64,000 nt of DNA from Pirellulaceae bacterium (GTDB lineage: Bacteria > Planctomycetota > Planctomycetia > Pirellulales > Pirellulaceae). A program made the translations under genes and the position numbers. The stretch spans positions 62,001-126,000 of the forward strand of contig JAQWSU010000056.1 in assembly GCA_029243025.1 (NCBI GenBank). Direction: 5' to 3'. Positions within the stretch are counted from its first letter, which is position 1. Each line of letters opens with the position of its first letter. Shown one piece after another: positions 1 to 64,000 of this stretch. Under the pieces are notes generated by a model, which had not been told where the DNA came from, did no database searches, and worked only from the letters and a program-made list of their open reading frames with translations.

Positions 1-849
1 CGTCTCTTGCTGAAACGACTTGAGAAACTCCGGGGTTTCCGAAAAGCCGGCCCCCGGATTGGCGGCAAAAAACATGTCAGGATAGTGGACTGCCATCTGC
101 CAACAGCCGGCCCCTCCCATAGAAAAACCGCGAACGGCAACACGATTGTCATCTACACGGTATTGCTGTTTTGCATGTGCCAAAGATTCGAGCACGTCCA
201 CTTCGCCGGCAAATTTAAACGCATTGCAATAACGGCCATACGGATGAAGCACGATTGTATTTTCCGGTTGACAGCGTCCGATCTTCGACATCCGCTCTGC
301 AATGAACACGGATTCGCTTGACCGTTCACCTCGACCGTGAAACCACAAATCCAAGCGATACCGATCGTTTCCAGCTTCGCGATATGATTTGGGAATCACA
401 AGACCATAAGGCTGTACCGTTTGATCGATTCTTGATCGATAACCTCGAACAACTAAGCCCGTCTTTTTTGTCCAAGGAGCCTTACCCGCCAACAACGCTT
501 CGGCCCGTTGCTGTCCCTCACGAACGACTCGCATTGCATTTTCCACATCGGTTTTCGAAAAAAACTCACGATGCCGCAGTCCTTGCTGAACGGCTCGTGC
601 AAAGATCTCCACATCGGGCAATAACTCTAAAGGCGCGTTCGGGAGCGTTTGCAACTTTTCAATGGCGTGCTCCAGCTTGGAAAGCTCCTCGGCCAACCGG
701 TGACGGTCTTTGGCCTCAACCGCGACGCCCATCGGCGGCACAGGCCGGACCTGATCGGGATGATTATCCTTCACCCCATCGGCATGGACTGCCGTTACAC
801 AAACACCCAAGAGGAAACTTAACAGTACGTAGTGAACGGTATTTGACAT
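1..849 (-). CDS. Secreted alpha/beta hydrolase (prolyl oligopeptidase-like), 3' end cut by window
   Basis: Reading the minus strand from an ATG at 849 gives 283 codons without a stop up to base 1, so the C-terminus lies outside the window. The N-terminus ([23 protein letters not shown]) is a signal peptide, so the protein is exported. After about 120 residues of helical, charged sequence comes an esterase-type core: [10 protein letters not shown] (oxyanion region), then [20 protein letters not shown], where GFSMGG is the G-x-S-x-G nucleophile elbow with its serine. The catalytic Asp and His would be in the missing part. This resembles planctomycete prolyl-oligopeptidase/acetyl-xylan-esterase-like proteins; the substrate cannot be told. 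A plus-strand reading frame over the same bases is a shadow. Confidence 0.8.
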
Positions 850-1027
850 GACTTGCTTAGATATGTTGAGAAAGCTGTTCTGAAATAACAGCTGGCCAGT
901 TTTTAAATGACAGCAACTCAGTGTCCTACAACCCTGGCAACTTAGCAAGTGATTTTGGTCACCAAGCGTCGATTCACAATGCATTCTTTAGATTTGACGT
1001 GTAGTGAGCCGGCAAAGACGGACTCGA

Positions 1028-1375
1028 TCAACCGTAAGCAGCCGGTCGATCAAATCCCCAACTCGCGGCGAGTGCATCGGCCGCTTGCTCTACATCAGAG
1101 ATAGTCCCCCAACCTCCGTTCCGTAGGTAGGCATGCGCGAACTCATGAGCGATCACGTACAACGCGAAAGGCTCAGAGCAATCATTCAGGTTCTGCCTCA
1201 AGACAACACAACGGGTTACGTGCTCACCAGGCCCTGGCGAAGGTACGAGCAGACTCCAACCTTTGCCGGGTTCGTAGTTGTCCAATTCAACTCGAAAACG
1301 TTGATCGTCCAGAAAATCACGCTGTACTTCGGTCGGCAGTGCGTTGAGAACGAACAACACTCGTTGATGTAACAA
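1028..1375 (-). CDS. Small HExxH (putative zinc metallopeptidase-like) protein
   Basis: The 115-residue product contains YVIAHEFAHAYLRNGGW, a canonical HExxH zinc-binding motif in a helix. It is followed by EQAADALAASWGF, where a Glu or Asp could be the third ligand. This pattern suits the ImmA/IrrE or minimal gluzincin type of fold, but the protein is short and lacks a recognisable partner domain. The reading frame opens after a TAA near 1436. The only usual start inside it is TTG at 1375; CTG and GTC codons lie further upstream close to an AAGGAGA sequence, so the N-terminus is uncertain. No signal peptide is visible, so it is probably cytoplasmic. The function is not known. Confidence 0.5.
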   Translation of the reverse strand: MLHQRVLFVLNALPTEVQRDFLDDQRFRVELDNYEPGKGWSLLVPSPGPGEHVTRCVVLRQNLNDCSEPFALYVIAHEFAHAYLRNGGWGTISDVEQAADALAASWGFDRPAAYG

Positions 1376-1532
1376 ATCGTGATTCTTAAAAGCTTGCAGA
1401 TAGGCGGAAAAGATGACGCATCTCCTTTTGCTTGCTTAACAGCAACACGCTTGCTCAAACAAAACATTTCTCTGACTCGGCCATGTCAAGCGTTAGATAT
1501 CCCGTGGAGCAATAAGATGAAAGACTCTTGAC

Positions 1533-2003
1533 CTACTGAAACGGAGATTCATCCGCGTCGCGTAACGCACTCAAATAGAGCATTGCAGCGGTGTGATCCT
1601 GGGTCGGCTCAATCAAGCGAACGACACTTTCGAGCACATCCCGTCTGCTTATTTGCCCAACAAGCTTACCTTCAGTCACGACCGGAAGGCGTCGAAACGG
1701 TTTTGTCTGAAAAATTTGCACAATCGAGAGGATGCCCATATCTTCCGCAACGGTCAATGGTTTGACATTCATGTAGGAGCGAACTTTTGTCGAGGGCAAA
1801 TTTTCATAGACTGCGTCAATTAAGGCCGTCATGAGATCCTTCTCGGTGAGAATCCCTTCCAACGTTGCGTGCTCATCGACAACCGGCGCACCCGATATCT
1901 TGTGCCGCATCAAAAATTTGGCCGCATCATGCAGATCCATGTCCTGACTGAGTGTGAAGATCTTTGATTTCATAATGTCGCGAGCGACTCGTGGACCCGT
2001 CAT
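1533..2003 (-). CDS. Twin CBS domain protein at the end of the nqr operon
   Basis: The 156-residue protein is almost entirely a pair of CBS domains. The first runs from about residue 8 (ARDIMKSKIFTLSQDMDLHD) to the signature SGAPVVDEHATLEGILTEKD. The second runs from MNVKPLTVAEDMGI to FRRLPVVTEGKLVGQISRRD. CBS pairs (Bateman modules) bind adenosyl ligands such as AMP, ATP or SAM and usually sense energy state. The ATG overlaps the stop of nqrM by 4 nt, so it is translationally coupled to the Na+-NQR genes. This makes a regulatory or ligand-sensing role linked to the pump plausible, but that is inference. No catalytic domain is attached. Confidence 0.85.
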   Translation of the reverse strand: MTGPRVARDIMKSKIFTLSQDMDLHDAAKFLMRHKISGAPVVDEHATLEGILTEKDLMTALIDAVYENLPSTKVRSYMNVKPLTVAEDMGILSIVQIFQTKPFRRLPVVTEGKLVGQISRRDVLESVVRLIEPTQDHTAAMLYLSALRDADESPFQ

Positions 2004-2218
2004 GTCACTTCTCCATCGGCTTGGGAAACCGTTTCGCTCTCACGATCACATTCGCGAGAGAAACGCGTGCAAAGGTCACAGGAGACACCATCAATCTTTG
2101 CATCGCCTGTTGCATACCGACTGCAAGGCTGCAAAGGACGACGGCGCATAATGACTCCGATCATCATGCCAACGATGGAAATCAGAAACAAAACAAAACT
2201 GAACAAGAAGATTTTCAT
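2000..2218 (-). CDS. nqrM: Na+-NQR maturation factor NqrM (DUF539)
   Basis: This 72-residue protein has one N-terminal membrane helix (IFLFSFVLFLISIVGMMIGV) followed by a basic turn RRR. A cysteine-containing tail carries C32 (PLQPCS), then C47, C50 and C56 in VSCDLCTRFSREC. NqrM proteins are about 70-80 residues with one membrane segment and four conserved cysteines. They are needed to deliver the iron bound between NqrD and NqrE. The location settles the call: 4-nt overlaps with both apbE upstream and the CBS gene downstream, at the end of nqrABCDEF. The cysteine spacing is not identical to the gammaproteobacterial form, so the assignment rests partly on context. Confidence 0.8.
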   Translation of the reverse strand: MKIFLFSFVLFLISIVGMMIGVIMRRRPLQPCSRYATGDAKIDGVSCDLCTRFSRECDRESETVSQADGEVT

Positions 2219-3276
2219 CGGTCTACTTTAGTTTCCGTCTCTTTTTCAAATCGGCTTGTCATTCGTTGCACGAATCCATCATCCGTGCGCACGAGAAACA
2301 TTGCGGCCAAGTTTTGCGACTCGGCAAATTCACTTGCCAGGTCCGCACCCATGATCATCATGGCCGTCGCCAACGCATCCGCTCGAGCACACGAACGGTC
2401 AAGCACCGTTACCGACGCCAATTGATGCTCGACCGGTCGACCCGTACGCGGATCGATTAGGTGCGAGTAACGTTTTCCGTCCTCGACAAAGAAATTGCGA
2501 TAATCACCCGAGGTAGCCAGACAACTGTCTCGCAGGCGAAGAACCAAAGCTATCATGCGATGATCATCCTGCGGAGCTTCTATCCCAATCGACCAAGGGC
2601 GCTGTTTGGCATTCAAGCCACGGGTTCGAATTTCTCCACCTATCTCTATCATATAGCCTTTCACACCGTGTCGATCCAGTATCTCGGCCAAACAATCCAC
2701 GGCAAATCCCTTGGCGATGCCTGAAAGGTCGAGTTTCAGGCCCACTGCCCGCTTTCGAAGGGCCGGAGGATCGGCACGAACCGCGATTTGTTCGGCTCCG
2801 ACCCACTGCCCTGCCGCGTCAATTTCGGCCTGAGTCGGTGTACGCCGTCGACGTGGATCCGGGCCAAAATTCCAGAGCTCAACCCAAGGGGTCACTGTTG
2901 GATCAAAGGCCCCTTCCGTAAGCCGATGAAGAGCTAGAGCCATTTTCACAACTTGAGTTGTCGGCTCGGAAACGTCGATCCACTCACCCTTTTGCGCACG
3001 ATTAAAACGTGAAATTTCAGAATCCACGCGATACGTCGACATCCAATCATTGATTTGTTCGAGCTGCGCTTCGACTTCAGCGCGCACCTGTGTTAACACC
3101 AACCCGCTCGGTAGACCCGATAGCTTGATGGTGTAAGTCGTCCCCATGGTAGGCCCGTGTAGCACGGGTGAGGTCCGTACGGATTCGCCGCATCCGCTAC
3201 AGATCACAAACAGCCCCAAAATGACGGGAGCTTTCAAGTTGGAGAACCAGTTTCTCAAGTCTGCCCAGCCATACAT
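2215..3276 (-). CDS. apbE: FAD:protein FMN transferase ApbE
   Basis: ApbE uses FAD to attach FMN through a phosphoester bond to threonines in NqrB and NqrC, which explains its place directly after nqrF. Family motifs are present in order: GPTMGTTYTIKL near the N-terminus, DPTVTPWVELWNFG, LDLSGIAKGFAVD, IEIGGEIRTRG, ATSGDYRNFF, DPRTGRPV, and the metal-binding ARADALATAMMIMG. An upstream ATG at 3327 is possible, but it would overlap nqrF by 41 nt. The ATG at 3276 lies 10 nt after the nqrF stop and leaves a clean export signal (APVILGLFVICSGC) that resembles a lipoprotein signal, although Cys at the -3 position is unusual. It is probably anchored on the outer face of the cytoplasmic membrane. 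Confidence 0.93.
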   Translation of the reverse strand: MYGWADLRNWFSNLKAPVILGLFVICSGCGESVRTSPVLHGPTMGTTYTIKLSGLPSGLVLTQVRAEVEAQLEQINDWMSTYRVDSEISRFNRAQKGEWIDVSEPTTQVVKMALALHRLTEGAFDPTVTPWVELWNFGPDPRRRRTPTQAEIDAAGQWVGAEQIAVRADPPALRKRAVGLKLDLSGIAKGFAVDCLAEILDRHGVKGYMIEIGGEIRTRGLNAKQRPWSIGIEAPQDDHRMIALVLRLRDSCLATSGDYRNFFVEDGKRYSHLIDPRTGRPVEHQLASVTVLDRSCARADALATAMMIMGADLASEFAESQNLAAMFLVRTDDGFVQRMTSRFEKETETKVDR

Positions 3277-3286
3277 GCTGTCTCGC

Positions 3287-4510
3287 TTAGCCACCGAAAT
3301 CATCAAACGCAATACTCTCAGGCTCAACCCCTAGATCTTCGAGCATCTTCTTCACAGCGGAAATCATCATTGGAGGTCCGCACATGTAATACTCGATATC
3401 CTCAGGCGCGGGATGATCTTTCAGGTACTGTTCTAGGAGAACCTGATGGATAAATCCGACGTAACCATCCCAGTTATCCTCGGGCAGAGGTTCCGACAGC
3501 GCGATGTTGTATTTGAAGTTATCGAATTCTCGTTCGATTTCTCGAAAATCATCCGTGTAAAACAACTCCGTCAAACTCCGACCGCCATACCAATACGAAA
3601 CCTTACGATCCGTTTCCCCACCTCGAAACAAATCAAAGATATGGCTTCGCAAGGGCGCCATCCCAGCACCGCCACCGATGTAGACCATTTCGGCTTTGGT
3701 ATCTTTGATGAAGAACTCACCGTAAGGGCCTGAAATGGTGACTTCATCACCCGGCTTAAGGTCAAAGGTATAAGAGGACATTTTCCCTGGTGGCGTACCT
3801 TCCGGAGCGCGGGGTGGTGGAGAAGCAATGCGAACATTCAACATGATCACACCTTTTTCCCCCGGATAGTTGGCCATGGAATAGGCACGCACGACAGGTT
3901 CGTCAACGGTGGAGACGAAACGCCACATGTTGAATTTATCCCAATCAGATCGGTACTCATCCTCTACTTCGAAGTTGGCATATCGAACTTCGTGAGGTGG
4001 TGCTTCGATCTGGATAAAGCCACCCGACTTGAAATCAACCTGCTCCCCCTCGGGCAATTCCAACACAAGTTCTTTGATAAAGGTGGCGACGTTACGATTA
4101 GATCGAACCTTACATTGCCACTTCTTCGTCTCAAACACTTCCGGTGGAACTTCAACTTTCATATCGTGCTTGACAGCGACCTGACACGATAATCGAACAC
4201 CCTCCCGTGCGTCCCGATTGTTGATGTGAGACTTTTCGGTTGGCAAAATCTCGCCACCGCCCTCCGCCACGACAACCTTACATTGCGCACAAGTGCCACC
4301 CCCACCGCAGGCGGACGAAACAAAGACGCCATTATCCGCAAGACATCCCAATAGTTTGCCACCAACGGGAACACTGAGTTCCTTTTGACCGTTGACAACA
4401 ATCTGCACATCGCCGCTAGGCACGAGAATCGAGCGAGCAACGAGGATGACAACGACGAGCATCAGTACGACACTCGTAAAAACGACAACACCGAGCCAGA
4501 CGGCGCTCAT
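3287..4510 (-). CDS. nqrF: Na+-translocating NADH:quinone reductase subunit F
   Basis: NqrF is the NADH-oxidising entry subunit. The 407 residues match the family length. An N-terminal membrane helix (residues 4-28) is followed by a ferredoxin-type [2Fe-2S] domain with C68, C74, C77 and C109 ([13 protein letters not shown] and VRLSCQV). Next are a flavin-binding barrel with RAYSMANYP and an NADH-binding domain with [15 protein letters not shown] and YYMCGPPMM, ending in the expected DDFGG. All electron-transfer residues are intact. The start overlaps the nqrE stop by 4 nt. Electrons pass from FAD and the cluster to the iron centre in NqrD/NqrE and on to the NqrC and NqrB FMNs. Confidence 0.97.
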
Positions 4511-5115
4511 AGTTTGATTCCCGAAAACGCCATAAACGCTAAAGCCATTAGACCAACCGTGATAAAGGTGATCCCCAAACCACGCAACCCATCAGGCACA
4601 TTACTGTATTTCATTCTCTCCCGAATTCCGGCCAGCGACGCAATCGCTAGTGCCCAACCGAATCCGGAGCCAAAACCGTAAACCACGCTCTCGGTAAACG
4701 TGTAATCTCGCTGGACCATGAACAGGGTCCCACCAAGAATCGCGCAGTTCACTGTCAAGAGCGGCAAAAAGATTCCCAGCGTGTGGTAGAGCGAAGGAGA
4801 AAACCGATCAAGTGCCATTTCTAGAATCTGCACCACGGCCGCAATCACCCCGATGTAGCAAATCAAGCCGACGAACGTCAAATCAACATCCGGGTACCCG
4901 GCCCATGACAACGCGCCTTCCTGTAATAGATATCCAAAAATCAAATTATTTGCAGGCACCGTGATCGTTTGAATCAGGATGACGGCGGCACCCAAACCGA
5001 TCGCCGTTTTTACATTTTTGGAAACGGCCAAGAAGGTACACATGCCGAGAAAAAAGGCCAGCGCCAAATTCTCAACAAAGACTGACTTCATAAAGAGACT
5101 TAAAAGACTTTCCAC
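4507..5115 (-). CDS. nqrE: Na+-translocating NADH:quinone reductase subunit E
   Basis: NqrE is an integral membrane subunit with six predicted helices. Together with NqrD it holds the intramembrane iron centre. The conserved N-terminal block VKSIFIENMALSFFLGMC of the family is seen here as [18 protein letters not shown], and the second half-repeat cysteine as [11 protein letters not shown]. The frame is open well upstream, but a GTG at 5115, 4 nt after the nqrD stop and about 9 nt after an AGGAG sequence, gives 202 residues. That is close to the usual 198 and aligns with the family N-terminus (SLLxxF before MKSVF). The gene overlaps nqrF by 4 nt. Confidence 0.95.
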
Positions 5116-5119
5116 CGTC

Positions 5120-5746
5120 CTACTCCTGTTCGACCTGGTCCGGACGCCAAGTCCGCAAACCCCAAATAATGAGCCCAATCAAGAAGAACGCGCTGGGCGG
5201 CAACAACATCAATCCATTCGGTTGGTACCAACCACCGTCTGAGACTCGTTTCAAAATTTCGATACCGAAAAAATTCCCGCTTCCCGTGATTTCTCGAATG
5301 CTCGCCACGACCAACAGAATTGCGCTGTAGCCGAGCCCATTTCCCAGGCCATCCATGAAACTCATTTTCACATCGTTCTTCATTGCAAATCCTTCGGCAC
5401 GACCCATCACGATACAATTTGTGATGATCAGCCCGACAAAGACCGTCATCTGCTGCGACAGTCCGTAGGCAAAGGCCTGAAGAATTTGACTCACAAGAAT
5501 CACTAAAGATGCAATTACCGTCATCTGAACAATAATTCGAATGCTGCTCGGAATCTGACTGCGGATCATACTCACAACCACATTCGAACCTGTCACGACA
5601 ACGATCACGCAGATACTCATGGTCAAAGCAGTATCCATCCGCGACGTGACCGCGAGTGCCGAACAAATCCCCAACATCTGCAATGCGATCGGATTGTTGT
5701 TCACAACCGGATCCATCAGCACATCAACTGGTTTCGTGGCAGCCAT
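5120..5746 (-). CDS. nqrD: Na+-translocating NADH:quinone reductase subunit D
   Basis: NqrD is the membrane partner of NqrE in Na+-NQR, with six hydrophobic segments in 208 residues. Recognisable blocks are [26 protein letters not shown] (with the conserved cysteine), [19 protein letters not shown] (second half-repeat cysteine that helps bind the iron) and [22 protein letters not shown]. The start codon shares one base with the nqrC stop, and the stop is 4 nt before the nqrE GTG, so translation is probably coupled. The gene is intact and typical in length. Confidence 0.96.
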
Positions 5747-6528
5747 TATTGAGCCACTCCTTCCGCACGTAGCCGGTCCAAATATTTTTCAAAGCCCTGC
5801 GGGCCGAGCCAATAGTGAATCATGTTCGTCACACCATTCGCGGTGATGGTGGCTCCCGAAATACCATCAATCCGATACTCAGCATCCGGGCGCTTCATAT
5901 CAACCATTCCCTTGATGACTTTGAGCGACAAATCACCATTTCCGTCGTAAACATGCTTTCCAACCCATGAATCTTGCCACTGGACGTTTTCAATTTCACC
6001 GCCTAGTCCGGGTGTTTCACCATGTTCGTAGAACGTAATGCCACGCACCGTTTCCGCATCGCTGTCCAACGCCAAATAGCCGTACATCGTTGACCACAGT
6101 CCCTTGCCCCGAATCGGCAAGACGATTTGGTCTAGCTTTCCATCTTGATTGACAAGGTAAACAATCGAATCATTCTCTCGTCGACCAATCCCCGTGACAT
6201 CTTCAGCAACGGGTATCGCAATGCTTTTCGCCGGGTCACCCGCAGCTCGCCGTTGATCAAACTTCTGAGGGTCGATCTGGTCCTCTGGCACATATTCTCC
6301 TGTATCCAGATTGACGACACGAGTCTCAATTGCCTTGACCGCTTCCTCGATCGGAACGTCCTCTTGATATAACCCGGTCAGCTCCAAAATCGTCTTTTGA
6401 CGATCACGCTCTTTGTTCATCACCTGTCGAGGATGCAAGCCGACAGACGCTGCCGAAACGAGCAACGAACAGGCGATGCAGAGCACCGTCGCGACGATCA
6501 ATGTGTGACCAACGGAATCACGCGACAT
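5746..6528 (-). CDS. nqrC: Na+-translocating NADH:quinone reductase subunit C
   Basis: NqrC is a membrane-anchored subunit with a large periplasmic domain that carries covalent FMN. An N-terminal membrane helix ([20 protein letters not shown]) is followed by the soluble domain with the characteristic [19 protein letters not shown] and [13 protein letters not shown] blocks. The flavinylation motif is [14 protein letters not shown]227 of SGAT is the expected FMN attachment residue and the substrate of the ApbE encoded in the same operon. The gene overlaps nqrB by 11 nt. Length (260 residues) and motifs are normal. Confidence 0.96.
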
Positions 6529-7747
6529 TGCGGGCCACCCTTCGTTTCACATTTGCTTGGATAACAAAATAATCGATCAAGGGTGCCATCACGTTGCCAA
6601 ATAAAATCGCCAACATGACGCCCTCGGGATAGGCAGGATTGATCACTCGAATCAAGATGCTCAAGACGCCGATGAGAGCCCCGTAAAACCAACGCCCCGT
6701 ATCGGTCATCGCCGAGGATACCGGATCGGTCGCCATGAAGACCAAACCGAACGCATAGCCTCCGACAACAAAATGCCACCATGGGGGCATTTGAAACATC
6801 GGATTCGTATTACTTCCCACCAACCACAACAGTGTGGAGAATCCCATGGCAGAGACTAACATCCCAGCCATGATCCGCCAGGAACCAATCCCCGTCGCAA
6901 TCAGAACGGCGGCACCAAACAGACACGCCAGCGTGGAAGTTTCGCCCATCGACCCAGGAATCAGACCCAAGAACGCGTTCCACCAAGTGACATGAATCCC
7001 TTCCGTAATCGCTTCCATCCCCGTGCTGACGGGGGCCGTTGCCAGCGCTCCTAACGAAGTCGCACCGGTGTAACCGTCGACGGCGGTCCAAACCGCGTCT
7101 CCCGAAAGATTCGCCGGATAAGCGAAGAAAAGGAACGCCCGAGCGGTGAGTGCTGGATTTAAAATGTTTCGACCCGTTCCGCCAAAAACTTCTTTTCCAA
7201 TCACGACACCAAAACTCACACCAATCGCCACCTGCCAAAGGGGCACCGTAGGTGGAAGAGTCAACGGGAACAGCAAACCCGTTACCAGGAACCCTTCATT
7301 GACTTCATGCTTCCGAACGCAGGCAAAAAGAACTTCCCAGAGCCCGCCCACCGTCATCGTGACAAGGTAAACCGGTAAAAAGAAAACCGCACCGTGCAAT
7401 ATATTGTCGATGAGGCTGTTCGAATCGTAACCGACTCCCAGTTGGGCAAGCAGCTGTCCTCGCCATCCGGCCACCGAGGTCAGCCCTTCCGCATCCATCA
7501 CTAAATTTGCTTGATAACCCGTGTTAAAAAAGGCCATGAGCGTGCACGGCAACAGGGCAATCACCACAATCGACATGATTCGCTTCAAATCCATCGCGTC
7601 GCGAACATGAGGCGACCCTGAAGTGCGATCGTCGGGTGAGTACAAAAATGTATCGAGCGCCTCGTAGAGCGGATAAAGCCGACTAGCTTTTCCTCCCTCT
7701 TCGAACAAGGGAGCAACTCGATCCAGTAGCTTTCGCAGCGGTTTCAC
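6518..7747 (-). CDS. nqrB: Na+-translocating NADH:quinone reductase subunit B
   Basis: NqrB is the main membrane subunit (409 residues, about ten hydrophobic segments). It forms the sodium channel and binds covalent FMN and riboflavin. The typical N-terminus ([20 protein letters not shown]) precedes the first helix. Family blocks include [60 protein letters not shown] and the flavinylation site [10 protein letters not shown], with T230 the likely FMN-linked residue. The gene starts 6 nt after the nqrA stop and overlaps nqrC by 11 nt. No substitution in key residues was seen. Confidence 0.97.
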
Positions 7748-7753
7748 GTGTCC

Positions 7754-9100
7754 CTACCCCTCCTTCTCGATCTGGCTGAGACACTTTCGTAGCATCGGAC
7801 CGTAGTCATATTTCCCCGGACATACGAAGGAACACAAAGCCAAATCCTCTTCATCCAACTCCAGACAGCCTAACGCGGCCGCCTGCTCCAGATCCCCAAT
7901 GATCAAGGAACGCAACAAATAGGTCGGCAATACGTCGAGCGGAACAACTTTTTCATAGGCACCAACGGGTACCATCGAACGAGGACTTCCTTCCTGTGAC
8001 GTCGTAAACGAAAACTTTCGTTCCCCCCGTCGCGCGGCCGAAGCGTAGACATTCTTCACCGAGAACCGCCCTGAACCGGGGAGCATCCACTCAAACAGTA
8101 CTCTGGGACGACCCTCCGCCAAGACGCTGATTTGTTGGTGAAATCGACCAAGATATTGTTGAGGACCAGCAGCTTCGCGACCGGACAACACCGATCCCGA
8201 TATCAAACGCACCGACTCTGACTTCAATTCATCCACGACAAGTTCCGGGACGCATGCGCCCAATCGAGTTCGGATCAAGCGGGGCTCGCGGGCAGCAGGC
8301 CCGGCTAAGGAAATTACTCGATCCACTGCAAGACTGCCGGTAACAAAAAGTTGTCCGATCGCAATCACGTCCTGATAGCCGATCGACCAAACCGTCTTGC
8401 CCAGGCTGACCGGATCCAGGAAATGGATATGAGTTCCGACCAGTCCCGCGGGATGTGGCCCAGAAAAACGTTCAATTTGAACCCGACTTGTTTTTGGATC
8501 CGGAACTTCCGACTTCTCACCCAGACAGACAAACGTCTTACCCTCCGTCAGCACGGAGATAACCTGCAAACCGCGTTGAAAATCGCCCTCTCGCTCGGCA
8601 ATGATTACGCTCGCATCGGGAGCGAGCGGATTGGTATCCATGGCAGAGACAAAAATAGAATGGGGCACGGCATTCGGCGATGGTACGGCACTGAAGGGCC
8701 GGGTTCGAAAAGCGGTCCACAAGCCCGATTCGACAAGGTTGGCGCGTACTTCGTCTTGGCCCAACTGCGTCATGCCACGGTCGGCGTAAGAGGCAAATTC
8801 GATCTCTTTATCACCGTCTAGCTCAATGACCAACGACTGAAAGTGGCGTTTTGCTCCGCGATTAAGCTCCAACACTCGGCCGGAGCCGGGAGCAGTGAAC
8901 TGCACACCTTCTACATTTTTATCTTGAAAAACTGGCTGGCCTAACTTGACCCGATCTCCCACCCGAACGAGCAGTCGTGGCTTCAGCCCTCGATAGTCAT
9001 CGGCAACAAGCGCAACGCGGCCGGATGGTCGTCCGGAGTCAATTTTTTGACTCGGAGCCCCTTCGATTGGGAGGTCCAATCCCTTACTTATCTTGATCAT
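7754..9100 (-). CDS. nqrA: Na+-translocating NADH:quinone reductase subunit A
   Basis: NqrA is the peripheral cytoplasmic subunit implicated in quinone and inhibitor binding, and the first gene of the operon. The protein begins [18 protein letters not shown], the standard NqrA N-terminus, so the ATG at 9100 (448 residues) is preferred over a longer frame reaching 9178. The barrel-sandwich region ([34 protein letters not shown]) and the C-terminal block [20 protein letters not shown] are clear. Transcription of the whole nqrA-F, apbE, nqrM, CBS unit probably starts in the 9101-9458 gap. Confidence 0.96.
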
Positions 9101-9458
9101 CTTCGGTCCGTGGAGGTCGTTTTTTTCACTGCCGCTACGGCCCGCCCATGTCAGATGACAACGAAGCTGAGCACTCAAATCAGGTCGATTCTATTTCGAC
9201 TGGCACCGGCAGGCCCCTCTAAGAAGGGCGGAAGACCGATACATTGTACTTGTTTTTGTTGGGGTGGTAAGGGCAACCAGCTCACCACCCCCCAACGGTC
9301 TCCAGCCGGCTTCCCGCATTCGGGTGCGGTAATTCTGCCAAGAGGGGTTAGCGCTTGCGTGATTCCTCTGCCCGTTGCGACTGGAACCTTCTAATTCTGC
9401 CGATTACAGTAGCGGGATCGAATTCACCCAGCCCTCCCTCCTACCGTTTTGGTCATCT
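9101..9458. other. Intergenic region between divergent nqrA and DUF1080 gene
   Basis: About 360 nt with no supported gene. It must hold the promoters of the minus-strand nqr operon and of the plus-strand DUF1080 gene. A hairpin-forming sequence is visible: TTGGGGTGGT at 9259-9268 pairs with ACCACCCC(C)CAA at about 9284-9295. It sits 160 nt upstream of nqrA and has no following T-run. It could be part of the nqr leader, but no known riboswitch was recognised. Confidence 0.4.
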
Positions 9459-10190
9459 ATGAAACGCATGCTGCTACTCAACGCATTTATCGCTTGTTGC
9501 TTGGCGAACCACGCCAACGCCCAGCACTGGACTCCACTCTTCCCAGGAAACACTTTAGCCGGTTGGACAACGCAGGACGGTAAACCAGTCAAATCCGGCT
9601 GGCAGAATTCCCAGGGCACCGTTCGGCTCGACCCGTCAAGCGGTCGTGGCGGCAACATTATCACCGATCGAGATTTCGGCAATTTCGAGCTCGTCTTCGA
9701 GTGGAAGAGTTCCCAAGCTGGCAACAGCGGGATCAAATATCGCGTCAAGAAATTCGACGGACGAATTTTGGGCTGCGAATATCAAATGCTCGACGATGAA
9801 GCGTTTCCAACGCTCAATCCGAAGCAGAAAACGGCTTCGCTCTACGACGTTTACGATCCGCAATTCTCAGGCAATCTGCACCCCTATGGACAATTCAACC
9901 AAGGTCGGATCGTGGTATGCGGTAATCGGATCGAACATTGGCTCAATGGCCAATTGGTCACGCGAGCATGCGTTGGATCGGCCGAATGGAATGCACGAAT
10001 TGCCAAGAGCAAATTTGCCGATGTCGATGGATTCGGGAAAAACAAATGGGGGCGAATCATGCTAACCGACCACAATAGCCAGATCGAGTTTCGTAACGTG
10101 TTCATTCGCGAATCGACCGTTCGCAGTCACTCCAGACCAAGAGCGAGCATTTTCAAGCGTCGCTTGCTTTCATTCGGTCGCTGCCGCTAA
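9459..10190 (+). CDS. Secreted DUF1080 (3-keto-disaccharide hydrolase family) protein
   Basis: The ATG at 9459 gives a signal peptide (MKRMLLLNAFIACCLANHANAQ) and one DUF1080 domain. Recognisable blocks are WTPLFPGNTLAGWTTQDG, the FELVFEWKSSQAGNSGIKYR core, GCEYQMLDDE, KQKTASLYDVYDP, and the C-terminal GRIMLTDHNSQIEFRNVFIRE. DUF1080 domains have a concanavalin-like beta-sandwich fold. Some members hydrolyse 3-keto-glycosides; planctomycetes carry many copies, most uncharacterised. The protein is probably periplasmic or cell-surface and acts on a carbohydrate. A tail of about 25 residues after the domain is basic and unconserved in appearance. Confidence 0.88.
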   Translation: MKRMLLLNAFIACCLANHANAQHWTPLFPGNTLAGWTTQDGKPVKSGWQNSQGTVRLDPSSGRGGNIITDRDFGNFELVFEWKSSQAGNSGIKYRVKKFDGRILGCEYQMLDDEAFPTLNPKQKTASLYDVYDPQFSGNLHPYGQFNQGRIVVCGNRIEHWLNGQLVTRACVGSAEWNARIAKSKFADVDGFGKNKWGRIMLTDHNSQIEFRNVFIRESTVRSHSRPRASIFKRRLLSFGRCR

Positions 10191-10263
10191 ACCACAACTC
10201 GCATCGCTTTAGCCAGAGTTCCAGCCTGATCGCCAGAGATCGCCGATCCAACCGCGAATCGGC

Positions 10264-11064
10264 TTACATCCCAGCAATCTGCTCGATGTAGCGATCGATG
10301 GGATGATCGCTTAGATAATCCACACGGAATCGCAACGATGAATGAGCGAGCCCTCGCAAACGATCAAACGTTCGCCTGATTCCTTTCAGATTAGCGAGCT
10401 TTCCGGCCGTGTTGATGTAAAGCTCCTCAGCAGCATGCCGATAGCCAAACCAAGCGGGCGGAAGGCGAGGGACGATGTCATTGTTGTTGACCCAGCGATA
10501 ATGCTTGATATCGCAATAATTGATATAACGTCGGTCCCCGACCCGCGGGCTTCCAAAGGTGTAAAGACCGCGTGGCATCGAAGAAACATCGGACAGAAAA
10601 CAACGTCCTGCACAAATTGTCGCCATCGCACCGCCCAAAGAATGTCCCGCGAACCACAAGGGCTTTTGCTTACCGGCGATCGCTTGCTCAATTTGCGGCC
10701 AGATATCATCCGCCTCGGATTTGAAGCCTCGATGGACACGTCCCACCGTTTCAGCCGCAACGGTCAGCACATTCACATCGGCCTTCACATCGTTGACTTC
10801 GTCGGGCTCCGTACCCCGACAAACCACGATCAGATCAGATTCATTCTCCAAGCAATACGCCTGGGCTCCGTCTCGATCGTAAAACTCAACCTGAGTGATA
10901 CCAATATCTTGGACCATACACTCGACATCGCCTCGCTCAAAATAGGAAACTTTTGCTAATTCAGCAAACAACAAAGAGGCCTCGAGTAAATCCATTTCAC
11001 TCACTGGCCGGTTCGACTGCGATCGAAACTGATAGCCTTGAGTGGACGAAACCATATTTGCCAT
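10264..11064 (-). CDS. Class 3 (fungal-type) lipase family protein
   Basis: The 266-residue protein has the class 3 lipase order of motifs: IVVCRGTEPDEVNDVKAD (oxyanion strand), VHRGFKSEADDIWPQIEQAI, the nucleophile elbow WFAGHSLGGAMATICAGRC (GHSLGG serine), TFGSPRVGDRRYINYC, NNNDIVPRLPP (catalytic aspartate) and SDHPIDRYIEQI (C-terminal histidine). All three catalytic residues are present. No signal peptide is seen, so it is either cytoplasmic or exported by another route. Proteins of this family hydrolyse acylglycerols; the natural substrate is unknown. It is a single gene with no operon partner on its strand. Confidence 0.9.
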   Translation of the reverse strand: MANMVSSTQGYQFRSQSNRPVSEMDLLEASLLFAELAKVSYFERGDVECMVQDIGITQVEFYDRDGAQAYCLENESDLIVVCRGTEPDEVNDVKADVNVLTVAAETVGRVHRGFKSEADDIWPQIEQAIAGKQKPLWFAGHSLGGAMATICAGRCFLSDVSSMPRGLYTFGSPRVGDRRYINYCDIKHYRWVNNNDIVPRLPPAWFGYRHAAEELYINTAGKLANLKGIRRTFDRLRGLAHSSLRFRVDYLSDHPIDRYIEQIAGM

Positions 11065-11335
11065 CGGTGTCTCCTCGGTTTGGACATGCCATCTAACAAC
11101 ACATCGGTTGGTGTCTCTCCTTTAAACTTCCAAACTGGATTTGCGTCAAGCACAGAATGGATCGCTCAAGAACAACGAGTGCTCGGCTGGCCATGAAAGA
11201 ATTCACCAATCGCATGCGGTCGCGGGTGCAAACCCGATAGCGACTTACCCGAATTCCCATGCGCCTTCGATCCGGCTACACTGTTATCATCGACGACTCC
11301 CCCGGAAGAAATTTGAGGCAGACGAGGAACCACGC

Positions 11336-11701
11336 ATGAGCCAAGCGACAAATATTTTCGGCCGACCTCTCGAAGTCTGTTGCACCTCACCGATGACAGG
11401 TTTTTATCGCGATGGTTGCTGTAACACGGGCCCCGGCGACCTGGGGTTGCACTTGGTCTGTGCAAAAATGACGGACGAATTCCTCAAATTTTCAGCCGAT
11501 CAAGGCAATGACCTGATCACGCCCAATCCGATGGCGGCCTTTCCCGGACTCAAAACGGGGGATCGCTGGTGCCTGTGTGTCCAACGCTGGAAGGAAGCCC
11601 TCGCAGCCGGCGTGGCGCCTCCCGTGGTACTCGAGGCCACACACATATCAACCCTAGAATTTGTTGACCTCAGCGATCTTGAGTCGCACACGGCCGATTA
11701 G
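11336..11701 (+). CDS. DUF2237 family protein
   Basis: The 121-residue protein is a complete DUF2237 domain: NIFGRPLEVCCTSPMTGFYR, DGCCNTGPGDLGLHLVCAKM, TDEFLKFSADQGNDLITPNP, FPGLKTGDRWCLCVQRWKEA and PPVVLEATHISTLEFV. It is rich in conserved cysteines (CC, CC, C, CxC). The family is widespread in bacteria and plants, but its biochemical role is not established. The ATG at 11336 is chosen over an upstream in-frame ATG at 11141 because the family begins right here and a GAGGAA ribosome-binding sequence sits 5-10 nt before it. It converges with the HAD gene, with only 4 nt between the two stops. Confidence 0.9.
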   Translation: MSQATNIFGRPLEVCCTSPMTGFYRDGCCNTGPGDLGLHLVCAKMTDEFLKFSADQGNDLITPNPMAAFPGLKTGDRWCLCVQRWKEALAAGVAPPVVLEATHISTLEFVDLSDLESHTAD

Positions 11702-11705
11702 CGGA

Positions 11706-12299
11706 TCAAGCAATGATGATTGAACGACGAACGAGCTCCTCCCGAACCCCGTGGTGATCGTCAATCAACACGCTGTCCATCCCAACTGCTCGGGCCGCTT
11801 CGACATTTCCGAGACGATCATCGACAAAAAAGCATTCGTTCATGGGAATCTGCAACTCGCGTTCAACCACCCGATAGGACTCTGGATCCGGCTTACGAAA
11901 TCCCGTCTTGCAGGAGACAAACGTCCAATCGAGATACCGGGAGAGCTTGAGTTTGTCTTCGATTATTTCGAACCAGATAGGATAATTCGACAAAGCATGT
12001 ATCTGGAAACCTAACCCATGCAACTCAACCATCAACGCCTGCATTCCGTCAAGCCAATCATAAGCATCATGCAAACATTGCCGTAGTTTCTGCGGATCGA
12101 CAGAGCGTCCATCGCGGAAAAACTGATCACAGAATTGTTGTTCATCGATCCGACCTTTCTCAAACTCAATCCAAGCGGTCGGATCCACCTCAGCTCGAAG
12201 TTGCTCCAAAGACATCTGAAAAAAACGGGGCATGGCCTCTAAAAACGGTTCGGTAACCAGGGTTCCCATGACATCGAAGAGTAGTAGAGGACGTTTCAT
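11706..12299 (-). CDS. HAD superfamily hydrolase
   Basis: The ATG at 12299 gives 197 residues beginning MKRPLLLFDVMGTLVTEP. HAD motif I is D9-V-M-G-T, with the nucleophilic Asp present but Met at the +2 position that usually holds the acid/base Asp. Motif II is IHALSNYP, motif III GFRKPDPES (Lys) and motif IV FFVDDRLGNVEAA. The rest looks functional, and a D-x-M pattern also occurs in a plant/cyanobacterial HAD subfamily, so this is more likely subfamily character than decay. It is a cytoplasmic, probably small-molecule phosphohydrolase; the substrate is unknown. A longer reading frame to 12377 lacks family support. Confidence 0.85.
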   Translation of the reverse strand: MKRPLLLFDVMGTLVTEPFLEAMPRFFQMSLEQLRAEVDPTAWIEFEKGRIDEQQFCDQFFRDGRSVDPQKLRQCLHDAYDWLDGMQALMVELHGLGFQIHALSNYPIWFEIIEDKLKLSRYLDWTFVSCKTGFRKPDPESYRVVERELQIPMNECFFVDDRLGNVEAARAVGMDSVLIDDHHGVREELVRRSIIIA

Positions 12300-12480
12300 C
12301 AAATGGGTTTCCAGTTTGCTGGTTGTTCGGATTTTGGCATCATGAGGCGGGTTTCCCCTGCTGTCAAGCCACGCCAATAACGATTCAAATAACAGAAGCC
12401 GTTCGCTACCGATCGTTTTTTTCGACTAGATCCCCGCTGGCAACTTAGACGCCGGCAACTTAGAAACCGTCCCCTCCGCC

Positions 12481-13749
12481 ATGCCATCCGCCACTCGATT
12501 CGCACCCACCTACTCGGAAGTCATCGTGATTGGCGGAGGCGCCGCCGGCTTGCTGGCTGCAATCGCAGCGGCTGAACGCGACAAACAAGTCCGGCTGCTC
12601 GAAAAAAACAGCAAAGCGGGTGTGAAAATCTTGATGTCTGGGGGGACTCGTTGCAATATCACCCAGTCAACCGACCGACGCGGAATCGTGACTGCCTTTG
12701 GCGAGCAAGGTAATTTCCTCCATTCAGCCTTGGCTGCTTTGAGTCCGGACGATCTGGTCGATCTGTTTGAATCCGAAGGAGTTGCCACCAAAGTCGAGTC
12801 AACCGGAAAGATTTTCCCAGTCAGCGATCGGGCGGTCGATGTTCGCGACGCACTCCTACAACGACTCCACCGATCCGGAGCTCAACTTGATTTAAATTCA
12901 GCGGTCAGCAGCTTCAACCCGACGGAAGATGGCTTCGAAATCAGCTCCGCGGCGGGCCAGTTTCACTGCCAGAAATTAATTCTAACAGTTGGCGGACAGT
13001 CATACCCGGAGTGTGGAACGGCCGGTGACGGCTATGCTTGGGCAAAATCCATGGGCCATGCAATCGTACCACCTCGTCCCGCGCTCGTCCCAATCACGAC
13101 CGATTCAAGCTGGATTCACGAGCTACGCGGCGTAACGATTGAAGACGTAAGCCTCACAATTGGGCAGCCTTCTTCCGATGGAAAGCAAAAACCGATCGCC
13201 CAGCGGCGTGGCTCAATGGTGCTAACCCATTTTGGGTTATCCGGTCCGGTCGTCTTGGATATCAGCCGCGTAATCACGCGCGCCGACAACCGTAAGGACC
13301 TCATTTTGAACTGCGACTTCCTGCCCCGCTTGTCAGCAAAGGAAACAGAACAAGAGTTAGAGCGTTTATGTCGCCACGATGGTGGTCGCCTTGTTCACCC
13401 AACACTCTCAACCCTCTCGCTGCCGAAACGATTGATTGAACAACTCATCATCTCAGCAACGATTCCCAGCGAACGCCGTGCGGCCGAACTGTCTCGACAA
13501 GAACGCGGTCGGTTAATCCGTGCGATAAAGGCAACAACAATCGATATCGCCGGCACGCTGGGATTCAAGAAGGCGGAGGTCACCGCAGGCGGCGTGTCTC
13601 GCGATGAAGTTGATTCGCGTGACATGCAGAGCAAATTGGTCGCTGGACTATATTTGGCTGGTGAAATCTTGGACTTGGACGGACCGATTGGTGGCTACAA
13701 TTTCCAGGCGGCCTTCAGTACGGGCTGGCTGGCGGGCAATTCAGTCTAG
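12481..13749 (+). CDS. FAD-dependent oxidoreductase, BaiN/HI0933 family
   Basis: The protein is a 422-residue flavoprotein. The dinucleotide-binding motif VIVIGGGAAGLLAAIAAAER is at residues 14-33, followed by LLEKNSKAGVKILMSGGTRCNIT, the hallmark of the HI0933/YhiN/BaiN family. GQSYPECGTAGDGYAWAKSMGH and the C-terminal AGLYLAGEILDLDGPIGGYN are also standard, with the last closing the FAD site. Members reduce steroid or other enoyl substrates, or are uncharacterised (YhiN). Which of these applies cannot be decided here. It is cytoplasmic, intact and monocistronic. Confidence 0.93.
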   Translation: MPSATRFAPTYSEVIVIGGGAAGLLAAIAAAERDKQVRLLEKNSKAGVKILMSGGTRCNITQSTDRRGIVTAFGEQGNFLHSALAALSPDDLVDLFESEGVATKVESTGKIFPVSDRAVDVRDALLQRLHRSGAQLDLNSAVSSFNPTEDGFEISSAAGQFHCQKLILTVGGQSYPECGTAGDGYAWAKSMGHAIVPPRPALVPITTDSSWIHELRGVTIEDVSLTIGQPSSDGKQKPIAQRRGSMVLTHFGLSGPVVLDISRVITRADNRKDLILNCDFLPRLSAKETEQELERLCRHDGGRLVHPTLSTLSLPKRLIEQLIISATIPSERRAAELSRQERGRLIRAIKATTIDIAGTLGFKKAEVTAGGVSRDEVDSRDMQSKLVAGLYLAGEILDLDGPIGGYNFQAAFSTGWLAGNSV

Positions 13750-13779
13750 TCTGCCGGCCGGGAATTCTCCCCCACCTCT

Positions 13780-14169
13780 TCACTCGGACAAGCTCATCCA
13801 TTCAGGGATGCGCTGAACGGCGCCCTCACGATTCACGACCGCAAGCGTGATCTGAGCCTGAGCCAAAGGTTCATCATCCCGAAAAATCAAATATTCATGT
13901 TCGATTTTGGCCGCTGTAACTCGTTTGACGTGCGTTTCAATCTTCAAAACATCGTCGTACCGCGCGGGGCGTTGATACTTACAAAGTGCCTTGACCACAA
14001 CGACCAACAATCCTTCCTCTTCCATGCGGCGGTAACTTCCTCCTGAAGCCCGCAACAATTCGGTGCGTCCTAATTCGAAGTAGGTAAAATAATTCGCATG
14101 ATGAACGAATCCCATGGGATCAGTTTCGTTATACCGAACACGAATTTCGATAGCGTGTGACGTCAGCAT
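13780..14169 (-). CDS. Acyl-CoA thioesterase, 4HBT/YbgC type hotdog
   Basis: The 129-residue protein begins MLTSHAIEIRVRYNETDPMG. RYNETDPMGFVHHANYFTYFELGRTELL is the 4-hydroxybenzoyl-CoA thioesterase signature, with the catalytic Asp in TDPMG. The remaining hotdog strands (VVVVKALCKYQRPARYDDVL, KIEHEYLIFRDDEPLAQAQI) are complete. YbgC-type enzymes hydrolyse short acyl-CoA or acyl-ACP thioesters in the cytoplasm. The ATG at 14169 fits the family start; a longer frame to 14223 would run into the upstream hydrolase gene. It lies 22 nt downstream of that hydrolase, so the two could be cotranscribed. Confidence 0.9.
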   Translation of the reverse strand: MLTSHAIEIRVRYNETDPMGFVHHANYFTYFELGRTELLRASGGSYRRMEEEGLLVVVVKALCKYQRPARYDDVLKIETHVKRVTAAKIEHEYLIFRDDEPLAQAQITLAVVNREGAVQRIPEWMSLSE

Positions 14170-14191
14170 AAGAGTTCCTGGCCAGCAACGA

Positions 14192-15163
14192 TTAGATAGG
14201 CCGACGTTTTTGTTCCGAAACAAAATAGCCGTTGCGCAGAAACATCAGCACGGCCTCACGAACCGGCTTTTGATCCATGATGAAGGTGTGCATGGCGAGA
14301 ACAACGAGAAAATCGCGAGCCCCCATCAATTTGGTCTCTGCGACACTCACGACCAAATCATCGGGCCCATCGATCAATGGATTGCCATCCTGGGGTTTGT
14401 TGACGTCACCCGCAATAACTCCAAATTCCTGTTTCGGCGTGGCAAGCGTTTGCTGCACGAGATTCCATTCACGAGCAAGTTCAGATCCGCTGGTGCCAAC
14501 CAAGAAATGAAACAGACCGATGTTTTGCATACGTTCTGCCATTTGGGCACCTCCATTGGGCGGAGCCAACATGACAATCCGCCCGACTCGAGGCCCCACA
14601 TGAGGCGATCGCGCCTGCAATTGATCGTGAAGATAGCGACGAATCACCAGATTCCCAAGGCTATGCCCGACGAAGTCCACTTGTTTCACTTCATCGAGCC
14701 CCGAGATGACATCCTTCAATGCTTTGGCGTGGGCGGCAATCCCATCGCGAGTGCTCGCATAGGAAACATTTACCACGTCAACATCGTCATTGGCTTTGAG
14801 GAATTCACCCAGTCCTTTCATGGATTGGCGGGAGCGTCCCAGCCCGTGCAAGGTGATCACAACGCGAGGTTTTAGCTTGGCAATCGGCAGCGAGCCGCGA
14901 AGACGATCAAATTCTTTCCGGCAGTGCTCGAAACTCCCCCAAGCTTGCCGACGATTTTGTTCGTCGAGTAAGCGATGATGCCCGGTGATCACGTAACGCT
15001 GAATACGCCACCCCTGGAAGACCAAATGGTCCGTCCATAGTTGCTTGCCTCCCAGCGTTCTGCCTGGCGCCGCCTTCGGCCGGGCTGGGTTTTGAGCGGC
15101 GCAGGTTGTCACCAATCCGTGGAACAGAAAAGGCACGACGACGAGCAAACCCAGTCGCTTCAC
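14192..15163 (-). CDS. Secreted alpha/beta hydrolase (lipase/PGAP1-like)
   Basis: The alpha/beta hydrolase core shows RVVITLHGLGRSRQSMKGLG (HGLG oxyanion turn), QVDFVGHSLGNLVIRRYLHD (GHSLG nucleophile elbow), IVMLAPPNGGAQMAE and a C-terminal histidine in VVLAMHTFIMDQ. It resembles triacylglycerol lipase/PGAP1-like esterases. The frame is open to 15358, but that stretch overlaps the cysteine-rich gene upstream. The GTG at 15163 leads directly into a good signal peptide (VKRLGLLVVVPFLFHGLVTTCAAQ), so it is preferred; the protein is then about 323 residues and exported. It is the last or second-last gene of the molybdenum hydroxylase run of minus-strand genes. A functional tie is unproven. Confidence 0.82.
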   Translation of the reverse strand: MKRLGLLVVVPFLFHGLVTTCAAQNPARPKAAPGRTLGGKQLWTDHLVFQGWRIQRYVITGHHRLLDEQNRRQAWGSFEHCRKEFDRLRGSLPIAKLKPRVVITLHGLGRSRQSMKGLGEFLKANDDVDVVNVSYASTRDGIAAHAKALKDVISGLDEVKQVDFVGHSLGNLVIRRYLHDQLQARSPHVGPRVGRIVMLAPPNGGAQMAERMQNIGLFHFLVGTSGSELAREWNLVQQTLATPKQEFGVIAGDVNKPQDGNPLIDGPDDLVVSVAETKLMGARDFLVVLAMHTFIMDQKPVREAVLMFLRNGYFVSEQKRRPI

Positions 15164-15197
15164 CGCTAAGTTCCACGACCATGTGCGAAATAACTTG

Positions 15198-15437
15198 CTA
15201 GGGTCGAGCGACGAAACAACCTCGTCCTTCCGTGCACGCCTGGCGAACCACAACTTCTTCGTCGGGCCCGATAACATGCTGTGTTTTGTTGCACCAGCAG
15301 TTGTACCGGTGACCACCCGCTTCGGTGGGGTCAATCGGATCAGGATCGCCTGTGACATAGATTTCCTTGCTGCGAAGGTGCATGCAGGGGGGAAGCTTTA
15401 CGATCTCAAGATTATCAAATGAACGCTGGTAAGACAT
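15198..15437 (-). CDS. Small cysteine-rich protein coupled to the Mo-hydroxylase genes
   Basis: The 79-residue soluble protein has five cysteines: C18 in PPCMHLRSKEIY, C47 and C49 in RYNCWCNKTQHVIGPDEE, C68 and C74 in QACTEGRGCF. The spacing suggests a bound metal (Zn or Fe-S) or disulfides, but no named family was recognised. The ATG at 15437 is 8 nt after GAGGA, and the stop of the FAD subunit gene (TGA at 15440-15442) lies just before it. It is therefore very likely translated from the same mRNA as the three hydroxylase subunits. The hydrolase gene begins 35 nt after its end. Role unknown. Confidence 0.7.
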   Translation of the reverse strand: MSYQRSFDNLEIVKLPPCMHLRSKEIYVTGDPDPIDPTEAGGHRYNCWCNKTQHVIGPDEEVVVRQACTEGRGCFVARP

Positions 15438-15439
15438 CG

Positions 15440-16432
15440 TCAAAATCCTCCCGTATCGAGTCCGGCGGCCCGCAAAATCGCACGCTGCACGGCAACCTGG
15501 GCCAGTTGAACTTTGTATTCGTTTTCCGACAGTGGCATCGCATCCCTTACAGCGGCCAGGCCAGCCTGCCTGGCAGTTTCTTGATTGACGGGTTGGCCGG
15601 TCAACACGGCTTCCGCCTCCGCAGAAATCCAGGGGGTCGGGGCCACTTGTCCCATCACGATACGAGCATGCTGGACAACGCCGGCAGCGACCGCGAACGT
15701 AGCGGCAGCGGCGGCCAGCGGAGCGTCCGGACCTTCGCCCTGCCGAACTTCATAGGAAGCACTGAGCTCTCCCTGATCCTGTGGCAAAATCAGATGAGTC
15801 AGTAACTGATTGGGCAACAAACTGTTCTCTCGTTCCGTCTCGCTGCCTGGCGTTTGAAACAATCGTTCCAATGAAACGATCGACTCATCCTCCGGGTTAG
15901 GGCCCAAAATCCGGACTTGGGCCTGCAGCGAGATCAGCGCTGGCGCCAAGCGTGAGGCATTGACAAATTTCGCAGCGCCTCGATTCCCGAGAATCGCATG
16001 AAAACGATTATCACCTTGCACAACAGTCCTACCGCCATCGGCCAGCAAACCATGACCATCTCGGAAGTACCAGCATTGAGGGCGACGGAGCAGTTCACCG
16101 CCCAGCGTCCCCTGCGCTTGCAACTGCAGGCTATTGATCCCCTGGATTGCATGCTTAACCGCCGGGTAGGGATCGGTCAGCGAGCTGCCAAGAAAATCGT
16201 CCAGGTTTACCCCCGTCCCAATCCAGAGATTGCCCAGAGGATCGCGGTCAACGGTGCGAATGGAATCAATTCGCCCAATGTCAACCACACGCTGCGGTGT
16301 GACGACCATGCGTTTCATTAATCCGACCAGATCCGTCCCACCGGCTAATAATTCAGTGTGCCCTGGCTGCGATGAAAGCAACTCCAATGCTTCCGCCTCA
16401 GTTTTCGGCTGAGCAAATTCAAAATTCTTCAT
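15440..16432 (-). CDS. Molybdenum hydroxylase FAD-binding subunit (PaoB/YagS-like)
   Basis: The 330-residue subunit has the FAD-binding signature of xanthine-dehydrogenase medium chains: ELLAGGTDLVGLMKRMV (residues 27-43) and GTLGGELLRRPQCWYFRDG, followed by the C-terminal CO-dehydrogenase-flavoprotein domain (DAPLAAAAATF, ARIVMGQVAPTPW). E. coli PaoB holds an extra [4Fe-4S] cluster through cysteines after the RxxCxYFRD block. Here only C120 remains and it is the only cysteine in the protein, so that cluster cannot form. The gene is 2 nt downstream of the Mo subunit gene and is followed by the cysteine-rich small gene. FAD would normally pass substrate electrons to the final acceptor. Confidence 0.92.
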   Translation of the reverse strand: MKNFEFAQPKTEAEALELLSSQPGHTELLAGGTDLVGLMKRMVVTPQRVVDIGRIDSIRTVDRDPLGNLWIGTGVNLDDFLGSSLTDPYPAVKHAIQGINSLQLQAQGTLGGELLRRPQCWYFRDGHGLLADGGRTVVQGDNRFHAILGNRGAAKFVNASRLAPALISLQAQVRILGPNPEDESIVSLERLFQTPGSETERENSLLPNQLLTHLILPQDQGELSASYEVRQGEGPDAPLAAAAATFAVAAGVVQHARIVMGQVAPTPWISAEAEAVLTGQPVNQETARQAGLAAVRDAMPLSENEYKVQLAQVAVQRAILRAAGLDTGGF

Positions 16433-16434
16433 GG

Positions 16435-18657
16435 CTAGACTCTCGCTTTCTTCAGCGCCTCGAGCACTCGTTGCGGCGTTGCGGGCAAGATGGGAACACG
16501 AACTCCAGTCGCGTTGCAGATCGCATTTGAAATCGCAGCACCGCCGCTAATGGCAGGTGGTTCACCGAGGCCGATTACACCACGTTGCCGTTCGCTTTCC
16601 GGTTCGTACATCTCGACAACGATCTCCCCAATGTCACCCAATCGTGGTAAGCGATAATCGGAAAGTTCGCTGTTTACAAAGGCCCCCGTTTTGGGATCAT
16701 TAATACGTTGCTCGAACAGACCCGCTGCAATCGACATGATCACCGCACCGTAGATTTGACTTTCCGCCGTTTTCCGATTGACAACCAATCCCATATCCTG
16801 GACGGCAACAAATCGTTTCACCTTGACGACCCCAGTCTCCGTATCAACGGCCACATGGGCCATCTGGACACCACCGACGCCAGTATTCGACAACGGGCTC
16901 TTCGTACCACGTTGATAATTGGCAGTCACTTCCAACGGTTGTATACCGAGCAGAGCACAAGCCTGTTTCCAAGCCAGCCCTTTATTCGACCCTGCGACTT
17001 CGATCCGTCCGTCGACTGCTTGAAGCTGATCGGCAGGAACCTGCAGTTTTTTCGCCACAAGCTCAAACAGTTTTTGCAAAGCGTCCTGCCCCACGCGGCG
17101 GTGAGATTCACTGACCGCGCCCACTGTCGTACTCCCTCCGGAAGCGCCGCTAAACGGGTAGGTCGAGTGGCCGATATTGACTTTAACTGCCTCGATTGGC
17201 AACCCAAACGTTTCGGCCAACACCATGGCACAGACCGTGCGGGTTCCGGTCCCCAGATCTTGCGTTCCGCAGTACGACTCCACACCGCCATCCGGATGAA
17301 TTTTCAACAGACAACTGGAAGTGTTCGCAGTACCGCCCCAGGTGTGGATACCGATACCAAGTCCTTCGACAACCGCGCCGTTTTTCGGACCTTTGCCATG
17401 CGGATGCCAATTCGCGTCCCAACCGATCCGATCGGCAGCGATTTCCAACTGTTCCAAATACAGCAACTGCTTGTCCACCGAAATATTTTTCAGGTTACGC
17501 AGGAACACATCGAGGCTGCTGATGCCCATCACGGCAGCCAGATCATCGTAGGCAGTCTGCGTGATTGCACAGGCTTGCGGATGATTGGGAGCTCTCCAGG
17601 CCACCGACGGTTCGTTATTGGTTTCGATTCCCGTCGCTCGACGCCGAAAGTTTGGCGGTTGGTAGACGTAAGGAATTTGATTTTGGCTCACGGTTCCGCC
17701 ATTGAAGCCGGTCGTTCCCCAGTGGTGCGAATCCCAAACTTGCACCACGCCGTTCTCATCAGCTCCGAGACGAACTTGCAAGAAACCGGAAGGTCGATTT
17801 CCACCAATTTTCAATTCTTGATCTCGATCGAGCATAAACTTGACGGGACGGCCTGTCGCTTTGGAGATTTGAGCAGCAGCAATACTCCAATAGTCAGGCT
17901 TAAATTTGCTACCAAAGCCACCTCCAATGTATTCGCAGGTTACGTCGACGTCGTCAGCTGTAATCTCCAGCGCATCCGCGAATCCGTCGTCAGTCCGTGA
18001 AACATTTTGAGTTGAAAGGAAGACATTCAGCTTGTCACCATTCCACTGTAATGTGGATCCGTGCGGCTCCAAGCAACAGTGGGTAATCGCGTCGATACCG
18101 TAAAAACCTTCAACGACAAATTTCGACTCATTCAACAAGCGTTGGAGTTCTTCGTCCTCAAAGGCTTCTTCATCTTCGACATCGTCATCCGGCTCGGAAA
18201 CCAACTCGATTTTACCGCCCGCACGCTTAGTGCGTCCCGCAGCTTCCGCCGCCTCCACATCTTGATCCAGCACAAACACGTCGAGCAAATCATATTTCAC
18301 ATTAAGTTTCTCAACGCCTTCGCGAGCAGCGCCTTCCGTTTCGGCAGCAACGGCCGCAATCAATTCACCTTGGGTGCGAATTTCGACTGCATCATCGCCA
18401 GCCTGTTTTGGTGCGCGCATCAGCTGCACATGGACAACACCCGGTACCTTCATTGCCTCAGTAACATCGACGGAGACCACTTTGCAATGAGCATGAGGAC
18501 ATCCAAGAGCTTGAACGATCAATTGCTTGGGCAAATTCACGTCGTAGGTGTACTTTGCGGTACCGGTCGATTTTTCCGGACCATCCAAACGTTTGATTCG
18601 CTTGCCGATTAGCGATGATTTATTCGCCGCTGGCCAGTTATAGGTTGTCTCAGCCAT
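16435..18657 (-). CDS. Molybdenum hydroxylase catalytic (molybdopterin) subunit, PaoC/YagR-like
   Basis: The 740-residue large subunit of the xanthine dehydrogenase/aldehyde oxidase superfamily starts with the small a/b-hammerhead domain (IGKRIKRLDGPEKSTGTAKY). The Mo-binding blocks are EPHGSTLQWNGDKLNVFLST, EYIGGGFGSKFKPDYWSIAA, QDLGTGTRTVCAMVLAE and GASGGSTTVGAVSES. The C-terminal GVIGLGEPPAISGGAAISNA contains the expected catalytic glutamate (about E699). It belongs to the type using molybdopterin cytosine dinucleotide, which fits the MocA-like gene at 21633. The gene overlaps the iron-sulfur subunit gene by 8 nt. Substrate (aldehyde, purine or other) cannot be predicted. It has no signal peptide of its own; export with the Tat-bearing small subunit is likely. 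Confidence 0.95.
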   Translation of the reverse strand: MAETTYNWPAANKSSLIGKRIKRLDGPEKSTGTAKYTYDVNLPKQLIVQALGCPHAHCKVVSVDVTEAMKVPGVVHVQLMRAPKQAGDDAVEIRTQGELIAAVAAETEGAAREGVEKLNVKYDLLDVFVLDQDVEAAEAAGRTKRAGGKIELVSEPDDDVEDEEAFEDEELQRLLNESKFVVEGFYGIDAITHCCLEPHGSTLQWNGDKLNVFLSTQNVSRTDDGFADALEITADDVDVTCEYIGGGFGSKFKPDYWSIAAAQISKATGRPVKFMLDRDQELKIGGNRPSGFLQVRLGADENGVVQVWDSHHWGTTGFNGGTVSQNQIPYVYQPPNFRRRATGIETNNEPSVAWRAPNHPQACAITQTAYDDLAAVMGISSLDVFLRNLKNISVDKQLLYLEQLEIAADRIGWDANWHPHGKGPKNGAVVEGLGIGIHTWGGTANTSSCLLKIHPDGGVESYCGTQDLGTGTRTVCAMVLAETFGLPIEAVKVNIGHSTYPFSGASGGSTTVGAVSESHRRVGQDALQKLFELVAKKLQVPADQLQAVDGRIEVAGSNKGLAWKQACALLGIQPLEVTANYQRGTKSPLSNTGVGGVQMAHVAVDTETGVVKVKRFVAVQDMGLVVNRKTAESQIYGAVIMSIAAGLFEQRINDPKTGAFVNSELSDYRLPRLGDIGEIVVEMYEPESERQRGVIGLGEPPAISGGAAISNAICNATGVRVPILPATPQRVLEALKKARV

Positions 18658-19249
18658 TGCCGCCTCCTTTCACCACCTGAACGGCGGCCTGCACAATATT
18701 CGCGTAAGTGCCACAACGACAGATATTGCCATTTAATCCAGCGCGGATTTGCTCTTCTGTCGCATTGGGATTGGAATTCAAAAAGGCTCGCACTGCCACA
18801 ACAAATCCGGGTGTGCAAAAACCACATTGGGTCGCATCGTGGTCAACAAAAGCTTTCGGTACGACATCATCCACCATACTTTCGACTGTTTCGATCTTCC
18901 GACCTCGTGTGGAGATCGCCAGCGTTGTCGATGCCATGGCGGGCTTGCCATCAATCAACACGGTACTGGCTCCGCTGCTGCCATCTAAACTGACAGGCTT
19001 TGCGCCCGTCAAGTCGAGGTGATAGCGTAACGCTTCTAAAAGAGTCGTTCGCGGTTCAATGGTGATTTCGTGATCTTCGCCATTCACATTAAGCGTCACC
19101 GTCGCTTTTTCGCTAATCACGGTAGCGGGCGCATCCTGCCCACTCGCCGTGGCGGCAACATTCGCGGTCAGAGCCGTCGCAGCTGCTGCTGCACCGGAGC
19201 CCTTCAGAAAGGAGCGGCGGCTGAAGTTATCGGTCGGTGGTTTTGCCAT
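18650..19249 (-). CDS. Molybdenum hydroxylase iron-sulfur subunit with one [2Fe-2S] site lost
   Basis: The 199-residue small subunit starts with a Tat signal (SRRSFLKGSGAAAAATALTA, twin Arg at 11-12), so the enzyme is probably exported folded, as for PaoABC. The ferredoxin-like domain (residues 48-115) aligns with the family over TVLIDGKPAMAS, but all four cluster cysteines are serine: S87, S92, S95 and S107 in place of C-x4-C-x2-C and the later C. The helical domain is intact, with C142 and C145 (QCGFCTPGF) and C177 and C179 (NICRCG). So one [2Fe-2S] cluster should form and the other cannot. It is the first gene of the operon. The sequence is otherwise well conserved, arguing against decay. 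Confidence 0.93.
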   Translation of the reverse strand: MAKPPTDNFSRRSFLKGSGAAAAATALTANVAATASGQDAPATVISEKATVTLNVNGEDHEITIEPRTTLLEALRYHLDLTGAKPVSLDGSSGASTVLIDGKPAMASTTLAISTRGRKIETVESMVDDVVPKAFVDHDATQCGFCTPGFVVAVRAFLNSNPNATEEQIRAGLNGNICRCGTYANIVQAAVQVVKGGGNG

Positions 19250-19378
19250 GGCATTGCCCCAAAAAAAGGATCGTGGCCTGCACGGAATGATTTACAGAGT
19301 CGGAGCACGATTATATCGAGTGTTGGTCCGGATACAACTAATCGGAAGCCGTGAAGCGTCCCCGAGCCCGCTCGATCC

Positions 19379-19939
19379 TCACTCCTGCCCAACTTTTCGT
19401 TGTCGCAAGCGATTATGGTCCTGACAACATGCACAGGGACCGGTTTCAAACATCACAATCGCACAAATATCGCACCAATAATCGACCTGAAATTTCTGAC
19501 CCTCCCGCCATTCGTAGACGCGGATTACTTGGATTCCAGGCGTTGCCCGATAGCGCCGAACGCGTAATTCGACGTCCATCTGCCGCAATCGCTGATCGGA
19601 TCGGAATGCCCTCCCCCGCAGATCCTCGATGATCGGCAGCAACTGGCCGTCGTCCGTGGCAATCGCGAGACTGCGATCGGTTTCCCCTTCTACTGTATTG
19701 ATCCCCAACATTTCGCGCAAGGCTTCGCCATACCAGACAACCTTTCCTCGGACCGACTGCAGCTGAAAATCCCGAGACGGACTTTTTCTCACAACTGATG
19801 CCCCACCCTTGGGTAGAGGATCTTGCTTCCCGGCATCTTCCGCCCAAGTCAATCGGGCTGTATTAGGCATTAACCAACAGCATTCGATGATGGCGATCAG
19901 GATATACAGAATAGGTTGCGAAAATTTATTCTTCTGCAT
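19379..19939 (-). CDS. Hypothetical exported protein with C-terminal cysteine cluster
   Basis: The ATG at 19939 gives 186 residues with a hydrophobic N-terminal segment (FSQPILYILIAIIECCWLMP). A middle region (GKVVWYGEALREMLGINTVE...) reads as a soluble beta-rich domain. The C-terminus carries a metal-site-like cluster: YWCDICAIVMFETGPCACCQDH (C-x2-C, then C-x-CC). Similar tails are common in planctomycete exported proteins, but no function is known to me. It overlaps the upstream gene by 14 nt and so belongs to a three-gene minus-strand group (21370 to 19379). An earlier ATG at 20074 would overlap that neighbour much more and is less likely. Confidence 0.65.
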   Translation of the reverse strand: MQKNKFSQPILYILIAIIECCWLMPNTARLTWAEDAGKQDPLPKGGASVVRKSPSRDFQLQSVRGKVVWYGEALREMLGINTVEGETDRSLAIATDDGQLLPIIEDLRGRAFRSDQRLRQMDVELRVRRYRATPGIQVIRVYEWREGQKFQVDYWCDICAIVMFETGPCACCQDHNRLRQRKVGQE

Positions 19940-20603
19940 GGCCTTCCACGACAAGCTCCATAGGAAGCGAAAGCCGTTTTTCTCCCGTCTTGGCATTGTT
20001 CGCAAATCGCAGCATCCACCAATCACGATCAGCATCATGACGCATCCCAGGCGCCTTGACTTCCTTCTTATCACTCAAACGTTGCAAACAAAGCATCGCG
20101 GGGTGATTAGAATCGGCGGCGTTGGCGCTGGATTCCATTAGTTTGTCGACCGCCATGGGTTTTACTGAAGCATCATCCTCGGCCCGAACCAGTAACAAAA
20201 AGTCGCGTGTGGGCGAGGTGCCTTCGTGGTTTCCGTCGACCGGTTGCATGCCAAAACGCATCGTGTAAACACCACGTGAGATTTGTTGCCCGCGAAAATC
20301 GCTACCACGCCGCCGAAATCGCAGGACACCGATTAGTTGTCCTGGCTCAAATGGATACAACCGTTCATTTGTCGATTCGAAATCAGGGACAACATCCCAG
20401 TTCTTTAAGGGCCAAATCTCACAAACGGTGCGTTTCTCACCGCGAACCACGCGTAGGCCTTCGGGTGAAATCTGTTCGGCAATTTTGGTAGCCAGATCCT
20501 CCGTCGGCAATTCGTCTTTAATTATCTCCACTCGATAGTCGGCGGCAAACAACATATCGCCCGCTGTCATCAGAACGACCACGACCAAAAACATACGCAT
20601 CAT
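19926..20603 (-). CDS. Hypothetical secreted protein
   Basis: Starting at the ATG at 20603, the product has a signal peptide (MMRMFLVVVVLMTAGDMLFA) and about 205 mature residues. The sequence contains ENRLYPFEPGQL-like and FRGQQISRGVYTMRFGMQPVDGN segments, followed by a region describing a beta-sandwich (DFLLLVRAEDDASVKP, WWMLRFANN). No cysteine motif and no named family were recognised. It sits between the DUF1326-like gene and the cysteine-cluster gene in the same direction; the 14-nt overlap with the latter suggests coupled translation. The frame is open upstream to 20738, but that would overlap the preceding gene by 55 nt. Confidence 0.65.
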   Translation of the reverse strand: MMRMFLVVVVLMTAGDMLFAADYRVEIIKDELPTEDLATKIAEQISPEGLRVVRGEKRTVCEIWPLKNWDVVPDFESTNERLYPFEPGQLIGVLRFRRRGSDFRGQQISRGVYTMRFGMQPVDGNHEGTSPTRDFLLLVRAEDDASVKPMAVDKLMESSANAADSNHPAMLCLQRLSDKKEVKAPGMRHDADRDWWMLRFANNAKTGEKRLSLPMELVVEGHAEE

Positions 20604-20683
20604 TTTCAAAAACCTTACGTCAGGGGCGTTTCGTCGAAATCTCAGATTAAAGTGCAGGAAAACTCGTGCAGGAAAACTCGAAA

Positions 20684-21370
20684 CTACTGAATCAAAAAGG
20701 TACCAAGATAAGAAGATCGGGAATCGGGAATCGACCAACGGGTCTTTAAACTACGCGCCTTCACCTGCCCATCAATCGTGACTCCGGGCACGAACCCTTG
20801 CAATTTAGCCAACGGTGGGTAGTAAGCCGATTCATTCGAACAAATACAGTCGTCCGGACGAGCTTTGCGAGTTTGTAGCTTCACGAGCTCCCCGACCTTG
20901 AGTTTGGCGGTCAGAGCGGAGTCATCCAGTTGCAGCGTGAAGGGCGCGTCGAGCACACTCTGGACGCCGTCCGCTGCTTTGCCCGTTTGTGATTTCGCAA
21001 AATGCACAAGAGCAGCTCGTTGCTGCGGGGTGGCTTCCTTATCGACGACAATCATGGATTGAATTTGATCGGCATCTTCAAGACCGTGAAATCCCAAGGT
21101 TGCAGATGCCTTCAGCACCACGGCCACATTCAAACCGGCGAGATCCGCCCCATGAAGTTCCCCCGAGTCGATACTCCAAGCCATCACAGCATCCTTCCCC
21201 GCCATGCCAACTTCGCCATTGGCAAAACAAGGTCCCGTATAAACTTGGCAGGTACGAGCTTCCAAATAATGTCCCGCAATGGGTTCGGCTCGACAACAAT
21301 TCGTCCCCGTCAGTCCCCAACCGAGCATCAAGTTCCACACGAATACCGCGCAAAGTGCTGAACGGCCCAT
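20684..21370 (-). CDS. Secreted DUF1326-like protein
   Basis: The 228-residue protein has a signal peptide (LCAVFVWNLMLGWGLTGTNCCRA). It is followed by PIAGHYLEARTCQVYTGPCF, which resembles the start of DUF1326 domains (a strand ending in C-x-C or CxxxxxC). Further on there are GLNVAVVLKASATLGFHGLEDADQ, RAALVHFAKSQTGK and DDCICSNESAYYPPL. The family function is unknown; several members occur near cofactor or metal genes. It is the first of three consecutive minus-strand secreted proteins and is divergent from the MocA-like gene (262 nt between starts). Confidence 0.65.
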   Translation of the reverse strand: MGRSALCAVFVWNLMLGWGLTGTNCCRAEPIAGHYLEARTCQVYTGPCFANGEVGMAGKDAVMAWSIDSGELHGADLAGLNVAVVLKASATLGFHGLEDADQIQSMIVVDKEATPQQRAALVHFAKSQTGKAADGVQSVLDAPFTLQLDDSALTAKLKVGELVKLQTRKARPDDCICSNESAYYPPLAKLQGFVPGVTIDGQVKARSLKTRWSIPDSRSSYLGTFLIQ

Positions 21371-21632
21371 GAATTTTCCTCCGATTGTTCAAGGCAACAC
21401 TTACCATATCAACGTGTTCCCATTCTAAAGCATCAGCCCACTACAATGAAGGATGAAACAGCTCGATCTTGGTGGAGCCCACAGGAAAATACCCGGATGT
21501 TTCATCGATCCTTCCAGCGATACAATTGCCAGAGATCGGTTTCAACGAGCCGTTCACTCACGGTCGCTAACCGATTGATCCGCGATAAATCGTGCCGATG
21601 GGCTTCGTGAGGAGCCAAACAAGGTAGATTTC

Positions 21633-22238
21633 ATGTATGCAATCATACCCGCAGCCGGCCACTCCCAACGCATGGGAACCCCCAAACTCCTGCTGCCATG
21701 GGGTAACCGCACCGTAATCGATCACCTACTCGAAATCTGGCAGGCGAGTTCGGTTTGCCGTGTCGTCATTGTAATCCGAGCTGATGACGAAGCCTTAGAG
21801 GCCGTTTGTCGCTGTCATGACGTTGATATCGTCCTGCCGAAGAAGGCTCCCGCCGACATGAAACAGTCGGTCATTCATGGCCTAAACCATTTGGTCGAAC
21901 GGTACGCGCCCGATTCATCGGCTAGTTGGCTGTTGGCGCCGGCCGACATGCCAACTCTCGAGGTTGATGTTATCGAACGGCTGATCAAAGCTCGAGACAA
22001 GTTTCCTCAATCAATTCTGGTGCCGACCTTTGACAGCCAGCCAGGCCACCCCGTTCTGATCCCTTGGACGTTGGCGAGTCGTGTAAGTCAACTGGCCATG
22101 AACGAGGGATTGAATGCACTCATCAAACGCTCAACTCGTCAACAGATCGCCATGCCACGACATCAGCGTCCGGAAGATATCGACACACCTGCCGACTATC
22201 AACGCCTCCAGCCACGTCGCAACCGACACGAATCGTGA
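21633..22238 (+). CDS. mocA: Molybdenum cofactor cytidylyltransferase-like NTP transferase (MocA-like)
   Basis: The 201-residue cytoplasmic nucleotidyltransferase has the MobA/MocA fold. IIPAAGHSQRMGTPKLLLPWG is the signature nucleotide-binding loop (G-x-S-x-R-M-G-x-P-K-L-L). APADMPTLEVDVIERL holds the metal-binding Asp and PTFDSQPGHPVLIPW is the second conserved block. MocA converts molybdopterin to the cytosine dinucleotide used by the PaoC/xanthine-dehydrogenase family. The presence of such an enzyme at 16435-18657 supports that reading, although NTP transferases of this type may have other acceptors. The usual XdhC-like partner is not in the window. Confidence 0.8.
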   Translation: MYAIIPAAGHSQRMGTPKLLLPWGNRTVIDHLLEIWQASSVCRVVIVIRADDEALEAVCRCHDVDIVLPKKAPADMKQSVIHGLNHLVERYAPDSSASWLLAPADMPTLEVDVIERLIKARDKFPQSILVPTFDSQPGHPVLIPWTLASRVSQLAMNEGLNALIKRSTRQQIAMPRHQRPEDIDTPADYQRLQPRRNRHES

Positions 22239-22502
22239 AGACCGGCCACGTCGCAACCTGACCGAAGAGATCCGTCACTCGCCCTCAGAACCGATGAGTA
22301 CCCTCGAAACAGTCGCCTGGCGAATGACAACCCGTTTTCACCGTTCTCGAAGTGCCTACGACCCGTCCGTCCCGACTGGACCGATTTCCAGAAAATAAAT
22401 TGAAGTCAATTTAAGCCGCAAACTCAGCCAGAACCGGATTGCAAATGGTATGTTCCTATGCATCAGGATCGATTCACATTCACTTTGTTCAGCGAGTTTT
22501 CG

Positions 22503-22787
22503 ATGATCAAGAACAAGTTGCTTCGAAAGATGTCGTTTTTAATCGTGCTATTAGCATTCACTACGATCACGACCCCGAATTGTGAAGCGAAACGAAAGAT
22601 TTTCGGAAGACGACACCCCGTCAAGCGTCAAAACTTTCCGGTCTACGGAAGTTACAAGTATTCACACTACAACTACCTCTATCCGAAGTACATCGGAGGC
22701 TTCAACGCAAGGTATTTCGATTCCATCGGGATTCCAAGCGGTGACATTGGCCTACGGGGCAATGGGATCTACATGACTCCTTGGTAG
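22503..22787 (+). CDS. Small secreted tyrosine/glycine-rich protein
   Basis: The ATG at 22503 gives 94 residues: a signal peptide (MSFLIVLLAFTTITTPNCEA region), a basic stretch (KRKIFGRRHPVKRQ) and a tail rich in Tyr, Gly and Asn (YGSYKYSHYNYLYPKYIGGF, ARYFDSIGIPSGDIGLRGNG). I have the impression that the IGGF-ARYFD-IG-P-GDIG-RGNGIY-TPW pattern recurs in planctomycete small secreted proteins, but no function is attached. It is followed within 15 nt by a bidirectional terminator shared with the convergent gene at 22892. An alternative start at 22458 would place 15 residues before the signal peptide. Confidence 0.65.
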   Translation: MIKNKLLRKMSFLIVLLAFTTITTPNCEAKRKIFGRRHPVKRQNFPVYGSYKYSHYNYLYPKYIGGFNARYFDSIGIPSGDIGLRGNGIYMTPW

Positions 22788-22799
22788 AATTCGCTCGAC

Positions 22800-22849
22800 A
22801 AAAAAACACGGCACGAGCTTGGCCCAATTGCTCGCGTCGTGTTTTTTTA
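22800..22849. terminator. Bidirectional intrinsic terminator
   Basis: An A-rich run and ACACGgCaCGAGC (22801-22818) pair with GCTCGcGtCGTGT and a T7 run (22830-22848). The stem is flanked by A-run and T-run on opposite sides, so it can stop transcription in both directions. It serves the convergent genes 22503-22787 (+) and 22892-23344 (-). Confidence 0.85.
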
Positions 22850-22891
22850 ATCGCATCTTCTTTGCTCGCGTCGACAACCCTCCCAGAAGAG

Positions 22892-23344
22892 TTAGCGACG
22901 GAAGCCTCGACCCGCCTTAGATCGTCGAGAGACGGAGCCTTGTCTCGATGTCTTCCTTTGCGATTTGCCACTCGAGGAGCGAGTTCGAGTGTTGGTGCGA
23001 CGCTTCGCCTTGGGCTTTGTTGGATCACCCTCGAGTTCCGAAAGAATTCGAGTCATGCGAACTTCATAATTTTTGTAAGCCTGCTGTTCTAGCAGTTCGA
23101 CATTCTTCAATGCTCGTGAATCTTCACGCTTCAACGCCGTCTGACGCATCGTGGAAATCTGCACCATTCGAGCCTGTAAACGCTTGTCTTCCTGAGCAAT
23201 GCGGCGTTCCACCGAATTCACCTGGCGGTTGACTCGTGAGACAACCGCATCCCCAGATGCAGGCGTTTGGACCGATGCATTTTTCTGGGCGTAAGCCGTG
23301 CTGGAAAGTGCGACCAAACCGAAAAAAAGCAGTGTTCTCACCAT
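22892..23344 (-). CDS. Secreted basic coiled-coil protein
   Basis: The 150-residue product has a signal peptide (MVRTLLFFGLVALSSTAYAQ). A helical region with heptad-like character follows (residues 35-105, QVNSVERRIAQEDKRLQARM). The tail is very rich in Lys, Arg, Ser and Thr (residues 108-150). No domain was recognised. The strongly basic tail could bind acidic polymers or nucleic acid after export, but this is inference. It is probably monocistronic, ending at the terminator at 22800-22849. Confidence 0.65.
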   Translation of the reverse strand: MVRTLLFFGLVALSSTAYAQKNASVQTPASGDAVVSRVNRQVNSVERRIAQEDKRLQARMVQISTMRQTALKREDSRALKNVELLEQQAYKNYEVRMTRILSELEGDPTKPKAKRRTNTRTRSSSGKSQRKTSRQGSVSRRSKAGRGFRR

Positions 23345-23571
23345 CAGAGATCTCCTTTGACCACCAGAATCCTACAAGCCAATGCTCAAGGTAGATCGGA
23401 CAAAAGCGACGAAAGAGATGAGAGTCCCTGCCAGAGTTGGACCCATACCACCTGGTTCGATCAAACGCACGTGGCAAGCCTTGACGATTCGGCAAAGACA
23501 CCGGTGCCGGAAACAACTGTCGCGCACAAAAATGGGACCGTCAACGTCACACGGCCCCTCACATTCGGAAA

Positions 23572-23593
23572 AATCCCTGACCTTGATCAGGGG
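23572..23593 (-). terminator. Intrinsic terminator overlapping a stop codon
   Basis: On the minus strand CCCTGATC-aa-GGTCAGGG is followed by ATTTTTCC. The left arm contains the TGA stop of the tandem-repeat protein (23587-23589), so translation ends inside the hairpin. Confidence 0.7.
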
Positions 23594-24123
23594 GATAACC
23601 AAGCCCATCGGCGAGACGGCAAAAGGCGATTCGGGTTATAGGTCAATACGGGAGCCCGATAAACAGTCGTGGGAGCAACGATTGGAGCAACCGGTGCGTA
23701 ATAGGTGGTCGTCGGAATCGCAGGTGCGTAATAGGTGGTTACCGGCGCCGGAACAACCGAAATCGGTGGGGGAGCATAATAAGTCGTCACCGGCTGAGGC
23801 GCTGGAGAATAATACGTGACGGTTGGGCTGGGCGCTGCCACTGTGCTGGGAGCATAGTAAGTCGTCACCGTCTCCGAGGGCGCTGCCACCGTGCTGGGAG
23901 CATAGTAAGTCGTCACCGTCTCCGAGGGCGCTGCCACCGTGCTCGGGGCATAGTAAGTCGTCACCGTCTCCGAGGGCGCTGCCACCGTGCTGGGAGCATA
24001 GTAAGTCGTCACCGTCTCTGGCGCAACAGGCGGATAATAAGTCGTTACGACCTGTGCATTGAGGCCCATCCCACAAACTAAACTCAACGCGAAAAACGTC
24101 GCTACGACAATCTTTTTATTCAT
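23587..24123 (-). CDS. Secreted Tyr/Pro-rich protein with 16-residue tandem repeats
   Basis: The ATG at 24123 gives a signal peptide (MNKKIVVATFFALSLVCGMG) and a mature part of about 155 residues made mainly of TTYYAP units. Four nearly identical 16-residue repeats (APSETVTTYYAPSTVA type) are encoded by 48-nt DNA repeats. After them come looser TYYAP and TTYYAPA copies, and a short basic end (NRLLPSRRWAWLSP). Such low-complexity Tyr/Pro/Val sequence suggests a structural cell-surface or stalk/matrix protein, possibly cross-linked through tyrosines; that is inference. The near-identity of the DNA repeats predicts copy-number variation among strains. Confidence 0.7.
   Translation of the reverse strand: MNKKIVVATFFALSLVCGMGLNAQVVTTYYPPVAPETVTTYYAPSTVAAPSETVTTYYAPSTVAAPSETVTTYYAPSTVAAPSETVTTYYAPSTVAAPSPTVTYYSPAPQPVTTYYAPPPISVVPAPVTTYYAPAIPTTTYYAPVAPIVAPTTVYRAPVLTYNPNRLLPSRRWAWLSP
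23833..24024. repeat. Four 48-nt tandem repeats within a coding region
   Basis: Copies begin at 23833, 23881, 23929 and 23977 with an exact 48-nt period. They differ at only a few positions (for example tgctggga and tgctcggg). They are in frame with the protein at 23587-24123 and encode its 16-residue units. Confidence 0.9.
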
Positions 24124-25580
24124 TTTGGTCGGTACCTCTCGAAACACTGTTGGCTCGCGTCCGCGGCGAAGCGAACAACAACGGGGACTGATTCGGCAAT
24201 CGCAACCAGCACATTCCTACCCTTGATGCTAGTTTGCCAAAGAAGGTGTGGCAACTCGCCCCCACGGCTAACAAGCATTTTTTAGAGATTTGGATCGTTT
24301 TCATCTACGGGAAGGTAGGAAGCCCAGGCAAATTCTTCCGATCAGAGAGCTTTTTAATTCCACGAACTTGCCAGAAACAACCGCTTGGAAAACAGGAAGC
24401 GGCAATTCACGCAGCGATAAACAAGGATCCAACGTAACATCCACAAGGGTTGCTTGAATTCAACATTGGCCTGTTGCTATACCGCATCACGATGCACGAA
24501 ACCCCACTGTGAATATTTGTGACTATTGCCACCCACTACGCCAAGTTGACTGCACTCCACGCTGCGTCCAACTTGCAACAGATCGACACCCTCCAGGCCG
24601 CATGCGTTCTGCAATCAAACCCGGGGAAATGTGCCAACCGAACCGTGCTTGACTTCCCGTGAGCATATGACACGGTTAAGTATCAACACTTCCAACTTGT
24701 CATTCGACAAAAGTTATTCTCGTCAGTCGACGTAACTCAACCGATCGCAAGGTCAGCCCCCAAAGCCACGAAAGCTTTGAGCCAATGAGGCTACTAAAAT
24801 TCACGGCCTGCGCGTGCAATTCGACATTCGCTGAAGCAAGCGGTCAAACGATCTCAAGAGCGATAGTTTCCTGTCAATCAACAGTCCAATCAATCAACCC
24901 TTTCCATTGACCGACTCATTGACGACACCCAATAGCTTAGTTCCTGCGATTCCGTTCCACCCCAATAAGAACGATCAATAAGTCGATTTGGTGACCTGCC
25001 TCGACAACCTCAAGTTGCCCTGCCGGGTCAAGAACTCCAGCATTCGGCAGCGACTATTCTGCTAACCCTTACTGGTTCACTTCCCACCCCAGGAGTCCTC
25101 TGACGTCTTTGAGAGCTCGAAGCAAGATCGTTTCGATGGTCGGCCAATCGCGAACGATCTTTTCCGTCGCATCGGCCGCCAACCTGAGGAGCCAACAAAA
25201 CGCTTGAAATGGCCGGATCTTACCCAACCCATGCGAAATCGCATTGAGATCCTCGGGCGGATTCGGCAGCAATGCTTGATTTGGATGCGACCATGCAATT
25301 GTGGCGTAAAACAAAGCTTTCCCGATCAGAACGAAGGAGCATTTACCAGCGTGTATTCGAGTCGGAGTCGACCGAGATGGGTCGACTCCGATTTTTTTCA
25401 CCTGAACCAAGTTTTTGGCCCAGATCGGGCTGGCCAAGCACTTCCGACAAAGCAAAGCGAATTACGCTTTTCCCAGGGTTGTGTCGGCTATCACCTGCAG
25501 TCGACCTAAATCGGATCCGATCGGATCCCACCACGACGCATTGACACCGAGAAAGCTTCGTTTGTAAAGTAAGGACTTGC
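24124..25580. other. Gene-poor region of about 1.4 kb before tRNA-Val
   Basis: No reading frame here shows a recognisable domain, signal peptide or clear ribosome-binding site. Frames of 60-130 codons exist on both strands (for example 25069-25455 minus) but overlap each other and have no family resemblance. The one strong signal is the intrinsic terminator at 25362-25398 on the plus strand. I looked for tmRNA, RNase P RNA, SRP RNA and a CRISPR array and recognised none of them. Confidence 0.5.
25362..25398 (+). terminator. Strong intrinsic terminator without an obvious gene
   Basis: TCGGAGTCGAC (25362-25372), an 8-nt loop, GTCGACTCCGA (25381-25391) and T7 (25392-25398) form a perfect 11-bp stem with a U-tract. 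No plus-strand gene is recognised in the 1.2 kb upstream, so it may end an unannotated transcript. Confidence 0.75.
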
Positions 25581-25654
25581 GGGCGATTAGCTCAGTTGGC
25601 TAGAGCACCTCGTTTACACCGAGGGGGTCGGGGGTTCGAGCCCCTCATCGCCCA
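25581..25654 (+). tRNA. tRNA-Val (UAC)
   Basis: The 74-nt cloverleaf has an acceptor stem GGGCGAT/ATCGCCC, D-arm GCTC...GAGC, anticodon stem CCTCG/CGAGG with loop TTTACAC (anticodon TAC), variable loop GGGTC and T-arm GGGGG-TTCGAGC-CCCTC. The discriminator is A and CCA is not encoded. Anticodon UAC reads valine GUA/GUG codons. Confidence 0.97.
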
Positions 25655-25658
25655 CTCA

Positions 25659-25704
25659 GGCATTTCCTGCCACCGATCTGCGGTGGGAAATGTCTGTTTT
25701 TATT
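25659..25704 (+). terminator. tRNA-Val terminator
   Basis: GGCATTTCC-tg-CCACCG pairs with CGGTGG-GAAATG, followed by a T-rich tract (tctgttttta), directly after the tRNA. Confidence 0.75.
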
Positions 25705-26047
25705 GGGCGACAGCTGTCTTGCTTGAATTCTCCAGTGAACAAGCCCCTCTTGAAAAAAAACGTCGATCTAATGTCTCAACCTTGACTTTTTGTCACTGAA
25801 GTCAATCCCCCTGAGGTATTCAAAGGACAGACCAAGTACTATGTTCACTGAAACCTCCGAATCGGCACACCGATCCTCGTAGCTAACAGCGACCACCCCC
25901 CAACCGTTTTGTAATTCGGTGGAAAACGCTGAATGGCCAGCGTACGATCATTGACCTGAAGTTGTTCAAACCTCGGATTACAAAAAAAGGCAGACACAAC
26001 TCTGTCGCTTGGGACGCAATTTGAAGCAACAACACTGGACCTGATCG

Positions 26048-27056
26048 ATGAACCATTCGAAAGACAATCCACAGTCAATCCAAGACCAGCTGAAAAATTC
26101 TCTTGATCGGCTTTTCCTATCCTTTCAAGATTGCCGCGAAGGCGAGATCGCAACTTACATTCCAGAACTCGCGAAAGCCGATCCGAATCTTTTCGGAGCA
26201 GCCATCGCTCACGTTGATGGGAGCGTCACAGAGCACGGAGACAGCCAAAAAGAGTTCACCATTCAGTCAATTTCAAAACCATTCGTTTTCGGTCTCGCTT
26301 TAGAGGAAAATGGACGGGAGGAAGGTGCTGAAACGCATCGGCGTCGAGCCAAGCGGAGACGCATTCAACAGCACTCACCTACTTCGAAGCGAACGTCCGT
26401 TTAATGCAATGTTGAATGCGGGCGCGATCGCCGTTACCTCGATGGTACCGGGCAAGACAGGGGATGAAAAATTCGAGCGAATCCTGGACCTCATGAGCAA
26501 AGCCGCCGGCAGGCAACTCGAAGTTGACGAACGGGTCTACAAATCTGAGCTCGCAACGGGTGACCGGAATCGGGCGATTGCTTATTTACTACGAGGCGTC
26601 AACGTAGTTGAGCAAGACATTGAGGACTTGCTTCAAACCTACTTTCGACAATGCGCCATTCGCGTCACGTGCCGAGACCTGGCAATCATGGGAGCCACCC
26701 TGGGAAATATCGGCATCAACCCGATAACAGGCAAAGACGTGCTGGATTTATCTGCTGTCCGCGATGTCTTAACGGTGATGTTCACCTGTGGAATGTATGA
26801 TTTCGCCGGCGAGTGGGCCCTCAAAGTTGGAGTACCTGCTAAGAGCGGTGTGTCCGGAGGAATCATGGCGGTGGTCAATCGACAGCTAGGCATGGGCATC
26901 TACTCCCCACGTCTCGACCCGATGGGAAACAGCATTCGAGGCGTAAATCTCTGCTCCAAATTCGCAGAAGAACAGGGGCTGCATCTGTTCAACTTTAGCA
27001 ATGTTGGTTCAACGTTTCTGGAAGCGATTTCGAAGCCGAATACATCAAGCGATTAA
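26048..27056 (+). pseudogene. glsA: Glutaminase (GlsA family), disrupted by a single-base frameshift
   Basis: Two consecutive frames together encode a complete class A glutaminase (glutamine to glutamate plus ammonia; serine beta-lactamase-like fold). The first, from ATG 26048, holds the N-terminal helix, IATYIPELAKADPNLFGAAI and the catalytic S-x-x-K in FTIQSISK (S74, K77), up to LALEENGRE. The frame then needs a shift of one base near 26316-26321 to continue as KVLKRIGVEPSGDAFNS, on through NAGAIAVTSM, MYDFAGEWALKVGVPAKSGV and SGGIMAVVNRQLGMGIYSPR to the stop at 27056. One extra G in GGGAGGAAGG explains it. Both halves are well conserved, so the lesion is recent or a sequence error. Without correction the first frame ends at 26404. 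Confidence 0.85.
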
Positions 27057-27290
27057 AGACAACTATCGATTCAATGTCGGATCCCCAAATCCGTATTGCA
27101 CGAACTCAGGAAACCGTAACAGAATGGTAAGCAAGAGGGGCACTGTTCTTGATCGAAAAGCGTTCAAAAACATTCCTTGTGTTCCTCAACCTGAACCCCG
27201 ATTCAGACACCCGTCAAAGAAAAACGAACTGTTACGGAAGGCAAAAGGACCTCGTTCCGGCAACCGCAAATCAGCAGGCGAATAGCTGGG

Positions 27291-28826
27291 TTACGACGTC
27301 CGTCGAGCTCTCCTTCGCAGCAACAGTGCAATTCCCCAGAGAGCCAAGCAAAACGTATTCGGTTCCGGAATCAATGTGGGTTGAACAGGCGCTGGATGAT
27401 CAGTCAGATAATGAACGAGTTCCCTCGTTTCGACCACTGTAAATTCAGCACCGGGTTTGATGATGAACTCAGAGAGTGCGTTGGCGGCCCATTCGTCGGA
27501 TATCCCCATGCGAGAATAATCTTCATCGCTGTAACCGAAGTACCAATCATAGGTAAAACCATGCCCCGTCCAGGGAAAAACACCGGTCTCGGTATTACTC
27601 TCCCACCACCAAGGGTAGAACGCCGAGGGAATTAGCTTGCTGTGATTGCCGGTATAGTTATTGTCACTTGACCAGAGATTCTTTTCGAATTCCCAGCCAT
27701 CGCCATCATTCGGCTCGAAACCATGTTCGCTAAGCAGTTCTTGCAACTCGTTCTGATCGACTCTTCTAGAAAGCTTAATCGCACCATTACGCAGTACAGT
27801 CGACAAAATGCCACCATCATTTTGGGGTTTTAGCGAGTAAGTGACGGTCATTTTGTCGAACCAAGATTCCTGATTTTCACTCGTTCGATCCTGATAATCT
27901 CCCCAATATCCAAAATTCTGAATTTGCTGATCTGAAAGCTGTGGATGATTGGTTGATGGAGCGGGCGCGAGTGGGCGAACACTTTCTACAAACTCGACCG
28001 GTTTAACAATTTGGTCTAGCCGCGAGCTTGACTGCACACTCGTACGCGCGATGTCGTCTACATTCACCCAGATATCTGCGACGCGGTAAAACTGTCCAAA
28101 TCCAAGAAAATCATTTTCACCACCCAACGGATTTTGAAATTGTCCATTGAGCATGCCAACAACCGATGCCGCACGATTGTAGGGATTTGCTCCGCTGATG
28201 AAATTCTTCACCGGTATTTCAGCAGTCCCCCCGACTTCATATTCAGTCAGCGTCTCTGGATCAGTTGCCCATTGACCTTTGGCCGGTCCTGCATTCATGT
28301 AGTCCTTCAAATGTCCAATCGGGGTTAGCCAAATCACGCCCCCGGCGCCGCCATCGGCTGCAGTTTTCGGATAGTTAACGGCCCCAAATTGCTTCGCCCG
28401 ATCTTTGTGCAAATCAAATTGTGAATTGTAGCCAGCTACCCCATCGTCGAAAGCGCCGAGCGAAAGGTAGAAGCTTGTCATTTTGGCTTGCAGCTTTCCA
28501 TCCTGCATCCGAAACCGCATCGGATCGGCTCCCTGCATGTCAGACGGAATGGGATACAAATGATTGCTGCGCATATTTTCGCTTGCCGGATCGAAAACAT
28601 AGTTGGGCACCTGCGGAAACAAAGACTCGTAATAGCGAGAACTATCTTGGTCGTCATAATATTCGCCACCTGCCAGGAAGAATGAAGAACGCTGATAGTT
28701 TCTCGCCACATAGCCTTGCTCAAAACCACCCCCCAGCTCGTTCCAATAGTTAGCCTCTGCCAAGAGTTCGCTAGCAACCATCAGGCTCACAAAGAAACAA
28801 ATTCCTATTTGGATAAAGCAACGCAT
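27291..28826 (-). CDS. Secreted PEP-CTERM protein
   Basis: The 511-residue exported protein starts with a signal peptide (MRCFIQIGICFFVSLMVASELLA). It ends with a PEP-CTERM anchor: IPEPNTFCLALWGIALLLRRRARR, i.e. the PEP motif, a hydrophobic helix and an Arg cluster. The interior is rich in Asn, Tyr, Asp and Trp (FPQVPNYVFDPASENMRSNH, PWTGHGFTYDWYFGYSDEDY) and looks like beta-structured extracellular sequence. No catalytic motif was recognised. PEP-CTERM proteins are sorted by exosortase and are often part of extracellular matrix. The ATG at 28826 fits the signal peptide better than the codon at 28841. Confidence 0.85.
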   Translation of the reverse strand: MRCFIQIGICFFVSLMVASELLAEANYWNELGGGFEQGYVARNYQRSSFFLAGGEYYDDQDSSRYYESLFPQVPNYVFDPASENMRSNHLYPIPSDMQGADPMRFRMQDGKLQAKMTSFYLSLGAFDDGVAGYNSQFDLHKDRAKQFGAVNYPKTAADGGAGGVIWLTPIGHLKDYMNAGPAKGQWATDPETLTEYEVGGTAEIPVKNFISGANPYNRAASVVGMLNGQFQNPLGGENDFLGFGQFYRVADIWVNVDDIARTSVQSSSRLDQIVKPVEFVESVRPLAPAPSTNHPQLSDQQIQNFGYWGDYQDRTSENQESWFDKMTVTYSLKPQNDGGILSTVLRNGAIKLSRRVDQNELQELLSEHGFEPNDGDGWEFEKNLWSSDNNYTGNHSKLIPSAFYPWWWESNTETGVFPWTGHGFTYDWYFGYSDEDYSRMGISDEWAANALSEFIIKPGAEFTVVETRELVHYLTDHPAPVQPTLIPEPNTFCLALWGIALLLRRRARRTS

Positions 28827-28841
28827 ATTCCATCTCCCCAA

Positions 28842-29443
28842 TCAGCAAAGAGATCAACGCAACATGAATAAAGCCAAACAAATCGCCACGGATTCTAACA
28901 ACGTTCAATCTTCCACAACTTTTTTACCAACAGCGAAAATTTCCGTCGACCCCCTCCATACCAAGGGGCGTTCGGCAACAAATCATGCGCGAATTTTTTA
29001 ACGATCCACCAAAGACTGCATGATTCAAATTTTTGACACGAATCACCAGCACCCCTTCACAAAGCTGTCTACTCCCTCGTGAGCCGCCAATTAATGACAC
29101 CCTGACAGCTTGATCGAATCGCTATCAACGCTCGCATCAACAGCGTCTTGGGATCCGTCACGAAATGAAAGTCGATCCCGATAAGAACCCATCCTCAACG
29201 TTCCAGAATTTGCTCCGTCACGAATGACGCCTAGGTACTCGGCACGCGAATTGAGTGATCTACTAAGATCGCGACTGGATCAGTGGAGTTATGAGGAAAA
29301 TAACGCCCGTTTCTCGCACGATTTCCCCGAGTCGGCTCGATTCAACCGTGTTCGATATCCCATGATTAAGAGAGACAAAATTGTCGACCCGCTTTCCTTG
29401 ACGAGTCCTCCTCCCTGTTCACCTTCAGTTATCGGTGGTGAGA
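28842..29443. other. Intergenic region of about 600 nt
   Basis: No supported gene. A plus-strand frame from 29224 has neither domain nor ribosome-binding site. An 8-bp inverted repeat AATCATGC (28981-28988) / GCATGATT (29018-29025), spaced by 29 nt, lies upstream of the PEP-CTERM gene and could be an operator or chance. Confidence 0.35.
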
Positions 29444-29674
29444 ATGAAGATCGCAAAGTTAAAACACTCATCGACTGGAGAACATCTCGAAGGCGTTGTA
29501 ATTGCCAATGTGAGCGACCAATGCAAAGCAGGTGTCCCAGTACAATTAATTCAAGAAGCCGACGGCTCCTTTTCGCTGGAGGTCGCCTTTCCGCCGGAAA
29601 GAAACCAATCGGTTCAGGACAACAATGTGTCTCTCGCCTCGTTCCTCGATCCGCCTCGACAATGCGATAGCTGA
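29444..29674 (+). CDS. Possible small hypothetical protein
   Basis: A 76-residue frame from ATG 29444 begins MKIAKLKHSSTGEHLEGVVIAN and continues VSDQCKAGVPVQLIQEADGS with alternating hydrophobic residues, so it reads like a small beta-rich protein. GGTGGTGAGA before the ATG is a weak ribosome-binding sequence; a GTG at 29435 is also possible. There is no family match that I recognise, and an overlapping frame (29224-29670) occupies the same bases. Real coding status is uncertain. Confidence 0.35.
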   Translation: MKIAKLKHSSTGEHLEGVVIANVSDQCKAGVPVQLIQEADGSFSLEVAFPPERNQSVQDNNVSLASFLDPPRQCDS

Positions 29675-29858
29675 GTCGGTTCGTCTCAGGAGTTGAGCGA
29701 TCCCACTTCGGCTGACGCGCTCGAATTATTGGCGAAATTCACCGCGAACGCTTTTCGCAAAGTGGTTCCCATCGCAAGATTCCTTGCCAACTGCCCACGT
29801 TTCGTACCACCCTCAATCGCATCGCGGCCGACCGATGGGACATGTAGCAGCGATCGGG

Positions 29859-30854
29859 TTACCACTTCCAAGAAGATCGCAATTGATCATTCACCACGGC
29901 ACCTTCGGGCCAATGCCCCGCGAATAACGAAACGATGCACTGGGCACTCTCAATCGCCATATCACGCATCGCAAGCTGCTCGCCGCCGGCCGAATGCGGT
30001 GTGAGCACCACGTTTTCAAGCTCAAATAAAGGGTTGTCGGACGCGGGAGGCTCAGCCTCGTAAACATCCAACCCCGCGGCCTGAATCTGGCCCCGCCGCA
30101 ACGCATCGATCAGATCGGTTTCATTAACAATCGGTCCTCTCGCTGTATTGATCAGGATGGCGGTCGGCTTCATTCGATTCAACAGCGTTTGATCAACGAC
30201 GCCGCGCGTGGCCTCAATATCTGGACAGTGAATACTCAGCACATCGCACCGTTCGGCCAACGTGATTAGATCGACCAATTCAATATTATGGGACCTGGCA
30301 TAGTCGCCGCAGGCAAAGGGATCGTGTGCGATCACCGTCATGCCAAATGCTTGGGCTCGATTTGCCATGCTTTTTCCTGTTCGGCCCATCCCAAGGAGTC
30401 CAATCGTCTTTCCGCGAATGGGCTGCGTCAGTTCGCGTGGCCATTGCCCCGCCCGCGTGTCACGATCCCCCGTGACGACTCGTTTTGAAATTGCGAACAA
30501 CAGCGCAAAAGCATGTTCCGCAACGGCTGCGTGATTCGCCGTAGGAGTGATTGTCAGTAAGACATCGTGCCGAGTGGCAGCAGCGACATCAATTCGGTCG
30601 TACCCGACACCTGTCCGCGCAATCACACGCAAGCTTGGAACCGCTGAAAACGTTTCGGCGGTCATGTATTCGGCACCCGCAAGCACCGCATGGACACCGT
30701 GCAATTCCTCAATAGTTTCCTCGTATCCACAGACGCCTCGACCGAGCTTATGGTTTTTCGGAAAGACAATCTCAAATCCAGCTTGACTCAAGATTTCAGT
30801 GTGCGGACCTGTCTGGTCACGCAAAATTTCCGTAGAGATCAAGACGCGTGGCAT
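29859..30854 (-). CDS. D-2-hydroxyacid dehydrogenase (phosphoglycerate dehydrogenase-like)
   Basis: The 331-residue NAD-dependent enzyme has the complete set of D-2-hydroxyacid dehydrogenase motifs: RVIARTGVGYDRIDVAAATR (substrate domain, catalytic Arg region), the Rossmann loop TIGLLGMGRTGKSMANRAQA, ILINTARGPIVNETDLIDAL (Arg), AGLDVYEAEPP (Glu) and VVLTPHSAGG (catalytic His). It lacks the C-terminal ACT domain of regulated SerA forms, so it may act on a 2-hydroxyacid other than 3-phosphoglycerate. It is cytoplasmic and monocistronic. The start at 30854 fits the family N-terminus MPRVLISTEIL. Confidence 0.92.
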   Translation of the reverse strand: MPRVLISTEILRDQTGPHTEILSQAGFEIVFPKNHKLGRGVCGYEETIEELHGVHAVLAGAEYMTAETFSAVPSLRVIARTGVGYDRIDVAAATRHDVLLTITPTANHAAVAEHAFALLFAISKRVVTGDRDTRAGQWPRELTQPIRGKTIGLLGMGRTGKSMANRAQAFGMTVIAHDPFACGDYARSHNIELVDLITLAERCDVLSIHCPDIEATRGVVDQTLLNRMKPTAILINTARGPIVNETDLIDALRRGQIQAAGLDVYEAEPPASDNPLFELENVVLTPHSAGGEQLAMRDMAIESAQCIVSLFAGHWPEGAVVNDQLRSSWKW

Positions 30855-30909
30855 GCTTCACCTTCGTCAACGTGATTGAAAGAAAGCTGAATGATGGATT
30901 GCGGCCATT

Positions 30910-30937
30910 CATGAAACCACAGTCATGAAACCACAGT
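30910..30937. repeat. 14-nt tandem direct repeat
   Basis: CATGAAACCACAGT occurs twice in perfect tandem (30910-30923 and 30924-30937), about 60 nt upstream of the dehydrogenase gene. It could be a transcription-factor site or a small replication duplication. Confidence 0.6.
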
Positions 30938-31288
30938 CAATCGCGGAGAGGATTGGTCAAATATAACGAATCTGCCTACCACAACCTACGCGAAAGTATG
31001 GGTGATTGCCCCGACTTTCCAGGACGACTTGCCTCCATTCGAGGACGAAACTCACGGAACAAGCGCCCCAGGCGAAGCGAAGCCGTTGAAAGGCCAATCC
31101 CCCGTCAAAAACCGAAAGGCGGGTCGCTTCCACGGAAACATCGATCGCTCAGCGAGGCAATTGCTTGACGAACGACGATTGTGAAACATGCTAGACTACC
31201 GACCGCAATCAACTGTTTGCGGCCAAACAGGCTATTATCACCCGTTGTTTGGCTTTTCAGCAGACGGGTAGCCGAAGGGAAACTTTTC

Positions 31289-33304
31289 GTGCCACGACCC
31301 TGTTCGCTAATAAGATCAAGGATTTCGGCCGCTTGCGCCAGCGGGCTCTTGTTGGTTTTTGGTTGCCAATCGGAAGAACCGCAGGCGCCAAAGCCCATCG
31401 CAACAGCGTTCGAGACCAGCAAGGAAGTTCCGAGCGCCCTCCCGCTGCCTATCTCATCCATAAAGAATCGCCCGATTGAAGTGGTGCACACCGGATACGT
31501 TGGGTCAGATGCCTGCCTCGAATGTCATCTTGATGAACATGCATCTTGGCAAGCTTCCTACCATCGCACGATGACGCAAGTCGTGAGTCCAGAAACCGTC
31601 TCAGGTCGCTTCGAGGGGCAACAGCTCAGTTTTTACGGATGGAAGTTCAAACCTGAACGCCAGGGTGAGGACTTTTGCATGGAGATACGAGGCAGCGACG
31701 ACACCCTCCATTTCGAGCGAAAATTCGTGATGACTACCGGCAGCCATCACATGCAAAAATACTGGTACTCGACCGGTAACACACGCGAACTTGGAATGTC
31801 ACCGTTAGTTTTTTTAATTGAGGCGGGCATTTGGGTTCCCGAACAGACCGCCTTTCTACGCCCCAGCAAGGCGGGCCTTCCGATTCGCGAGGGGGATTGG
31901 AACAAGGGCTGCAATCAGTGCCATGCGACCGGCTCACAGCCTCGTCTGTTAGGTCCGAACAACATCGACACTCAAGTTGCCGAGTTTGGTATTTCCTGCG
32001 AAGCGTGCCACGGCCCCGGACAACAGCACGTCCACGCACGGCAACAAAACGAATTTGCAGCTGAAAACAACCCATCGACCGACTCAATCGTGAACCCCAG
32101 AACACTTTCCGCCAGCAAATCTGCTGATGTCTGTGGCCAGTGCCATGGAGCCTGGGTCATGAAGCCGGGAGGACATTGGTCACAAACGGGACACCGCTTT
32201 CGGCCAGGGGATGACTTAGCAACAACGCGACATTATTTGCTGGGAATCCAAGATAAACAACGCTGGAAACAAGTCCACGCTGAAGACAGTTTCTGGTCAG
32301 ACGGTGAAATTCGCGTAGCCGGTCGTGAGTACAACGGCTTACTGGCCTCCCCCTGTTTTTCGAAAGCGAAAAGCGATCATCAAGCGATGACCTGCTTATC
32401 TTGCCACGACCTCCATGCGGCCACCACTGCCCCTTCGAAAGATTGGGCCAATGATCAATTAGCAACTGGGATGAATGGAAATGAAGCCTGCTTTCAGTGC
32501 CACGAAAATTACCGCAACCAGCTAACTGACCATACCCATCACCTCCCGGACTCAAGTGGCAGTCTTTGCTATAACTGCCACATGCCACACACGAGTTATG
32601 GATTGTTAAAGGCGGTTCGCAGCCATACAATCACCAGCCCTTCGATTGCAACAAGCCTCGCCACGGGACGTCCCAATGCCTGTAATCAATGCCACCTCGA
32701 TCAGACATCAAAGTGGGCAGCGGAACAACTCAACAAATGGTACGGGCATGAAATCCCTCCACTCAAGCAATCAGAGCAAGTCCTTGCAGCCTCGGTCTTA
32801 TGGACTCTAAAGGGCGACGCCGGACAGCGGGCCCTGATGGCTTGGAGCATGGGCTGGGACCAAGCCCGCGCAATTTCCGGATCGAACTGGATGATCTTTT
32901 ACCTCGCTGACCTCATGTTTGACGATTACGACGCGATTCGTTACATCGCATCACGATCCCTCAAGCAAATCCCCGGCTATGAATCGTTACAATACGATCA
33001 CATGCATCCTAATCGCCAACGAGATCGCGTCATGAATGAACTCATCTCGCGATGGCAAGCAACCGTCACAACCCCCCCCCCCGATCCCCGCGATTGCTAT
33101 TCGACAAGTCGGGAACTATCCGCATGGATATTTTCCATCAGCTTCGCGCGCTTCGTGACCACCGAGACGTCGTCATTATCGAGTGAACCGGTCCCACGAA
33201 CCACAACCTTTCCAGCCGCCGAACCTAAGCTCCGCCGGTCGAAAATGGGACACAAAGATCGATCCAGGACGACGCGTGTTACAAAACGTTACAAAATCAG
33301 GTAA
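31289..33304 (+). CDS. Octaheme c-type cytochrome lipoprotein with a C11 tract near its end
   Basis: Eight CxxCH heme motifs occur in order: CLECH, CNQCH, CEACH, CGQCH, CLSCH, CFQCH, CYNCH and CNQCH. They form a cytochrome c554/NrfA-related multiheme domain, followed by a helical HEAT-like tail (AASVLWTLKGDAGQRALMAW). GTG at 31289, about 9 nt after GAAGGGA, gives a lipoprotein signal (SAACASGLLLVFGCQSE); ATG 31181 is an alternative. At 33072-33082 there are eleven C. As read, the frame goes on for about 70 basic, featureless residues to 33304. With twelve or nine C it would give SPRLLFDKSGTIRMDIFHQL and stop at 33186, which reads more like a natural C-terminus. It probably carries electrons in the periplasm; the partner is unknown. 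Confidence 0.85.
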   Translation: MPRPCSLIRSRISAACASGLLLVFGCQSEEPQAPKPIATAFETSKEVPSALPLPISSIKNRPIEVVHTGYVGSDACLECHLDEHASWQASYHRTMTQVVSPETVSGRFEGQQLSFYGWKFKPERQGEDFCMEIRGSDDTLHFERKFVMTTGSHHMQKYWYSTGNTRELGMSPLVFLIEAGIWVPEQTAFLRPSKAGLPIREGDWNKGCNQCHATGSQPRLLGPNNIDTQVAEFGISCEACHGPGQQHVHARQQNEFAAENNPSTDSIVNPRTLSASKSADVCGQCHGAWVMKPGGHWSQTGHRFRPGDDLATTRHYLLGIQDKQRWKQVHAEDSFWSDGEIRVAGREYNGLLASPCFSKAKSDHQAMTCLSCHDLHAATTAPSKDWANDQLATGMNGNEACFQCHENYRNQLTDHTHHLPDSSGSLCYNCHMPHTSYGLLKAVRSHTITSPSIATSLATGRPNACNQCHLDQTSKWAAEQLNKWYGHEIPPLKQSEQVLAASVLWTLKGDAGQRALMAWSMGWDQARAISGSNWMIFYLADLMFDDYDAIRYIASRSLKQIPGYESLQYDHMHPNRQRDRVMNELISRWQATVTTPPPDPRDCYSTSRELSAWIFSISFARFVTTETSSLSSEPVPRTTTFPAAEPKLRRSKMGHKDRSRTTRVTKRYKIR

Positions 33305-33407
33305 AAACATCACAGATTATTTCCAGACATCCGACTAGAATTGTCGAATCATGAGGTCATCTGAAAATTTTCGATTCCAGGCATGAAATGGATAGCGAGC
33401 AACGTTT

Positions 33408-35159
33408 ATGTCGACTGAGATCCGACCAGACAAGGAAACAACACGGGCGGCTGAAGACCATCCCTTTCATCGGAGCGATCGTAAAACAAGTCGACAAGCA
33501 GGAAAAACCAGTTCCAAGCCATCCAAATTTCTTCTGACCCTAGGCGGCTTGGCTTTGCTCTCTCTCATCGGCCTGATCGCCCTTAATTCAGGAAGTCGCA
33601 AGAGTTCGAAGCAAGTGCTAACCCACAAGATCACACGCGGCGATTTGGTCGTCAGCGTGACGGAAGATGGAACTTTGGAGAGTTCCAACAATAAAGAAAT
33701 CAAATGTAAGGTCAAAGGCGGAAGCACTGTCTTATCGGTGGTGGAAAGTGGAACCCTTGTCAAAGCGGGTGACGAACTTGTCAGAATGGACACTTCGGCC
33801 ATCGAAGACAACATCAGCTCTCAACAGATCCTCTACGAAAATTCACTCGCCAACAAAACGACAACTGAGAGTGATGTGGAAGTTGCCAAGATCGGCATCA
33901 CCGAATACTTAGAAGGGGTTTACGAGCAGGATCGTAAAACGATTGAAAATGAGATTTACACGAAGGAACAAGACTTAAAACGTGCAGAATTATCCTTTCA
34001 GTCAATCAAGCGTTCTGTCGCCCGAGGCCTGGTCTCGCAACTGCAACTGCAGGGTGAAGCATTTAGCGTGAATGCAGCGAGAAAGGATCTTGAACTTTCA
34101 CGCAAAAAATTGGATGTGCTTGATAATTACACGAAATCAAAGACGCTGATCGGTCTTCGCAGCGTGCTGAAAGCCACGGAAGCACGATATGCGTCAGACA
34201 CGGAGGCGCTCAAACTCGAAGAGGCCAGACTTAAGCGAGCCAAAGACCAATTGAAGAACTGTGTGATTCGGGCAGAGTCCGATGGGATGGTCATCTACCC
34301 ATCGGCTGCCGAATGGAAAGAACAGCCTGATATCGAAGAAGGCGCCACGGTTCGTGAAGATCAAATTTTATTGATCATGCCCGACTTAAAACAAATGCAA
34401 GTCAAAGTCGGGATCCACGAGTCAAAGGTTGATCGATTGAAAATCGGCATGAGGTCGCAGATCAGTATGCAAGATCGAACCATCGCTGGAGAAATTGCCT
34501 CGATCGCTTCAATCACAAAACCAACGGGCTGGTGGAATGGAAATGTAGTTAAGTACGACACCGTAATCCAGCTTAACAACCAAGATGGACTGAAGCCCGG
34601 CATGAGCGTTGCGGTGGAAGTTTTTCTGGCAGAATATCGGGACGTCTTGACGGTGCCTGTCGCTGCCGTGATCCAACACAATCGAGAGTTCAGTTGTTGG
34701 GTAGAAACGCAGAACGGTATTGTCGAACGCAAATTGCAGCTTGGCGACAGCAATGAACGATTTATTGTTGTCGAAAGCGGCTTACAGGAGGGCGATCGAG
34801 TCGTCCTGAATCCGATTGACTTTGTGACTGAAGCCCAAACCAAAGCGTTACAACCCTCGAATCAGAACCGTTCCGATCAAAACACCCCACCGACACCCAA
34901 TTCGAAAGCGGCTGATCGACCAACGGGAAAAAAAGCCGCTGCAAAAAAGTCCGCTCCCCCTAAAGCCAAGCTATCAAAAGGTGCGGAGCTGCTCAAAATG
35001 GGTGATAAGAACGGTGACGGTGTGCTCACCAAAGACGAATTCGACGAAAAAACCAAACCCTATTTTGAGTCGATCGACACCGATAGCAACGGTGAGGTGA
35101 ATGCAGCCGAAATCGATGCGAGTCTCAAACGAGCAAGCCAGGGCGCTGGAACGAAGTAG
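33408..35159 (+). CDS. MacA/HlyD-like efflux adaptor with C-terminal EF-hands
   Basis: The 583-residue periplasmic adaptor is anchored by an N-terminal helix (KFLLTLGGLALLSLIGLIAL). The membrane-fusion-protein parts follow: a beta-barrel/lipoyl strand (ITRGDLVVSVTEDGTLESSN, VESGTLVKAGDELVRMD), a long coiled-coil hairpin (residues about 145-280), the returning lipoyl half (CVIRAESDGMVIYP, EGATVREDQILLIMPDL) and a barrel domain (LKPGMSVAVEVFLAEYRDVL). A Lys/Pro/Ala linker then leads to two EF-hand loops, DKNGDGVLTKDE and DTDSNGEVNAAE, with the calcium-binding Asp/Asn/Glu pattern. It is followed 62 nt later by the permease gene, so together they form part of a MacAB-like export or lipoprotein-release system. 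Calcium control is inference. Confidence 0.9.
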   Translation: MSTEIRPDKETTRAAEDHPFHRSDRKTSRQAGKTSSKPSKFLLTLGGLALLSLIGLIALNSGSRKSSKQVLTHKITRGDLVVSVTEDGTLESSNNKEIKCKVKGGSTVLSVVESGTLVKAGDELVRMDTSAIEDNISSQQILYENSLANKTTTESDVEVAKIGITEYLEGVYEQDRKTIENEIYTKEQDLKRAELSFQSIKRSVARGLVSQLQLQGEAFSVNAARKDLELSRKKLDVLDNYTKSKTLIGLRSVLKATEARYASDTEALKLEEARLKRAKDQLKNCVIRAESDGMVIYPSAAEWKEQPDIEEGATVREDQILLIMPDLKQMQVKVGIHESKVDRLKIGMRSQISMQDRTIAGEIASIASITKPTGWWNGNVVKYDTVIQLNNQDGLKPGMSVAVEVFLAEYRDVLTVPVAAVIQHNREFSCWVETQNGIVERKLQLGDSNERFIVVESGLQEGDRVVLNPIDFVTEAQTKALQPSNQNRSDQNTPPTPNSKAADRPTGKKAAAKKSAPPKAKLSKGAELLKMGDKNGDGVLTKDEFDEKTKPYFESIDTDSNGEVNAAEIDASLKRASQGAGTK

Positions 35160-35221
35160 AGAATTCAGCGAGCCGGATCCATTTTGATCTACCGCTTGAG
35201 AAAAGTGCAAGGTGACGACGT

Positions 35222-36535
35222 TTGAAGGTTTCCTATTATCAAATGCTGAAATTAGGCACCAAGAGCCTGATGCTGCAAAAACTGCGAGCAGGTCTCGCTG
35301 CACTGGGAATCTTCATTGGTACAACAACCGTCATCTGGCTGGTCGCGATGGGGGAAGGGGTCAGTCACCAGGCGCAACAACAAATCAAGGAACTCGGGGC
35401 AACCAATATCATCGTTCGAAGTGTCAAGCCAAATTCGAACGACCAGACCGGTGACAATGATCGCGTCACTCGATATGGCTTATTGCGGGCTGATTACGAT
35501 CGCATGCTGACGAATATTCCCAGCATTCAACGCTCCGTGCCGATGAGAGAGTTAAGACGTGAAATCCGCGTCAAGGACCACAATGCCGATGCCAAACTGG
35601 TCGGCTGCTCAAAGGATTACCTGGAACTGAACCAACTTGCAGTAGCGAGGGGGCGGTGGTTCAGCAGTCGTGACAATAGCGAGAATGTAATCGTGCTGGC
35701 CGATGGGACTGCAAAAGCGTTGTTCCCGTTTCAAGACCCTATCGGTAAACCCGTCTGGGTTGGCGAGGATCTGTACGTCGTAATCGGACAAACCAAAGCT
35801 CGCTTGGCATCCGCTGCGATTGGCGGCAGCCTCGAATCGCGAGATTACAATCTGGATGCTTATATTCCGCTCGAGACGCTTCGCCGCCGAGTTGGCGACT
35901 TCATCATGGAACGTCGCCCGGGTAGCTTTACCGGAGAAATCGTCGAATTGAGCCAGATCACGCTCACCGTCAACGACATTAGCAAGGTCGATGTCACGGC
36001 TCGGATTGTTGAGTCGCTGTTGAAGAAATATCACGAGCAGGAAGACTATGCGGTAATTGTTCCCAAAGAACTCTTGCGACAAGCCGAGCGTACACGTGCG
36101 ATGTTCAACGTACTCTTGGTTGTGATTGCCGGGATCTCCCTCGCCGTCGGCGGCATTGGCATCATGAACATCATGCTGGCCACGGTAACGGAACGTACCC
36201 GAGAAATCGGCGTGCGCCGTGCCTTAGGAGCCAAAAGACAACACATCATCCAACAGTTTCTTACGGAAACCATTGTGCTGACAAGCGTCGGTGGACTCCT
36301 CGGCGTATTCTTTGGATTGATGTGTGGCGTAATCTTTGACGCCGTCAAATGGATCACCAATTCTTTTGCCCCAGATGCTCTGCCTCCGATTGTGCAGTCT
36401 CTGGAACCTCGCATCGCTCCCTGGTCCGTGGCACTGGCTTTCCTAATCTCGATCGGTGTCGGCATCCTCTTCGGTGTCTATCCCGCACGCCAAGCGGCCT
36501 ATATGGATCCCATCGAAGCCTTACGGCACGAATAA
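35222..36535 (+). CDS. MacB-like ABC transporter permease (FtsX superfamily), no ATPase domain
   Basis: The 437-residue protein has the MacB/FtsX topology: one N-terminal helix (LRAGLAALGIFIGTTTVIWL), a periplasmic MacB_PCD domain (residues about 45-280) and three C-terminal helices. These include IAGISLAVGGIGIMNIMLATVTERTREIGVRRALGAKR, whose middle holds the TERTREIGxRxAxGA motif, and a final GVYPARQAAYMDPIEALRHE. The start is TTG at 35222 (7 nt after AAGGTG) or ATG at 35243. Full MacB has an N-terminal ATPase; here it is absent and no ATPase gene adjoins, although permease-only forms normally work with a separate LolD-like ATPase. It works with the adaptor encoded just upstream. Confidence 0.92.
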   Translation: MKVSYYQMLKLGTKSLMLQKLRAGLAALGIFIGTTTVIWLVAMGEGVSHQAQQQIKELGATNIIVRSVKPNSNDQTGDNDRVTRYGLLRADYDRMLTNIPSIQRSVPMRELRREIRVKDHNADAKLVGCSKDYLELNQLAVARGRWFSSRDNSENVIVLADGTAKALFPFQDPIGKPVWVGEDLYVVIGQTKARLASAAIGGSLESRDYNLDAYIPLETLRRRVGDFIMERRPGSFTGEIVELSQITLTVNDISKVDVTARIVESLLKKYHEQEDYAVIVPKELLRQAERTRAMFNVLLVVIAGISLAVGGIGIMNIMLATVTERTREIGVRRALGAKRQHIIQQFLTETIVLTSVGGLLGVFFGLMCGVIFDAVKWITNSFAPDALPPIVQSLEPRIAPWSVALAFLISIGVGILFGVYPARQAAYMDPIEALRHE

Positions 36536-36860
36536 AGAATTTTTCAGCGGTTAGCTCTCTTTCTTCCGTACTCGTCAGAATTCAGAGTATTTGTTCGAGC
36601 CAGCTTTTTTTCGCGGCTTCAACCTCAATCAGCCAAGTTCAACGGGTGCGCAGGAATTAAGTCGAATGAGACATGATAAGCTATCCGACGTATCGACGAC
36701 GTATCGACGACGTACGCTGCGGCAGGCTGTCACGCCACGCAAGCACCAACCTGGCCTACAATCGACAGAAAAGCGAAAAGCGGCTTTTAAAAAAAAGGAG
36801 CCAGGAAAAATTCCGCCTGGCTTCTTATCGATTGCAAATGAGGCTGCGAATCAAACAGAT
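36536..36860. other. Intergenic region between convergent genes
   Basis: Of its 325 nt, only the terminator at 36788-36823 is recognisable. Short frames present are antisense or out-of-phase to nothing known. The stretch ATCCGACGTATCGACGACGTATCGACGACGTACG near 36684-36715 contains a short CGACGTAT-type repeat. Confidence 0.4.
36788..36823 (-). terminator. Intrinsic terminator of the PEP-CTERM/CBM9-like gene
   Basis: On the minus strand GAAGCCAGG pairs with CCTGGCTCC around a 10-nt loop and is followed directly by a run of eight T. It lies about 40 nt after the stop at 36861. Confidence 0.85.
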
Positions 36861-38171
36861 CTAATTCAGCTTTCGACGAGCGAAAAGTGCGACAACACCC
36901 CACAGCATGAGTAGCGAACTGGAAGGTTCTGGAACGGCCGCAGCGGGTCGTTTTCCCTGCTCGTATCCGCCATCGGTGAAGGCAAAGACAAAATCACTAG
37001 AATTGAACTCTTTGTCACCATTCCAATCTCCACTGACCCATGTGGAATTCCCGACGACCGCATCTTCATATTCACCGGCTGTGAATACGGAAACAAAATC
37101 GCTGGAATTGAAGACCCCGTCGCAGTTGGAATCTCCCACCCAGGTATTCATTTCGTTGTGGATATAGTCAAGGCGGGCTTGTGGATCCGTGATCCCATCG
37201 ATGACTTCCTTGGGGTCATTGGGCCCGCCGAAAATAATCTCACCCGTTCCACCATGTGCCAAGCGGCCGGCCCCATCGATCACGTAGTCGTAATCATCCG
37301 GTGAATAGTCCGCAATGGTATCGCCGTCTTCGAGTGCAAATGCGTCGAATTCAAGCGGTCGAGCTCGATTGGCCCACCAATACTGGATCTCGAGGTCTTC
37401 ACCATCATCGTCATCCATACCAATATTGAAACCAATTCGATCCCCGATCTCGATAGGACCGCCCCCGTCGGGGTCCTCAAATTGGCTTTTGTGAAATTTC
37501 GTTTCCATCGCCCAACCCGTATCCGTTTCTTCACCGAAGCCGTAAATCTGGCCATCCGGTCCCCATTCCCAATCAACCTCATTCGCCCAACCAGGTGAAG
37601 ATTCTTCGAGGTCATCATCCCAGCGCGAGAATCGACCTTCGTAATTCACATAGTTGTGTCCACCGTAATCGTTGAAGAACTCGGTCCTCTTGTCTGTGTT
37701 GACATTCGCTCGACTGTTATTCGCATCGACAACAATCTCGATCGCGTCGTCCTTCCAAAACTGACCATTTTCGTTATCGCTGTAAACGGCGTCGTCTTTC
37801 ACTTCCACACCGACGTAGAGGAAGTCCGTGTCGTGTGCCAAGTAAAAAGTAAACTCACTGTCATCTGCACCTTGCCAATCCTTATTGATGGCATAACCCA
37901 GGATCCACGCATTTCCAACGCTTCCATCAGGCGAACCAGGAGAGACGGTTCGACCTTCAAAAGATCCATACTCAGCAGACGAAGAGGATCCGTCCAACTG
38001 GATCGATCCATCAGCAACTAAAGGGACCGTTAAAGTCGTCAAGTCAATATCGGACCATGCCCCCTCTTCTGACTCATCGAAATCAAAGATATCAAAAACC
38101 TCAGCATAGGATGCCTGACCACAACAGCACAAAATTGACAAAAGCAAAACACAACGGCGTCCGCTATCCAT
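36861..38171 (-). CDS. Secreted CBM9-like protein with dockerin-like repeats and PEP-CTERM
   Basis: The 436-residue protein begins with a signal peptide (CVLLLSILCCCGQASYA). A carbohydrate-binding family 9/DOMON-like domain (residues about 40-270) follows, with FYLAHDTDFLYVGVEVKDDA, FWKDDAIEIVVDANNSRANV and WAMETKFHKSQF. Then come two dockerin-type loops, GDSNCDGVFNSSDFVSVF and GDWNGDKEFNSSDFVFAF, with calcium-type Asp/Asn spacing. The protein ends with the PEP-CTERM sequence VPEPSSSLLMLWGVVALFAR and a basic tail. The architecture suggests a surface protein that binds polysaccharide and docks calcium-dependently, held by exosortase sorting. No catalytic domain is seen. It ends at the terminator 36788-36823. 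Confidence 0.85.
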   Translation of the reverse strand: MDSGRRCVLLLSILCCCGQASYAEVFDIFDFDESEEGAWSDIDLTTLTVPLVADGSIQLDGSSSSAEYGSFEGRTVSPGSPDGSVGNAWILGYAINKDWQGADDSEFTFYLAHDTDFLYVGVEVKDDAVYSDNENGQFWKDDAIEIVVDANNSRANVNTDKRTEFFNDYGGHNYVNYEGRFSRWDDDLEESSPGWANEVDWEWGPDGQIYGFGEETDTGWAMETKFHKSQFEDPDGGGPIEIGDRIGFNIGMDDDDGEDLEIQYWWANRARPLEFDAFALEDGDTIADYSPDDYDYVIDGAGRLAHGGTGEIIFGGPNDPKEVIDGITDPQARLDYIHNEMNTWVGDSNCDGVFNSSDFVSVFTAGEYEDAVVGNSTWVSGDWNGDKEFNSSDFVFAFTDGGYEQGKRPAAAVPEPSSSLLMLWGVVALFARRKLN

Positions 38172-38587
38172 TTGATGTTTCCTTGAATTAAAATCTCACG
38201 TGACCGGCAAATAGCATCTGACGAAAATGTTCTAGCAAACTCATATCCGAATTGCGAGTTTTTTCTTACCGACGACGCCAAGGTGCCGAAGATCACGCAA
38301 CAAGCTGCCAGCATTGAACAACTGATCGCTGGAGAATCCCGTTTTCCAAAGCTGCAGTGAAAGTAATCCAACACACCGTTGCAACGACGATTCGCAGGTA
38401 CGAATGCCTTTTTGCAATGCTGCGAGGGGTTCCATCGTTGCTAGAACAAGCGGTACAAATGAATTGACGCGAGCACAAAAAGCCGACGTTATTTGCCTTC
38501 ATTCCTACGCTTGGTTATCGTGGATTAGACCGATCGTGATGCACCTGCCAAACATCAAGTCAGAAAGCAGCTTGAGGATTGAGTCGC
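38172..38587. other. Intergenic region between divergent PEP-CTERM genes
   Basis: About 415 nt with no supported gene; overlapping short frames on both strands lack family features. It should hold the promoters of the genes at 36861-38171 (-) and 38588-39148 (+), but no convincing -35/-10 pair was picked out. Confidence 0.35.
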
Positions 38588-39148
38588 ATGCAAGCATTTC
38601 TGAATCCTAGAATCGACTTCTTGTTTCTGCGTTACTTCGGGATCGCCATTGCAATGTGCGGGTGGTTGAAGACTCCAACCGCCGAGGGGACTCCCGTCAC
38701 CTTAAGCGTCTCATCCCATCCCCTAGCAATCGGCGCCACTTTATTTTACGACCCGAGCAACGGATATTTACGAGCTCGATCAGCAGGAGCCGATTTCACG
38801 ACGCTCGAGTTGCACTCCTTAAGTGCTCAATTCATTCCCGCGGGTAGCACGCCGGCCATGTCCCCCTTTGATCTTGCGTTGCCAGAAAAGCTATTTCGTC
38901 TGCGCGTCGATGGGATCACGGAAATCGAGTTTGGACAAGTCATGCCTCCTGACTTAGGCCCCCGACAGGTCATTGACGATCTGCTGATTGATGGCTCCTT
39001 TCTTGGAGGCGGCGACCTGCAATCTCGCGGTAACGGCCCCTATCTATTAATCGTCCCAGAGCCTGCCAGCGGCGCCATCGTCCTTATGGGCATGCTGGGA
39101 ACGCTTGCGTTTCGGCAGGCGGAAAACGGAAGAAAAAGGAATCCGTAG
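38588..39148 (+). CDS. Secreted PEP-CTERM protein, small
   Basis: The ATG at 38588, 10 nt after GAGGA, gives 186 residues. The N-terminus has a hydrophobic export segment (FLFLRYFGIAIAMCGWL). The middle (GATLFYDPSNGYLRARSAGA, LRVDGITEIEFGQVMPPDLG) resembles short planctomycete proteins that describe a value and its derivative in a beta-sandwich. The C-terminus is LIVPEPASGAIVLMGMLGTL followed by a basic tail, a PEP-CTERM signal. No enzymatic motif is seen. It is convergent with the thioesterase gene, with 2 nt between them. Confidence 0.75.
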   Translation: MQAFLNPRIDFLFLRYFGIAIAMCGWLKTPTAEGTPVTLSVSSHPLAIGATLFYDPSNGYLRARSAGADFTTLELHSLSAQFIPAGSTPAMSPFDLALPEKLFRLRVDGITEIEFGQVMPPDLGPRQVIDDLLIDGSFLGGGDLQSRGNGPYLLIVPEPASGAIVLMGMLGTLAFRQAENGRKRNP

Positions 39149-39150
39149 AA

Positions 39151-39549
39151 TTACGTCAGTCCCTTCACGGGAACAGGACGTCGATGTTCGCCTTCTCCTT
39201 GAATCGTCACATAGGTAACTTCAGCCTGTGTCACTAGTCGCGTACCCTGCAGACGTTTTGTTTCGACCGTGACGTGCATGGTGATGGAGGTTCGTCCGAT
39301 ACGGCGCAGCTTCGTCCAAAAACTTACCGTATCCCCCACTAACACAGGCTCATGAAATTCGACACCTTCCATCGCTACTGTAACGAGAGTCTGAGGTGGA
39401 TACTCTTTTTTCTGAATTACGTCGCGAGCCCCCACCGCCCCGGCTTGATCGATGTAACTCATAATCACGCCACCAAAGATCGTCCCGTAGGGATTCGTAT
39501 CTCGAGGCATCATCACGACTTTGACGGCAAGATATCTTGATTCAGTCAT
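39151..39549 (-). CDS. Acyl-CoA thioesterase, YciA-like hotdog
   Basis: The 132-residue cytoplasmic thioesterase begins MTESRYLAVKVVMMPRDTNPYGTIFGG. The block MPRDTNPYGTIFGGVIMSYIDQAG is the acyl-CoA hydrolase (YciA/BFIT) signature with Asn and Gly at the active site. VEFHEPVLVGDTVSFWTKL and VTQAEVTYVTI complete the hotdog fold. YciA-type enzymes hydrolyse a broad range of acyl-CoAs. The ATG at 39549 matches the family start; the longer frame to 39687 runs through the divergent MBL gene. The two genes are divergent, with 64 nt between starts. Confidence 0.92.
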   Translation of the reverse strand: MTESRYLAVKVVMMPRDTNPYGTIFGGVIMSYIDQAGAVGARDVIQKKEYPPQTLVTVAMEGVEFHEPVLVGDTVSFWTKLRRIGRTSITMHVTVETKRLQGTRLVTQAEVTYVTIQGEGEHRRPVPVKGLT

Positions 39550-39613
39550 AGCGTTTTCCTTTGCTCCTTGTATACTCGGGGCACACCCCAAGCCATTCCA
39601 CTGGAGGCACGAG

Positions 39614-40669
39614 ATGCGAAAGCTTCCCCCCACCCTTGTTTTGCTTGTTCTGACTGTCAGTTTCGTTTCCGTTGCGGTTGCAGGCAAGTCGGACGGTCAT
39701 CTCGACCTCTACTGGGTTGATGTCGAAGGCGGTGCCGCCACGCTTATCGTAACACCTCAGGACGAATGCGTATTGATCGACACAGGCAACCCGGGCCTGA
39801 GAGATTCCACAAGAGTTTCGAAGGTCGTGGGTAAAATCGCCGGCCTCCAAGCAATCGATCATTTAATCGTCACTCATTACCATCGTGATCATTACGGCGG
39901 AGCTGAAGTGCTTTCGTCGATGCTGCCCATCAAAAAGGTTTATGACAACGGCGTATTTGCCGGCATGCCGGATAATCCGGGAAAAGCTTATTTCAATTTC
40001 CGCTGTGACGAACGACATGTCATTCAACCGGGCGAGGCAATCGACCTGAAGCAAGCCGCTACCAAGACGACCGCACCGAAAGTGGAAATGGTGTGCTTGG
40101 GCGCTCGCAAGTCATTCGTCGATCCGACAAAAGTCGACGCCGCCCGCAATGAAAAGATGAAGAAACTCCATCGTGATAAAGACCGAGACGGCTCGGACAA
40201 TGCCAACAGTATCGTCATGCTAGTTCGCTTTGGGCCATTTGAATTCTTTGACGGGGGGGATGTCACCTGGAACCAGGAAAAACAAATTGTTTATCCCTTC
40301 AATCTTCCGGGAGAGGTTGATGTCTATCAAGTCACCCACCACGGATTAGACAGTAGCAACAATCCAATTCTACTTTCATCACTGAAGCCGCGGGTGGCTA
40401 TCATGAATAATGGACACACCAAGGGATGTATGCCCGAAGTGTTTGCAAATTTGAAAGCCACCCCTTCCATTGAAGCCATTTATCAGGTCCATAAGAACTT
40501 GCGCCCCGACGGTGTCGTGAACAACGTACCCGATGACTTTATCGCCAATCATCAAGACAGCAAAAATTGCCAAGGCCATTACATCAAGTTGTCTGTCGAA
40601 CCGGACGGCGCTCACTACACGGTCGCGATCCCAGCGCACAACATCCAGCGTCGTTACAAAACGAAGTGA
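39614..40669 (+). CDS. Secreted metallo-beta-lactamase fold hydrolase (ComEC C-terminal type)
   Basis: GGAGG 6 nt before the ATG at 39614 fixes the start. The 351-residue protein has a signal peptide (LVLLVLTVSFVSVAVAG) and an MBL domain like the stand-alone ComEC/Rec2 hydrolase: LYWVDVEGGAATLIVTPQDE, LIDTGNP, the metal motif VTHYHRDHYGG (HxHxDH), MLVRFGPFEFFDGGDVTW (metal Asp) and QVTHHGLDSSNNPILLS (His). Substrates of exported members are unknown; phosphodiesters are possible. The stop is 4 nt before the next gene, so the methyltransferase is cotranscribed. Confidence 0.9.
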   Translation: MRKLPPTLVLLVLTVSFVSVAVAGKSDGHLDLYWVDVEGGAATLIVTPQDECVLIDTGNPGLRDSTRVSKVVGKIAGLQAIDHLIVTHYHRDHYGGAEVLSSMLPIKKVYDNGVFAGMPDNPGKAYFNFRCDERHVIQPGEAIDLKQAATKTTAPKVEMVCLGARKSFVDPTKVDAARNEKMKKLHRDKDRDGSDNANSIVMLVRFGPFEFFDGGDVTWNQEKQIVYPFNLPGEVDVYQVTHHGLDSSNNPILLSSLKPRVAIMNNGHTKGCMPEVFANLKATPSIEAIYQVHKNLRPDGVVNNVPDDFIANHQDSKNCQGHYIKLSVEPDGAHYTVAIPAHNIQRRYKTK

Positions 40670-40673
40670 TCCT

Positions 40674-41390
40674 ATGAATACCCCATCGCTTGATCAAGTT
40701 AAGCAAGTCTTCGAACAGTGGTCGCTTTACGACGCGATCATTCAACACAACTACATGCGACACGCTGAATTGGTGGATCGGTTAAAGCAGTCCGTCAATG
40801 ACCTACCCAAACCATTCGACATTCTCGATCTGGGCTGCGGCGACAGCTGGATCTCGGAACATATTTTCCCCTCGGAAATGGTCCACCATTACCACGGAAT
40901 CGACCTTTCAGAAGCCGCCTTAAATAAAGCAGACAGTCAGTTAGCAGCTTGGCGCGGTCGAACCCAATTCACCTGTGGTGACATCAATACTTTCTTATCA
41001 GAAGCCGCAACCGAATCATGTTCGATCATCTTGATGAGTTATTCACTCCACCATCTCAGCAGTGAACAAAAACGACAGGTCTTTCACAGCGCCCATCGCG
41101 TTCTTCGTCAGGATGGACATTTGCTCTGGATCGATCTATTCAGACAAGACCAGGAAGATCGAGACACCTATTTGCACCGTCTTTGCAATCACATCCGTAC
41201 CGATTGGACCGCATTAACTCCCGAGCAAAATCGTCAGGCGGTCGATCACGTAAACGCGTCCGATTTCCCGGAAAGCGAAGGCTGGATGCAAACCGAAACG
41301 AAACAGGCCGGCCTATCTCTCAGCCGCTGTATTTACCAAGACGTTTACTTCGGCGCTTGGGACTACCAAAAATCAGCATCGGAAACCTAG
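40674..41390 (+). CDS. Class I SAM-dependent methyltransferase
   Basis: The 238-residue cytoplasmic protein has the SAM-binding motif I ILDLGCGDSWISEHIF, the acidic motif II HHYHGIDLS, TQFTCGDINTFL (motif III) and SIILMSYSLHHLSSEQKRQV (motif IV/post). Further on is a lid region (YLHRLCNHIRTDWTALTPEQ) typical of small-molecule methyltransferases of the type 11/12 family. The substrate is unknown. The start lies 4 nt after the MBL gene stop and the pair probably forms one operon, although a functional link between a secreted hydrolase and a methyltransferase is not evident. Confidence 0.9.
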   Translation: MNTPSLDQVKQVFEQWSLYDAIIQHNYMRHAELVDRLKQSVNDLPKPFDILDLGCGDSWISEHIFPSEMVHHYHGIDLSEAALNKADSQLAAWRGRTQFTCGDINTFLSEAATESCSIILMSYSLHHLSSEQKRQVFHSAHRVLRQDGHLLWIDLFRQDQEDRDTYLHRLCNHIRTDWTALTPEQNRQAVDHVNASDFPESEGWMQTETKQAGLSLSRCIYQDVYFGAWDYQKSASET

Positions 41391-41447
41391 CGCGTCGCTC
41401 AACATGTTAAAAATCCCCATTGCTTAGGATGCAACAAGTCGTACAGC

Positions 41448-43616
41448 CTAAGAGACAAGCGTCATTTTCCAACAGCGATGAATTCGTTGATTGCGAAAGT
41501 CGGGTGGAATCGTTTGCTTGGTAATCTCACGTATCTGGAAATCCGCAAGTTCCGTATCAGCCAACTTAAAACGTCGAAAGTTAGTCGAAAAGAAGATCAC
41601 ACCTTGCGGAGACATGCGGCGTTTGACCTCGTGCAGAAGCGAGATATGGTCACGTTGCACTTCCCAATCTTGTTGATGATCTTTGCTATTGGAAAAAGTG
41701 GGAGGATCCACAACGGCCAAATCGAACTGACTATCGCCAGGTAAACACCGCAAGTAATCAATTGCGTCTGAGCGTACAAATCGCTGCTTCGGTCCCATCA
41801 GATTGTTCAACCTTAGATTTTCTTCTGCCCATTTCAGATAGGTATTGGATGAGTCAACGGTGACGCTCGAGTTGGCTCCACCCGCGATCGCGTAAGCGGT
41901 GAAACTGCCCGTATAGCCAAACAAATTCAGGAAACGGCAATTTCCCGCGCATTGCCGCACCAACTCTCGTGTCTGCCGATGATCCAAGAAGAGGCCCGTG
42001 TCCAGATAATCAGAAAGATTCACGCGAAACTTCAACCCGCCTTCATTTACGACTAGTGTTCGACCTTCCGAACTGCTCCGCTCGTACTGCGAACGACCAC
42101 GTTGACGATCATGATATTTCATGTGGACATTCGACAAATCAACGTCGGTCACTTCGGCAGCCGTCTTGACCATCAAATCAAGCCAATCCGCGTGCTGGGC
42201 AACCGTTCGTTCATGTGGCCTGGCAAATTCTGCAATATGCAAATTGTCCTCATAGCGGTCGACAACCAATGGAACCTCTGGAACATCACGTTCGTAAAGA
42301 CGATAGCAAGTGATCCCTCGACCTGGCCAACGTCGAAGGTGGCGGGCTCGTTTCATTAAACGATTCCGAAACTCAGTTGCCTGCCGCATTGCGGTTTGAT
42401 CGACGCCACCGAAAACAGGCTCGATCGCAGACTTTGGCTTTTGGGGCTGGTCCATTTCCGTCGAATGGCCCGTCGAATGGCCCGTCGGATCCGGACCATG
42501 AAATTGGTAGTACTGACATTCGATGCGACCATTGTAAAGTTTTCGACGACGATCCGCCTGCTGACCAATAACGCGTTCGAAATCGACCAACGACGTGAGC
42601 ACAAAATGCGACCAAGTCGGTAAACGCCGAAGCACCAGGGGAAAAGTCTTATAGAGCGGAAGCACTTCTTTACGATCACCAAGCCGACGTCCGTAAGGCG
42701 GATTACAGATCGTACAACCATACTTTCGTTTACTGGTCAAATCTTCAAACTTGATCTGCTGGAAGTGAATATCGTCTTCCACCCCTGCCGCCGCCGCATG
42801 GTTACGAGCCAGTTTCAGGTCTCGCCAACTGGCGTCAGTTCCCAGAATTCGTTCCTCAAGTTTCGGTAGAATCTGATCTTGGGCTTCATCGCGAGCTGCC
42901 TTCCAAACATCACTACTTACCATCGGCCATGATTCCGACACAAAAGAACGTTTCAGCCCAGGCGCTATCCGGCGACCAATCATGGCGGCTTCGATGGGAA
43001 TCGTCCCTGTCCCACAAAAGGGATCAATCAACGGTCGATCCGGCTTCCAGAAACTTAAATTCACCAGCGCTGCCGCAAGCGTTTCACGTAACGGGGCAGG
43101 CCCAGTCGACGGACGGTATCCACGTTTGTGTAAACCAGAGCCCGTCGTATCAATCGACAAAGTCGCCATGTTATCTAGTAACGCAACTTCCACGGCATAG
43201 GTAGGCCCCGTTTCTGGCAATGTCGACAGTTGGTGGGCCGCTAATAGCTTATTTACAATCGCCTTCTTCACCATCCTCTGGCAAGCAGGAACACTCGACA
43301 GCTGTGACTTAACTGACTTGCCGTTTACAGGGAAAGCCCCGTCTTTGGATATCCACTCATGCCAGGGTAAGGCATTCGTCTGATCAAACAGCTCTCCAAA
43401 GTCATTCGCCTCAAAGCGACCGAGACAAATCAAAATTCGCTCGGCACATCTCAAAAACAAATTGGCGCGGCAGATCGCCTGGAAATCACCGGAAAACTGA
43501 ATACGACCGGGATGCAATGTCCGGGGATCGTAACCGAGCTGTTTTAATTCTCGCTTGACGATTGCCTCTAATCCAAAGGCACAAGTTGCAATCAGGTCGA
43601 CGGTCTGCATTTCCAC
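41448..43616 (-). CDS. rlmL: Bifunctional 23S rRNA methyltransferase RlmKL
   Basis: The protein modifies 23S rRNA G2445 (N2, RlmL half) and G2069 (N7, RlmK half). The 722 residues show the full fusion: a THUMP domain (residues 1-160, CAFGLEAIVKRELKQLGYDP) and the RlmL methyltransferase with DPFCGTGTIPIEAAMIGRRI and TICNPPYGRRLGD (NPPY). A linker with a duplicated GHSTGHST follows. The RlmK methyltransferase shows FLNLFGYTGSFTAYAIAGGA and FDLAVVDPPTFSNSK. The linker repeat is encoded by a 12-nt duplication near 42465-42485. Start ATG at 43616 or two codons later. It is monocistronic and convergent with the methyltransferase gene upstream in the map. Confidence 0.95.
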   Translation of the reverse strand: MEMQTVDLIATCAFGLEAIVKRELKQLGYDPRTLHPGRIQFSGDFQAICRANLFLRCAERILICLGRFEANDFGELFDQTNALPWHEWISKDGAFPVNGKSVKSQLSSVPACQRMVKKAIVNKLLAAHQLSTLPETGPTYAVEVALLDNMATLSIDTTGSGLHKRGYRPSTGPAPLRETLAAALVNLSFWKPDRPLIDPFCGTGTIPIEAAMIGRRIAPGLKRSFVSESWPMVSSDVWKAARDEAQDQILPKLEERILGTDASWRDLKLARNHAAAAGVEDDIHFQQIKFEDLTSKRKYGCTICNPPYGRRLGDRKEVLPLYKTFPLVLRRLPTWSHFVLTSLVDFERVIGQQADRRRKLYNGRIECQYYQFHGPDPTGHSTGHSTEMDQPQKPKSAIEPVFGGVDQTAMRQATEFRNRLMKRARHLRRWPGRGITCYRLYERDVPEVPLVVDRYEDNLHIAEFARPHERTVAQHADWLDLMVKTAAEVTDVDLSNVHMKYHDRQRGRSQYERSSSEGRTLVVNEGGLKFRVNLSDYLDTGLFLDHRQTRELVRQCAGNCRFLNLFGYTGSFTAYAIAGGANSSVTVDSSNTYLKWAEENLRLNNLMGPKQRFVRSDAIDYLRCLPGDSQFDLAVVDPPTFSNSKDHQQDWEVQRDHISLLHEVKRRMSPQGVIFFSTNFRRFKLADTELADFQIREITKQTIPPDFRNQRIHRCWKMTLVS

Positions 43617-43913
43617 TAGTTCCCTACCGATTCTCTACCGAAATCTTACCCAACCGTTTTTCGCCATTTCTCAAAATCCCACCCGGGAACGATGCTCTCG
43701 CTTACCGGTGATTGAATGGGCCGGGCCACCGATCCTGTTGTCAGGACGAGTTGCCAGGTTTCGCTGAAAAATCAGTCGGGGACGTCTACTTTTGATATCA
43801 TACTTCTCTTATTTTCCATCGAAGTCGGATCACCGCAAGCACGGCATGAAACAACCCACTGTGCTAAACAACCCTTGCGTCGGGTCTGATCGCACTCACG
43901 AAAGAGAAAAAGA

Positions 43914-44999
43914 ATGCAGGCTATTCCCTCCATACCGATACGAGCCATGTTGTTTGCCATCGGTCTAACCTGGATGTTTCCGGCCGTTTCACCGGCAGAA
44001 AAGCCCGACGCAGGCCCAATCCGAGCCGTCGTCACTCGAGCCAAATCCAGCATCACCGTCGACGGCAATTTGAAGGAATTCAAGCACGCGATCTGCACTC
44101 CTGTCGAATTTTTCCATCCCGATTTTAAAAATCGAGCAGCTCAATTTCTTTATCTTTGGGATGACGAAGCCTTCTACGTGGGCCTCCGTACATTGGATGA
44201 AAAGATGTTTTCACCCGTTGCCCCACTCTGGGAGGGCGATGCGGTCGAGTGGTATTTCGACACCCGGCGAGACGATTCGTTCTTGAATCAAAAATGGGGT
44301 AAGGGCTCGGTGCATTGCTTCTGGACTCCCATGAAACAAGATCAGCTCAACCCACGTTTTTGTCTTCGTCCTGGCTACCTTGATGCAATCCCAAAAACGG
44401 GGATCGAAGTCGCGGCTCGAACTTGGAAACATGGACTGGAAGTCGAGTTCAAGCTCCCCTGGGTTAACTTTCCCAAATTCGCGGCCAAAACTGGCGAAGT
44501 CATTGGCATTGACGCCGAACTCTCATACAGCGATGGCGGGCCGCGTTCCTACCGAAGCTTCGTCTTCGGCAGTCCACTTTCTGTACAGCAACCAGGAAAC
44601 CTTGCCCGCGTCCGACTGATTGATGAATTCCGTGCTGAGGACTGGAAAACTTGCGCCGCAGTAATGATGCCCATTCGCATTGATACGGCTTGGTCACAGC
44701 CACAAAAACCTCAGGTCCAAGCTCGCATTGCCATGCCTCCCAATCACATGCAGGACATCGGAAAAGTAAGCTTCCAATTGTTCAATTTGCAGGGAAAGCT
44801 GCTGGGAGAATTCAGCGCGGAAGAAACCGAAACGATGCAAACCGAGGGAAACTTTGTTCGGCAGCTGGCTCAATGGCCGGCTGACTTCGCCGCCCCAGGA
44901 ACCTACAACGTCGTTGCAGTGATTCACGATTCGGCGGGTGCAGAGATCGCTCGCGTAGCTCCACGATTTGTGAGTGTAAACTTGAATCAAGGTTATTAG
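43914..44999 (+). CDS. Secreted CBM9-like (DOMON fold) protein
   Basis: The 361-residue exported protein has a signal peptide (AMLFAIGLTWMFPAVSPAE). It carries a family-9 carbohydrate-binding-like domain: SSITVDGNLKEFKHAICTPV, FLYLWDDEAFYVGLRTLDEK, LWEGDAVEWYFDTRRDD and HGLEVEFKLPWVNF. A second, shorter beta domain (IRIDTAWSQPQKPQVQARIA to the end) may be an Ig-like fold. It has no PEP-CTERM or catalytic motif. Proteins of this type bind plant or algal polysaccharides as part of secreted enzymes or surface complexes; it stands alone here. AAAGAGAAAAAG precedes the ATG. Confidence 0.75.
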   Translation: MQAIPSIPIRAMLFAIGLTWMFPAVSPAEKPDAGPIRAVVTRAKSSITVDGNLKEFKHAICTPVEFFHPDFKNRAAQFLYLWDDEAFYVGLRTLDEKMFSPVAPLWEGDAVEWYFDTRRDDSFLNQKWGKGSVHCFWTPMKQDQLNPRFCLRPGYLDAIPKTGIEVAARTWKHGLEVEFKLPWVNFPKFAAKTGEVIGIDAELSYSDGGPRSYRSFVFGSPLSVQQPGNLARVRLIDEFRAEDWKTCAAVMMPIRIDTAWSQPQKPQVQARIAMPPNHMQDIGKVSFQLFNLQGKLLGEFSAEETETMQTEGNFVRQLAQWPADFAAPGTYNVVAVIHDSAGAEIARVAPRFVSVNLNQGY

Positions 45000-45419
45000 T
45001 CGCTGCTGACCGTCCAGCCTGCGACAAACAACAGCCTCCTGACTGGGAAATCCACCCGAATCGCCATCTCACTTGATTCGCTCATCAAACCATTCGGCTT
45101 GGCGATAGAATCGGGAGGTCGTTGCAACGTACCATCGACTTGACGCGTCGCTGCAAAAAGCGGCGAGTTGTCAATGATGTCTCACAGTGCACGCCACGAA
45201 ATTCGGTTCGTGATGTCATCTGCTTCTAAGTTGAAACACCGACCGACGATCTCGCATCGTCGACGCAAATTTCCTGAATAGATCGTCAATCGGAAGTTAC
45301 GGATGTTATTCTGGACCACGGGTCCGGCAGATGTCGTTTGAGATTCGCACGGGAGCGTTGCGCGATGCTCCACGACCCATTCGAGCACGATTCCCTGACC
45401 CTTGCCGCTAACCACAGCT
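45000..45419. other. Intergenic region before glgX
   Basis: About 420 nt with no supported gene. A minus-strand frame (45182-45427) has no domain or ribosome-binding site. Promoter elements for glgX should lie here but none was convincing. Confidence 0.35.
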
Positions 45420-47480
45420 ATGAGCAATGAATTCCTACCCGGTCGCAGTTTCCCCCTGGGAGCGACGGTTTATCCCACGGGCGCCAATTTCTCGGTCTAC
45501 TCCAAGAATGCCAACTCACTTGAACTGCTATTCTTCGATCAGGCCGATGATGCGAAACCGTCACGTCGCATCCAGCTTCTCCCTAATCGACATCACCAGA
45601 CATTTCATTATTGGCACGTTTTCGTACCAGGAATTACGGCAGGACAAATCTATGCCTATCGAGTCGATGGACCTTTCGCCCCAGAAGAAGGCCTTCGATT
45701 CGACAACACAAAACTGCTTCTCGACCCCTATGGACGCGGTGTTGCAGTCCCTGACAACTACGATCGATTAGCGGCCACGAGGGCCGAAGAAAACACGGCG
45801 ACCGCCATGAAGAGCGTGGTTACGGATCCGTCTGCCTATGATTGGGAAGGCGACCAACCACTGAACACTCGATTTGCAAAAACAGTGATTTACGAAATGC
45901 ATGTCGCTGCCTTCACCGCCCACCCCAATTCCGGCGTGGCAGCCAATCGACGTGGTACTTATGCCGGATTGATCGAAAAGATCCCCTACCTACAACAATT
46001 AGGAGTAACGGCTGTCGAACTGTTGCCCATCTTTCAATTCGACCCACAGGAAGCCCCGGATGGGCTGGTCAACTACTGGGGTTATAACCCGGTTTCATTT
46101 TTTGCTCCGCATGCGGGCTACAGCAGCTCCAACCATCCTTTACGCGCGATTAACGAGTTTCGCGACATGGTCAAAGCTCTACATCGATCCGGAATCGAAG
46201 TCATCCTGGACGTCGTCTACAACCACACCGCAGAGGGCAATGAATTCGGACCCACCTTTTGTTTCCGAGGTTTTGAAAACGACGCCTACTACATTCTGTC
46301 TCAAACACGTGACACCTACATGAACTATAGCGGCACGGGCAATTCGTTAAATGCGAACCATTCGATCGTGCGACGTCTAATTCTGGACAGCTTGCGTTAC
46401 TGGGTCACCGAGATGCACGTAGACGGTTTCCGTTTCGATCTTGCATCCGTACTTTCTCGAAATATCAAAGGAAAGCCGGTCGCCAACCCGCCAATCTTGT
46501 GGGACATTGAAACCGACCCGATTCTGAGTGGAACGAAATTGATCGCCGAAGCATGGGATGCCGCGGGCCTGTATCAAGTAGGCAGCTTCTTTGGAGACCA
46601 CTGGAAAGAATGGAACGGACAATTCCGCGACGACGTTCGACACTTCGTCAAAAGCGATCCCGGATATTCAGGGAAACTGGCCGCACGATTCCTTGCTAGC
46701 CCCGATATTTATGCTCACCAACCGCGGGAACCCGAGCGAAGCATCAATTTTGTCACCTGCCACGACGGCTTCACCATGCAGGACCTGGTGTCCTACAACG
46801 TGAAGCACAACTTAGCCAACCATGAAAACAATCAAGACGGTCACAATGACAACATCAGCTGGAATTGCGGTGTCGAAGGACCAACTGACGATCCAGAAAT
46901 CATTCGACGACGTCAACGACAAGTAAAAAATCTCTTCACGATTAATTTGCTGGCGTTGGGAGTTCCCATGTTGCTGATGGGAGACGAGGCGGGGCGTACA
47001 AAAAATGGTAACAACAATACCTATTGCCACAACAATGAGTTGAATTGGTTCGATTGGAGCTTGCTGGAAACCAATGCCGATCTTCACCGATTCGTCCGAA
47101 GCCTGATTCAGTTTCGGCTGAGCCTGCCGATGCGACAAGGACCAAGACGATCACTCGCGGAACTCTTACAAAAAACCACCATCCAATGGCACGGAGTGCG
47201 TCTCGGGCAACCCGATTGGGGCGAGGCGTCGCGTACGCTTTCCTTTACTGTCGAAGGTTCTCGCGAGTGGTTTCATTTGATTCTGAATAGCTACTGGGAA
47301 CCCCTTAGTTTCCAATTGCCCTCCCCTCCCAATCGATTTACAAACTGGTCTCGAGTGATCGATACTTTCCTTCCGTCGCCCGATGATTTCTGTGACCCAA
47401 GACAAGCACCCTCCGTTCGAGACGAAGAATATCTCGTCCATCCACGGTCGGTCATTCTCCTGGTCGCGAATCTCGAGTAA
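45420..47480 (+). CDS. glgX: Glycogen debranching enzyme GlgX
   Basis: The 686-residue GH13 isoamylase-type enzyme removes alpha-1,6 branches from phosphorylase-limited glycogen. An N-terminal CBM48 domain (FPLGATVYPTGANFSVYSKN) is followed by the catalytic barrel with VIYEMHVAAFT, VILDVVYNHTAEGNEFG (region I), VDGFRFDLAS (region II, nucleophile Asp), LIAEAWDAAG (region III, acid Glu) and NFVTCHDGFTMQDLVSYN (region IV). All catalytic residues are present. The ATG at 45420 matches the family start MSNEFLPGRSFPLG. It is followed 119 nt later by an unrelated membrane protein gene. Confidence 0.95.
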   Translation: MSNEFLPGRSFPLGATVYPTGANFSVYSKNANSLELLFFDQADDAKPSRRIQLLPNRHHQTFHYWHVFVPGITAGQIYAYRVDGPFAPEEGLRFDNTKLLLDPYGRGVAVPDNYDRLAATRAEENTATAMKSVVTDPSAYDWEGDQPLNTRFAKTVIYEMHVAAFTAHPNSGVAANRRGTYAGLIEKIPYLQQLGVTAVELLPIFQFDPQEAPDGLVNYWGYNPVSFFAPHAGYSSSNHPLRAINEFRDMVKALHRSGIEVILDVVYNHTAEGNEFGPTFCFRGFENDAYYILSQTRDTYMNYSGTGNSLNANHSIVRRLILDSLRYWVTEMHVDGFRFDLASVLSRNIKGKPVANPPILWDIETDPILSGTKLIAEAWDAAGLYQVGSFFGDHWKEWNGQFRDDVRHFVKSDPGYSGKLAARFLASPDIYAHQPREPERSINFVTCHDGFTMQDLVSYNVKHNLANHENNQDGHNDNISWNCGVEGPTDDPEIIRRRQRQVKNLFTINLLALGVPMLLMGDEAGRTKNGNNNTYCHNNELNWFDWSLLETNADLHRFVRSLIQFRLSLPMRQGPRRSLAELLQKTTIQWHGVRLGQPDWGEASRTLSFTVEGSREWFHLILNSYWEPLSFQLPSPPNRFTNWSRVIDTFLPSPDDFCDPRQAPSVRDEEYLVHPRSVILLVANLE

Positions 47481-47599
47481 TCGACTCAGTGCGGCATCTG
47501 TCTCGCGACTGCACGCAACGGGAAGAAGAAGAAAACCTCTGTCCGGTGGCTTTCGATTGCACCTTCTCATTCGTCGCATTTTCAGTACACTCGTCTTGC

Positions 47600-49360
47600 A
47601 TGAATACAAAACTCGCCGATCAAGTAACGTCGATCCCACTACGTATTTGGCCCGCTGTGCTACTCCTTTCGAGCCTCTGGTTCGTGCGGACGTTGCCATC
47701 GATGATGGATGTCGATACGACCGTCTTCATGGCAAGCGTTTTCGTTCCGCTCATCTGCTCCGTTTTGATTCTCGTTTGGTGGGCCGCATTCAGCCGAGCA
47801 ACAGCCAAGGAAAAAGCAGTCGGAATCACAGCAACGGCCCTAATCGCCGCAACGGCGATCGCCATCGCCGATAAGTCCATGCAGGGCTTCGGAGTTCTGA
47901 TGTACGTCGTTCCTGGAGGGATGACAACGGTGACGCTCAGCATGATTCTCGGCCGAAAACTTTCTTCTACAGCCAGAACGACACTGGTCATCCTTGCTGC
48001 TCTGATCGGCTTTGGTACTTGGGACCTGGTTCGCAACGATGGCGTTTGGGGGGATTTTCGATCAAGTCGCAGTTGGCGTTGGACTCCTACGTCAGAAGAT
48101 CTTTTCCTCGCGAGTCTCAAATCGAGGAAGATCTCAACCGATGCCCGTGGGCCTGCACTGGGAACCAGCATTTCGCCATGGCCATCATTTCGAGGAGCTG
48201 AACGTAATGGAGTGCAGCCGGAAGTCAGCTTGGCAGAAAACTGGAAATCGACTCCGCCTCGTGAACGCTGGCGATCGCAATGCGGCCCAGGTTGGTCCTC
48301 CTTCAGCGTAGCGGGCAATCAATTATTCACACAGGAGCAGCGAGGCACCAATGAAGTCGTTGTTTGCTACGATACCGAAACCGGTCGGGAAATATGGGCC
48401 ACGGAATACCCGTCGCGTTTCTGGGAAGCCGTTGCAGGACCGGGGCCACGCGCCACACCAACATTTCATGAAGGTAAAGTTTATGCGTTAGGCGCTGAAG
48501 GGATAGTTCACCGAATGGATGCCATGAACGGCACTGTCGAGTGGCAAACGGATCTTCGCGATATCCGCCCGAAACCACCGACGTGGGGTTTTTCATCATC
48601 TCCGCTGATCTTTGAGGATTTGGTGATTGTCCATGCCGGCGGACCAAGCGGTCAGGGGATTGTCGCATTCGATATTGAATCAGGTCAACAACGTTGGTCG
48701 GCGCCCAGTGGTGACCACAGCTATAGTTCGCCCCAACTCATGTCAGTCGGTGGGAATACTCAACTGCTAATGCTCTGTAATGAAGGTTTGACAGCCTATG
48801 ATCCAACCGACGGAGAAGTAGTCTGGAAACATGAATGGCCTTATGAGGGTTACCGCGTACTCCAGCCTTTAGTAGTGGATAAAAGCAGCGTGCTACTTGG
48901 CACGGGCATGGGAACCGGCACGCGTCGTATCGACTTGATTCAGGACGATGAGGGCAATTTCCAAGCTTCAGAACGTTGGACAACACGAGACATAAAGCCT
49001 GACTACAACGACTTCGTCGCCCATGACGGATATCTTTATGGCTTCGATAAGAACATCTTCGCTTGTGTCGATCTTAAAACGGGCGAACGGCGTTGGAAAA
49101 AGGGAAGATACGGTCACGGCCAAGTGCTCCTATTGCCCAATGCAGAGCAGTTACTCGTATTAAGTGAAAGCGGAGAGCTTGTGCTGCTCAGGACCAATCC
49201 GGAGCAACTGGAAGAACTGAGTCAAATCCAAGTCTTGAACAGCAAAACATGGAACCATCCAGTACTTATTGGAAACCGACTCTACGTTCGTAACGGCGAA
49301 GAGATAGCCTGTTTTGAAATGCCATTACAGTCTTCCGCAAGCCAGAAAATGCAAGAATAG
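47600..49360 (+). CDS. Membrane-anchored PQQ-like beta-propeller protein
   Basis: The 586-residue protein starts with four hydrophobic helices (WPAVLLLSSLWFVRTL, SVFVPLICSVLILVWWAAF, ITATALIAATAIAIA, TTLVILAALIGFGTW). A large PQQ-like propeller follows with repeats VVCYDTETGREIWATEYPS, VHRMDAMNGTVEWQTDLR, IVAFDIESGQQRWSAPSGD and FACVDLKTGERRWKKGRYG. In planctomycetes such proteins are abundant (outer membrane or periplasmic quinoprotein-like) and usually do not have the residues needed to bind PQQ. It is likely a scaffold or sensor in the periplasm. The ATG at 47600 fits the first helix. Function unknown. Confidence 0.85.
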   Translation: MNTKLADQVTSIPLRIWPAVLLLSSLWFVRTLPSMMDVDTTVFMASVFVPLICSVLILVWWAAFSRATAKEKAVGITATALIAATAIAIADKSMQGFGVLMYVVPGGMTTVTLSMILGRKLSSTARTTLVILAALIGFGTWDLVRNDGVWGDFRSSRSWRWTPTSEDLFLASLKSRKISTDARGPALGTSISPWPSFRGAERNGVQPEVSLAENWKSTPPRERWRSQCGPGWSSFSVAGNQLFTQEQRGTNEVVVCYDTETGREIWATEYPSRFWEAVAGPGPRATPTFHEGKVYALGAEGIVHRMDAMNGTVEWQTDLRDIRPKPPTWGFSSSPLIFEDLVIVHAGGPSGQGIVAFDIESGQQRWSAPSGDHSYSSPQLMSVGGNTQLLMLCNEGLTAYDPTDGEVVWKHEWPYEGYRVLQPLVVDKSSVLLGTGMGTGTRRIDLIQDDEGNFQASERWTTRDIKPDYNDFVAHDGYLYGFDKNIFACVDLKTGERRWKKGRYGHGQVLLLPNAEQLLVLSESGELVLLRTNPEQLEELSQIQVLNSKTWNHPVLIGNRLYVRNGEEIACFEMPLQSSASQKMQE

Positions 49361-49371
49361 TTTCAGCCCAT

Positions 49372-50235
49372 TCACGCCAAACTTTCCCCACAATACTTAC
49401 AGAAACGAGCATTGTAATCATGCCCGCTTCCAGAGCAGGAGCGACAGGCCTGCGTCGAAACATTAAGGGTCTGGCCTCGGATCACCTCAACCGAAAAAAT
49501 CGCGACTGGAACAATGATCATGCTGTAACCAATCAGCATCGCCAACGCAGCCATGAATTGCCCCAAAACCGTTTGCGGTGCCATATCTCCGTAGCCGACC
49601 GTCGTTACCGTCACAATGGCCCAATAAACACTGATCGGGATGTTGGTAAACTTATTCCCGGGGTCAGGATTGTCGGGATCCGGATTTTCGACAACGTAAA
49701 TCGCAGTTCCCAAGATTAAGACCATCGTAACGACGACCATCAAGAACACAATAATTTTCACCCGAGTCTCAAGAATCGCGGCGACAAGAACTTTAGTTTC
49801 TGCAACGTAGGGTCCCATCTTAAATACGTGAAACACCCGCAATAGACGTAGTGACCTCAGCACCATCCAATACTCGGGACCGTGCACGAACAGCGCGAAG
49901 TAGCCAGGCACGATCGCCAACAAATCAACAATGCCAAAAAAACTATAAACATATCGCAAGGGTCGGCGGACACACGAAACTCGCAAAATGTATTCAATCG
50001 TAAATAGAAGGGTAATACCCACACTCGCGATATCAAGCTGAGTACCCCATCGATCACGAACGGGCTTGATGCTTTCGAGCAGCACCAGGGCAACACTGAA
50101 CAGAATGGCGACTAGCAAGGCCTCATCGAACAACTTTCCCAACGGTGTGTCTGCCTCAAAAATAATCTCGTGCAGCCACCTGCGCTTGGAACCTGACTCA
50201 GTCGACGCCTGATCCCGTTTCGATTTACCACTCAT
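49372..50235 (-). CDS. Voltage-gated K+ channel-like ion transporter with C-terminal zinc ribbon
   Basis: The 287-residue six-helix channel has S1 (LLVAILFSVALVLLESI), S2-S3, an S4-like positive helix (LRSLRLLRVFHVFKMG), S5, a pore loop with the K+ selectivity filter TVTTVGYGDMAPQTVLGQ, and S6 (ALAMLIGYSMIIVPVAIFSV). The C-terminal 35 residues carry two CxxC pairs, QACRSCSGSG and FCKYCGESL, a zinc-ribbon-like module rarely seen on such channels. ATG at 50235 is preferred, although a weakly supported TTG at 50298 would add 21 residues. It ends 12 nt from the stop of the convergent PQQ-like gene. It should conduct K+ in the cytoplasmic membrane. Confidence 0.9.
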   Translation of the reverse strand: MSGKSKRDQASTESGSKRRWLHEIIFEADTPLGKLFDEALLVAILFSVALVLLESIKPVRDRWGTQLDIASVGITLLFTIEYILRVSCVRRPLRYVYSFFGIVDLLAIVPGYFALFVHGPEYWMVLRSLRLLRVFHVFKMGPYVAETKVLVAAILETRVKIIVFLMVVVTMVLILGTAIYVVENPDPDNPDPGNKFTNIPISVYWAIVTVTTVGYGDMAPQTVLGQFMAALAMLIGYSMIIVPVAIFSVEVIRGQTLNVSTQACRSCSGSGHDYNARFCKYCGESLA

Positions 50236-50298
50236 TCCTTGAACTCGCTTACGAAATCCACAACCGGATGTTTGTGTCAACGTCCTATCCTGGCTCAA

Positions 50299-50623
50299 GC
50301 GGGCAAATCATACCAGAGCAACTCGGTAATTGTACTCGGATGCTCTTTGTTCTTACGGCTCAGAGTCGTTTCCGAGCGAAAACTCAAAAACCGAGAATCG
50401 GACGAGGTGGGAAAGTCTGGAAAGCTATCGGAACCCAACGTCAAACCCAACGTCAAACCCAACGACCCGGTGGCAGCGAAGAGAGAGGTCGGCGATGCGC
50501 AACAAGTGCCCGTCGCGGTGCAGCGTGCCCGCGGCATCCCATCATGGTCGCAAGAACCCTGTTCTGGAGTACGAAACAAAGCTGCAGAGATGTTTGCAAC
50601 CCAAGAGTCCCGCCACCCACGAC
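50299..50623. other. Intergenic region with a 12-nt triple repeat
   Basis: No supported gene. Three copies of CAAACCCAACGT-type sequence occur at about 50431-50463. A plus-strand frame across it contains KPNVKPNVKPND but has no signal peptide, domain or ribosome-binding site and runs into the antisense small membrane protein gene. Confidence 0.4.
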
Positions 50624-50824
50624 TTAAACGCGGTCCAACATCGTCGCAAAGATCCCCAACAGGGCACCGAGTGAAGCACCAACCAAAAAACCAATCGCGG
50701 TGGTATTTTCAACTCGCATGTTGGTATTACCCTTACCAAAAATTGCTAAAAGGCCTCCAACCAACGAACCGATCAGGCCACCGGCACCAGCAATCACAAG
50801 TACTTTGATTAAATTAGCATCCAT
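50624..50824 (-). CDS. Small two-helix membrane protein
   Basis: The 66-residue product has two hydrophobic glycine-rich helices, VLVIAGAGGLIGSLVGGLLA and AIGFLVGASLGALLGIFATM, joined by GKGNTNMRVEN. GxxxG spacing favours tight helix packing. No known family is recognised. The ATG at 50824 is followed directly by the first helix. It lies alone between the channel gene and the divergent membrane protein at 51006. Confidence 0.55.
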   Translation of the reverse strand: MDANLIKVLVIAGAGGLIGSLVGGLLAIFGKGNTNMRVENTTAIGFLVGASLGALLGIFATMLDRV

Positions 50825-51005
50825 GTTTGGAGGATAGCCTGCTTGTCGAATCAGGTAAAGACTCGTAACGAAAACTGTCGTTAGCGTTATTTACCAACAT
50901 ACGGATCACTCAAAATCTCGATCAGCGACCTAGCAGTCCGAGCACACACCTGATCTGCAACCGGCAGTCACTGTGCTATGATTGGATCAAAAGGACGAGT
51001 CGAAA

Positions 51006-52070
51006 ATGATCTTGGAAATACTAGCCATTTTATTGCTGTCAATCCACTTGCTATTAGTGAATATTGCCTCGGCAGCGCCTCTGTTCTGCATTTACCTTGA
51101 GCGGCAAGTTGAAAACCGAGCAGCTTTGTATTTGGGTAGAAGATTGGCGATTGCCTCAATCATCACCTTAATCAGCGGAATCATCGTGGGCTTGCTACTC
51201 GGGTTTCTTTCCTGGGGATTTTCCGACGGCCAATTCGTCAGCATCTTGCCTCGATTCACGTGGAAAATCTCCTGGGGGATCGCAGAAATCTTTTTCTCGT
51301 TAGCCTGCATGGCGATCTACATCCGCATGTGGGATCGGAGTGCGGTCCATCGAAAATCAGTATTCCTTCATCGCAGCCTTGCGATTCTGGCATCGACCAA
51401 TCTTCTGTACCACTTCCCGTCTTTGTTCGGTGCGATGACCTACGTGGCTCGGAACCATGCGCGGTTTGGGGATTCCATCAGCACCGGTGAATTCCGCCGA
51501 ATCGCCTATTCCAATGACGTCTTGCCAATGACCGTCCATTTCTTGTTCGCATCGATCGCCGTAACGGGAGTCTACGTCATGTGCCAGACCCTTGGAAATA
51601 ATGCTGATCAAGCAGGAACCACCCTCTCGGAACGCAACCGGATTCGACAAGGTTCCGCCCGCATCGCGTTAGCCGCGACACTATTTCAAATTATTGTTGG
51701 CACTTGGCTACTCGTCAAAACAGAACCACTACAGCAGAACCGTCTGCTGGGGGACAATTTATTTGCGACGAGTTCACTCGGCACCTCGGTCTTGCTGACG
51801 TTTGTCTTGTGTCACTTTCTCGCGACCGCATCGTTTGGAGAGGATGCACCAGAAAACGTTCGCCGATCAGCGTACGTGATCGTGATCGTGGTAGTCCTGA
51901 TGACCGCGGCCTTGCGTCAGAGTCGCGGCAGCGATCTAGCGCGCATGGGGAGTGATCAGGGAGCAGCGTGCTCAATCGGTTCTTTACCGTCGGAATCCAC
52001 CATCCGCACCACGCTGTCGTGCCCGGCAAAGACGACCGTATCACCTGTACGATTACTGCTCACCGCATAG
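51006..52070 (+). CDS. Polytopic membrane protein of unknown function
   Basis: The 354-residue protein has about eight hydrophobic helices (LEILAILLLSIHLLLVNIAS, IITLISGIIVGLLLGFLSWG, ISWGIAEIFFSLACMAIYIR, ALAATLFQIIVGTWLLVK, TSVLLTFVLCHFLATASFG, YVIVIVVVLMTAAL). Conserved-looking histidines lie in several helices (IHLLLVN, LYHFPSLFG, MTVHFLF, LCHFLA), which could bind heme; this is inference. The ATG at 51006 is chosen over TTG 50982. The last 45 residues after AALRQSRG look unlike the rest, and their codons overlap the 3' end of the convergent WD40 gene by 115 nt. A frame change near 51900 would instead end at 51955, next to that gene. Confidence 0.65.
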   Translation: MILEILAILLLSIHLLLVNIASAAPLFCIYLERQVENRAALYLGRRLAIASIITLISGIIVGLLLGFLSWGFSDGQFVSILPRFTWKISWGIAEIFFSLACMAIYIRMWDRSAVHRKSVFLHRSLAILASTNLLYHFPSLFGAMTYVARNHARFGDSISTGEFRRIAYSNDVLPMTVHFLFASIAVTGVYVMCQTLGNNADQAGTTLSERNRIRQGSARIALAATLFQIIVGTWLLVKTEPLQQNRLLGDNLFATSSLGTSVLLTFVLCHFLATASFGEDAPENVRRSAYVIVIVVVLMTAALRQSRGSDLARMGSDQGAACSIGSLPSESTIRTTLSCPAKTTVSPVRLLLTA

Positions 52071-54838
52071 AGAAAATCCTGAGCCTTTCCGATTCCGTCA
52101 CGGGCTCCTTCGGTGTTACATCGATAGAGAGATTGATCACCACAAGCAGCAAAGAAGCGATTGGTCGATCCTGAAAAGTCTAGCGCCGTCACTTCTTTAC
52201 CAAAGCCTTGGATCGTCTTGATTTGCGATCCGTTATTGAAATCCCAAACCTTGACCACTTTATCGGCTCCGGCTGTCGCCAGCACCCGTCCATCGGCTTG
52301 CCAAGCGACATCGAGAACGTGATGTGTATGCCCCTCAAACGTTTTTGCAAGCTCCCCGGTCTCAACGTCAAATACTTTCATAAATCGGTCAGCTCCGCAG
52401 CTAGCCAAGCGTTGACCATCTGGTGAAAACGCGACACCGAAAACAGTATCGCTGTGGGCATCCACCAATTCCTTGACGATCGCCCCATCCTTGACGCTCA
52501 CAATCTTTAGTTCACCAATACGCGAAGGTTCTCCTCCTCCCACAGCCAGATGGTTACCGTCGGGACTGAAGGCCAAGGCGGTAACACGATCCTGAAAAGG
52601 CGAGTCTCCCTCGGGGGAACCGATGACCTGACTGAGTTCCCAACGTGGCAGCAAACTCCACGCTTGCTTGGCCCCGTTCGCATTGATCGAAAAGAGATTT
52701 GTTGCATCGACAGAGTGGAGTGCCAATGGTGCCACTTCACCCATTTTAATTTGCTGCTGGAGGCTGCCATCATCTGCCTGACAGACGAACAGACTTCCGT
52801 CGGTCGATCCAACGGCAAAATGTGATCCATCGGCCGTCATCACCAAACAGTTGGCTTGCAACTGGAACTCTTGATCGGACTTTTCAGCTGCCTTGAATTC
52901 AGCTTCCTTTGTTTTCACAAACTCTTCCGATCCAGTCACTGCGATTTTCAACGGTTCCAGTGCTTGACCGGCATTCGTCAAAGCTGTTTTCGCTCGTTCC
53001 AAAGATCGCTTTGAAGATTCCAAGCTACGTTGAGCGGTCACAAGTTCATCAGCCGTTTTCTTGGCATTTTTCGTCGCTTCATCGAGTTTCTTTTTAGACT
53101 CTTCCACTGCTTTTGTTGACTTCGCCAGATTCGCAGCCGCTTCCTTGTCATCCTCTTCTGCTTCGGTGGCTTTCGCAGCTTCGACCGCTTTTTGCATTTC
53201 TGTTTGCTGATCGACCGCGGTCTGATGTTCTTTTTCAGCAGCCTTCTTTGCCTCTTCGCCCTTGGTAGCTGCCTCCTGCTTTTTCGTTAACTCTTCATTC
53301 GTTTTCTTGAGAGTCTCTTCAACCTTTTTGAGATTTTCCTCTTCTTGCTTCTTCCGTTTCTCACCCGCCTCCAAATCTTTTTTGCCATTCTCCACATGCC
53401 GCTGTGCGACTTCAAATTCGAATCGATGTCGGCGATGCGTTTCATTCAATCGCAGATTGGTTGTCAAGCTGGCAATTTCGCCGCCGTCACTCAACTTCCA
53501 GACTTTCGTCGCCGAATCGTCACCCCCGGTTACACATTTCGAGCCATCGGGAGAGACGGCCAAACAGCTCACCGGTCCGCCATGGTTTAATTGACGCGTT
53601 TCTTTGAAATTATTGAGATCCCAAAGACGAACAGAGCCATCTCCACTGGCCGATAGCAAGCCGGCTTGGCCGACGGCGGCAATCGCCGTGACGGGTCCCG
53701 TATGGCCTTCAAGTGTCCCGGCCAGCGAGAGCTGCTTGGAATCCGGTTCCCATTGCCAAATCTGTATCGCAGGATCCTCTCCAGCAATCACAATTCGATT
53801 GCCGAGCCAAACAATTGCCTTGGCGGGGCCGTTCAATTCAACTTGCCCTAATTCGGCCTGACCATCGAGAGCCGAGATCTTCAACACTTTGCCCTCTGCT
53901 GCCGTCGCCAAATGCTGGCTGTCCGGACTGATGGCAACTGCCTGCACCGCAGTGGAGTGCGGCATCCAATCTGCGATTCGTTCATCACCTCGCCAGGCCA
54001 CCAACTTTCCACTTGTGTCAGCAACCACGGTCAGCATGCCATCCTGACTCACTGCGACCAGTGAGGGAGCTTGCTCAACTAACTGTTGTTCGGAAACCAA
54101 AGAAGGCACTCGCTGCCAGATTTTGACCGTCCGAAATCCCCCCGATGCAATTTGGGACCCATCCGGATTGAAGGCAAGCGATTGGACCATATCAAGATGA
54201 GCCACGCCAGGTTTCGCCGTCGGTTGCGTTTGCACCAACTCGTCATCCGACAAGCGACCTAGCTCTGCTTGGCCTCGATAGAGAAAGACTTGGTTGGCAC
54301 GTCCGGCGGCCACAAATTGACCATTCGCCGACATTGCCACCGAATACACGGGATTCACTCCGGGTGGCAACGGTTGCCATTGAATCGATTCCGCCACCGC
54401 ATCGGCATCCGCCTTGGCACCTTGATCAATCCAGAGCTTGAGCAAGCCGAGCTCTGCGGATGAAAAGTTATCCGCATCCGCATCGTTATCCTCGGGCGGC
54501 ATGATCGGCTCCGACAAATGTGCCGCCACAGCAAGCATCAAGCTCTCTTTACTGTCGCCGGGAATCACCGCCGGTCCTTCCGCACCCCCTTTGAGTATCG
54601 AAGCAGGTGTTTCGAGTACCAAATCACTTTCCGCATCGGTCTGATTGTGACAGGCCAAACATTTCTGACGCAGCACCGGTAAGATTTCGTTCTGGAACGA
54701 AACCTCGTCGTCGCGTTCAATGTTTGCAATCTCAATCCCTTCAGCGACCGCGTAGGCGTCACCAACAAGGAACAGAAACGGTGTAAGCAGCAACAGTATT
54801 GCATTCCGGCAAGCGGAGTTTTCGCAAGTCATCTTCAT
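51956..54838 (-). CDS. WD40-repeat protein with N-terminal planctomycete-type cytochrome c domain
   Basis: The 960-residue exported protein has a signal peptide, then a c-type heme domain: ILPVLRQKCLACHNQTDAES (CxxCH), GDSKESLMLAVAAHLSEPIM, then MPPEDN, a distal Met ligand. A WD40 propeller follows in two blocks (residues about 150-460, for example GLLSASGDGSVRLWD, and about 690-960, for example LASCGADRFMKVFD and TAGADKVVKVWDFN). Between them lies a highly charged coiled coil (residues about 475-650, KKQEEENLKKVEETLKK). It is the last gene of a minus-strand cluster, 21 nt after the PPC-domain gene. It is probably a periplasmic scaffold for an electron-transfer or oxidative complex with the DUF1549/1553 protein. 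Confidence 0.9.
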   Translation of the reverse strand: MKMTCENSACRNAILLLLTPFLFLVGDAYAVAEGIEIANIERDDEVSFQNEILPVLRQKCLACHNQTDAESDLVLETPASILKGGAEGPAVIPGDSKESLMLAVAAHLSEPIMPPEDNDADADNFSSAELGLLKLWIDQGAKADADAVAESIQWQPLPPGVNPVYSVAMSANGQFVAAGRANQVFLYRGQAELGRLSDDELVQTQPTAKPGVAHLDMVQSLAFNPDGSQIASGGFRTVKIWQRVPSLVSEQQLVEQAPSLVAVSQDGMLTVVADTSGKLVAWRGDERIADWMPHSTAVQAVAISPDSQHLATAAEGKVLKISALDGQAELGQVELNGPAKAIVWLGNRIVIAGEDPAIQIWQWEPDSKQLSLAGTLEGHTGPVTAIAAVGQAGLLSASGDGSVRLWDLNNFKETRQLNHGGPVSCLAVSPDGSKCVTGGDDSATKVWKLSDGGEIASLTTNLRLNETHRRHRFEFEVAQRHVENGKKDLEAGEKRKKQEEENLKKVEETLKKTNEELTKKQEAATKGEEAKKAAEKEHQTAVDQQTEMQKAVEAAKATEAEEDDKEAAANLAKSTKAVEESKKKLDEATKNAKKTADELVTAQRSLESSKRSLERAKTALTNAGQALEPLKIAVTGSEEFVKTKEAEFKAAEKSDQEFQLQANCLVMTADGSHFAVGSTDGSLFVCQADDGSLQQQIKMGEVAPLALHSVDATNLFSINANGAKQAWSLLPRWELSQVIGSPEGDSPFQDRVTALAFSPDGNHLAVGGGEPSRIGELKIVSVKDGAIVKELVDAHSDTVFGVAFSPDGQRLASCGADRFMKVFDVETGELAKTFEGHTHHVLDVAWQADGRVLATAGADKVVKVWDFNNGSQIKTIQGFGKEVTALDFSGSTNRFFAACGDQSLYRCNTEGARDGIGKAQDFLYAVSSNRTGDTVVFAGHDSVVRMVDSDGKEPIEHAAP

Positions 54839-54859
54839 GGATTGCTTTCCAACAAGTCC

Positions 54860-57800
54860 CTATTGGATGTGTAAAACCAAAGAAGTTTCATCTTCAATAT
54901 TCAGGTCATTAAACTTGAGCTTTGTTTTAATTTGGCAGCGGTGATCTCCCTTTGCCACATCCTTGGGCAAAGCAATTTTGATGACGCCACTCGTCTGATC
55001 CTTCGGCAGAATGAGTGGTTCCACGGAAACACCTTTCACGGCATCGGGCAGAGCCATTTCGATTTGAACAGAATCAGCAAAGCCAAACCGTCGAGCGATG
55101 GAAATGGGAAGCTCAGCGGTTGCCTCAGGCTGCATGGTCAAATCGCTCGAAGACAAAGTCGTCGTGACCGGCGATTTGTGAATTTCCAGGGTAACCGGTG
55201 TCGAATCGACCCAAGCATTCACCTCTTTTACCCCGAGGTTTTTCTTCTGTTCTTCGACGCGTTTGTCAAGCGTTTGTTTATGAGCCTCAGCTCGCTTACG
55301 TTTTTCTACAACTGCGTCGCGCAGCTTTTTCACTCGGGGAACATCTTTCCGAGCGAGCTCTAATTGCGTTTGAACCTCTGACAATCGCTGAGAAACTTGC
55401 TCCAAGGCGGACTTAGCACTGTTCAACTGCCCAAGCGACTGATTGGCCGCGGCTTGAGCCTGATCCACGATCTGGGCAAGGTCTTGATCACTCCCACTAG
55501 AGCTTGCTGCTGCGTGAAATAGCTTCACTTGTTCGGTCGCCGTTTTAGCAGCGGCGACGGCCGCCGCGAGAGCCGAATTCGCTGATTGCTGCACACCATC
55601 AAATCGCTTGAGCTGCTCGGCTCGATCCGCGACATGCTTTTCTGCGGTGGCCAATTCGGTTGAATAGCCTTTTTCATCAGTCGCTAGTTTTGCGAGCACT
55701 TGCTCGAAATCCTTCCGATCTTGTTCCGCCTGTTCGATCGCAGAGGCGTTTCTGGCATAATCGATTTTGACCTTTCCACGCATAAAAAACGTGTGGGTTC
55801 CCAACGGAACTTTCTCACTATTCAGAGCCAACTCCAACTTGCCTTCTTTGGAGTCAGGAGCCAGCTTAAGCTCTTGGGGCTTGATCTCATTGGAGTCAAC
55901 AATCGCCGCCAATGACAATTCCCCTTTAACGGTCGCTGCCTTATCGTATTCGAGCGGAATTTGAACTTTTGCACCCCGACTCGTCTCAATCAGCCGTTGC
56001 CCCATCGTTACGACGATGGGAGCAGGATCATCCGCCGGCACGGCGAGGACAAAATCGTGCATCAACCGAGAAGGAGGGCGGCTGTTTTGGACATCGCCCG
56101 TGTCGGCCAGGAGGACGGCAGCGCGGGCCGTTCTTTCCAGCTTTTGGTCGCCAATTTCAGCCTCTCCCACGATCTGAATCGCACCGGTCCATGCTGGCGC
56201 GTCCTTTGTCGCGTGGAGCATTAGAATCCCATGATTCTGTGCCGCCTCGATCGCTGAGGTTTCTGCGGTGACTCCAACGGGCAAACCCTCGACGCGCAGC
56301 TTAATCGCTCCCGCCATCCCATTGCGCCGGATCGCATCGACATAAACGGACAGGTTTCCTCCACGGCGTAGAGTCGCACTCGCTGCCTCGATTTTTTTGT
56401 CATTATCAACCGCTTGTCGCTGCGTCCATGCGATCAGCTGAAAGCTCTCCGTCTGCGGACGAATCTGCAGACGATAATTAAGTCGGGGATCATCGCGTGA
56501 ACCTCCATAAAGATCACGCACACCCACCCGATAAAATCCATCCTGATCAGCGGTAAAGCTAACCTCAGGATCTTGATGGGCAACATCCAGAGCGCGAGGA
56601 AGCTTAAGACGGTAACGGTTTTGATCAAAGCTCGCATCATCCTGGGTCGAGACTTGGCTCACCTGCTCGTCGCCTTTTGCATCCTGCGAGACCTTCTGCA
56701 CATAAATCTCCGGGTCTGTGGCCAACCCCAGCCGATTACTAATGACACGAATCTGATAACGCTTGCCCTTCTCCACCCGAAAAGCAACCCAATCTTGGTC
56801 ACGTCGCGGGTAGAACTGTCCCACATATTCAGTCGGAATTTGGACCTCTTGAGCCTTCGTCGGCAAGTTATTGTCGCCTTGCTCAATTGTCACGGGCAAT
56901 TCGGCGCGGCCGATCCGGACTGGATTTGAGAGTCCTTGGGGGCTATCCCATTGAAAAACAAAGTCGGATTGCTCGTGGCTCCTTGCCTCACCCACTGCCG
57001 AACTGAAGTTCGCAGCGTTCGCCGGCGGTACATAGACTCGGATTGTTTGCTGTTGCAAGGGCAACGCTCCCAATTTGAATTCTGATTCTTGACCATCGGG
57101 CAGATTGGTTCCGAGCAATCGAAAGGTGCCGGATTTCCCCGGTTCGCTTACCGGCGGAATCACAGCTGCAATAAAAGGTTGAGTTCGCAACTCAACGCGG
57201 TAGAAGTGATCGGCTCCGCCAGCAAACACATGATCGTGCAAACCAAGCAGATAACTTCCGTCGGCCGGCGCCGTAAACTGCACAACCGGATCCACGACCT
57301 CTCGACTTCGGCGGAGTTGCTTTCCGGACGAATCATAAATGGTCAGTACAGGTTGCAACTTTGAATCGATCGAACGGGTCCGGCAGTCGATCACCACGGA
57401 CTGACCTTGCTTTGCCTCGAAGCGAAAAAAATCAACCGTATTCGAGTCGGCTCGACCAAAGAGAGCTTGATCAACAGGCAAAGCCTGGGCCGTTTCCACT
57501 GATTTATTCTGTCCAGCTTCCAAAACCACGACATTCGTTTCGACGTGAAAGCTTCGAGGCGTCGAAGCCCCAAAGCGGCCGACGACTCGAACATCATAGC
57601 GGCCTGGTGGTACGTTTTCCGAAACTTCCACGTCAAACTGATTTGGAATCAGCACGGGTTTGGCATCAAATTCCCCCGGCGCATTTGTCCGCGCCGTACC
57701 CGTAATACCGGGATGCGAAAAGAGCAAATGGGTCCCTTCATCGAGATCCCGACCTGCTACGGTGACCGACTGATTCCCGCCAACGGCGGCTCCAGGCGGA

Positions 57801-57895
57801 AAGATCTGATTGAGTGTGGGATTGGGGAGTTGGGCTAACGAAGTTGTGCAAACTGTCAGCACGAGGGCAAAACACGGCAACCAGGAACTGTTCAT
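54860..57895 (-). CDS. Large secreted PPC/beta-domain protein with coiled coil
   Basis: The ATG at 57895 gives 1011 residues with a signal peptide (WLPCFALVLTVCTTSLAQLP). A TIG/IPT-like domain (NQIFPPGAAVGGNQSVTVAG) and pre-peptidase C-terminal type beta domains (DFFRFEAKQGQSVVIDCRTR, DWVAFRVEKGKRYQIRVISN) follow. Further Ig-like domains carry MAGAIKLRVEGLPVG. A charged coiled-coil insertion lies at about residues 725-920 (IEQAEQDRKDFEQVLAKL, RKDVPRVKKLRDAVVEKRKR), and the protein ends in a last beta domain. No catalytic motif is visible. It sits between the DUF1549/1553 gene and the WD40/cytochrome gene in one run of three, so it may be a structural partner in a periplasmic assembly. Confidence 0.85.
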   Translation of the reverse strand: MNSSWLPCFALVLTVCTTSLAQLPNPTLNQIFPPGAAVGGNQSVTVAGRDLDEGTHLLFSHPGITGTARTNAPGEFDAKPVLIPNQFDVEVSENVPPGRYDVRVVGRFGASTPRSFHVETNVVVLEAGQNKSVETAQALPVDQALFGRADSNTVDFFRFEAKQGQSVVIDCRTRSIDSKLQPVLTIYDSSGKQLRRSREVVDPVVQFTAPADGSYLLGLHDHVFAGGADHFYRVELRTQPFIAAVIPPVSEPGKSGTFRLLGTNLPDGQESEFKLGALPLQQQTIRVYVPPANAANFSSAVGEARSHEQSDFVFQWDSPQGLSNPVRIGRAELPVTIEQGDNNLPTKAQEVQIPTEYVGQFYPRRDQDWVAFRVEKGKRYQIRVISNRLGLATDPEIYVQKVSQDAKGDEQVSQVSTQDDASFDQNRYRLKLPRALDVAHQDPEVSFTADQDGFYRVGVRDLYGGSRDDPRLNYRLQIRPQTESFQLIAWTQRQAVDNDKKIEAASATLRRGGNLSVYVDAIRRNGMAGAIKLRVEGLPVGVTAETSAIEAAQNHGILMLHATKDAPAWTGAIQIVGEAEIGDQKLERTARAAVLLADTGDVQNSRPPSRLMHDFVLAVPADDPAPIVVTMGQRLIETSRGAKVQIPLEYDKAATVKGELSLAAIVDSNEIKPQELKLAPDSKEGKLELALNSEKVPLGTHTFFMRGKVKIDYARNASAIEQAEQDRKDFEQVLAKLATDEKGYSTELATAEKHVADRAEQLKRFDGVQQSANSALAAAVAAAKTATEQVKLFHAAASSSGSDQDLAQIVDQAQAAANQSLGQLNSAKSALEQVSQRLSEVQTQLELARKDVPRVKKLRDAVVEKRKRAEAHKQTLDKRVEEQKKNLGVKEVNAWVDSTPVTLEIHKSPVTTTLSSSDLTMQPEATAELPISIARRFGFADSVQIEMALPDAVKGVSVEPLILPKDQTSGVIKIALPKDVAKGDHRCQIKTKLKFNDLNIEDETSLVLHIQ

Positions 57896-58086
57896 CGTTG
57901 GAAAAACCTGTAATTTTGCATGATGGTGTGGAATGCCGGTCGTGATTTCGATGCCCACTTGTCGGACTTGCAGCTAAACGGTCCTTGTCGATTTCTCCTC
58001 AGGCTTAGCAGCTAACGCCCCGCTCGTCGATTTCAGATAGCAACGAGGCATTCTTCCGTTTCTTCTCCATCCGATGATTTGTCCGA

Positions 58087-60573
58087 TCAATGATTAAAAA
58101 GGAACTCCTTGGTGTTAATTAACGCCCAAACAATGTCCTCAAATCCTTCTCGCGAGTTGTCTTTGGATTGGATGTATTCGGAAGCGATCCGCATCTCATC
58201 GGCATCAGGCTGCCTGGAAAACGCGATCAGGTACATTTCTTGAATTCGCTGATCGAGGGACCGCTTATCTTCCACCATCTTGGCGGCGCGGCCCGCGTCC
58301 GAAGAAACTTTGCCGAGAATGTCTTTTGAATTCAACAGATGCAGACTTTGCGCCAAGCTGGCATCAGATGACCGCTCACATTCACAAGCGCTACTTGATT
58401 CAGGACGTCCGAAAACGGTCAGGAAATAAGAATCGAAACCACTATCGGGAAGTTCGAACGCACGAGTTCCAACGGGCACACCAGGAAACGTGGTTTGCAC
58501 GCCAGTCATCTGGTCAATTGCGTCCAAGAGAATTTCTGCATTCAGTCGACTGGGGTAATAACGAGAGTAGTTTTGCTTGTCCTTTTGGTTGTACTCGTTG
58601 GGCTCAGCACTCAACTGAAAAGTCTTCGACGAACAAATCGTCCGCATCAGATACTTGAGATCGTAGCCATGAGCGACAAAATCTTCCGCCAGGGCATCTA
58701 ACAAGCGAGGATTCGACGCGGGATTCGTGACGCGCATGTCGTCTTCTGGATCGACAAGGCCGCGTCCAAAGACATGTTTCCAGTAGCGATTGACCAGCGC
58801 CTTGGCAAAGAATGGATTGTTCGGTTGCGTCATCCAATCAACAAGGACGTGTCGGGGGTCATCCAGTGGCGAGATTTCACTCGGCTCAGCATCGAGGCCT
58901 GTCGGGAGCAACGACTCACCCGTTTTGGGATTCTTCGCAGTCGCTTTGCCCTGCTTATGCACGATACGATCTTGATTCTTGAACTCACTCTTTTTCCGCC
59001 CCACGCGTGAATAGAAGGCGGAAAAACTGTGATAGTCACGCTGGCTCCATTTTTCAAACGGATGATGATGGCATCGGGCACATTGAATCCGCATACCGAG
59101 AAACAACTGAGCCGTGTCCTCCACTAAGGATGCTTGATCCCGTACCTCCCGATACCAAGCTACCGGTGGATGAATACTTACTTCGCCAGACGCGGCAATG
59201 ATGTCACGAACGAAGTCATCGTAGGGTTGATTTTCGATGAGTCGATCCCGAATCCAATGGTAGAAGGCATACGTCGCTCGTTTATCGGCGTCATTACCTC
59301 GTTTATTCCGAAGAATAGCGGCCCATTTCGTGGCAAAGTTATGCGCGTAATCATTGCTGTCCAATAACCGATTAACAAGACGCACTCGCTTGTCGGCTGA
59401 CGAATCGGCAGCAAATTCGGTCGCTTCCTTCAGCGTCGGAACTCGTCCGGCAATCGTGATCGTTGCCCGACGTAAAAAGGTTGGATCGTCGCACAATTCA
59501 GAAGGAGGTAAACCGAGTTCTTCCAATTGAGCAAATACAAGTTCATCCACATAACCGGACGGTTCGGGCAGATCAGAGACTGGCACGCCTAGTGGGAGCG
59601 TGGCACGAAACACATCAACGTGACCTTGAAAAATGCACATGACTGCGGCGGTACCCGTTTGTTGCTGTGTTTCCACCAGCCCAGAGGGGGTCACTTCGGC
59701 CATTTCCACATCGTTTGACTCCAACTGAGCCATGCGGGTCACATCGCGTGAGCTTCCATCCGAATAGTGCGCAATCACGATAATCTGCTGCTCGGCGTTG
59801 GCTTGCATCGTTCGTTTCTTCGGAAACACATCAATGCCGACTGGCACCGGGTCAGAATCCTTCCCGTACGGCATCCCCTGAGCCACCCAACGATGCAAAA
59901 CACGATAGGGAGGCGAATCCGGTTCAATTCGTTGCCCTCCCCCATGAGGCGCTTCGCCTGTTGCCTTCATTAATAGAAGACTGCGATGCGGCGCGGCCGG
60001 AAACAGTCGTCGACCCCGCCCTTCCTTCGTCAAGAACTCAAAATCTTCGATCGGCTCAAATCCCAACAGGCTCAGCCGAAATCCATTTTGACCACTCGCC
60101 TTTCCGTGGCAGCCTCCGCCATTGCAGCCGTGCTTGGTGAATAAGGGAACGACGTCGTTGGCAAAATTAAGAGGTAGATCGTCGCTGAAGTGCTCGACCC
60201 GTAAAATCGCTGAAGCCGAGATCCCTTCGGAAGTCCGTGCCGTCACCGTGAGTTCACCCTCTAACAGAGGCGTCACGTGCCCAGCGGAGTCCACTTCGAC
60301 CAATCCCGCCGATGAGGTGGAGTAAGTTACACGGCGCGTGTAATCCAATTGCTCACCATCCGCGGTCATCGCGGTCACGACCAACTGTTGAGAACCGTCC
60401 CGTCCCGCGATCACCGCGACTTCGCCCGGTTCGCGTCCAGTTTCAACCCGCAACTCAACGATTGCTTCGTTAGCTGTTTTGCCCTCAGACGTTTCCGCCC
60501 GGAGCAACGGGGTCAAAAGAGCCATACTGATCAAAACAAGTGAATGGGTGATCGCCCAATGACGCGATAGCAT
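58087..60573 (-). CDS. DUF1549/DUF1553 heme protein with BIG2 domain
   Basis: The 828-residue exported protein is of the planctomycete-specific type. Its signal peptide (ITHSLVLISMALLTPLLRAE) precedes a bacterial Ig-like BIG2 domain (SQQLVVTAMTADGEQLDYTR, VDSAGHVTPLLEGELTVTAR). A cytochrome-like segment GCNGGGCHGKASGQNGFRLS follows, in which the C-x4-C-H form is usual for this family. Then come DUF1549 (DELVFAQLEELGLPPSELCD to RIQCARCHHHPFEKW, CxxCH) and DUF1553 (LVDWMTQPNNPFFAKALVNR, RVTNPASNPRLLDALAEDFV). The role is unproven; these families are linked to polysaccharide-related periplasmic redox. It is the first gene of the cluster and divergent from dnaG. Confidence 0.92.
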   Translation of the reverse strand: MLSRHWAITHSLVLISMALLTPLLRAETSEGKTANEAIVELRVETGREPGEVAVIAGRDGSQQLVVTAMTADGEQLDYTRRVTYSTSSAGLVEVDSAGHVTPLLEGELTVTARTSEGISASAILRVEHFSDDLPLNFANDVVPLFTKHGCNGGGCHGKASGQNGFRLSLLGFEPIEDFEFLTKEGRGRRLFPAAPHRSLLLMKATGEAPHGGGQRIEPDSPPYRVLHRWVAQGMPYGKDSDPVPVGIDVFPKKRTMQANAEQQIIVIAHYSDGSSRDVTRMAQLESNDVEMAEVTPSGLVETQQQTGTAAVMCIFQGHVDVFRATLPLGVPVSDLPEPSGYVDELVFAQLEELGLPPSELCDDPTFLRRATITIAGRVPTLKEATEFAADSSADKRVRLVNRLLDSNDYAHNFATKWAAILRNKRGNDADKRATYAFYHWIRDRLIENQPYDDFVRDIIAASGEVSIHPPVAWYREVRDQASLVEDTAQLFLGMRIQCARCHHHPFEKWSQRDYHSFSAFYSRVGRKKSEFKNQDRIVHKQGKATAKNPKTGESLLPTGLDAEPSEISPLDDPRHVLVDWMTQPNNPFFAKALVNRYWKHVFGRGLVDPEDDMRVTNPASNPRLLDALAEDFVAHGYDLKYLMRTICSSKTFQLSAEPNEYNQKDKQNYSRYYPSRLNAEILLDAIDQMTGVQTTFPGVPVGTRAFELPDSGFDSYFLTVFGRPESSSACECERSSDASLAQSLHLLNSKDILGKVSSDAGRAAKMVEDKRSLDQRIQEMYLIAFSRQPDADEMRIASEYIQSKDNSREGFEDIVWALINTKEFLFNH

Positions 60574-61046
60574 GCTTGAGGTCTCCTTCCTCGTGAAGGC
60601 AAAGCGGTGGGGGTCCAGGTGGGGCCGAATTACGACGCTGGGATTATCTCATTTTAAGAGTGGAATTTCAAGTAAAATTCAGGCCAAGCCTAATCCGGGC
60701 GTAACTTCCAAGTCATTGGGCTGACTCGATTTGTGAAAAATACCATCAAAACGCTTCCAACTTTTTTTTCCAACGTTGGGCCACCAATGGCCCCGACTCA
60801 GAATAACAGCTTTGCTCCGTTTTGGGCCGATTTGCGGCATCTCACCGGACGCCGCCCATCGAATCGCAACAACTTTTCCCTCTGAGTGCTAGCCTCTACG
60901 GTCGCGACTTGCTATGGATGGTGACAAGGATTCACGAGCCCAATGGATCGTGTTGACCCTTATCTGCCAATCTTTATAATTCGCCGGGGTGCTATGGAAG
61001 GCACTTCGCTGGGCATCACCAGAACCGGCCTAATCGGGTGGAATTC
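60574..61046. other. Divergent intergenic region between DUF1549 gene and dnaG
   Basis: About 470 nt without a supported gene; promoters for both flanking genes should lie here. A small perfect palindrome GGGCCA-CCAA-TGGCCC (60778-60793) next to a T8 tract is visible, of unknown meaning. Confidence 0.4.
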
Positions 61047-62939
61047 ATGGACGAATTCTCACGTCGTGACCAGCAAGGGGCTTTCTCCCCATTCATGCCA
61101 CAGGAGCTGCCGGTGTCTTTTGCAGGATCTGAAGACCTCAAGGAACGCGTTCGCCAATCGGTTGATATTTGCGAGCTAGTCGGCGAGCAGATTGAATTAA
61201 TCCGACAAGGACAAGGTTTTGTCGGACTTTGCCCCTGGCACAACGATTCACGCCCCAGCCTCCAAGTCAACCCGGAGCGACAGACGTGGAAATGCTGGGT
61301 CTGCGACGTAGGCGGTGATGCATTTAGTTTCGTGATGCAACGAGAGGGCGTCGGCTTTCGCGAAGCATTGGCCATGCTGGCCGAACGGGCCGGTATCTCC
61401 CTACAAGCGTCCAATCACCCTCAACCGGCCCCCGGCAGTCCCGATGACAAACAAACGCTTTACCAGGCAATGGCCTGGGCATCGGAACAATTTCATCGCT
61501 ACCTGCTTGAGTCAAAAGAAGCCGCGACTGCACGTGAATATCTCCAACAGCGACACATCACCTCAGAAAGCATCGCGCAATTCCAAATTGGATTTTCACC
61601 TCCCGATTGGCGCTGGCTACTGACGCGAGCTGAAGTTACGCCCTTCTCACCGCAGGTATTGGAAGCGGTTGGTTTAATTTTGAAGAGCCAACGCACCAAC
61701 AATTGGTACGACCGATTTCGAGGTCGAGTTCTCTTTCCAATTCGCGACACACAGCGTCGTGCCATCGCAATCGGTGGACGGATCTTACCTGAACTCACCG
61801 ATGACAAAACGGCCAAGTACATCAACTCTCCCGAAACCCGCTTATTCTCCAAAAGCGAACAACTGTACGGCCTCGACCTGGCTCGCGACGCTATCACCAA
61901 ACAACGTTCAATTGTGATCACCGAAGGCTACACCGATGTCGTGATCGTACAACAACACGGCTTTGAGAACGTTGTGGCCGTGCTGGGAACCGCGTTGGGG
62001 CCGCGACACATTCAGCTAATCAAACGCTACGCGGACAGCATCACGTTGCTGTTGGACGGCGATACGGCCGGGCAACGACGCACCAATGAGATTCTCGACT
62101 TGTTCGTCACCAGCCAAGTCGACCTCAGAATTGCCACTCTTCCGGCCGGACTTGATCCGTGCGATTTTGTGATCGATCAAGGCGCAGCAGCATTGCAAGC
62201 ACTGCTAGACTCCTCTCAAGATGCCTGGGACCACAAGATCACGCTCGAAACAGCGGGGCTGGATCCGATTCGCGACACCCATCGAGCCAACCGGGCCTTG
62301 GAATCCTTACTCGCCGTGATGGCAAAAGCTCCAGGTACTCAAGCGGATACCGCACAACGCCTACGAGAACAGCAGCTGTTAAACCGACTCTCGCGACAAT
62401 TTCAAATCGAAGAAAGTCAGCTGCGTGATCGCTTACACGATGCTCGCCAGCAACAGCGTCCGCGTTTAAATTCACCTGACAAACCGATGGAAACACCGAT
62501 TGCGCGCTCTTACCAACTCCAACCGGTTGAACAAGAGTTATTGGAATTGCTATTACGGCATCCGGAAGCAGTGCCATCAGTGCTAGAAGCAATTCGCGCC
62601 GACCAGTTGACTTCAGACATTGCCAAACTCATTTTTACAAGGTTTGAACAGCTTCAAACGGCCAATGTAACTCCAACCTTTGAGCGGTTGCTATTGTCGT
62701 TTGACGAGCCAGAGGTAAAAACATTGTTAGTGACTTTGGACGAAGCTGCTGCAAGCAAGAATATATCCGAACCAGCAGACGTAGTGAGTGACCTGATCAA
62801 AGTGTTCGAACGGCGTCAACTAGAAGACACATTACGACAAGGGCAAGCTGCTCTTGAATCGTCTAATTTGGATCAAGATCAAGCGATGGATTTGCTCAAG
62901 GACATGCTTCGCAAGAGGCAAGAGTTGATCGACAGCTAG
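61047..62939 (+). CDS. dnaG: DNA primase DnaG
   Basis: The 630-residue replicative primase synthesises RNA primers at the fork. The N-terminal CHC2 zinc domain has C62, H65, C83 and C86 (GLCPWHNDSRP, KCWVCDVGGDA). The catalytic core has RFRGRVLFPIRDTQRRAIAI, GGRILP and KYINSPET, and the TOPRIM motifs are VITEGYTDVVIVQQHG (Glu) and ITLLLDGDTAGQRR (DxD). A helical C-terminal domain (residues about 490-630) would contact DnaB. ATG 61047 has GGTGGA 5 nt upstream; an in-frame GTG at 61038 would add 3 residues. It is followed after 236 nt by rpoD, the conserved dnaG-rpoD order. Confidence 0.97.
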   Translation: MDEFSRRDQQGAFSPFMPQELPVSFAGSEDLKERVRQSVDICELVGEQIELIRQGQGFVGLCPWHNDSRPSLQVNPERQTWKCWVCDVGGDAFSFVMQREGVGFREALAMLAERAGISLQASNHPQPAPGSPDDKQTLYQAMAWASEQFHRYLLESKEAATAREYLQQRHITSESIAQFQIGFSPPDWRWLLTRAEVTPFSPQVLEAVGLILKSQRTNNWYDRFRGRVLFPIRDTQRRAIAIGGRILPELTDDKTAKYINSPETRLFSKSEQLYGLDLARDAITKQRSIVITEGYTDVVIVQQHGFENVVAVLGTALGPRHIQLIKRYADSITLLLDGDTAGQRRTNEILDLFVTSQVDLRIATLPAGLDPCDFVIDQGAAALQALLDSSQDAWDHKITLETAGLDPIRDTHRANRALESLLAVMAKAPGTQADTAQRLREQQLLNRLSRQFQIEESQLRDRLHDARQQQRPRLNSPDKPMETPIARSYQLQPVEQELLELLLRHPEAVPSVLEAIRADQLTSDIAKLIFTRFEQLQTANVTPTFERLLLSFDEPEVKTLLVTLDEAAASKNISEPADVVSDLIKVFERRQLEDTLRQGQAALESSNLDQDQAMDLLKDMLRKRQELIDS

Positions 62940-63175
62940 TTCCAATTCGGAGCAAAGGAAAACAACATTTAGACAAGCCTCGTCGTTTTTCCCTGCGTGG
63001 AGTGAACCTTGGCTTCTCGAAAAAACCCAGTGGTTTGGTGATTCAGCGCTCACGGATGAGTTGCACACCCAAACCAATCGAACGCTCGTCCAGCAGCCCG
63101 CAAGCTGGGGGGCGGAAACCGCGTTCGAATCGTCGATGTCCTTAGAGCGCAAGAAGGCGCAGGAGGATGTGGCAC

Positions 63176-64000
63176 GTGACGTATCTCGATACCGAACTGC
63201 ATGAAATTATCACGAAGGGGAAAGACCGAGGGTTCCTAACCTACGATGAGGTAAACAAGTATCTTCCCGACGAAGATGTCAATCCTGAAAAGCTTGACAA
63301 TCTTCTCTTTGCACTCGACGAAAAAGGAATCAAACTCGTCGAGAAAGCACCTGAGCCCAAGTTCGACAAAGTAAGGCCAGGACCCTCCGCGGAACAGGTG
63401 CAGGCCGCCAAGGATAAAAAAGAGGCCGAGGCCACTGCTCCGGCCGAAGATTTCCGCAAGATGGATAGCGATCCGATTCGGATGTATTTGAGTCAGATGG
63501 CTCACATACCGCTGCTTTCCCGCGAAGAAGAAATCTCGCTGGCAAAAAAGATCGAAGTTTCACGAAAACGATTTCGACGTACGGTACTCAGCAGTGACTT
63601 TGCGCTGAAGCAAACGGTCGAGACGTTGTCCCGCGTCCACAAGGGAGAACTCCCCTTCGACCGGACAATCAAAGTCTCACTGACCGAGCAGCTCACGAAA
63701 GAACAGATCACCGCTCGGATGCCACATAATTTGGCGACCCTGAATCACTTGATGCAGCAAAACGAGGCTGACTTCAAGCGAATCATCGCTCGCTCCACTC
63801 CCCCGCAAGAACGATCGTTGATTCGCTTACGATTCATCCGGCGAAGACGCAAATGCCTCCAACTGGCTGAAGAACTGAGTCTGCGTACACGACGGGTCCA
63901 GCCGCTCATGCGTCAACTGGAAGAATACTCCCAGCGAATGTTCCAAATCAAAAATCGGCTGGAAGTACTCCCTGTCGATTCCAGCACCAAGGACGAGCGG
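63176..64000 (+). CDS. rpoD: RNA polymerase primary sigma factor RpoD, 5' part
   Basis: The frame from GTG 63176 (8 nt after AGGAGG) runs open to the window end, giving 275 residues. Region 1.1 is YLDTELHEIITKGKDRGFLT / YDEVNKYLPDEDVNPEKLDN. It is followed by an acidic-Ala linker and region 1.2 with DSDPIRMYLSQMAHIPLLSR. The start of the non-conserved helical region (TPPQERSLIRLRFIRRRRKC) comes next. Regions 2-4 lie beyond the window. ATG 63167 is in frame but too close to the ribosome-binding sequence. It lies downstream of dnaG, so it belongs to the macromolecular synthesis operon order. Confidence 0.93.
   Translation, partial: MTYLDTELHEIITKGKDRGFLTYDEVNKYLPDEDVNPEKLDNLLFALDEKGIKLVEKAPEPKFDKVRPGPSAEQVQAAKDKKEAEATAPAEDFRKMDSDPIRMYLSQMAHIPLLSREEEISLAKKIEVSRKRFRRTVLSSDFALKQTVETLSRVHKGELPFDRTIKVSLTEQLTKEQITARMPHNLATLNHLMQQNEADFKRIIARSTPPQERSLIRLRFIRRRRKCLQLAEELSLRTRRVQPLMRQLEEYSQRMFQIKNRLEVLPVDSSTKDER

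Follow-up and report, generated by a model that had tools for sequence, protein, structure and literature searches.

The best-described relatives of the enzyme reported here are three-subunit molybdenum hydroxylases. Escherichia coli PaoABC (5g5g/5g5h) is a periplasmic aldehyde oxidoreductase; its small subunit, PaoA, holds the cysteines of two [2Fe-2S] clusters, one in the ferredoxin domain (here FeSII) and one in the helical domain (here FeSI), and PaoB carries a [4Fe-4S] cluster. The FAD subunit of the 4-hydroxybenzoyl-CoA reductase (HCR) beta type, as in 1rm6, reportedly has a [4Fe-4S] cluster too. In the printed alignments, the Methylobacillus aldehyde oxidase 5y6q possesses four FeSII cysteines and extra cysteines in its FAD subunit. 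For a member without FAD, excerpts of the literature offer a precedent in the Desulfovibrio gigas aldehyde oxidoreductase, which lacks the whole FAD domain but keeps both [2Fe-2S] clusters, from which electrons may pass to an external protein. Of the known systems, this one comes nearest to setting a precedent for a changed electron exit.

We analysed a 64,000-nucleotide stretch of DNA from a Pirellulaceae bacterium, the whole of which is called the window, and found a related operon on its minus strand (Table 1). In common with PaoABC, the locus has genes for three subunits, a Tat signal on the small subunit and the FeSI ligands. Unlike PaoABC, the genes lie consecutively in the order small-large-FAD, the small subunit has no FeSII cysteines and the FAD subunit lacks the extra cysteines. 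The large subunit matches Pfam MoCoBD_1/2 and Ald_Xan_dh_C, with PaoABC as its best PDB sequence match, and it retains the motifs GGGFGSK and GxGE, the Glu of which we take to be catalytic; both motifs are also kept in those loci of clade A (defined below) that contain the stretch. For the small and FAD subunits, the best PDB sequence match is 5y6q, which has the FeSII and extra FAD-subunit cysteines that the window's enzyme lacks. The FAD subunit also matches 1rm6, and its best NCBIfam model is TIGR03195 (4-hydroxybenzoyl-CoA reductase type), below cut-off; relative to 1rm6, three of the four [4Fe-4S] cysteines are gone, the FAD region is altered and FeSII is lost. The MoCoBD domains and catalytic Glu motif thus place the window's enzyme, at the level of sequence, in the xanthine oxidase family, closest to PaoABC and 5y6q. 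Neither PaoABC equivalog cut-off of NCBIfam is reached (PaoA model, 143.9 of 322 bits; PaoC, 305.1 of 1180), and PaoABC-type aldehyde oxidation is a putative activity.

Table 1. Features of the Mo-hydroxylase locus and its neighbours (window positions)
Feature	Position	Strand	Remarks
dnC (name coined here), small 79-aa protein	15198..15437	-	ATG 2 bases past FAD-subunit stop
FAD-type subunit, PaoB-like	15440..16432	-	C120 sole survivor of four [4Fe-4S] cysteines
Large (Mo cofactor) subunit, PaoC-like	16435..18657	-	Start overlaps 3' end of small-subunit gene by 8 bases
Small (Fe-S) subunit, PaoA-like	18650..19249	-	199 aa, ATG start, Tat signal
FeSI cysteine codons	C142 18824-18826; C145 18815-18817; C177 18719-18721; C179 18713-18715	-	Coordinates derived by hand from CDS
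Ser codons replacing FeSII ligands	S87 18989-18991; S92 18974-18976; S95 18965-18967; S107 18929-18931	-	Coordinates derived by hand from CDS
Gene Y, Cys-rich (WCDIC..CACC)	19379..20074	-	No Pfam family; start uncertain
Gene X	19926..20738	-	No Pfam family; start uncertain
DUF1326 protein (PF07040)	20684..21370	-	Linked gene
MocA-like Mo-cofactor cytidylyltransferase relative	21633..22238	+	Divergent to operon

The original prediction held that serine replaces all four FeSII ligands of the small subunit while FeSI stays intact, and both halves of this stand. In PDB alignments, S87, S92, S95 and S107 align to the cysteines of 5y6q_A, 1ffu_A and PaoA 5g5g_A, and all four FeSI cysteines are present. 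The serine codons are AGT, AGC, AGT and TCG, three of the four being a single base from a Cys codon as had been noted, and the predicted Tat signal is found by Pfam (PF10518, 32.1 bits against a cut-off of 22.7). The other Pfam match of the small subunit is the helical Fer2_2 domain; the ferredoxin domain (Fer2) has no Pfam match. When 65 small subunits were scanned at E 0.01, Fer2_2 was found in all 65 and Fer2 in 31. The ferredoxin domain is nevertheless probably retained as structure: an AlphaFold2 model built from 65 sequences predicts it to be well folded (block mean pLDDT 93-98 over residues 51-120; overall mean 86.4), and Foldseek matches the model to PDB small subunits of the family, with 5y6q_A on top (TM 0.91 by target length). 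Two further small-subunit homologues in the same genome, L002 and L003, have four FeSII cysteines; L002 has one in-frame stop close to the start of the matched stretch. No relative was found on viral contigs, and the 1273 plasmid records that match the small subunit are all below 60% identity.

Of 147 related genomes searched, 51 have a close orthologue (our cut, best E <= 2e-56), the window's own included. The orthologous loci in the 50 other genomes have four FeSII cysteines in no case and four FeSI cysteines in every case, so that neither chance nor a sequencing error at four codons, one of the outcomes that the original prediction had named as its refutation, accounts for the pattern. We refer to the close orthologues, together with the named-assembly loci that join them, as clade A, with rows assigned by hand after a 143-row tree. 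The named-assembly loci are the best 80 of 582 that were confirmed, and the search patterns included GGGFGSKF, which favours this group; by title, the named members of clade A include Fuerstiella, Rubripirellula, Rhodopirellula, Pirellulales, Planctomycetaceae and others. Among the 63 distinct small subunits of clade A, none has the four FeSII cysteines and all have the four FeSI cysteines. A clade marked by FeSII loss exists; for the four-serine form, about which the original prediction had asked, a strict clade is rejected, since only 35 of the 63 read SSSS. The other 28 are spread over 12 patterns: SSSN (9), SCSA (4) and, at one or two each, CSAN, SSCS, SSCN, STSS, SSAA, SAAD, CSSA, AVSG, SSSA and TSSS. 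With so many other residues at these sites, the four serines do not form an obligatory set of ligands. The mean majority residue in clade A is 0.75 for the ferredoxin domain versus 0.80 for the helical domain, so the former may be somewhat relaxed; in the acidobacterial set with four cysteines, the values are 0.77 and 0.76.

The FAD subunit is also altered, and here the original picture of ligand loss, correct for FeSII, was too narrow: it left out the loss of three [4Fe-4S] cysteines and the replacement of two residues of the FAD region. PaoB- and HCR-beta-like relatives have, in PDB alignments, a four-Cys stretch downstream of TxGGN, of which only C120 is left in the window. Across the 57 distinct FAD subunits of clade A, this stretch has one Cys in 50 and two in 7, and in outgroup D it has three to five in 29/29. 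The Asn of TxGGN, nearly always present in related FAD subunits, is E113 (TLGGE) in the window and acidic throughout clade A (Glu 51, Asp 6); it is retained in 28/29 of outgroup D and in all 10 paralogues. R161 stands where relatives carry Asp, Asn, Ser or Thr. Arg occupies this position in 57/57 of clade A; the paralogues have Asp (10/10), outgroup D has Asn (16), Ser (7) or Asp (6), and 48 pairs that keep the [4Fe-4S] cysteines have Thr (20), Asn (15), Ser (7) or Asp (6). Because the Asn is near-constant elsewhere and the R161 position is variable, the altered Asn is the more telling sign and the Arg counts for less. We take E113 and R161 to correspond to Asn351 and Asp360 of bovine xanthine oxidase. 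In excerpts of two docking papers (PMC13414348, PMC10221946), both of these residues are among the docked-ligand contacts, at a site that one of the papers terms the FAD center. FAD binding by this subunit is thus in doubt from its sequence; FAD may still bind, given that the first FAD motif, AGGT (AGGTD), is retained in all 57 clade-A subunits, one of them with Ser for Thr.

Across the wider group, 392 genomes of the phylum (at most two candidates scored per genome) and 297 of the class were surveyed. In total, 160 regions were extracted: 60 from the 147-genome search, 10 of which are the four-Cys paralogues, 40 from the phylum survey and 60 from the class survey, the latter being 60 of the 81 places that so far had no locus. 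FeSII loss recurs in branch B, the sister of clade A, whose members are mostly titled Planctomycetaceae, Planctomyces, Schlesneria and Planctomicrobium and which is split between 13 distinct FeSII-loss rows and 13 distinct four-Cys rows. Here the replacements are mostly Asp, Gly, Lys, Glu and Gln, in patterns such as KDDG, EDDS, QDDG, DDDG and DSDS, with Asp at position 95 in all 13 loss proteins. Two readings depend on the alignment: in a larger one the FCDS rows become FSDS and EVDG becomes ELDG, so that the exact alignment is uncertain, with the four cysteines absent either way. The 76 loci read following the class survey have the four FeSII cysteines in 64 and lack them in 12 (2 SSSS, 10 of branch-B type), of which at least three (L231, L235, L242) duplicate genomes of L100-L102. 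The acidobacterial-type rows all have four FeSII cysteines (23/23); L205 among them deviates at two FeSI columns. Setting aside the 10 paralogues, loci missing a subunit, gaps in FeSII columns and FAD segments of fewer than 45 residues left 192 distinct pairs of small and FAD subunits. FeSII is lost in 0/48 pairs that have the [4Fe-4S] cysteines, in 0/53 that have neither these nor the Arg, and in 69/91 with the Arg, an association without statistical power because the Arg arose once on the tree.

In the 143-row large-subunit tree, clade A comprises 59 rows (support 100) and the FeSII state changes five times. A careful tree of large and FAD subunits, with 39 rows, recovers clade A (9 rows, 100/99) and branch B (24 rows, 100/100), again with five changes and with both FeSII states inside branch B. 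Fewest-change counts on a 181-row tree are six for FeSII, three for [4Fe-4S] and one for the Arg; this tree and the 143-row tree were made with a simpler model and a short search. On the tree, [4Fe-4S] ligand loss and the FAD-region change precede FeSII loss. Such counts do not separate gain from loss, and we read the changes as losses since regain of four in-register cysteines is unlikely. The AU test rejects one clade containing all 13 branch-B loss rows (p 1e-5), and with it a single loss among them; without the two FCDS rows, one clade for the remainder is not rejected (p 0.19), these groups having been picked after a tree had been seen. We therefore claim three losses, not five or six: in clade A, in the main branch-B set and in the FCDS pair. 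As judged from these trees, these three look robust as independent events if cysteines were not regained. Four independent starred pairs are available, of which one differs in the Arg and none or one in the [4Fe-4S] state.

With moderate confidence, we propose that the window encodes an exported three-subunit Mo hydroxylase in which the outer part of the electron path has been taken apart inward from the acceptor end, with the exit probably at FeSI. In the FAD subunit, the [4Fe-4S] ligands would have gone first, residues of the FAD-binding region would then have turned charged, and the FeSII ligands would have been lost last, repeatedly, leaving a cluster-free ferredoxin fold that persists as a structural part. 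The sequence evidence lies in the ligand losses, their order and recurrence on the tree, the conservation of the Mo-site motifs and of FeSI, and the linkage of the genes. Since those motifs and FeSI are kept, electrons from Mo very likely still reach FeSI; they would get only that far, and an external or accessory acceptor would probably take them up at that point. The [4Fe-4S] and FeSII clusters would be absent from the protein, very probably so for FeSII, FAD would be weakly bound or missing, and its role as electron acceptor is doubtful. The earlier suggestion of a chain either broken or rerouted is compatible with this picture.

Other explanations were weighed against this proposal. Gene decay or sequencing error is extremely improbable: the small-large order is intact in 50 other genomes, where the FAD subunit is mostly present too if the contig extends far enough, in line with the original argument against simple decay, and the ferredoxin-domain dN/dS is 0-0.07 for the four most similar non-identical pairs (L049/L050, L051/L085, L040/L041, L141/L157) and 0.18 in L066/L074. 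What speaks for decay is that dN/dS there rises to 0.8 in distant pairs (30 pairs printed of 1354), for which dS is unreliable. An FeSII cluster still assembled on serine or aspartate oxygens would suit the prevalence of SSSS in clade A and of Asp95 in branch B, and single Ser ligands to [2Fe-2S] clusters do occur in mutants. We nonetheless think it very unlikely, because the sites also hold Ala, Asn, Gly, Val, Thr and Asp, and in branch B Lys, Glu, Gln and Phe, so that there is no constant ligand set; to our knowledge, no all-oxygen [2Fe-2S] site has been described.

Most serious among the alternatives, although still unlikely, is that FAD receives electrons through long-range transfer from FeSI or across a rearranged interface and then passes them to an acceptor. 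That an FAD-type subunit is kept at all, with its AGGT motif in clade A, argues for this. Against it, FeSII lies between FeSI and FAD in known family members, the near-constant Asn is now acidic with Arg at a neighbouring position, and in the branch-B loss rows even the first motif varies (Gly31 replaced in 5/13, Thr33 in 4/13). It is less probable again, though not negligibly so, that net substrate oxidation is gone altogether, with two half-reactions coupled at the Mo site or a non-redox role. Most of the relay is lost and the operon has no conserved haem acceptor gene beside it, which speaks for this reading, but the invariance of the FeSI cysteines and the upkeep of the Mo-site motifs suggest that electron transfer still matters. 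A neighbouring c-type cytochrome as the acceptor was rejected: CXXCH motifs occur in flanking open reading frames at only 6/61 loci, among which L074 is the single locus with four.

A candidate for the electron acceptor in our proposal, one among possible others, is the linked four-cysteine protein dnC, which at 79 aa fell below the 120-aa threshold of the initial list of open reading frames. Its four Cys (17, 48, 67 and 73, the first Met not counted) are invariant in 69/69 aligned relatives. Neither Pfam nor NCBIfam has a match for it, and none in the PDB is significant (best E 0.53 by sequence search, one Foldseek match at E 8, VIA none). As it shows no Tat signal match, it would be either a cytosolic helper or exported along with the complex. 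Relatives of dnC are found in 48/51 genomes that have the clade-A enzyme versus 1/96 without it, and at 116/181 loci overall, some genomes being counted twice and some loci cut short. By class, they accompany 79/86 loci with FeSII lost, 25/42 with four FeSII Cys but no [4Fe-4S] cysteines, 10/28 with both, 0/10 paralogues and 2/15 unclassed loci. Its presence next to operons with all clusters as well means that dnC did not arise as a replacement for FeSII. Upstream, the DUF1326 gene and genes X and Y are present at 17, 19 and 16 of the 51 clade-A loci, a set that includes short ones, and relatives of these genes likewise adjoin operons having all cysteines. The divergent MocA-like gene possibly supplies cofactor; its best NCBIfam model, TIGR03310, scores 127.8 bits, under the cut-off of 186.45, and MocA matches occur at only 3/51 clade-A loci.

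Among the titles and abstract openings listed by the literature searches, in which few subscription journals were represented, none describes natural FeSII loss. A relay of Mo, FeSI, FeSII and FAD is the wiring usually assumed for the family, and in this lineage it appears to have been stripped stepwise, and relatives that are intact, half stripped or stripped further coexist within one phylum. Annotation of such subunits as "2Fe-2S protein" may conceal the loss of a cluster site. The series would offer natural material on the purpose of each relay centre and on the fate of the electrons once it is absent.

The gene that we term dnC, whose start lies 2 bases after the stop codon of the FAD subunit, is tightly linked to the clade-A Mo-hydroxylase (the clade without the full set of cysteine ligands for the ferredoxin-domain cluster, FeSII, that includes the enzyme of the window): it is present in 48 of the 51 genomes having the enzyme versus 1 of the 96 without it. 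Its product was assigned to no known family. A same-genus genome without a clade-A small subunit carries a weak dnC relative (G001:C36:8205-8384; E 4e-12).

Two of the three genes upstream of the operon have no Pfam family, and one of these two is Cys-rich. Relatives of the upstream genes also adjoin operons whose cysteines are intact.

In the PaoB-like FAD subunits L093 and L095, which belong to another paralogue, the first [4Fe-4S] Cys is replaced by Ser and the remaining cluster cysteines are missing, apparently a separate loss; this paralogue keeps its FeSII cysteines. The window's own genome also contains L004 (G000:C28:31948-32262), part of a further Mo-hydroxylase small-subunit gene; two stop codons interrupt its reading frame, and it is probably a pseudogene. 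The product of the repeat ORF is possibly a surface or secreted protein.

Features at and near the Mo-hydroxylase operon
Feature	Window position	Strand
dnC, 79 aa, four invariant cysteines	15198-15437	-
DUF1326 gene and two others, upstream of and co-oriented with the operon	19379-21370	-
ORF with repeated TVAAPSETVTTYYAPS-like units	23587-24147	-
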